A DNA stretch of 25,337 nucleotides, from assembly GCF_000719555.1 (NCBI RefSeq), contig NZ_JOGX01000082.1:1-25337 (forward strand), read 5' to 3'. The notes below the pieces were generated by a model that worked only from the letters and a program-made list of their open reading frames with translations, did not search any database and was not told where the DNA came from. This document shows, piece after piece, positions 1-25,337 of this stretch (positions are counted from its first letter, which is position 1; each line of letters opens with the position of its first letter). The DNA is from Streptomyces sp. NRRL F-5727 (lineage in GTDB: Bacteria > Actinomycetota > Actinomycetes > Streptomycetales > Streptomycetaceae). Position numbers and translations under genes: made by a program.

Positions 1-204
1 AGGCGGCGCGGGGGGCGGTTGCGGCGGGCGGGGTCGGGGGGCGCGGGGGGGGGGGGTTGGGCGGCGCGGGCGGGCGCGTGCGCCCGCGTGCGCGCCTCTC
101 CGCACCGCCCAATTCCCCGGTCACAGCTTGGATTTGGCCTCGCTGGACCCAGGCGTTGCTCCGCTAGAGTGAAGCACCGGTTTCCTGGTGAAAGGGGAAA
201 GCGA
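1..204. other. G-rich intergenic leader with nested palindromes
   Basis: I see no convincing coding sequence here. The first 60 bases are extremely G-rich on the + strand, including an uninterrupted run of 12 G at 45-56 and several further G-runs, so a G-quadruplex is possible. Bases 63-96 hold nested inverted repeats: GGCGCG (63-68) pairs with CGCGCC (91-96), and inside them GCGGGCGC (70-77) faces GCGCCCGC (80-87). This could be the terminator of a gene left of the window. Long homopolymers are also frequent assembly error sites, so the exact length of the G-run is uncertain. Confidence 0.5.
143..170 (+). promoter_or_regulatory. possible promoter of the first gene
   Basis: TAGAGT at 165-170 is a fair actinobacterial -10 box. 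CTGGAC at 143-148 is a weak -35 box with a 16-base spacer. The inferred transcript start would leave a leader of about 28 bases with a GGGG ribosome site before the ATG at 205. This rests on box matching only. Confidence 0.35.
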
Positions 205-738
205 ATGTCTCGCCACAACCCGGTAGAGGTGCAGATCCACACCGGGTCCTTATGGGTCGGCGGTGACGCGTACCCCCTGCGGAACATCTCGCACGTGGGA
301 CAGCGCCGGCTCGTTCCCGTGAAGAAGAAGATCGGCAAGGACCTCTTCGTCGGCATCGTCCGCATCTGGCTCGTCCTCGGCATCGGCGGGGCGCTCGCGC
401 AGGCGTCGAAGGAGACCGTCGCCTACGTCGTCGTGGTGGTCATCGCCGCCCTGATGGTCTGGCGTCTCGTCGCCAAGGTCCGGCAGCCCGATCTCCCCGT
501 GCTCTTCGGCCTGATCGTGAACACGGCCGGCACCCAGCGGGACACCGTCTGGAGCACCGAGAAACACGAGATCGACCACCTCGTACTGGAGATCACCAAG
601 GCCATCAGCACTCCGGGCCAGGCTCAGATGATCTTCAACGTGCAGCACGCCGTCGCCGGTGACCTCATCCAGCAGTACGGCGCCAACAGCATCGGACAGG
701 CCAGCCACTTCGGCCACGGCAACATCCAGGCAGGGTGA
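205..738 (+). CDS. DUF6232-like two-pass membrane protein with C-terminal shared motif
   Basis: The protein has 177 residues. The N-terminal part (about 8-40, with WVGGDAYPLRNI) matches my memory of the DUF6232 family, small actinobacterial membrane proteins of unknown function. Two hydrophobic helices follow at about 48-66 and 71-90. A soluble domain with a TxxHEIDHLVxEI segment (about 95-135) resembles the way PH-like membrane proteins read. The last 25 residues (153-177) are a Gly/Gln/Asn-rich segment, QYGANSIGQASHFGHGNI at its core, that recurs at the start of the next protein. The ATG at 205 was chosen because GGGG at 194-197 stands before it and the upstream frame is low-complexity GC sequence. 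The stop lies one base before the next start, so the two are surely co-transcribed. I infer a membrane-anchored sensor or effector that displays the motif in the cytoplasm. Confidence 0.85.
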   Translation: MSRHNPVEVQIHTGSLWVGGDAYPLRNISHVGQRRLVPVKKKIGKDLFVGIVRIWLVLGIGGALAQASKETVAYVVVVVIAALMVWRLVAKVRQPDLPVLFGLIVNTAGTQRDTVWSTEKHEIDHLVLEITKAISTPGQAQMIFNVQHAVAGDLIQQYGANSIGQASHFGHGNIQAG

Positions 739-823
739 CATGAGCAGCGATCAGATCCACCAGTACGGCGCGGGCAGCATCGGCAAGGCCAGCCACACCG
801 GCTCCGGCGACATCGTCGCCGGC
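661..823 (+). repeat. duplicated 25-residue motif across a gene boundary
   Basis: Two copies of a 75-base segment lie 88 bases apart, at 661-735 and 749-823. The first codes the C-terminus of the membrane protein, the second the N-terminus of the next protein. The shared pattern is QYGAxSIGxASHxGxGxI, with about 17 of 25 residues identical. The stop and start codons of the two genes lie between the copies, so the similarity is kept in two separate proteins. Confidence 0.85.
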
Positions 824-1084
824 GGCAAGACGGTCGGTGCGGCGGCCACCCCCGCGACCGCCCTCGACGACCTCCGCTCGGCCATCGAGGGACTCCGCAC
901 CCACCTGGACGACACCCGCCGCGCGGAGCTCGACGCGGCCGCGGCGGACCTCGACCCCGCCGCCCCGCGCGCCGAACTGGAGGGCCCGCTCACCCGTATC
1001 GCCGGCATCGCCGCCCTCGTGGGCGCGGTCGGCGGCCCGGTCGTGGCCGCCGTGCAGGCCGTGCTGGCGGCGCTCGGCGCCTGA
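740..1084 (+). CDS. small helical protein with N-terminal shared motif
   Basis: The protein has 114 residues and I do not recognise a named family. Residues 4-28 repeat the end of the preceding protein (DQIHQYGAGSIGKASHTGSG). A linker follows. Residues 40-85 form an acidic, Ala-rich helical region with heptad-like leucines (LDDLRSAIEGLRTHLDD), and residues 86-114 form a hydrophobic Ala/Val/Gly helix (IAGIAALVGAVGGPVVAAVQAVLAALG) able to enter a membrane. The ATG at 740 was chosen over an upstream ATG at 659 because the latter would read the preceding gene's motif in the wrong frame. A short motif ahead of a small helical domain with a membrane-seeking tail fits a cell-death or membrane-damaging effector, but that is inference from layout only. 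Confidence 0.8.
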   Translation: MSSDQIHQYGAGSIGKASHTGSGDIVAGGKTVGAAATPATALDDLRSAIEGLRTHLDDTRRAELDAAAADLDPAAPRAELEGPLTRIAGIAALVGAVGGPVVAAVQAVLAALGA

Positions 1085-1126
1085 CGCCCCCGGCTCCGCC
1101 ACTCCCGCACCTCCCGTAACTCCCTT

Positions 1127-1175
1127 GCCTGGGACCTCCGTCCGGCGACACGGTAACCGGACGGAGGCCCCAGGC
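1127..1175 (+). terminator. strong hairpin between second and third gene
   Basis: GCCTGGG (1127-1133) plus CCTCCGTCCGG (1135-1145) pair with CCGGACGGAGG (1157-1167) plus CCCAGGC (1169-1175). This gives an 18-bp stem with a single A/C mismatch and an 11-base loop. No T-run follows, as is usual in high-GC actinobacteria. It probably ends the first two-gene transcript, although some read-through is possible. Confidence 0.75.
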
Positions 1176-1184
1176 CACGCGCGG

Positions 1185-1190
1185 TAAAGT
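1185..1190 (+). promoter_or_regulatory. possible -10 box of the third gene
   Basis: TAAAGT at 1185-1190 lies 45 bases before the GTG start at 1236 and directly after the hairpin. I see no good -35 box at the expected spacing, so this is a weak call. Confidence 0.3.
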
Positions 1191-1235
1191 CCGTGGGCCA
1201 CGCGCGATCGCCGCCCTGAGGAGCAAGGAGCACAG

Positions 1236-2120
1236 GTGTCCACGGCACCCCCGCCACCGAACAACACGCCCCACCCGTTCATGGGTTCACCGGCCGGGCC
1301 GCCGCCGCCGCAGCCGCCGCCCCCGCCACGGCGCGGGTGGTACGGAAGCCTGAGCGAGGGCGGGAAGGTCACGGTCATCGGCGCCGTGATCGTGGGCGTG
1401 TCCACGCTGGCCGCCGCGATCCTGCCGTCCGTGCTCTCCTCCGGCGACGGGAAGGGCGGCGGTGACGCCAAGCCTCCGGCCTCGCAGATCACGACCCAGG
1501 ATCCGACCCAGGAACCGACGAAGACCCAGGAACCCACGCCCACCGCGGAGTCGGACCCGACCGGCGAGACGCCTTCCGGGACGCCGACGGCCACGGAGAC
1601 GGCGACCGGCGGGACCGACGCCTCCGCGCCGCCGGCCTCGCGGACGTACGAGGTCTTCTACCAGGACCAGGCGATGTCGCTGGGGCTGCCGCCGGGCGAG
1701 GACGTCGGCTCGATCGACTTCGACGTGCCGGCCACCCGTCGTTACTCCGAGGAGGAATGGACGACGGAGAAGGAGAAGGCCGAGCAGTCCGGGGTGCCCG
1801 TCACCGCCGATCTGACGTACGCGGACACGTCGTACGGCTATCTGGCCCTCCGCAACGGCCGCAACGCCGCCCAGCTCCAGCCCACCGACCCGTCGGAGAA
1901 GGCCGCGGACTGCGCGAGGGCGGCGCAGGTGGGCGGATTCACCGAAGCGGTGATGGACGACTGGACGCTGCCGGCGCAGACGGTGCTGTGCATCCTCACG
2001 GACCAGGGCAACGTCGCCCGGGTCACGATCACCGGCTTCATCGGGGGCAAGAAGGACGGCCTGACCGATCCGCCGACCCAGATCTCCCTGAAGGTCACCC
2101 TCTGGAAGCCGAAGGGCTGA
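1236..2120 (+). CDS. single-pass membrane protein with Thr/Pro stalk and extracytoplasmic domain
   Basis: The protein has 294 residues. The start is GTG, with AAGGAG at 1225-1230. Residues 4-32 are a proline-rich cytoplasmic tail. One transmembrane helix spans about 44-67. Residues 70-135 are a Thr/Pro/Glu stalk with imperfect TQEPT-type repeats. Residues 136-294 form a compact predicted extracytoplasmic domain with two cysteines (226 and 252) that could form a disulfide. I do not recognise the domain. There is no signal cleavage site, so the orientation is inferred from the charge and stalk. It lies between two gene pairs that carry shared motifs but has no motif itself. It could be an external sensor for the cluster, or an unrelated cell-envelope protein. 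Confidence 0.8.
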   Translation: MSTAPPPPNNTPHPFMGSPAGPPPPQPPPPPRRGWYGSLSEGGKVTVIGAVIVGVSTLAAAILPSVLSSGDGKGGGDAKPPASQITTQDPTQEPTKTQEPTPTAESDPTGETPSGTPTATETATGGTDASAPPASRTYEVFYQDQAMSLGLPPGEDVGSIDFDVPATRRYSEEEWTTEKEKAEQSGVPVTADLTYADTSYGYLALRNGRNAAQLQPTDPSEKAADCARAAQVGGFTEAVMDDWTLPAQTVLCILTDQGNVARVTITGFIGGKKDGLTDPPTQISLKVTLWKPKG

Positions 2121-2144
2121 GAGCAGGAGAAGAAGGGGACGGAG

Positions 2145-2633
2145 ATGTCTCGTGCGGTGCGGTGGACGGTCGCGGGGCTCGCGGCGCTGGTGACGTTCGG
2201 GCTGTCCGTGGCGGTCGTACGGGCGCTGCCGTGGGGCTGGCTCCCGCAGGAGGACGGGGCCCGGCTCGACACGGCCCTCGCCTTCGGCGCCGTCGCGGGC
2301 ACGGCGGTCCTGGCGGGCCTCGGCTGGTGGGCCGGCCGCGAACAGCCGTCGCCCACCACGCCGACTCCTCCACGAAAGGTCACGCAGACCGCCACGGCCT
2401 CCGACGACGCCCAGGTCACGCAGGCCGGCGGCGGCGCCCCGCAGGTGGAGCAGCACGCCGAGGCGAGCGGGGAGGCGAGCGTCACCCAGACCGGCGGGCA
2501 CCTGCCGTCGCAGGGGGCGGGCGGCTCCGCGCCTCCCGGGGACCTGCCCGACCAGGTGGAGCAGCGCGCGCAGGCGTCCGGGCGGGGGCGGATCGTCCAG
2601 TCCGGTGGCGACCAGCACGTCGACGGGGCCTGA
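2145..2633 (+). CDS. two-pass membrane protein with three-copy repetitive tail
   Basis: The protein has 162 residues. The ATG at 2145 follows an AAGGGGACGGAG ribosome site. Two hydrophobic helices (about 8-28 and 43-62) form a membrane hairpin. The cytoplasmic tail (about 77-159) holds three copies of a roughly 22-residue unit reading V-x-Q-x-A-x-A-S-x(6)-Q-x-G-G, beginning near residues 79, 101 and 138. The third copy ends GGDQH. The same unit lies just before the ATPase domain of the next protein. The alternating polar Gln/Ser and small hydrophobic pattern suggests stacked beta strands, as in curli-like or signalling amyloids. The next gene begins at or before this gene's stop, so translation is probably coupled. 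I know no named family. The inferred role is a membrane partner or effector of the NLR-like protein. Confidence 0.8.
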   Translation: MSRAVRWTVAGLAALVTFGLSVAVVRALPWGWLPQEDGARLDTALAFGAVAGTAVLAGLGWWAGREQPSPTTPTPPRKVTQTATASDDAQVTQAGGGAPQVEQHAEASGEASVTQTGGHLPSQGAGGSAPPGDLPDQVEQRAQASGRGRIVQSGGDQHVDGA

Positions 2634-2814
2634 GGCGGTGGAGCGGGAACCGCACGGCCCCGGCCCGGAGGGGAAGACGGAGGGGAACACGAAGGGAAAC
2701 ACGGAGGGGGACACGGAGGGGAACACGGAGGGCGACCGGCACGACCGGGTCCGGCAGTGGGCGGAGGCGTCCGACGACAGCCGGATCTACCAGGCCGCAG
2801 GCAACCAGCACTTC
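2376..2814 (+). repeat. four copies of a Q/G-rich unit spread over two genes
   Basis: Copies lie near 2376-2441, 2445-2508 and 2556-2621 in the membrane-protein gene, and at 2749-2814 in the NLR-like gene. The common protein pattern is V-x-Q-x-A-x-A-S-x(6)-Q. The third and fourth copies are the closest pair in their ends: GRIVQSGGDQHV against SRIYQAAGNQHF. Confidence 0.8.
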
Positions 2815-4767
2815 TCGCGGATCGGCACCCAGCACGTCTGGGCCCCGGGCGGCGGCCCCGCCCCGCGCGCCCTGGCCGCCCTCCCCCCGGACCCGGCGCC
2901 GGCGCTGGCCGGCCGGGAGGAACGGGTCGCCGAACTCCTGAAGCACCTGGGCCCGGAGGGGCCGCCGGCGACGCTGGTGACGGGCCTGCCCGGCGTCGGC
3001 AAGACCGCGCTGGCACTGCACACCGCGCACCGGGCCGTCGGCCTCGGGCTCTTCCCCGGCGGCACGCTCTTCGTCCGGCTGCGCGGCTACGCCCCGACGG
3101 GCGCGGTCGACGCCGCCCAGGCGCTGGAGGCGCTGCTGCGAGCGCTGGGCGTCCGGGACACCGACCTGCCGCCGACGCCGGAGGAGCAGGCGGCCCTGTA
3201 CCGGTCGGAGCTGGCCCGCCGAGCGGCGGACGGCGGGGCGGTGCTGATCGTCGCCGACGACGCCTCGTCGGCCGGGCAGCTCGTCCCCCTCGTCCCCGCC
3301 CATCCGGCGCACCGGCTCCTCGTCACCTCCCGCGACGCCCTGACCGCCCCCGACTTCCGCCCCCGTCTCCTCCCCCTCGGCGAACTCGACACCCCGTCGG
3401 CCGCCGCCCTGATCGCCACCGCCCTCGCCCAGGTCGACCCCGCCGACCCGCGCGCCACGGAGGAGCCCGAGGCGCTGGAGCGGGTGACCGCCCAGTGCGG
3501 CCGGCTGCCGCTGGCCCTGACGATCGCCGCCGCCCTCCTCACCTACGACCCCGGCCTGCGGATCGCCTCCCTCGCGCACGAACTCTCGGACACCGGCCGG
3601 AGGCTGGGAGAGCTGCGGTACGAGGACGGCGACGGGCGCGCCTTCGCGGTCCGCACCGCCTTCGACCTCTCGTACCGTCGACTGCGGGAGCCGGAGGCCC
3701 GTCTCTTCCGCCTCCTGTCCCTCAACCCGGGCCCCGACGTGTCCACCGAGGCCGCCGCCGCCCTCACCGGCCGCCCCGCCCGCGAGACCCGCGCCGGCCT
3801 CGCCGCTCTCGCCCGCGCCTGCCTCCTCGGCGAACACCCGCCCCGCTCCGGCCGCTGGCGTATGCACGACCTGTTGCGTCTGTACGCCTCGGGACTGCCC
3901 GCGCACCGGGACGAGCACGAGGCCCGGCTCCGGCTGACGAGCTACTACCTGAGCTCGTGCGAGGCCGCTGACGTGCAGCTGCGTGCCGACCCCGGCCTCC
4001 GCGCCGGCCGCTTCCCGGACCGCGCCGCCGCGCTGGAGTGGCTGGAGGCGGAACGCCCCAACCTCGTCGCCGCCGTCGCCCTCGCGACCGCGCAGGAACC
4101 CCACACCGCTCTGCGCCTCGCCGCCGCCCTCTCCTTCTACCTGCGCCAGAGCCGCCACCTGCACGACACCCACGCCGCGGACGAGTACGTCATCACCGCG
4201 GCGCTCAGGGGAGGATCCCGGGCGGTCATCGTGAAGGGCGGCGCCGCCACCCAGAGGGGTCCCCTGCACGGCGACAAGGTGATCGTGCACCGCGCCGCGT
4301 ACGGGGCGGTCCGGCACGTCGTCCCGCCCGAGGAGCTCATCCAGGCGCGGAAGATCGTGGAGCGCGGCCAGGCGGCGCGGACGAGGGGGCTCCTCGCCGA
4401 AGCCGCCGCGGCCTTCCGCGAGGCGGTCGACGTCTACCGACTGCTCGGCCACCCCCGGGGCGAGGGCAGGGCGCTCGACGCCCTCGGCCTCACCCTCCGC
4501 GAAACCGGCCGCCCCGGCGAGGCGGCCGCCGCCCACGCCCGGGCCTCCGGCGCCCACCGCGAGGCGAACGACCTCCACGCGGAGGCGACGGCCCTCGACC
4601 ATCTCGGCCTCGCCCTCCGCGAAGCCGGCCGCCGCGCCGAGGCGGCCACGGCCCACACCAAGGCCGCCGCCCTCTTCCACAGGGAAGGCAGCCCCGCCGA
4701 CGAAGCGAGGGCACGCCGGAACGCCGGACTGGCAGCGGGGCTCAGAACCCGTCCGGCAGACGGTTGA
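2638..4767 (+). CDS. NB-ARC ATPase with TPR repeats (NLR-like/STAND)
   Basis: The protein has 709 residues from GTG 2638. GTG 2605, inside the previous gene, is in frame and would add 11 residues; neither has a strong ribosome site. Order of parts: a charged EGNT tandem repeat (11-33), one copy of the Q/G-rich unit (38-59), then the NB-ARC domain. The domain shows Walker A GLPGVGKTAL (116-125), Walker B VLIVADDA (202-209), sensor LLVTSRD (227-233), a GLPL-like GRLPLAL, winged helix and an MHD-type RMHDLL motif. C-terminal helical repeats end in three TPR units of about 40 residues. Between the first helical part and the clear TPRs lies an odd beta-rich stretch (about 515-570). Such STAND proteins oligomerise on ligand binding and relay through an N-terminal adaptor. 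No enzymatic effector is fused, so the effector is probably encoded nearby. SARP-type regulators share this core, but no DNA-binding domain is present. Confidence 0.85.
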   Translation: MEREPHGPGPEGKTEGNTKGNTEGDTEGNTEGDRHDRVRQWAEASDDSRIYQAAGNQHFSRIGTQHVWAPGGGPAPRALAALPPDPAPALAGREERVAELLKHLGPEGPPATLVTGLPGVGKTALALHTAHRAVGLGLFPGGTLFVRLRGYAPTGAVDAAQALEALLRALGVRDTDLPPTPEEQAALYRSELARRAADGGAVLIVADDASSAGQLVPLVPAHPAHRLLVTSRDALTAPDFRPRLLPLGELDTPSAAALIATALAQVDPADPRATEEPEALERVTAQCGRLPLALTIAAALLTYDPGLRIASLAHELSDTGRRLGELRYEDGDGRAFAVRTAFDLSYRRLREPEARLFRLLSLNPGPDVSTEAAAALTGRPARETRAGLAALARACLLGEHPPRSGRWRMHDLLRLYASGLPAHRDEHEARLRLTSYYLSSCEAADVQLRADPGLRAGRFPDRAAALEWLEAERPNLVAAVALATAQEPHTALRLAAALSFYLRQSRHLHDTHAADEYVITAALRGGSRAVIVKGGAATQRGPLHGDKVIVHRAAYGAVRHVVPPEELIQARKIVERGQAARTRGLLAEAAAAFREAVDVYRLLGHPRGEGRALDALGLTLRETGRPGEAAAAHARASGAHREANDLHAEATALDHLGLALREAGRRAEAATAHTKAAALFHREGSPADEARARRNAGLAAGLRTRPADG
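2668..2736 (+). repeat. 12-bp tandem repeat coding EGNT units
   Basis: Nearly six head-to-tail 12-bp units of the type GAGGGGAACACG lie near the 5' end of the NLR-like gene and code (E/K)G(N/D/K)T. The units differ by one to three bases. The length can vary by slippage without losing frame, and would change the spacing between the start and the Q/G-rich motif. Confidence 0.85.
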
Positions 4768-5344
4768 GGATCCGGAAGGGGAGCGAGAACCAGCGTCCGC
4801 CCTGGGAGAGGTGCCGGGTGTAGACGCCCTGGAGCACCAGGGCCAGCGCCAGGTCGACGGCGTCGGCCGGGCCCTCGGCCTGGACGTCGAGCCGCAGCGG
4901 CCGGTACCAGTCGTCCCGCGTGACCCGCACGAGGAGGCCCGCCCGCAGCAGCTCGTGGACGCACTTGTCGGGCCCCTGGCGGTAGCGGTACGCCCGCTCG
5001 CCGAGCCCGATGCGCAGGGCGCGCCCGTCGCGGGAGAGCCCGCTGCGGCGACGGCTCACGGTGCCGGTGTGCGGTCCGACCTGGAGGCGGGGGCGGGACG
5101 GCAGCGGCATCTGCGCGTAGTTGATGCCGCTGAAGACGGCGGGCGGTATCCGTTCGCCGCCGACGGAGAACTGCCGGAACGCGCTGCTCCGTCCGGCGGC
5201 GGCCCCGTACCGCAGCTCCACGTGCCCGAGACCGGGTACGACCCCGGCCCAGGAGGGCTGCCGCCCGAGCCGGCTGCGGCCGGTCTCCGGGTCGGTGTGG
5301 TGGAGGGAGAAGGAGGGGGCCGGGCCGCCGTATGAGGTGTTCAT
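4742..5344 (-). CDS. conserved-looking protein of unknown function
   Basis: The protein has 200 residues and runs against the NLR-like gene. The two 3' ends overlap by 26 bases. I do not recognise a family. It has no signal peptide or membrane helix. Its first half is Gly/Ser/Arg-rich with scattered aromatic residues (FRQFSVGGERIPPAVFSG). Its second half contains a run of basic and tyrosine residues (ERAYRYRQGPDK) and a regular hydrophobic helix (ADAVDLALALVLQGVYTRHL), so it looks folded and soluble. The codon bias is typical of the window. It could be a solitary cytoplasmic protein, or belong to the NLR set by position; the sequence does not decide. Confidence 0.7.
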   Translation of the reverse strand: MNTSYGGPAPSFSLHHTDPETGRSRLGRQPSWAGVVPGLGHVELRYGAAAGRSSAFRQFSVGGERIPPAVFSGINYAQMPLPSRPRLQVGPHTGTVSRRRSGLSRDGRALRIGLGERAYRYRQGPDKCVHELLRAGLLVRVTRDDWYRPLRLDVQAEGPADAVDLALALVLQGVYTRHLSQGGRWFSLPFRILNRLPDGF

Positions 5345-5407
5345 GGCGGCCCAGTATGCCGGTGCGGCGTGCGTCGCCTGCGTGGCCTGGGTGGGCTGTG
5401 TGGCCTG

Positions 5408-5434
5408 CGCCGCCCGGGTACGGCCCGGGCGGCG
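5408..5434 (-). terminator. hairpin after the OmpA-domain gene
   Basis: CGCCGCCCGGG (5408-5418) and CCCGGGCGGCG (5424-5434) form a perfect 11-bp stem with a 5-base loop, starting 10 bases beyond the stop of the OmpA-domain gene. It would end transcription of the leftward pilus-associated genes before the next leftward gene. Confidence 0.75.
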
Positions 5435-5444
5435 GCGGGCCGGA

Positions 5445-6095
5445 TCAGGGGGCGGCGGCGGGCGGCGAGGTCCGCGGGAAGGAGATCTCCACGCGCCGGT
5501 TCTTCTTCCGGCCCTCCTCGGTGCGGTTGTCGGCGATCGGGTAGTCCTCGCTGTACCCGCGGATGTCGTACGCGGTCCCCGGGTCCAGCTCCCGCGCGAG
5601 CACCTGCTGCACGGCGACGGCCCGCTCCTTGGAGAGCTTGAGCCCGTGCTCGTACGTCCCCAGGTTGTCCGTGAACCCGAACACCCGCACCCGTCCGGAC
5701 CCCTGCGTCCGCACCTCCGCCGCGATGGCGCGGATCCGCGCGGTGGCGGCGCGGCTGAGCTTGGCGCTGTTCTTGGCGAACAGCACCTCGGCCTGGAGCG
5801 CGAACGTCACGTCGACGTTGGTGTCCTCGCGCCGCTGCTCGCCACCTTCCTCTTCGACGATCTGCTTGATGTCCAGCACCTTGGCAGGTGCGAGCTGCGC
5901 GCCGTCCGGGAGCATCAGGTTCGGCGAGTTGGAGTCGATGGCGGGGGGCGGGGAGGACGAGGTGCTGCCGGGCGGATCGTCGGCGTACGCCGTGCCGGCG
6001 CCGCCGCCGAGGGGCCAGACCGTGATGACCGCCACGGTCGCGAGCGCGGCCAGCCTGCGTCGTCGTCCTGTAGTCGTTGTCGTCGTCGTTGTCAT
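5445..6095 (-). CDS. secreted OmpA-family (peptidoglycan-binding) protein
   Basis: The protein has 216 residues. It starts with a run of eight threonines and then RRRR. A hydrophobic segment and AYA-DD give a signal peptide with probable cleavage after residue 38. An OmpA-like domain fills about 93-210, with the family pattern GFTDNLGTYEHGLKLSKERA and the late NRTEEGRKKNRRVEI. In this fold the Asp and the Arg of the NR...R region bind diaminopimelate in peptidoglycan. Gram-positive bacteria have no outer membrane, so the likely role is anchoring to the cell wall. OmpA-domain proteins commonly sit in Tad pilus loci. It follows the lipoprotein gene after 9 bases, so both are in one operon. The threonine run comes from an unstable trinucleotide repeat. 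Confidence 0.88.
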   Translation of the reverse strand: MTTTTTTTTGRRRRLAALATVAVITVWPLGGGAGTAYADDPPGSTSSSPPPAIDSNSPNLMLPDGAQLAPAKVLDIKQIVEEEGGEQRREDTNVDVTFALQAEVLFAKNSAKLSRAATARIRAIAAEVRTQGSGRVRVFGFTDNLGTYEHGLKLSKERAVAVQQVLARELDPGTAYDIRGYSEDYPIADNRTEEGRKKNRRVEISFPRTSPPAAAP

Positions 6096-6104
6096 GACAG
6101 CGCC

Positions 6105-6689
6105 TCAGGAGAGCTTGAGGGTGGCGGGTTCGAAGGTGGGCAGCTGGAAGGAGACCTCGGTGGTGGAGGCGGGAGGTGCGGGGAATTGCATGAAGACGGC
6201 GGTGGACTTGCCGGGGCCGAGGCTGTCGAGACCGGTGGTGGTGAGCGGGCGACCGTCCGTGTCGCGGAGGACGTAGTAGCGCTTCTTGCCTACGGCGTCG
6301 ATGAGGGTGGCTCCGCCGAGGGACTTCCCGTGTTTGACCACCTCGGTCTCATCGCCCCTCATTTCCGCAGGCAGGCTGACTGCCGAGCCCGAGGAATTCG
6401 AGAGACGCCCCTTGATGGTGAGGAAGCCACCTGCGTCACGCTCTGCGGATTCGATCGCCAGCTCCACCCCCTTCCGCCCCTTGGCGACCAGCAGCGGCTC
6501 CGTCGGCTGCTCTGCCGGTTCGCCGGTGCTCGGTTCCACCTGGGTGGGTGAGGTCTCCTGAGAGGGCTGATGCGCGGTCGTCGGCTTGTGCGACGCCTTG
6601 GGCTCAGCGTCGGCGCCACAGCCTGCAACAGTCAAGGAGGCCGCTACCGCGAAGGCGACCAACCCCCCTCTCCCGTACGAGATCTTCAT
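6105..6689 (-). CDS. putative lipoprotein of the pilus accessory block
   Basis: The protein has 194 residues. An N-terminal hydrophobic segment ends in a lipobox, LTVAGC, so Cys24 is expected to carry the lipid anchor on the outer face of the membrane. A Pro/Thr/Glu-rich linker (about 26-65) leads to a domain (about 66-194) that reads like a beta-sandwich of the kind often seen in actinobacterial exported proteins (KGVELAIESAERDAGGFLTIKGRLSNSSG). Family unknown to me. It lies between the TadG-like gene (14-base gap) and the OmpA-domain gene (9-base gap), so it is probably part of the envelope-spanning support of the pilus. Base composition is somewhat lower in GC than in the flanking genes. 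Confidence 0.8.
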   Translation of the reverse strand: MKISYGRGGLVAFAVAASLTVAGCGADAEPKASHKPTTAHQPSQETSPTQVEPSTGEPAEQPTEPLLVAKGRKGVELAIESAERDAGGFLTIKGRLSNSSGSAVSLPAEMRGDETEVVKHGKSLGGATLIDAVGKKRYYVLRDTDGRPLTTTGLDSLGPGKSTAVFMQFPAPPASTTEVSFQLPTFEPATLKLS

Positions 6690-6703
6690 GAAGAGCGCTT
6701 CCT

Positions 6704-7330
6704 TTACTCGTCGTCGCTGGTCAGTCGAACGCGGAAGAGTTCATCGGCTCCGGGCAGCACAGGGTCATCCGGATCGACCTCCCAATCCTCGTCGCCGCAG
6801 GTGAGGCCCAAGATCGGGTCAGCTTCCTCCTCCTCTGGTTCCTCAGGCGGGGTACTGGAGGGATCCGGTTCAATGGGCGGCTCAGTGCTGGAGTCAGGGC
6901 TCGGTTCGGGCGGCGCGAACGAACACAGAGGCTCGACCACCGCAGAGGCAGTTGCCGTGGCACGGCGCTCATCCGTGCCCGGGACGATCGATTCACCGAC
7001 GGTTCCCTCGGTCTGGACCGTCACGCTGAAGCCGAGATCCCGCGGCACGCAGTCCTCGAGATCAAGCTCGGCACCATTGAGAGAGGCGAATGTGATGGCG
7101 TTCTGGCAGGCCCGTTCCGTGTCATAGCCCTCGCCCCGGACAAACTGCCGCCACTGAGCCGGATCGCCAATCTCGGCGAGCCAACGCTCCCGGAGTTGGT
7201 CTCTGGCATCTTGAGCCGCCCCAAGAGCCGCTGCGTCAGCAGCCGTTTGAGCTCCGTTACGCAAGGCTGCGGCCTGCCCGACAGCAAAGTAGACGAAAGC
7301 CAGGAACAACAGTCCACCGACAACCGCCAC
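6704..7330 (-). CDS. tadG: TadG-like minor pilin / pilus assembly protein
   Basis: Coding similarity runs from about 7375 (DRGQAFPAYVAVV, then a hydrophobic segment ending VYFAVGQAAALRNGAQTAADAAALGAA) to the stop at 6704. This N-terminal membrane helix and Ala-rich heptad region are typical of TadE/TadG-type proteins. The rest is extracytoplasmic, with four cysteines and an unusual acidic Pro/Glu tail (PPEEPEEEEADP). The expected start codon, overlapping the stop of the pilin gene, reads GTA in GTAA (7375-7372). The first accepted start is GTG at 7330, inside the membrane segment, giving 208 residues. Relatives as I recall them begin where the GTA lies. The gene may therefore use a rare start, have a sequence error, or be newly impaired. 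The gene order pilin, TadG, lipoprotein, OmpA suggests one transcript. Confidence 0.7.
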   Translation of the reverse strand: MAVVGGLLFLAFVYFAVGQAAALRNGAQTAADAAALGAAQDARDQLRERWLAEIGDPAQWRQFVRGEGYDTERACQNAITFASLNGAELDLEDCVPRDLGFSVTVQTEGTVGESIVPGTDERRATATASAVVEPLCSFAPPEPSPDSSTEPPIEPDPSSTPPEEPEEEEADPILGLTCGDEDWEVDPDDPVLPGADELFRVRLTSDDE

Positions 7331-7371
7331 GTAAGCAGGGAATGCTTGCCCCCTATCCGCCGTGCCTCGCC

Positions 7372-7581
7372 TTACTCGCCACCGCCGCCAGTAAGCTCGG
7401 TGATCTTGTCCGTAATGGCGTTGAGGATCGACGAACCGATGTCGGTCCCGGTGATGGCCACCACGATCGCCACCACCACCACGATGATCCCCAGATACTC
7501 CACCGCCGTCTGCCCCCGGTCGCCCCGGGCGGTCAAGTGCAGCCGCGCCTTCGTCAGAGCCTTCAGCATCGCGTCGTACAT
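7372..7581 (-). CDS. Flp/TadE-type pilin precursor
   Basis: The peptide has 69 residues. After a short basic leader comes DRG-QTAVEYLG: cleavage after Gly23 would leave Glu at +5 and Tyr at +6, the classic Flp prepilin signature. A continuous hydrophobic helix (about 30-47, IIVVVVAIVVAITG) and a short amphipathic C-terminus follow. The size fits the family of small major pilins. GGAGGGG six bases before the ATG at 7581 decides the start over the internal ATG. This is the likely pilus subunit for the Tad machinery encoded to the right. Its stop codon overlaps the expected start of the TadG-like gene. Confidence 0.85.
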   Translation of the reverse strand: MYDAMLKALTKARLHLTARGDRGQTAVEYLGIIVVVVAIVVAITGTDIGSSILNAITDKITELTGGGGE

Positions 7582-7677
7582 CGTGGTCCCCTCCGCGTTC
7601 AGACGCCTGCGCTTGGGCGCGGTCCGCCGGCCAGCGGGACGGCGTGCCGTACCCGTAGGCCCTCGTACGGGCCCGGG

Positions 7678-7842
7678 TCATCGGGTGGGCCTGGTGCCCA
7701 GCCAGGAGGCTATGGCCTCGGCGGTTGTGCGGGTGCGGAGTTGGACGAAGACGCGGCCTTCGTGACCCTCGGACGCGACCTCGGTGATGCGGCGCGTCGC
7801 GTCGGCACGCAGGCTGTTCAGGCTTTCGGCGATCGCATCCAT
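7678..7842 (-). CDS. small protein of unknown function, first gene of the pilin block
   Basis: The peptide has 54 residues and no family I know. The ATG at 7842 was preferred over an upstream GTG at 7860 because GGAGGGG lies 8 bases before it. The sequence is soluble and amphipathic: helix MDAIAESLNSLRADATRRI, a short strand GRVFVQL, then a helix and basic tail. It stands 96 bases ahead of the pilin gene on the same strand. It may be a pilus-associated regulator or simply a small hypothetical protein. Confidence 0.6.
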   Translation of the reverse strand: MDAIAESLNSLRADATRRITEVASEGHEGRVFVQLRTRTTAEAIASWLGTRPTR

Positions 7843-7948
7843 CACGCACACCCCTCCCACACTCGGTCAGCACTCTGTCACATGCGGTTGCCCGAGCGAA
7901 GGGGGATCGTCAACCTGAGGTGAGATCGAGACAGTTGCGCACCCGTGG

Positions 7949-8182
7949 TCAGCCGCGGGTCCGGTCCGTCTCGGGCGCGTCGGCCGGCGGCTCCCCCGCG
8001 ACGAAGCCGCCCCGCTGCGGGAGCGTGATCACCCGGCCCTCCGCACGGAGGAGGGCGACGGCCTGGCGGTCCGTGTCCCTGGCGATGCCGGACGGGATCA
8101 GGTCCCTCGGCCGGAGTTCATCGGACTCGATCCGCTCGCGCATGGCGCGGGCGTCGGATCGGAGCGGTCCATATCCATGCAC
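7949..8182 (-). CDS. degenerate GntR-type winged-helix fragment
   Basis: The ORF codes 77 residues. It follows the GntR winged-helix pattern: RERIESDELRPRDLIPS, then DRQAVALLRAEGRVITLPQRGGFVA, matching helix 1, the recognition helix end and the wing. About eight residues of the region that normally carries the turn and the start of the recognition helix (LARxLGVSRxTVR) are missing, and no effector domain follows. No clear ribosome site precedes either ATG (8182 or 8143). It is either a shortened regulator of the kind found singly in Streptomyces, or a decaying gene. Its location between the two pilus blocks suggests an insertion or rearrangement remnant. Confidence 0.5.
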   Translation of the reverse strand: MHGYGPLRSDARAMRERIESDELRPRDLIPSGIARDTDRQAVALLRAEGRVITLPQRGGFVAGEPPADAPETDRTRG

Positions 8183-8593
8183 CGGACGTCAGCCTCGTGC
8201 CCCGGGGCCCGCGGCTTGTCCGCGTCCTCGTCCTCGTCCTCGCCCTCGTCCCTCCGGGTGAGGCTCGGACTCCGTCCGTCCTCCCGCACCGCGACACCAG
8301 CCCCGTCGCCGTACGGCCACCGCATCCCATCACCAGCCCCCTTCCCCACGGCCTCGGCCTCCCCCTCGACGGCGCCGCCTCCGTCCTCGTCCGGCCCTAC
8401 CTGCTCGCCGACGAGCGGCGGCGCGAACAGGCTCGGCAGCGGTACCGGCGCCTCGCGCTCGTCCTCGCCGCCGGGCCCGTCCTCGTCGCCGAGGTGTACC
8501 AGAGCTCCGGGCCAATAGGGCTCGACGTGTACGCCTGCCCGGAGTGCGCGCCGTACTACCCGCCGCTCCCGAACGTGCCGGACCGGCCGCCGG
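8183..8593. other. low-complexity stretch with a doubtful + strand ORF
   Basis: A + strand frame opens with GTG at 8197 and runs to 8688, overlapping the 3' end of tadC. Its middle (SVLVRPYLLADERRREQARQ) is like the start of many small Streptomyces hypothetical proteins, and VYACPECAPYY resembles a metal-binding pair, but there is no ribosome site and the ends are proline-rich. CGTCCT-type hexamer repeats fill about 8219-8255. I regard the stretch as a gene remnant or non-coding, and give no function. Confidence 0.35.
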
Positions 8594-9508
8594 TCACTCG
8601 CCCGCGATCGAGCCCAGGTCCGTGCCCGTGCCCAGGAACAGGCCCGCGCCGAGGAGGATCATCGTCGCCGGGACCATCAGCGTCGTGATGACCATCGTCG
8701 CCTTGGGCACGGCCTTCGCCGCTTTGCGGCGGGCGTTCTGGGCGTCCGTGCGGCGCATGTCCTCCGCGATCTGGATCAGCGTGTCGACGATGGGCGCGCC
8801 CAGTTCCTCGCCCTGCTGGAGCGCGGTGACGAACTGGGCGACCTGCTCGGAGTCGTTGCGGCGGCGGAGTTCGTCGAACGCCTGGCGGCGGGTGACGCCC
8901 ATGTCCATCTGGCGGAGGGTGATGCGGAGTTCGTCGGACCAGGGGCCCGCGTACTTGTCCGCCACCCGCTCCAGCGCCTGGCGGAAGCCGAGGCCCGCCG
9001 AGACGACGACGGCGAGGACGTCGAGGAAGTCCGGGAGGGTGCGTTCGATCTGGTCCTTGCGGATGCGGACCGCCGACCAGATGCCGACCTCCGTCCAGAA
9101 GGCGCCGAACGCGAAGAGGAGGGCCGCCGTGACGTACGACCCCTTCGTGAGCATCAGCAGGCCGCCGAGGGCCCCGAGGAAGCCGTAGACGGCGCGCCGG
9201 GCGCCGTAACGGTCGATGGTCAGGCCCCCGGGGTTGCCCGCCAGGTCGATGCGGCGGCGGACCGCGTCGACCCGCTTGGGGCCCATCCAGCGGAGGACCG
9301 CCGGGGACCAGCGCATGCCGAGGCGGTCGACGGCGGAGTCGACCGCGCCGGTGCGGGTGGCGCCGACCTCCAGGGCGAGCCGGAGGTCGTCGGGGAGGCG
9401 GGCGTCGGCGCGGTACAGGCGGAGCCCGTACGCGACGCCGGCGACGGAGAGGCCCGCGAGGAGGGCGAGGGCGAGTTCCAGCACCTGCGTCTGGGTGTGC
9501 GTCTGCAT
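8594..9508 (-). CDS. tadC: TadC-like inner-membrane platform protein (GspF family)
   Basis: The protein has 304 residues with an N-terminal membrane helix (about 8-30), a central pair of hydrophobic segments (about 105-145), the type II secretion F domain (about 158-275, LPDFLDVLAVVVSAGLGFRQALERV to QQGEELGAPIVDTL), and a C-terminal membrane helix (MVITTLMVPATMILLGAGLFLG). TadC pairs with TadB to form the membrane platform driven by the CpaF ATPase for pilus assembly. It is the last gene of the main Tad block, 15 bases after tadB. The ATG at 9508 has only a weak ribosome site; the nearby MQTHTQTQ repeat reflects a short CAGACG DNA repeat. Confidence 0.93.
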   Translation of the reverse strand: MQTHTQTQVLELALALLAGLSVAGVAYGLRLYRADARLPDDLRLALEVGATRTGAVDSAVDRLGMRWSPAVLRWMGPKRVDAVRRRIDLAGNPGGLTIDRYGARRAVYGFLGALGGLLMLTKGSYVTAALLFAFGAFWTEVGIWSAVRIRKDQIERTLPDFLDVLAVVVSAGLGFRQALERVADKYAGPWSDELRITLRQMDMGVTRRQAFDELRRRNDSEQVAQFVTALQQGEELGAPIVDTLIQIAEDMRRTDAQNARRKAAKAVPKATMVITTLMVPATMILLGAGLFLGTGTDLGSIAGE

Positions 9509-9523
9509 CTGCGTCTGCGGCCC

Positions 9524-10465
9524 TTACACGTCGATCTTCGAGAAGCGGCGGATGACGGCGAAGCCGAGGACGTACAGCGCGCAGGCGACGACCACCGCGC
9601 CCTGGCCCAGCGGCGAGCCGGTCATCCGGTCCAGGGCGCCCGGCTGCATGTTGTCGATGAGGAGGAGCGAGCCGAAGCCGATCACGGGGACCGCGTACGC
9701 CGTCATGCTCACCTGGGAGAGCTGGGTGCGGACCTCGCGCCGGGTCTCCTTGCGCTGCTCCAGCGTCTCGGTGAGGTTGCGGAGCGAGGAGACGACCGTG
9801 CCGCCCGCCCGGTTCGCCAGGACCAGGGTGGTGACGAGGACGACGAGTTCGCGGGAGGGGAGGCGTGCCGCCAGTTCCTCCAGGGCGTCGTCCAGCGAGG
9901 TGCCGACCGCCAACTGCTGGGCCACCTTCTCCAGTTCGTCGCCCGCCGGGGCCTCCATCTCGTCCGCCGCCAGGCTGATCGCCATGCGGAGGGCGAGGCC
10001 GGCCTGGGTGGCGTTGGCCAGGATGCGGGAGAGTTCCGGGAGCTGGTTGATGAAGCGCTCGATGCGCTTCTGCCGCTGCCAGTTGAGGTAGCCGACGGCC
10101 ACCCATATGCCCAGCAGTCCGCAGATCGGGCCGAAGAACGGGGAGAGGGCGGCCTGGCCGACGATCCAGAGGACGGTGACCGACGCCGTCAGGGCGACCG
10201 TGAACTCGCCCGGTGTCACGTCGAGTCCGGTCGCGGCGATGCGGCGCTCCAGGTGGCGGCCGAGGGCCGTGGCGCGGACCCGCCGGTCCAGGCCCGCGAA
10301 ACGGCGCCGGCGGCGGCCGGTCGCCTCGGGCGCGGCGGTGTCGTCGAGGCGGGCGACGAGCGCCGCGTGGCGCCGGGCGCCGTTCGCGTACACCTGCACG
10401 CCGACGACGCCGAGGACGGCGGCGAGCAGCGCCGCTCCGGCCGTCAGCCAGAAGGGGTCGGTCAT
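9524..10465 (-). CDS. tadB: TadB-like inner-membrane platform protein (GspF family)
   Basis: The protein has 313 residues. One membrane helix lies at the N-terminus, two more around 85-130, the F domain at about 140-265 (INQLPELSRILANATQAGLALRMAI, LANRAGGTVVSSLRNLTETLEQRKETRREV), and one or two helices close the protein. The F domain has the usual paired four-helix layout with the conserved G at AGLALR. It would form the assembly platform with TadC and contact CpaF. Gaps are 18 bases from cpaF and 15 to tadC, so it is in the operon. The final part SKIDV is typical of actinobacterial TadB. Confidence 0.93.
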   Translation of the reverse strand: MTDPFWLTAGAALLAAVLGVVGVQVYANGARRHAALVARLDDTAAPEATGRRRRRFAGLDRRVRATALGRHLERRIAATGLDVTPGEFTVALTASVTVLWIVGQAALSPFFGPICGLLGIWVAVGYLNWQRQKRIERFINQLPELSRILANATQAGLALRMAISLAADEMEAPAGDELEKVAQQLAVGTSLDDALEELAARLPSRELVVLVTTLVLANRAGGTVVSSLRNLTETLEQRKETRREVRTQLSQVSMTAYAVPVIGFGSLLLIDNMQPGALDRMTGSPLGQGAVVVACALYVLGFAVIRRFSKIDV

Positions 10466-10483
10466 CGGGTCTCCTGTCTGGCC

Positions 10484-11836
10484 TCAGCCGGCGTCCCGGA
10501 CGGCGAGCTGGGTGTCGTCGGCGGCGACGCCGAAGGCGGGCGGTATCGGCTGCCCCGCCATGTAGAGGCGCTCGGCGACGCGGCGCGGCAGCGGGTGGTG
10601 GACGTAACGGCCGTGCACGCGCCCGTCGGCGGCGAGCGGTTCGGCCTGGAAGCGGCAGACGGTGGCGAGGAGGAAACGCTCGCGGCCGTGCGAGGCGAGG
10701 ATCGCGATCTCGGTGACCCGGCGGGTGCCGTCGGGGTGCCGGGTGAGCTGCACGAGGACGTCGACGGCGCTGTTGATCTGGTCGCGCAGCGCCTCGAAGG
10801 GGACCTTGACCTCGGACATCGAGGCGAGGGTCTGGAGCCGCATCAGGGCGTCCTCGGCCGAGTTGGCGTGGACGGTGGCGAGGGAGCCGTCGTGGCCGGT
10901 GGACATGGCCTGGAGCATGTCGAGGGTCTCGCCGCCGCGGACCTCGCCGACGATGATCCGGTCGGGGCGCATGCGGAGCGAGTTGCGGACGAGGTCGCGG
11001 ATGGTGACCTGGCCGCGGCCCTCGATGTTCGGCGGGCGGGCTTCGAGGCGGATGACGTGGGACTGCTGGAGCTGGAGCTCGGCGGAGTCCTCGATGGTGA
11101 TGATCCGCTCGCCGTCCGGGACGAGCCCGGAGAGGGCGTTGAGGAGGGTCGTCTTGCCGGTGCCGGTGGCGCCGGACACGATGATGTTGAACTTCGCCTG
11201 GACCAGGCCGGCGAGGAGCAGCAGCATCTGCTCGTCGAGCGAGCCGAGGCCGATCATCTCGTGGAGCGTGTAGGCGCGGGGGAAGCGGCGGATGGTGAGG
11301 GTGGCGCCGGTGAGGGACAGCGGCGGGATGATCACGTTGACGCGCTCGCCGGACGGGAGGCGGGCGTCGACCATCGGATTCGACTCGTCCACACGGCGGT
11401 TGACGGTGGAGACGATCCGCTCGATCGTCTGCATCAGCTGGTCGTGGGAGGCGAAGCGGAGCGGCAGCAGTTCGACCCGGCCGCCGCGCTCGATGTAGAT
11501 CTGGTCGGGGCCGTTGACCATGATCTCGGTGATCGAGGCGTCTTCGAGGAGCGGTTCGAGGACGCCGAGGCCGAGCGCCTCGTCGACGACCCGGCGGATC
11601 AGCCGGCCGCGTTCGGCGGTGGAGAGCACCGGGCCCTCGCGGCTGATGATGTGGCCGAGGACGCGTTCGAGGCGGGCCCGACGCTCGGCCGCCGCGAGCG
11701 CGGACATCTCGGTGAGGTCGATCTCCTCCAGGAGTTTGGCCCGGAAGGAGGCGACGAGGTGGCCGTCCTCCCGGCCGCCGGGGCCGAGGGCGCGCGGGTC
11801 GTCGCCGGAGTGGTGGATGCGGGCGCGCAGGCTCAT
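10484..11836 (-). CDS. cpaF: CpaF/TadA pilus assembly ATPase
   Basis: The protein has 450 residues, the usual length. An N-terminal helical domain (about 25-185, SITEIMVNGPDQIYIERGGR) is followed by the type II/IV secretion ATPase core. Walker A is GATGTGKTT (222-230), the Asp box ITIEDSAEL (246-254), Walker B RPDRIIVGEVRGGE (290-303) and the His box GHDGSLATVHANS (314-326). All catalytic residues are present. It powers pilus subunit extraction through TadB/TadC at the cytoplasmic face. The ATG at 11836 overlaps the stop of the upstream TadE-like gene as ATGA, so translation is coupled. Homologues lacking a Tad context act in type IV secretion, but the neighbours here decide for Tad. Confidence 0.96.
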   Translation of the reverse strand: MSLRARIHHSGDDPRALGPGGREDGHLVASFRAKLLEEIDLTEMSALAAAERRARLERVLGHIISREGPVLSTAERGRLIRRVVDEALGLGVLEPLLEDASITEIMVNGPDQIYIERGGRVELLPLRFASHDQLMQTIERIVSTVNRRVDESNPMVDARLPSGERVNVIIPPLSLTGATLTIRRFPRAYTLHEMIGLGSLDEQMLLLLAGLVQAKFNIIVSGATGTGKTTLLNALSGLVPDGERIITIEDSAELQLQQSHVIRLEARPPNIEGRGQVTIRDLVRNSLRMRPDRIIVGEVRGGETLDMLQAMSTGHDGSLATVHANSAEDALMRLQTLASMSEVKVPFEALRDQINSAVDVLVQLTRHPDGTRRVTEIAILASHGRERFLLATVCRFQAEPLAADGRVHGRYVHHPLPRRVAERLYMAGQPIPPAFGVAADDTQLAVRDAG

Positions 11837-12306
11837 GGCCCCTCCTCGGGCGGTGCGGGCAGGGGCATGGTGGCGGTCTTCTCGACCTGGCCGAGGTCCC
11901 AGAAGGGGACGACCTGCGGGATCTGGACGGTGACGATGGCGGTGTACTCGCCGCCCCCGCCCCCGCCACCGGCCGCGACGCCGATGTCGAGCCAGCCGGA
12001 CACGGCCGCCTCCGCCGCCGCCCGCGGATCGAGCGGATCCTCCCCCGGAGCCACGTCCCTGGTGGCCGCCCGCGCGGCCGCCCGCGCCGCCGTCCCCGCC
12101 TGCTGCGCCGCGTACGCGGCCAGTCCGAGCTGGAGTCCGGCGAGGCCGACGATCAGCAGGAGGGGCAGGAAGCCGAGGTACTCGATGGCCGCCTGGCCCC
12201 GGTCCCGCCGGCCGGGACGAGATGCGGTACGGCTCCGAGGGGCGTCGCCCCGCAGGCCCGTGCCGCCCGGCCGGGCACCGGCCCGCCCCACCCTCTTCCG
12301 GCTCAC
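11833..12306 (-). CDS. tadE: TadE-like pseudopilin
   Basis: The protein has 157 residues. A long basic leader (1-36) ends in RDRG-QAAIEYLG, giving prepilin cleavage after Gly37 with Glu at +5. A membrane helix (about 43-65) and an Ala-rich heptad region (AAYAAQQAGTAARAAARAATR) follow. A short extracytoplasmic domain with a Gly run (GVAAGGGGGGGEYTAIVTVQIP) completes it. TadE-family pseudopilins are processed by the prepilin peptidase and help assemble or stabilise the pilus. The GTG at 12306 overlaps the previous stop as GTGA and the end overlaps the cpaF start as ATGA. The frame is open far upstream, but that region is the other genes' shadow. Confidence 0.88.
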   Translation of the reverse strand: MSRKRVGRAGARPGGTGLRGDAPRSRTASRPGRRDRGQAAIEYLGFLPLLLIVGLAGLQLGLAAYAAQQAGTAARAAARAATRDVAPGEDPLDPRAAAEAAVSGWLDIGVAAGGGGGGGEYTAIVTVQIPQVVPFWDLGQVEKTATMPLPAPPEEGP

Positions 12307-12680
12307 GGCGTCTCCCCCGACCCCTCGTGGACCGCGCCCGCCGTCGCCGTCACGCCGTCGAAGCTGCCCAGGCCGGGGAAGAGGATCGGGACGGGGACCT
12401 TCACCGTCACGGTGACCAGGCCGTCGGACGAAGCCCCGCAGCCGCTCACCCGGGCCCCCGCCCACGCACCGTCGAGGTGCCGGCTCGCCGCTCCCTGGCA
12501 GTCGCCGTCCACGGCGGCGGCCCGGGCGGCCTCGTCCGCCGCGTTCCCCGCGAGGACGAAGGTGTAGCCGACCAGGACGACCTGCCACAGCAGGGCCATG
12601 GTCAGCAGGATGACCGGGACCATGCCGGTGAACTCCACCGCCACCTGGCCCCGGTCGCCCCTCGTCCTCCCCCGCCGCAC
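12303..12680 (-). CDS. second TadE-like pseudopilin
   Basis: The protein has 125 residues. After a short basic leader, GDRG-QVAVEFTG marks prepilin cleavage after Gly11 with Glu at +5 and Phe at +6. A membrane helix (about 17-40) and the Ala/Asp-rich AGNAADEAARAAAVDGD segment are typical of TadE proteins. Three cysteines lie in the exported part. Its GTG at 12680 stands 3 bases after the cpaE stop, and its own stop overlaps the next TadE-like start. Two pseudopilins with different tails probably form a minor tip or base complex. Confidence 0.88.
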   Translation of the reverse strand: MRRGRTRGDRGQVAVEFTGMVPVILLTMALLWQVVLVGYTFVLAGNAADEAARAAAVDGDCQGAASRHLDGAWAGARVSGCGASSDGLVTVTVKVPVPILFPGLGSFDGVTATAGAVHEGSGETP

Positions 12681-12683
12681 GGC

Positions 12684-13943
12684 TCAGCGCCCCGCCCCGC
12701 GCCGCCGCAGCCCCAGCGAGCCGCGGTCGCCGGCGCGGGCGAGCTGCTTGCCGGGGGCGGGGGCGGTCGGGGGGCCGGTGAGGCCGAGTTCGGCGGCGAG
12801 GGTCCAGAGGGCCTGCTTGACGGTGGAGCGGGCGTCGAGTTCGTGGAGGCGGCCGGCGTCGACGACGGCCTGGAGTTCCTTGTAGGCGGCGGGGACGGTG
12901 ACGCCGGCGATGCGGGTGCCGGTGATCTTCTGGACCAGCGGCGGCTGGATCTCGGTGGCGCGGGAGTGGCGGTTCACCAGTGCGGTGCTCGCCTCTGCCC
13001 TGCGGACCTGGAGCCGTTCCCACATGCGGACCGTCCGCTTGGCGGCGCGGACGGCGATGACGTCGGGGGTGGTGACGAGGAGGGCGGTGTCGGCCATCTC
13101 GACGGCGGCGGCGTTGGCGCTGTCGAGGCGGGAGCCGCAGTCGACGACGACGACCTCGTGGCGGGCGCGCAGGGCGCTGACGATCTGGCGGGCGGCGCGG
13201 TCGGTGACCTCCTCGCCGCGTTCGCCCTCGGCGGGGGCGAGGAGGAGGGAGAGGCCGGTCTCGTGGACGAAGACGGCGTCCTGGAGGACGCGGGGCGAGA
13301 GGTCGGCGATGGCGGCGAGGTCGGCGGCGGAGCGGCGGAACTGGACGTCGAGGTAGGAGGCGATGTCGCCGCTCTGGAGGTCGAGGTCGACGAGGGCGAC
13401 GGTGCGGCCGGCGGCGCGGGCGGCGAGGGCGAGGTGGACGGCGGTGACGGTGGTGCCGACGCCGCCCTTGGCGCCGCTGACGGTGACGACGGTGCCGCCG
13501 GGCCCGGCGGCGAGTTCGGCGGCGCCGCCGCCGAGGTGGCGGCGGAAGCCGGCGGACCACTGGGCGGCGGCCTGGACGCGGCCGGCCAGCTCCTCGTAGC
13601 CGAGGGGGAGGGCGACGAGGCCGCGGGCGCCGGCGTCCATGGCGGCGGAGAGCAGGCCGGGGCCGGTGTCGGCGGTGATGAGGACGACGCCGACGGCGGG
13701 GAAGCGGAGGGCGACCTCGCGGACGAGGTCGAGGGCGGGGACGGGGCCGATCCGCTCGTGGACGAGGACGACCTCGGGGAGCGCGTCGAGGGATTCGGCG
13801 GCGAGCCGGGCGAGGGTGTCGACGAGCTGGGTGGAGTCGGGGACGGGCGGGGCGGGTTCGGCGTCCGGGAGCTGGCCGAGGAGGGTGGCGACGGCCCGGG
13901 CGGCGTCGGGGTCGCCGACGGCCGGCAGGATCCTGGTGGGCAT
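12684..13943 (-). CDS. cpaE: CpaE-like pilus localisation ATPase (MinD/ParA superfamily)
   Basis: The protein has 419 residues. Residues 1-125 form a receiver-like domain (VVLVHERIG, VGVVLITADTGPGLLSAAMDAGARGLVALP). The ATPase domain starts at about 150 with TVVTVSGAKGGVGTT; the loop is of the deviant KGGVGTT kind (159-165) with Thr where canonical ParA/MinD have the second Lys, which is usual for CpaE. VDLDLQSGD (185-193) is the A' segment and VVVDCGSRLD the Walker B strand. CpaE directs the pilus machine to its site. The C-terminal 40 residues are basic and possibly disordered. Spacing is 9 bases from cpaB and 3 to the next gene. Confidence 0.92.
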   Translation of the reverse strand: MPTRILPAVGDPDAARAVATLLGQLPDAEPAPPVPDSTQLVDTLARLAAESLDALPEVVLVHERIGPVPALDLVREVALRFPAVGVVLITADTGPGLLSAAMDAGARGLVALPLGYEELAGRVQAAAQWSAGFRRHLGGGAAELAAGPGGTVVTVSGAKGGVGTTVTAVHLALAARAAGRTVALVDLDLQSGDIASYLDVQFRRSAADLAAIADLSPRVLQDAVFVHETGLSLLLAPAEGERGEEVTDRAARQIVSALRARHEVVVVDCGSRLDSANAAAVEMADTALLVTTPDVIAVRAAKRTVRMWERLQVRRAEASTALVNRHSRATEIQPPLVQKITGTRIAGVTVPAAYKELQAVVDAGRLHELDARSTVKQALWTLAAELGLTGPPTAPAPGKQLARAGDRGSLGLRRRGAGR

Positions 13944-13952
13944 GGCCGGGCC

Positions 13953-14663
13953 TCACTTGTCCTTGTCGAGCGTGTAGGTGCGGTCGCCGGGGGCCGGCTG
14001 GGCGGGGGACCCGTCGGCGGGGGCGACGAGGGCGAGGCGTACGCGCTCGGCGAAGGTGTCGGCGTACGCGACGCGCTGGGTGTCGAGGGGCGAGAGGGCG
14101 AAGGTGATCGGGACGGCCTCGACGGTGGCGCGGGAGCCCGGCTTGCGCTGGTCGATCGGGGTGAGTTCGCCGACGTCGATGACGCGGGCGTCGGTGACGA
14201 GCAGCCGGGACTGGCTGGGCTCGCCCTTCTTCTCGCCCTCGAAGGTGGCGTAGATGTTGACGGTGGCGCCCGGGGTGATCTTTCCGGCGACGCCGGTGGC
14301 GGCGTCGATCATGATGGCGATCTCCTGCTCGCCGGGGCGGAGGGCCGGGCGGGCGACGATCATGTCGCTCTGGAGGAGGGAGCCCTTCTTGAGCGGGGTG
14401 ACGGCGATCCGGCCGTTGATCTGGGCGAGGTCGGTGACGGCGGTGTCGGGCAGCCAGCGCTTCGGCATCGAGATCTTCTCGAAGTCGGCGGCCTTCAGCC
14501 GCTCGTAGGGCTCGACGCCCTTCTTGACCCGGTACGCGGTGGTCTCCGGCCCGACCTTGGAGTTCACGTCGCTGATGACCGCGAGGACGCCGGCGAAGGC
14601 GCCGAGGGCGCAGAGGACGGAGAGCAGCAGCAGGATGACGCCGCGGCGCTGGCGGGAGTTCAT
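13953..14663 (-). CDS. cpaB: CpaB/RcpC-like pilus assembly protein with SAF domain
   Basis: The protein has 236 residues. An N-terminal membrane anchor (about 8-30) is followed by a SAF domain (about 40-110, YRVKKGVEPYERLKAADFEKISMP, then NGRIAVTPLKKGSLLQSDMI) and a CpaB-type domain (about 111-225, EIAIMIDAATGVAGKITPGATVNIYATF). In the family this protein sits outside the membrane and, in Gram-negatives, associates with the secretin. No secretin exists in this window or is expected in this organism, so its role is probably binding wall polymer around the pilus. It stands 22 bases after the zinc-ribbon gene and 9 before cpaE. Confidence 0.9.
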   Translation of the reverse strand: MNSRQRRGVILLLLSVLCALGAFAGVLAVISDVNSKVGPETTAYRVKKGVEPYERLKAADFEKISMPKRWLPDTAVTDLAQINGRIAVTPLKKGSLLQSDMIVARPALRPGEQEIAIMIDAATGVAGKITPGATVNIYATFEGEKKGEPSQSRLLVTDARVIDVGELTPIDQRKPGSRATVEAVPITFALSPLDTQRVAYADTFAERVRLALVAPADGSPAQPAPGDRTYTLDKDK

Positions 14664-14685
14664 GGCTGTTCTTCCTGGGTCGGGG

Positions 14686-15540
14686 TCATCGGGTCGGTCC
14701 GGCCTGGGCCGGGATGCCGGTCGTCAGCGGGGCGGCGCAGAAGCCGCAGCGGTCGCCGATGAGTTCCATGCCGCACCAGTGGCAGGTCTCGCGGCGTACC
14801 GAGGCGACGAGTTGGTGGAGGACGGGCAGGTCGGGGAGGTACGCGGCGAACTCGACGAGTTTCGGGGTGCCCCACCAGGCGGGTGATCCGGCGGGCAGGG
14901 CGGTCTCCTCTGCGGGGCCGGCGACGGACCAGCGGGGGGCGAGGTGGGTGGTGGGCCAGTCGGTGGCGAGCTGGCCGCGGGCGACGATGAGGCGGGTGGT
15001 GAACTCGGGTCCGGTGAAGCCGGATTCGTCGGCGCCGACGCGGACGATCCGCGGGGTGGGCCCGGCGAGGACGGCGAACTGGGCGCCGGGGAGCCAGCTC
15101 TTGAGGTGGGAGCCGAGGGTGACGGGGACGCGGTCGAGGCGGGAGACGGAGCCGAGGACGGCGCCGGCGTAGATGTAGTGGGCGAGCAGCCGGGCGGCGG
15201 AGGCGAGGACGCCGGGGCTGAAGTCGCAGGCGGAGAGCTGCCGGAGCTGGCGGACGAGGACGGCGGCGCCGAGCGGCGGCAGGTCGGTCCTGACCAGGGC
15301 GATCCGGTCGCTCTCCAGGAGGCCGCGGACGGTGTGGAGGCGGTGGGCGACGGCGGGCGGCGCGGCGGAGGGGCAGACGACGAGGACGTGCCCGAAGCGG
15401 TCGACGAGCCGCCGCAGTTCGGTGACGGAGTCGTCGAGGGTGCGGGCCGCGGGGTCGGCGAGCACGGCGGCGTTGGGGGTTCCGGGGTCGGTGGGCGGCA
15501 GCACGAGTTCGGCACCGGTGACCGCGATCGCTGTCGGCAC
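14686..15540 (-). CDS. Tad-linked protein with C-terminal zinc ribbon, function unknown
   Basis: The protein has 284 residues from GTG 15540, chosen because a GGCGGGGGG stretch precedes it and upstream coding looks poor. The first 120 residues read like a nucleotide-hydrolase or Rossmann core without a P-loop (TAIAVTGAELVLPPTDPG, GHVLVVCPSAAPP, RIALVRTDLPP). The middle is a mixed domain. The end carries CHWCGMELIGDRCGFC, two CxxC pairs expected to bind zinc. It heads the Tad operon, ahead of cpaB. I know of no function. The fused ribbon suggests a protein- or nucleic-acid-contacting adaptor for regulating or placing the pilus machine. Confidence 0.75.
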   Translation of the reverse strand: MPTAIAVTGAELVLPPTDPGTPNAAVLADPAARTLDDSVTELRRLVDRFGHVLVVCPSAAPPAVAHRLHTVRGLLESDRIALVRTDLPPLGAAVLVRQLRQLSACDFSPGVLASAARLLAHYIYAGAVLGSVSRLDRVPVTLGSHLKSWLPGAQFAVLAGPTPRIVRVGADESGFTGPEFTTRLIVARGQLATDWPTTHLAPRWSVAGPAEETALPAGSPAWWGTPKLVEFAAYLPDLPVLHQLVASVRRETCHWCGMELIGDRCGFCAAPLTTGIPAQAGPTR

Positions 15541-15599
15541 GTGAGCCCCCCGCCTTCCCGCGCCCCTTCCCCGTGAGGCGCACGTCACGACTGTTCTGC

Positions 15600-15628
15600 A
15601 CCTTATCCACGCGGACCGGGGTGGTGAA
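15600..15628 (-). promoter_or_regulatory. possible promoter of the Tad operon
   Basis: Read on the - strand, TTCACC (15628-15623) and TAAGGT (15605-15600) are separated by 17 bases, a fair -35/-10 pair. The start codon at 15540 lies about 60 bases downstream. The call rests on box matching. Confidence 0.4.
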
Positions 15629-15696
15629 CACACAATCCGTCAACTCCCACCCCCCTCTTCGGCCGTCGGACGTTCTGGTTCCGCTTGCCGCAGACC

Positions 15697-15725
15697 TTGA
15701 CAACGCAATTGGTCTGGACCAACTT
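15697..15725 (+). promoter_or_regulatory. chitinase promoter with DasR-type operator (dre)
   Basis: ATTGGTCTGGACCAAC at 15708-15723 is close to the DasR-binding consensus ACTGGTCTAGACCAGT. TTGGTC and GACCAA are exact inverted arms around TG. A perfect -35 TTGACA lies at 15697-15702, and the operator fills the -35/-10 spacer and overlaps the expected -10 region (CAACTT, 15720-15725). In streptomycetes, DasR represses chitinase genes this way and amino-sugar phosphates relieve it. So the chitinase is very probably induced by chitin products. Confidence 0.88.
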
Positions 15726-15836
15726 GGTGCGACGACGGCGGTGGCCACCTCCCGAATCCCCATCCCCAGTTCGCAGTTCCCCCGTACGACGACGTACGGC
15801 ACCTCCAGCTCCCGACTCCCCCACCGGAGGATGCAC

Positions 15837-17555
15837 GTGGACCGCACCACCCCCCGCCGCCCGGCCGCCCGGCGCTGGCTCGGCGGAGCGCTCGCCCTGG
15901 CCGTCGGATCCGGGCTCGCCCTGGTCGGCGGTACCGGCACCGCCCTGGCCGCCGACGTCAACAACGCCAGGAACGCCGGCTTCGAGAACGGTCTGGCCAA
16001 CTGGTCCTGCTCGGCCGGCAGCGGCACCGCCGTCGCGAGCCCGGTCCACACCGGGGCCGGCGCGCTCAAGGCCACCCCGGCCGGTCTCGACAACGCCAAG
16101 TGCGTGCAGACCGTCGCCGTGAAGCCCAACTCGACCTACACGCTGAGCGCCTGGGTCCAGGGCGGGTACGCCTACCTCGGCGCGTCGAACACCGGGACCG
16201 GCTCCGGCTCGGTCTCCACCTGGACGCCGGACTCGCCGTCCTGGAAGCAGCTGACCACCACCTTCACCACCGGCGCCTCGACCACCTCGGTCGAGATCTA
16301 CACCCACGGGTGGTACGGCACCGCCGCCTACTTCGTGGACGACGTGAGCGTCTTCGGCCCCGACGGGGGCGGCGGCCAGGATCCCGACCCGGTCGTCCCG
16401 GCCACCCCGGCCGGGCTCGCCGCCGGCACGCCCACCACCAGCGCGGTCCCGCTGAGCTGGAACGCGGTCTCCGGCGCCACCGGCTACAAGGTGTACCGGG
16501 ACGGCGTGCCGGCCGCGACCGTGACCGGCACCTCCACCACGGTCACCGGACTCGCCGCCGACACGGCGTACTCCTTCCAGGTCTCGGCCACCAACACGGC
16601 CGGCGAGTCCGCCAAGTCGGCCGCGGTGAGCGCCCGTACGGCGAAGACGACCACGCCCGGCCCCGGCCCGTCCGTCCCGAAGCACGCGGTCACCGGCTAC
16701 TGGCAGAACTTCGACAACGGCGCCGCCAAGCAGAAGATCCGTGACGTCCAGGCCGCGTACGACATCATCGCGGTCTCGTTCGCGGACTCGACGGTCACGC
16801 CCGGCCAGATCGTCTTCAACCTCGACCCGGCCGTCGGCTACACCTCGGTGGCCGACTTCAAGGCCGACATCGCGGCCAAGAAGGCGGCCGGCAAGTCGGT
16901 GATCATCTCGGTCGGCGGGGAGAAGGGCAACGTCACGATCAACAGTGACGCCAGCGCCACCGCCTTCGCGAACAGCGCCTACGCGCTCTTCCAGGAGTAC
17001 GGCTTCAACGGGGTCGACATCGACCTGGAGCACGGCATCAACTCCACGTACCTGACGAAGGCGCTGCGGCAGCTGTCGGCCCTGGCCGGCCCGTCGATGG
17101 TGCTGACGATGGCGCCGCAGACCATCGACATGCAGTCCACGGGCACGGAGTACTTCAAGACCGCGCTCGCCGTGAAGGACATCCTCACGGTGGTCAACAC
17201 CCAGTACTACAACAGCGGTTCGATGCTGGGCTGTGACGGCAAGGTGTACAGCCAGGGGTCGGTGGACTTCCTCACCGCGCTCGCCTGCATCCAGATCCAG
17301 GGCGGCCTCGACCCGTCCCAGGTCGGCCTGGGCGTGCCCGCCTCCACGCGGGGCGCGGGCAGCGGCTACGTCGCCCCGTCGGTCGTGAACAGCGCGCTCG
17401 ACTGCCTGACGAAGCTGACGGGCTGCGGCAGCTTCAAGCCCGCCCAGGCGTGGCCGACCCTGCGGGGCGCCATGACCTGGTCGACCAACTGGGACGCGAC
17501 GGCCGGCAACGCCTGGTCGAACGCGGTCGGCCCGCACGTCCACGGCCTCCCGTAA
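15837..17555 (+). CDS. secreted family 18 chitinase with carbohydrate-binding and FnIII domains
   Basis: The protein has 572 residues. GGAGG (15826-15830) touches the ATG at 15831 but lies 6 bases from the GTG at 15837, so GTG is the better start. A signal peptide (1-39) has twin arginines and ends ALA-A. A carbohydrate-binding module (about 42-178, NAGFENGLANWSC to YFVDDVSVFGP), an FnIII domain (about 184-270) and a GH18 catalytic domain (about 285-572) follow. The catalytic site is GVDIDLE with Glu398 as acid and Asp394/Asp396 before it; the position before G is Asn where many homologues have Asp. SVGGEKG is the substrate-binding strand. It cleaves chitin outside the cell. A dre site in the promoter agrees. 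Confidence 0.95.
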   Translation: MDRTTPRRPAARRWLGGALALAVGSGLALVGGTGTALAADVNNARNAGFENGLANWSCSAGSGTAVASPVHTGAGALKATPAGLDNAKCVQTVAVKPNSTYTLSAWVQGGYAYLGASNTGTGSGSVSTWTPDSPSWKQLTTTFTTGASTTSVEIYTHGWYGTAAYFVDDVSVFGPDGGGGQDPDPVVPATPAGLAAGTPTTSAVPLSWNAVSGATGYKVYRDGVPAATVTGTSTTVTGLAADTAYSFQVSATNTAGESAKSAAVSARTAKTTTPGPGPSVPKHAVTGYWQNFDNGAAKQKIRDVQAAYDIIAVSFADSTVTPGQIVFNLDPAVGYTSVADFKADIAAKKAAGKSVIISVGGEKGNVTINSDASATAFANSAYALFQEYGFNGVDIDLEHGINSTYLTKALRQLSALAGPSMVLTMAPQTIDMQSTGTEYFKTALAVKDILTVVNTQYYNSGSMLGCDGKVYSQGSVDFLTALACIQIQGGLDPSQVGLGVPASTRGAGSGYVAPSVVNSALDCLTKLTGCGSFKPAQAWPTLRGAMTWSTNWDATAGNAWSNAVGPHVHGLP

Positions 17556-17607
17556 CCCCACGGGGACCTCGTCCGCCGGCCCCGGCGGCCCCCCGCCCCC
17601 CCACCGC

Positions 17608-17635
17608 GGCGCCGCCGGAACCCTCCGGCGGCGCC
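17608..17635 (+). terminator. hairpin after the chitinase gene
   Basis: GGCGCCGCCGG (17608-17618) and CCGGCGGCGCC (17625-17635) make a perfect 11-bp stem with a 6-base loop, 53 bases after the chitinase stop. It is the best terminator in this interval. Confidence 0.75.
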
Positions 17636-17826
17636 GTGCCGCGTCACCGGCCCGAGCGGGTCCGTGCGGCGCCCCTCTGGTCCCCGGTGGGGCCGTGCGG
17701 CGCCCCCCCTGGTCCCCGGTGGGGCCGTGTGGCGTTCCCCTGCCCCTCGGTGGGGTCGCCTGACGGTCCCCCGGTCCTCGGTGGGGCCGTGCGGCTTCTC
17801 CCCCGGCCCGCGGGGGCGCCGTGCCG
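17633..17826 (+). repeat. about 31-bp degenerate tandem repeat array
   Basis: A core of the type GCCGTGCGGC recurs at 17633, 17661, 17692, 17724, 17755, 17786 and 17817, so spacings are 28, 31, 32, 31, 31 and 31 bases. Most copies are preceded by GGTCCCCGGTGGG or a variant, which can itself fold as a short hairpin. The array fills the gap between the chitinase terminator and the carboxypeptidase leader. Frames through it on either strand code repetitive Gly/Arg/Pro peptides and show no gene signals. No function is known to me. Confidence 0.8.
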
Positions 17827-17971
17827 CGGATTCCGGCCTCCCGTCACCTAGCGTGGCGTCGACCATGGCCGAACTCGCTACCTTGACCCGTCCATGACAT
17901 GGCCTCACCCTGTGTCCCGGACACCCGCACCTGTTGTCGCACTCCCCCACACTCCCCACCCAGGAGACACC

Positions 17972-19315
17972 ATGCGACGTCCCCGACGCGGCAGAAGGTC
18001 CGCCACCCTCGCGGCCCTCGTGGCGCTCGCCCTCGCGGCGCCCCTCTCCGCCCTCTCCTCACCCGCCGGCGCCGATCAGCCCACCGCCGCCAGGGGCGGC
18101 GAGGAGGTGATCCGGCAGTACGAGATCGCCGGGCCCTCCACCGTCGCCGCCCGCACCGCGCTCACCGCCACCGGCGTCTCGATCGACGAGGTCGACGCCC
18201 GGTCGGTCGTGGTCAGCGCCGACGCGCGGCAGCTGGCCCGGATCGAGGCGCTCGGCTACGAGCCGGTCGCGCTGCCGGCGCCGCCCGACCGGGGCGAGGC
18301 CGCAGGGTCCTCCCTCGGCCCGCTCGACTTCCCCTCCGCCGACGCCAAGTACCACAACTACGCCGAGATGACGGCGGAGATCGACCAGCGGCTCGCCGCC
18401 TACCCGTCGATCATGAGCAAGCGGGTCATCGGCAAGAGCTACCAGGGCCGTGACATCGTCGCCATCAAGATCAGCGACAACGTGGCCGTGGACGAGAACG
18501 AGCCGGAGGTCCTCTTCACCCACCACCAGCACGCCCGCGAGCACCTCACCGTCGAGATGGCGCTCTACCTGCTGCGCGAACTCGGCGCGGGATACGGCAC
18601 GGACGCACGGGTCACCAACATGGTGAACGGGCGCGAGATCTGGATCGTCCCCGACCTCAACCCGGACGGCGGCGAGTACGACATCGCCTCCGGCTCCTAC
18701 CGCAGCTGGCGCAAGAACCGGCAGCCCAACTCCGGCTCCTCGTACGTCGGCACCGACATGAACCGGAACTGGGACTACAAGTGGGGCTGCTGCGGCGGCT
18801 CCTCCGGATCCAAGAGCTCCGAGACCTACCGGGGCACCGCCCCCGAGTCGGCACCCGAGGTGAAGGTCGTCGCCGACTTCGTCCGCTCCCGGGTCGTCGG
18901 CGGCACCCAGCAGATCAGGGCCGCCATCGACTTCCACACGTACAGCGAACTGGTGCTGTGGCCGTTCGGCTGGACGACCGCCGACACCGCCCCGGGCATG
19001 ACCCAGGACGACCGCGACGCCTTCGCCGCGGTCGGCGGCAAGATGGCCGCGAGCAACGGCTACACCGCGGAGCAGTCGAGCGACCTCTACATCACGGACG
19101 GGTCGATCGACGACTACCTCTGGGGCACCCACCGGATCTTCGGGTACACCTTCGAGATGTACCCGACCTCGTCGTGGAACGGCGGCTTCTACCCGCCCGA
19201 CGAGGTGATCGAGCGGGAGACCAGCCGCAACCGGGACGCCGTGCTCCAGCTCCTGGAGAACGCGGACTGCATGTACCGCTCGATCGGCAAGCAGGCGCAG
19301 TACTGCGCGAGCTGA
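17972..19315 (+). CDS. secreted zinc carboxypeptidase, M14 family
   Basis: The protein has 447 residues. AGGAG (17962-17966) decides the ATG at 17972. A twin-arginine-type signal (RRPRRGRRS, then a hydrophobic Ala/Leu segment) ends near SPAGA, and a propeptide-like region (about 30-125) precedes the catalytic domain. Zinc ligands are H187 and E190 in HARE and H322 in DFHTYSE; E395 in YTFEMYP is the general base. Substrate-carboxylate residues are in the [11 protein letters not shown] segment. Cysteines in GCCGG and at the C-terminus suggest disulfides. It trims C-terminal amino acids from peptides outside the cell. The promoter is not clear; TTGACC at 17882-17887 has no good -10 partner. Confidence 0.93.
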
Positions 19316-19331
19316 CCGGTCTGACGCGGGG

Positions 19332-19838
19332 TCAGGACGCCTCGTCGAAGTAGGCGTCCAGGACCGCGTCCAGCTCGGCCTCCCAGCCCGCGATGCGGCC
19401 CCTGTCCGGCGCGACGATGTCGATCGGGTACCAGCGCCGGTCAGGGGTGTGCACGGTGACGGTGAACTTCTTGCCGAAGCGCCCCTTCTCGCTCTCGACG
19501 GCGGCGATCTCGTCCCAGCGGAACTCGCACGCCTCCTCGTCGTAGCTCAGCCGCACGCCCTCGGCGTCGGCGACGATCCGCCCCCGCCGGTCGGCGGCCT
19601 CGAAGACGGGGCCGTCGGCCGGCGCCGGCGCGTCCTCGGGCACGTCCTCCGTGACGGCGTCCTCGGCCACCTCCTCGGCCGCGGCCACCTCGTCGGACAC
19701 GGTGTCCTCGACGGGCGCGTCCTCCGGGACGGCGGCGTCCTCCGGCGGGGCCGCCACTGCCGTGAGGCCGGGGATGAAACCCGGGTCGGCCGAAGCGGCG
19801 CGCAGGGGCTGCTGTATGGGTCCGTTGCTCTGCTCCAC
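19332..19838 (-). CDS. acidic protein with a PH-like C-terminal domain, function unknown
   Basis: The protein has 168 residues. Residues 25-80 are a low-complexity acidic linker built of repeated PEDA, VEDT and EEVAED units, which makes the protein highly negative. Residues 82-165 look like a small PH-like fold (GRIVADAEGVRLSYDEEACEFRWDEIAAVE, FTVTVHTPDRRWYPIDI, then a final helix), of the type seen in many Streptomyces hypothetical proteins. No signal or membrane segment is present. It is convergent with the carboxypeptidase gene, with 16 bases between stops, and lies 43 bases after the RidA gene on the same strand, so it may be read through from that operon. Confidence 0.75.
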   Translation of the reverse strand: MEQSNGPIQQPLRAASADPGFIPGLTAVAAPPEDAAVPEDAPVEDTVSDEVAAAEEVAEDAVTEDVPEDAPAPADGPVFEAADRRGRIVADAEGVRLSYDEEACEFRWDEIAAVESEKGRFGKKFTVTVHTPDRRWYPIDIVAPDRGRIAGWEAELDAVLDAYFDEAS

Positions 19839-19881
19839 GGCGGCAGTATGGCCGACGCCCCTGTGAGCGGGGCAAGCGGGC

Positions 19882-20292
19882 TCAGCCGAGGACGGCGAGG
19901 GCGTCGATCTCGATGAGCAGGCCCTGGGGCAGGCCGACGTAGACGGTGGTGCGGGCGGCCGGCGGGGCCTTGAGCTCCTGCTCCTCGAAGTACTGGTCGT
20001 AGAGCGCGTTCATCTCGGCGAAGTGGTCGACGTCCGTGAGGTAGACGCGCATCATCATCACGTCGTCCCAGGTCGCGCCGCCCTCCTCCAGGATCGCCTT
20101 GACGTTGGCGAAGGTCTGGAGGGTCTGCTCGCGCAGGGTCGGGCCGGCCGGCGTCGGCGGCTGCCCCTCGACGGCGGGGAGGAAGCCGACCTGACCGGCG
20201 ACCTGGAGGATGTTCCCCTTGCGCACGCCGTGCGAGAACGTCGCGGGCGGGGTGGTGTGGGTGGCGGGGGTGAGCGCGGTCTTCTCACTCAT
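19882..20292 (-). CDS. ridA: RidA family enamine/imine deaminase
   Basis: The protein has 136 residues, the usual size. Family marks are GNILQVAGQVGF, the LxEQTxQTFANVKAILEEGGATWDDV helix, RVYLTDVDHF, and the active-site ARTTVYVGLP with Arg114 for the substrate carboxylate, followed by LIEIDALAVL with Glu128. RidA hydrolyses the reactive 2-aminoacrylate and imines that PLP enzymes release. It overlaps the IclR gene by 8 bases (start 20292, IclR stop 20285). In this cluster it probably cleans up the product of the D-serine-dehydratase-like enzyme. Confidence 0.93.
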   Translation of the reverse strand: MSEKTALTPATHTTPPATFSHGVRKGNILQVAGQVGFLPAVEGQPPTPAGPTLREQTLQTFANVKAILEEGGATWDDVMMMRVYLTDVDHFAEMNALYDQYFEEQELKAPPAARTTVYVGLPQGLLIEIDALAVLG

Positions 20293-21064
20293 CGTCGGTG
20301 GCCTCTGCTTCCTTCGGTGGGGTGGTGGTGCCGGAGTAGTCGTGGCTGATCGCCTCCGCCGTGCGGCGCACCAGCGGCAGCAGGGCGAGCAGTTCGTCGG
20401 CGGTGACGACGACGTTGGGCGCCGAGACCGACATGGCGGCGACGACCCGGCCGTCGGCGCCGCGGATCGGGGCGGCGACGCAGTTGATGGACTCCTCGTG
20501 GCCGCCGAGGTCGGTGGCCCAGCCCTGCTCGCGGACGGTCGCCAGCTCCTGGAGGAAGGCGGCGGCGTCGGGGGTCGAGCGGGGGGTGTAGCGGGGGTAG
20601 TCGAGCTTGGCGGCGAGGGCGCGCCGTTCGGGTTCGGGCAGGTCGGCGAGGAGGAGTTTGGCGACGGCGGCGACGGTGATCGCGACGGGCTTGCCGATCC
20701 GCGAGTACATGCGGACCGGGTAGCGGCTCTCGACCTTGTCGATGTAGAGGACCTCGCCGTCCTCGTGGACGGCGAGGTGGACGGTGTGGCCGGTGCGCTC
20801 GTTGAGGGCGGCGAGGTGGGGGTGGGCGATCTCGCGGACGTCGAGGTTCTCGACGGCCTCCTGGGCGAGGGCGAAGAGGCGGGCGCCGAGGCGGTAGCGC
20901 TGGTCCTGCTGCCGGTAGACGAGGCCGTGTTCGTGGAGGGTGCGCAGCAGCCGCAGGGCGGTGGACTTGTGCACGCCGAGCCGGTCGGCGACCTGGCCCA
21001 GGTCGGCGGGGCCCCGGGCGAGCAGCGGCAGGATGCTGAGCGCGCGGTCGACGGTCTGGCTCAT
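20285..21064 (-). CDS. IclR family transcriptional regulator
   Basis: The protein has 259 residues. The winged helix-turn-helix lies at about 1-65 (ADLGQVADRLGVHKSTALRLLRTL), followed by the IclR effector domain (about 75-245, with VHLAVHEDGEVLYIDKVESRYPVRM and NCVAAPIRGADGRVVAAMSVSAP). The C-terminal 20 residues are acidic and polar. Such regulators bind a palindrome near their own cluster and respond to a small acid. The palindromic element at 22298-22323 in the divergent promoter region is the obvious operator candidate. It overlaps the kinase stop as ATGA, so it is translated with the kinase. Confidence 0.93.
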   Translation of the reverse strand: MSQTVDRALSILPLLARGPADLGQVADRLGVHKSTALRLLRTLHEHGLVYRQQDQRYRLGARLFALAQEAVENLDVREIAHPHLAALNERTGHTVHLAVHEDGEVLYIDKVESRYPVRMYSRIGKPVAITVAAVAKLLLADLPEPERRALAAKLDYPRYTPRSTPDAAAFLQELATVREQGWATDLGGHEESINCVAAPIRGADGRVVAAMSVSAPNVVVTADELLALLPLVRRTAEAISHDYSGTTTPPKEAEATDDE

Positions 21065-22218
21065 CGGTTACGTACCTCCTCGTCGGCCTCCGTGCCGGCG
21101 GACGTCCACCCGGGGCCGAGGTGCAGTCTCCCCCAGTCCCCGTCGCCGAGCGCGACGAGCCGGTCGGCGCGGTCGCGGTCGGGGGGCGCGGCGAGGTCGC
21201 CGGGGGCGGTGAGCGCGGCGGCGGCGGCGAGGTGGCCGTGGCGGAGGCGTGCCGGCATGTCGAGGCCGCGGAGGGTGGCGGAGAGGAAGCCGGCGGCGAA
21301 GGCGTCGCCGGCGCCGACGGCGGACACGACGTCGACGCGGGGGGCGGGGACGACGGTGACGACGTCGGCGGCGCGAGCCGCCGTTGCCGCGCGGGCCGTG
21401 TGCGGAGCCTCGACCGCCGCGGTCACCGCGGTCGCTGCGACTCCGTCGTCCATGGTCCGGACCTCGGTCGCTGCGGTCGCTGCGGCGGGGCGTTCGAAGG
21501 CCGTCGCCGGGCCGGCGCCGCCCTTGACGACCAGCACCGCCGGCTCCGGCAGGAGCGCGCGGACGGCGGCGGGGGCGGCGGCGGGGGCGGCGGCGCCCCA
21601 GAGGCGTTCGGCCTCGTCGGCGCCGACGAGGACGAGGTCGGCGCGGGCGGCGAGTTCCCGCAGGACCCCGCCCGCGTCGCCCCCGCGCCACAGCCCGGGC
21701 CGGTCATTGACGTCGAAACAGACCAGGGGGCGTCCGGCGCGGGGCTCGGTCAGCTCGTGCAGCAGGGCCAGGCAGTCGCCGGAGAGCGCCGCCGTGATGC
21801 CGGTGAGGTGGAGGATCCTGGTGTCGGCGACCGTCTCGTACGGGATCGTGTCCGGTGACATCGCGGAGGCGGCGGAGCCGGTGCGGTAGTAGACGACCTC
21901 GTGGGCGGCGGTGGCGCGGTCGGCGTCGGTGCGGAAGTAGACGCCGGTGGGCCGGTGCGGGTCGCGGCGGACGGCGGCGACGTCGACTCCGTACCCTGCG
22001 ATGGTGTCGAGCAGGTGGTCGCCGAAGCCGTCGGTGCCGACCCGGCCGACCCAGCGGGCGCGGTGTCCGGCGGCGGCGAGGGCGCAGGCGACGTTGGACT
22101 CGGCGCCGCCGATGGCGCGGGTGAAGGCGGGGACGTCGGCGAGTCGGCCCGGCCGGGTGGGCAGGAAGGTCACCATGGACTCGCCCACGCAGACGACGTC
22201 GTACGACGGTCCTGGCAC
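21061..22218 (-). CDS. PfkB family sugar kinase, probable 2-keto-3-deoxygluconate-type
   Basis: The protein has 385 residues from GTG 22218, chosen because GGGAG lies 7 bases upstream. Residues 8-50 contain the first PfkB signature (GGAESNVACALA); the second is VVSAVGAGDAFAAGF (297-311), with the catalytic base Asp305. FDVNDRPGLWRG matches the D-x-N-x-R-x-x-LW of KDG kinases, and YYRTGSAAS fits a keto-sugar-acid binder. A 40-residue Ala/Thr-rich stretch (about 244-284) is inserted between VVKGGAGPATAFER and VVTVVPAPRVDVV, where relatives run straight on. It is in an operon with IclR and RidA. The kinase substrate is inferred. Confidence 0.88.
   Translation of the reverse strand: MPGPSYDVVCVGESMVTFLPTRPGRLADVPAFTRAIGGAESNVACALAAAGHRARWVGRVGTDGFGDHLLDTIAGYGVDVAAVRRDPHRPTGVYFRTDADRATAAHEVVYYRTGSAASAMSPDTIPYETVADTRILHLTGITAALSGDCLALLHELTEPRAGRPLVCFDVNDRPGLWRGGDAGGVLRELAARADLVLVGADEAERLWGAAAPAAAPAAVRALLPEPAVLVVKGGAGPATAFERPAAATAATEVRTMDDGVAATAVTAAVEAPHTARAATAARAADVVTVVPAPRVDVVSAVGAGDAFAAGFLSATLRGLDMPARLRHGHLAAAAALTAPGDLAAPPDRDRADRLVALGDGDWGRLHLGPGWTSAGTEADEEVRNR
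21367..21489 (-). repeat. repeat-rich insertion in the sugar-kinase gene
   Basis: GCAGCGAC and close variants recur, and the segment codes an Ala/Thr/Val-rich peptide of about 41 residues without parallel in PfkB kinases that I know. It is in frame and is a whole number of codons. Confidence 0.65.
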
Positions 22219-22251
22219 GGTCACGCTCCCGCTGGTCCTCGAACCGGTCCG

Positions 22252-22323
22252 TTGACCCGGCCTCGGCCCGGATGTTAGACAGCGGTGAGCGATATACGCA
22301 ATGGACGTTGCACACAACGCAAC
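22252..22323. promoter_or_regulatory. back-to-back promoters with a palindromic operator
   Basis: For the + strand, TTGACC (22252-22257) and TAGACA (22276-22281) are 18 bases apart. For the - strand, TTGCGT (22301-22296) and TAACAT (22277-22272) are also 18 apart. Their -10 boxes overlap. GCAA (22298-22301) with TTGC (22308-22311), CGTTG with CAACG (22306-22310 and 22315-22319) and GTTGC with GCAAC (22307-22311 and 22319-22323) are nested inverted repeats covering the - strand -35 and the + strand start region. This arrangement would let one regulator, presumably the IclR protein, control both arms. Confidence 0.65.
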
Positions 22324-22341
22324 GCCCTGGAGGAGGGATCC

Positions 22342-23610
22342 ATGCCGACCGATCTGTCGGACGAGCGCGTCGACCACCGCTTCAAGGGCCTGCCGCCGGA
22401 CGCGGACGGACTGACCGTCGGCGAGCTGGCCGCCCAGCGCCGGTCCCTCTTCACCGGCGGCTTCACCACCCCGGTGCTCGCCCTCTCCGCCGAGTCCGTC
22501 GAGCACAACCTGCGCGCCCTGGAGGAGTACGCCGCGCGGCACGGCCTGGCCTTCGCCCCGCACGGCAAGACCTCGATGGCCCCGGTCCTCTTCCGCCGCC
22601 AGATCGAGCACGGCGCCTGGGGCATCACGGCCGCCGTCCCCCACCAGGTCCGGGTCTACCGGGCGCACGGCGTCGACCGGATCTTCCTCGCCAACGAGGT
22701 GGTCGACCCGGTGGCGCTGCGCTGGCTCGCCGCCGAGCTGGACGCGCACCCGGAGTTCCGGCTGGTCTGCTACGCCGACTCGGTGCGCGGGGTCGAGCTG
22801 ATGGACGAGGCGCTGCGGGCGGCCGGGGCCCGCCGGCCGCTGGACGTGGTGGTGGAGCTGGGCGCGGGCGAGGGGGCCAGGACCGGTGCCCGTACGGAGG
22901 CGGAGTGCGCGGCGGTCGCCGACGCGATCGCCGCGTCCGGCACGCTCCGGCTGGTCGGCGTGGCCGGGTACGAGGCCGAGGTGCCGGGCGCGGACGGGGA
23001 GTCGGTGCGCGGCTGGCTGCGCCGGCTGACCGGGCTCGCCGCCGCCTTCGACAAGGAGGGCCGCTTCGACCCGGCCGTCGGCGAGATCGTGGTGAGCGCG
23101 GGCGGCAGCGCGTGGTTCGACGCGGTCGCGGACGTGTTCGCGGAGATCCCGGAGCTCTCCCTGCCGGTCCTGAAGCTGCTGCGCTCGGGCGCGTACGTGT
23201 CGCACGACGACGGCCAGTACCGGGAGAAGACGCCGTTCAACCGGGTCCCCGAGGAGGGCGCCCTCCAGCCGGCGTTCCGCCTCTGGTCGCAGGTGGTGTC
23301 GCGGCCGTCCGCCGGGCAGGCGTTCACCAACGCGGGCAAGCGGGACGCCGCCCACGACCTCCACCTGCCGGAGGCGCAGGTGGTGCGCTCGGCCCGGACC
23401 GGTGAGATCCGGCCGGCCGACGGGGTCACGGTCACCGCCCTGTCGGACCAGCACGCCTGGCTGGCCACCGAGGACGGGGCGGACGTGGAGGTCGGCGACT
23501 GGGTGGGGATGGGCCTGTCGCACCCGTGCACGTCCTTCGACAAGTGGCAGCTGATCCCGCTGGTCGAGGCGGACGGCACGGTCGTCGACTACGTCCGCAC
23601 CTTCTTCTGA
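22342..23610 (+). CDS. D-serine dehydratase-like PLP enzyme (amino acid deaminase)
   Basis: The protein has 422 residues; GGAGGAGGG precedes the ATG at 22342. The fold is the alanine-racemase-type barrel: PLP lysine Lys76 in FAPHGKTSMAP, strand VVVELGAGEGARTG, VVSAGGSAWFDAV for the phosphate end and a C-terminal beta domain. LSHPCTSFDKW carries H394-P-C396, the HxC metal pair of eukaryote-type D-serine dehydratases, where D-threonine aldolases have HxD. It should convert a D-hydroxyamino acid to a 2-keto acid and ammonia. It is transcribed with the deacylase 12 bases downstream and away from the IclR arm. Confidence 0.88.
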   Translation: MPTDLSDERVDHRFKGLPPDADGLTVGELAAQRRSLFTGGFTTPVLALSAESVEHNLRALEEYAARHGLAFAPHGKTSMAPVLFRRQIEHGAWGITAAVPHQVRVYRAHGVDRIFLANEVVDPVALRWLAAELDAHPEFRLVCYADSVRGVELMDEALRAAGARRPLDVVVELGAGEGARTGARTEAECAAVADAIAASGTLRLVGVAGYEAEVPGADGESVRGWLRRLTGLAAAFDKEGRFDPAVGEIVVSAGGSAWFDAVADVFAEIPELSLPVLKLLRSGAYVSHDDGQYREKTPFNRVPEEGALQPAFRLWSQVVSRPSAGQAFTNAGKRDAAHDLHLPEAQVVRSARTGEIRPADGVTVTALSDQHAWLATEDGADVEVGDWVGMGLSHPCTSFDKWQLIPLVEADGTVVDYVRTFF

Positions 23611-23622
23611 CGGGGGCCGGGG

Positions 23623-25230
23623 ATGTGGGATCTCGTCTTCCGGGACGCCGAGGTCGTGGACGGTTCCGGCGCGCCCTCCTACCGGGCGGACGTGGCGGTC
23701 GACGACGGCAGGATCGTCTCGGTCGTGCGGGAGGCCGCGGCGGCCGGCTGCCAGCGGCCCACCGCCACCCGGAGCGTCGACGCGGAGGGCCTGGTCCTCT
23801 CCCCCGGCTTCGTCGACATGCACGCCCACAGCGACCTGGCGCTGCTCCGCGACCCGGACCACAGCGCCAAGGCCGCGCAGGGCGTGACCCTGGAAGTGCT
23901 GGGCCAGGACGGCCTGTCGTACGCGCCGGTCGACGACCGCACCCGGGAGGAGGTGCGGCGGGCGATCACCGGCTGGAACGGCGGTGGCCCCGACGACACG
24001 AGTCTGGACCTGGACTGGCGGACGGTCGGCGAGTACCTGGACCGGCTGGACACGGCCCACGGCGGCGAGGGCATCGCGGTGAACGCCGCCTACCTCGTCC
24101 CGCAGGGCACCGTCCGGATGTACGCGATGGGCTGGGCCGACCGGCCCGCGACCCCGGCCGAGCTGGACCGGATGCGGCGGCTGGTCGCCGAGGGCCTGGA
24201 GCAGGGCGCGGTGGGCATGTCCTCGGGCCTCACCTACACCCCCGGCATGTACGCCCCCGACGGCGAACTCACCGAGCTGTGCCGGGTGGTGGCCTCGTAC
24301 GGCGGCTACTACTGCCCGCACCACCGCAGTTACGGGGCGGGGGCGCTGCGCGCGTACGAGGAGATGATCGCGCTGACCCGGGAGGCGGGCTGCGCGCTCC
24401 ATCTCGCCCACGCCACGCTGAACTTCGGGGAGAACGCGGGCCGGGCGCCGGAGCTGCTCGCCCTGCTCGACCGGGCGCTGGACGCGGGCGCCGACCTCAG
24501 CCTCGACACGTACCCGTACACCCCCGGCTGTACGACCCTGCTCGCGCTGCTCCCGTCGTGGGCGCAGGAGGGCGGCCCGGCGGCGGTGCTCGGGCGGCTC
24601 GCGGACGGGGCGGCGGCGGAGCGGATCCGGCACGACCTGGAGGTGACCGGTTCGGACGGCTGCCACGGGGTGCCGGTGGAGTGGGCGACGGTCGAGGTCT
24701 CGGGCGTCGCGGATCCGTCCCTCGCGGACCGGGTGGGACGGCGGCTCGGCTCCTGGGCGGAGGCGCGTGAGCTGCTGCTCGCCGACCGGCTGGGGACGAC
24801 GATCCTGCAGCACGTGGGGCACGAGGAGAACGTGCGGGCGATCATGCGGCACCGGGTGCACACCGGCGGTTCGGACGGCATCCTGCAGGGCGCGAAGCCG
24901 CATCCGCGCGCCTACGGCACCTTCCCGGAGTACCTGGGCCGGTACGTGCGCGAGGAGGGCGTGCTCTCCCTGGAGGAGTGCGTGGCCCATCTGACCTCGC
25001 GCCCGGCGGCCCGGCTGCGGCTGCCGGACCGGGGTCTGGTGCGGGAGGGGTACGTGGCGGACCTGGTGCTCTTCGATCCGGAAACGGTCGCGGCGGGAGC
25101 CACCTACGACGCCCCGCGCACGCTGCCGGTCGGCATCCCGCACGTGCTGGTCGGCGGCCGCTTCGTGATCGAGGACGGCCGCCGCACGGACGTCCTCGCG
25201 GGCCGCGCGATCCGCCGGACGCCGGTCTAG
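23623..25230 (+). CDS. N-acyl-D-amino-acid deacylase family amidohydrolase
   Basis: The protein has 535 residues. The amidohydrolase barrel shows the metal pair HAH (67-69) in GFVDMHAHSD, HHRSYG, HLAHATL, HVGHEENVR and the catalytic Asp in HTGGSDGI. The C-terminal small domain (LRLPDRGLVREGYVADLVLFDPETV) closes it. In characterised D-aminoacylases a Cys (GNCG) binds zinc at the place where this protein has GQDG (Asp96). The expected reaction is hydrolysis of N-acyl-D-amino acids to D-amino acids, feeding the PLP enzyme encoded just before it. It ends the cluster. The changed residue leaves open a different acyl or ring substrate. Confidence 0.87.
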   Translation: MWDLVFRDAEVVDGSGAPSYRADVAVDDGRIVSVVREAAAAGCQRPTATRSVDAEGLVLSPGFVDMHAHSDLALLRDPDHSAKAAQGVTLEVLGQDGLSYAPVDDRTREEVRRAITGWNGGGPDDTSLDLDWRTVGEYLDRLDTAHGGEGIAVNAAYLVPQGTVRMYAMGWADRPATPAELDRMRRLVAEGLEQGAVGMSSGLTYTPGMYAPDGELTELCRVVASYGGYYCPHHRSYGAGALRAYEEMIALTREAGCALHLAHATLNFGENAGRAPELLALLDRALDAGADLSLDTYPYTPGCTTLLALLPSWAQEGGPAAVLGRLADGAAAERIRHDLEVTGSDGCHGVPVEWATVEVSGVADPSLADRVGRRLGSWAEARELLLADRLGTTILQHVGHEENVRAIMRHRVHTGGSDGILQGAKPHPRAYGTFPEYLGRYVREEGVLSLEECVAHLTSRPAARLRLPDRGLVREGYVADLVLFDPETVAAGATYDAPRTLPVGIPHVLVGGRFVIEDGRRTDVLAGRAIRRTPV

Positions 25231-25239
25231 GTCCGACGG

Positions 25240-25337
25240 GGCCTAGGTCCTGTCGTCAAACTCCCGTCGTCGCCCGAAGGGCGGCCCCGCGGCGTCAGGT
25301 GCGTGCTCTCGGCGTGCCGGGTGGAAGTCCTCGTACT
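25240..25337. repeat. start of a dispersed Streptomyces-type intergenic repeat, cut by the window end
   Basis: The segment beginning CCTAGGTCCTGTCGTC and running to the end resembles, from memory, a sequence present in many copies between Streptomyces genes, near transposase remnants. It contains the hairpin CGCCC-GAA-GGGCG. The latter could serve as the deacylase terminator. The right half is outside the window. Confidence 0.45.

Follow-up and report, generated by a model that had tools for sequence, protein, structure and literature searches.

A candidate NLR-independent signalling module in Streptomyces, formed by a DUF6232 membrane protein and a motif-matched partner

Positions 205-1084 of the window, the 25,337-nt stretch of Streptomyces sp. 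NRRL F-5727 DNA (NZ_JOGX01000082.1) analysed here, probably encode a self-contained, two-gene signalling module that is independent of NLRs and in which a DUF6232 membrane receptor would engage its partner by motif templating. The original prediction had placed at this locus five + strand genes, with motif-bearing tails on two membrane proteins (g1 and g4), a small helical protein with a membrane-seeking end (g2), a stalked membrane protein (g3), an NB-ARC/TPR ATPase (g5) and two motif types, each common to adjacent proteins. The ORF calls, transmembrane (TM) segments and motif matches bore out this description, and the features are as follows.

205..738, + strand: g1, DUF6232 membrane protein whose two-helix hairpin lies inside a beta fold, possibly PH-like; motif A at the C-terminus
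658..735, + strand: motif A, receptor-side copy, in the C-terminal tail of g1
740..1084, + strand: g2, N-terminal motif A, three-helix domain and hydrophobic C-terminal helix; weakly DUF5955-like
749..823, + strand: motif A, partner-side copy, in the N-terminal head of g2
1236..2120, + strand: g3, single-TM membrane protein with a stalk and a C-terminal domain; a separate cassette
2145..2633, + strand: g4, two-TM protein with three motif B copies, occupying the place of a Bell-type effector
2379..2621, + strand: motif B, three copies in the g4 tail (2379-2441, 2442-2507 and 2553-2621), from a motif search
2605..4767, + strand: g5, STAND ATPase of NLR-like type, with TPRs and a single motif B in its N-terminal part
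2746..2817, + strand: motif B, NLR-side copy, at about residues 48-71 of g5

g1 was assigned to DUF6232 (PF19744; E 9.9e-18, 65.1 bits against a gathering cut-off of 27.4), a match also found in 30/30 A2 members. Its hydrophobic segments lie at residues 47-65 and 67-85 (Kyte-Doolittle), and the two-helix membrane hairpin would interrupt a cytoplasmic fold that is possibly PH-like. The C-terminal end of g2 is hydrophobic, and relatives of g2 directly follow DUF6232 genes in the relatives' loci; among the best 120 matches, all named members of the g2 family are called 'hypothetical' or 'uncharacterized'. No ATPase domain was found in g1 or g2, and Foldseek and VIA returned no firm fold. EACC1, which PMC7159879 describes with one TM helix and a caspase next to it, was rejected on that description as the g1 family: g1 has two TM segments and belongs to DUF6232, and g2 gave no caspase match. 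The two-gene EACC1 system is similar in its constant small membrane component beside a variable partner, its actinobacterial setting and the possible participation of EAD1; the present pairs differ in their two-helix DUF6232 protein and motif-matched partners, with no caspase seen.

The two motif A copies (E 3.5e-12 for g1 658-735 and 1.5e-13 for g2 749-823) were the sole matches at E<=1 in the 7.9 Mb genome; since the model contained both as rows, their own matches hold by construction, whereas the absence of others does not. Across 121 Streptomyces genomes, 22/22 matches to window-type motif A below E 0.02 were adjacent tail/head pairs, distributed over 11 genomes. Random scatter of the motifs over unrelated proteins, named at the outset as grounds for refutation, was not seen for motif A. 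Below the same threshold the motif was found on no NLR and on no other protein, using a model that spans the window lineage and its close relatives but not every motif type; weaker matches started at E 0.029. An NLR acting in trans through window-type motif A was rejected within the reach of that model.

Motif matching extends well beyond the window lineage. The motif of the DUF6232 tail occurred again within 240 nt downstream in 104 of 111 tailed DUF6232 genes (120 hits less 8 duplicates gave 112 unique genes, and the tail of L113 was too short for use), against 2/111 in control intervals 600-854 nt downstream and 4/109 upstream. All six control matches come either from DUF6232 genes in tandem (L049, L110) or from Nocardia loci with an upstream partner. 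When tails were scored against heads, z was at least 5.7 against shuffled heads in 67/67 assembled pairs, and the cognate median score was 84 versus 38, with 0/5000 for free and for within-cluster permutations alike. This set combines 63 of 65 assembled pairs with L114, L115, L154 and L156, which were added by hand; the two left out were L113, with its interrupted DUF6232 frame, and the first DUF6232 of the L110 tandem. The motif varies between lineages and agrees within pairs. Tail-less DUF6232 relatives (G395) showed neither motif tail nor partner, indicating that not all DUF6232 proteins are of this kind.

The output side of the pair is exchanged between lineages. Among 70 named loci, which overlap in part with loci from the other genomes surveyed, the partner's helical HMM matched in 63, and a relative of the g5 ATPase lay within 10 kb in only 2; relatives of the window NLR are therefore absent from most loci. 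Elsewhere the partner carries EAD1 above the cut-off (L243, L248 and L249), matches a PNP_UDP_1 phosphorylase (L154, E 1.3e-14) or is Bell-like (Nocardia L128 and L131), and L146 is one natural DUF6232-partner fusion. Motif-bearing homologues of the Nocardia Bell-like partner adjoin STAND ATPases in 5/7 cases.

We propose that g1 acts as a membrane-anchored receptor whose flexible tail ends in a short RHIM/BASS-like motif, and that a co-translated partner would present the matching motif first, followed by its output domain. A membrane cue would cluster the tails, which may bind the partner directly; they would seed an ordered and probably amyloid-like assembly into which the partner is drawn and in which it multimerises. 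For the window, the three-helix domain of g2 with its hydrophobic last helix is predicted to act at the membrane, leading to regulated cell death or growth arrest, possibly in defence. In other actinobacteria the same receptor would be wired to an EAD1 adaptor, a PNP_UDP phosphorylase or a Bell-like effector, and the lineage-specific matching motif would do the wiring, as NLRs are wired to their outputs. By extension, it is about as likely as not that DUF6232 founds an NLR-independent class of signalling-amyloid receptors in filamentous actinobacteria, which would join a membrane PH-like sensor to interchangeable outputs through lineage-private, co-evolving templating motifs; those outputs would comprise the small helical membrane-acting protein, the Bell-like effector, the PNP_UDP enzyme and the EAD1 adaptor. 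Lentzea/Actinokineospora would add to these an adaptor with two motifs that connects to a third protein.

Binding alone would suffice for matching motifs, and they might instead hold together a stable non-amyloid heterocomplex, for example through paired beta strands; the complex would serve as the scaffold of a membrane structure in a housekeeping or envelope role with no death or defence output. This is possible but rather unlikely. It would suit the lineages that keep the pair among the same ordinary neighbours, as expected for a resident function (L072, L076 and L077), and AlphaFold2 gave no confident fold for either motif; however, exchange of the partner for an EAD1, PNP_UDP or Bell-like protein fits signalling systems, and relatives occur in a minority of genomes (29/199). 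The same exchange bears on a toxin-antitoxin-like arrangement, in which the hydrophobic helix of the partner would be the toxin, held in check by DUF6232 binding to the partner's N-terminal motif. Two small overlapping genes and the hydrophobic C-terminal helix of g2 would be in keeping with such an arrangement, but the motif is kept while the putative toxin is swapped for an EAD1 adaptor or an enzyme, and restraint needs no homotypic motif, which makes it improbable.

Among described systems, the Bell-NLR pairs of bacterial amyloid signalling (BASS) come near: adjacent genes with a short matching motif that is C-terminal on one and N-terminal on the other (PMC7889193, PMC8086366, PMC12261475). 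Cassette A (g1-g2) shares this placement, and in Nocardia its output protein is similar to the effectors of such pairs, with homologues that adjoin STAND ATPases as noted above; it differs on the receptor side, where a membrane DUF6232 protein lacking an ATPase is found. The Q-aliphatic/aromatic-G-x-x-N/S core, as in RHIM, the fungal PP motif and BASS3, is present in 37/111 tails and 24/67 heads, and a looser form in 91/111 and 53/67, both patterns having been devised in this analysis. Compared with a single BASS3 peptide, L154 and L243 match well and the window motif scores weakly (z 2.4 for g1 and 0.8 for g2); p<0.01 was reached by 8/111 tails and 1/67 heads, and the g4 tail too gave z 4.2. 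The motifs of many lineages, L163, L161, L246 and L248 among them, are quite different. EAD coupling, as described in PMC7159879 and PMC8195603, is alike in that receptor and output are connected through matching copies carried by neighbouring genes, and EAD1 occurs in three of the partners; in the present pairs a short flexible motif, and not the EAD itself, makes the connection.

A 2021 commentary asks whether signalling amyloids operate in NLR-independent pathways of fungi and bacteria (PMC7889193); if our reading is true, the DUF6232 receptor class would answer yes for bacteria. Cassette A appears to be a hitherto undescribed bacterial relay that dispenses with the customary immune ATPase, a claim of novelty bounded by a literature search that found no paper naming DUF6232 or DUF5955 and whose scope excluded preprints and the 2020 BASS paper. 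It offers a concrete, widespread test system, with two small genes, more than 100 sequence-diverse natural motif-matched pairs and swapped output domains, and gives a testable role to the unannotated DUF6232 and g2 families. The natural pairs also provide a ready set for studying specificity and how short motifs avoid cross-talk.

The five genes had been proposed to be a single NLR system in which two motif pairs would permit two separate outputs or a membrane-to-ATPase relay. Their tight same-strand order in the window favours this, but synteny and co-occurrence led us to reject a single unit, and it is very improbable; the five together fail the co-occurrence that the prediction itself had set as its test. 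Cassette A, g3 and cassette B (g4-g5) are gained and lost independently in one slot adjoining Tad pilus genes: S. omiyaensis L101 has A only, G076 A+g3, G162 g3 only and G004 g3+B, and among the five loci compared the full set is found in the window only. In 199 Streptomyces genomes, relatives of g1 occur in 29 and of g4 in 9; 3 genomes hold both (hypergeometric P 0.13), and the two are adjacent in the window only. g3 relatives (8/199) stand alone or next to A or B. g3 has one hydrophobic segment at residues 45-63 (Kyte-Doolittle), followed by a Pro/Thr-rich stalk, and bears neither motif A nor motif B; with just a weak profile match to the stalked receptor of L235 (probability 42%), it was rejected as a motif-bearing receptor. 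A PADLOC search of g1-g5 gave no match better than E 0.0045.

Cassette B, which sits in the same genomic slot as cassette A, is a BASS-type NLR pair in its own right. g5 (GTG start at 2605, alternative GTG at 2638) is an NLR-like protein whose N-terminal motif is common to the adjacent g4, and its Pfam matches are all sub-threshold (AAA_16 31.3 bits, cut-off 32.6; NB-ARC 14.5, 23.5; TPR_12 28.9, 30.1). The four motif B copies gave E 4.6e-7 to 9.9e-12, all being rows of the model; a fifth match in the same genome (C6:172622, E 0.018) is at chance level. The motif B family also occurs on small Bell-type proteins adjoining NLR-sized frames, so that we rejected a motif private to this locus in favour of one widespread on small-ORF/NLR pairs. 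g4 and g5 are also neighbours in G004, G161, G039, G173, G074 and G033, and G041 has a different motif partner. Sequence inspection found no Bell domain in g4, which consists of two TM segments (hydrophobic residues 7-25 and 41-59, Kyte-Doolittle) and a motif-repeat tail with no helical-bundle stretch between; where Bell-NLR pairs have a Bell-type effector, this pair has a membrane protein with two helices and three copies of the motif. The original comparison with BASS holds for g4-g5. That genes 1 and 2 are complete in themselves, with no NLR, had been overlooked.

The <100 nt spacing of the two motif A copies in the window would suit an origin of the tail/head resemblance in gene conversion or the tandem duplication of DNA, but codon sharing at identical residues does not exceed the expectation from codon usage, leaving this explanation the slightest of chances. 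In 63 pairs with 861 identical tail/head residues, 597 codons were identical against 635 expected, indicating no recent DNA duplication, and in L163 tail and head share 24 residues but 11 codons. The match is maintained at the protein level.

The window spans positions 1-25337 of contig C82, beginning at the contig's first base, in a Streptomyces-type genome of 7.9 Mb (below, L numbers denote loci and G numbers the genomes compared). Its open reading frames agree with the original prediction that genes 1-5 all lie on the + strand:

205-738, + strand: gene 1, DUF6232 protein (Pfam match PF19744)
740-1084, + strand: gene 2, no Pfam family above cut-off
1236-2120, + strand: gene 3, no Pfam family above cut-off
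2145-2633, + strand: gene 4, two-TM protein with a repeat tail
2605-4767, + strand: gene 5, NLR-like ATPase with TPRs, Pfam domains just under cut-off

Genes 1 and 2 (cassette A) share motif A between the gene 1 C-terminal tail and the gene 2 N-terminal head, and genes 4 and 5 (cassette B) share motif B. All five genes had been proposed to form one NLR system, which was not borne out: genes 1-5 are not one system. Five loci have a common frame, with gene 'MYEL' upstream wherever the contig extends that far and OmpA and Tad genes beyond the insert, and their inserts differ, with genes 1-2 only in S. omiyaensis (L101), genes 1-3 in G076, gene 3 only in G162, gene 3 plus genes 4-5 in G004 and genes 1-2, 3 and 4-5 all present in the window. 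Among 199 Streptomyces genomes, gene 1 relatives were found in 29 (E<=1e-5), gene 4 relatives in nine (E<=1e-3) and the gene 3 C-terminal domain in eight (E<=1e-6); genes 1 and 4 co-occur in three (P 0.13) and adjoin only in the window. Window 1-6689, ahead of the OmpA/Tad genes, is an insertion slot in which cassette A, gene 3, cassette B and a gene at 4742-5344 are variably present among relatives. The contig end lies directly before gene 1 (window 1-204), and in G076 another contig (C7) stops inside a further copy of gene 1 residues 1-26 (identity 96%), a hint of either a repeated start region or an assembly break.

In relatives of cassette A, a DUF6232 gene is followed, usually via a start/stop overlap, by a gene starting with the motif that closes DUF6232, and a gene 2-like helical domain adjoins DUF6232 in 63 of 70 named loci. 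When each tail was sought, irrespective of frame, in the 240 nt after its gene, it was re-found for 104 of 111 DUF6232 genes (z>=5). Control stretches gave it for 2 of 111 (600-854 nt downstream) and 4 of 109 (upstream). These six control matches are real biology, all being explained by the DUF6232 tandems of L049 and L110 and by an upstream partner at two loci in Nocardia. The seven misses were the first genes of two tandems, two Nocardia loci, L070 (a fused form, the same locus as L146), L242 (z 3.1, head-tail likeness still visible by eye) and L153, where no partner was seen. In L146 (10001-10888), a single reading frame covers DUF6232 and its helical partner, the motif occurs once, and the C-terminal part is read in a different frame from that of the family; the tandem pairs at L049 (18196-19822) and L110 each have one downstream motif partner common to both genes. 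The DUF6232 profile matched at least 14 of 394 class genomes, a lower bound with eight candidates scored per genome, and named hosts include Streptomyces, Kitasatospora, Actinomadura, Lentzea, Actinokineospora, Actinophytocola, Nocardia and Intrasporangium. DUF6232 and DUF5955 are named in no paper of the literature searched.

The tail-head match is specific and maintained at the protein level. Scores exceeded shuffles in 67 of 67 pairs (z from 5.7, median 13), and cognate (own-locus) scores exceeded non-cognate ones overall and inside sequence clusters (0 of 5000 permutations each). Among receptors 50-70% identical, 66% of comparisons favour the cognate head and 31% go against it, and above 70% its advantage is absent; it is the single best in 19 of 67 because close relatives have common motifs. 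Identical tail/head residues use identical codons in 597 of 861 cases versus 635 expected from the codon usage of eight window genes, and the likeness is therefore not a fresh duplication. Across 121 genomes, the profile of the window-type motif, outside which other lineages' motifs fall, gave 22 matches under E 0.02, all adjacent tail/head pairs in 11 genomes, and none below E 0.02 on an NLR.

The partner is exchanged among loci, the helical gene 2 type being one of several. EAD1 (PF19955 above cut-off) takes this place at L243, L248 and L249, PNP_UDP_1 at L154 (E 1.3e-14), and another helical domain without a Pfam match at L245-L247 and L156. In Nocardia (L128, L131) the partner is Bell-like, Bell being an effector domain found beside NLRs, and its C-terminal motif is the same as the DUF6232 tail. 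Its 15 Streptomyces relatives comprised seven with a C-terminal motif or full length, seven without the motif (L264-L270) and L263, which was not re-found. Five of the first seven adjoin STAND ATPases, with NB-ARC above cut-off at L257 and at cut-off at L271, and NPHP3_N above cut-off at L258 and just under it at L260 and L261; L262 adjoins a short membrane protein bearing the motif, and no partner was seen at L259. DUF6232 thus occupies the position that an NLR otherwise holds. In Lentzea L114 (9472-10734) and Actinokineospora L115 (9502-10782), DUF6232 is followed by a small protein without a Pfam match carrying, by eye, two different motifs; the first matches the DUF6232 tail, and the second resembles the tail encoded by a third gene, which is HTH-like and lies upstream. 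The small protein looks like a bridging adaptor. At L235 (6040-7163, G003), the gene after a small Bell-type protein with its motif at the C-terminus encodes no NLR; its product has a piece of motif at the N-terminus, a single TM segment, a stalk and a C-terminal domain (hhalign probability 42% against the gene 3 domain), and is possibly a transmembrane NLR-free receptor. The L262 layout is similar.

Motif A may be amyloid in nature. The Frankia peptide of BASS3, a bacterial amyloid signalling motif family, was shown to aggregate in PMC8086366; it resembles the tails at L131 and L243 as well as the head at L154, and the L257 effector tail almost equals it (z 16). The window motif resembles it weakly (z 2.4 and 0.8), and the gene 4 tail scored 4.2. 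Neither PMC7159879 nor PMC8195603 uses the word RHIM in its main text.

Cassette B is a variant of the known Bell-NLR type arrangement, with two-TM gene 4 substituting for the Bell-type protein. The motif B profile matched 69 of 121 genomes at E<=0.1, many at chance level, and in many of these genomes the motif is carried by two frames some 100 nt apart, one short and the other of 700-1280 aa. In 12 of 26 loci inspected (L203-L228) the product of the short frame looks small and helical, with the motif at its C-terminus; these 12 fit the description of Bell proteins in PMC7889193 and are labelled from it. Gene 4, a two-TM protein in place of this small helical protein, belongs to a type with two or three motif copies, and gene 4-gene 5 adjacency was found in G004, G161, G039, G173, G074 and G033. 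In G041 (L067, 7776-9310), where there is no NLR, the gene 4 relative is paired with a 334-aa protein encoded in divergent orientation, which takes the NLR position and has a hydrophobic stretch as well as the motif of the gene 4 relative.
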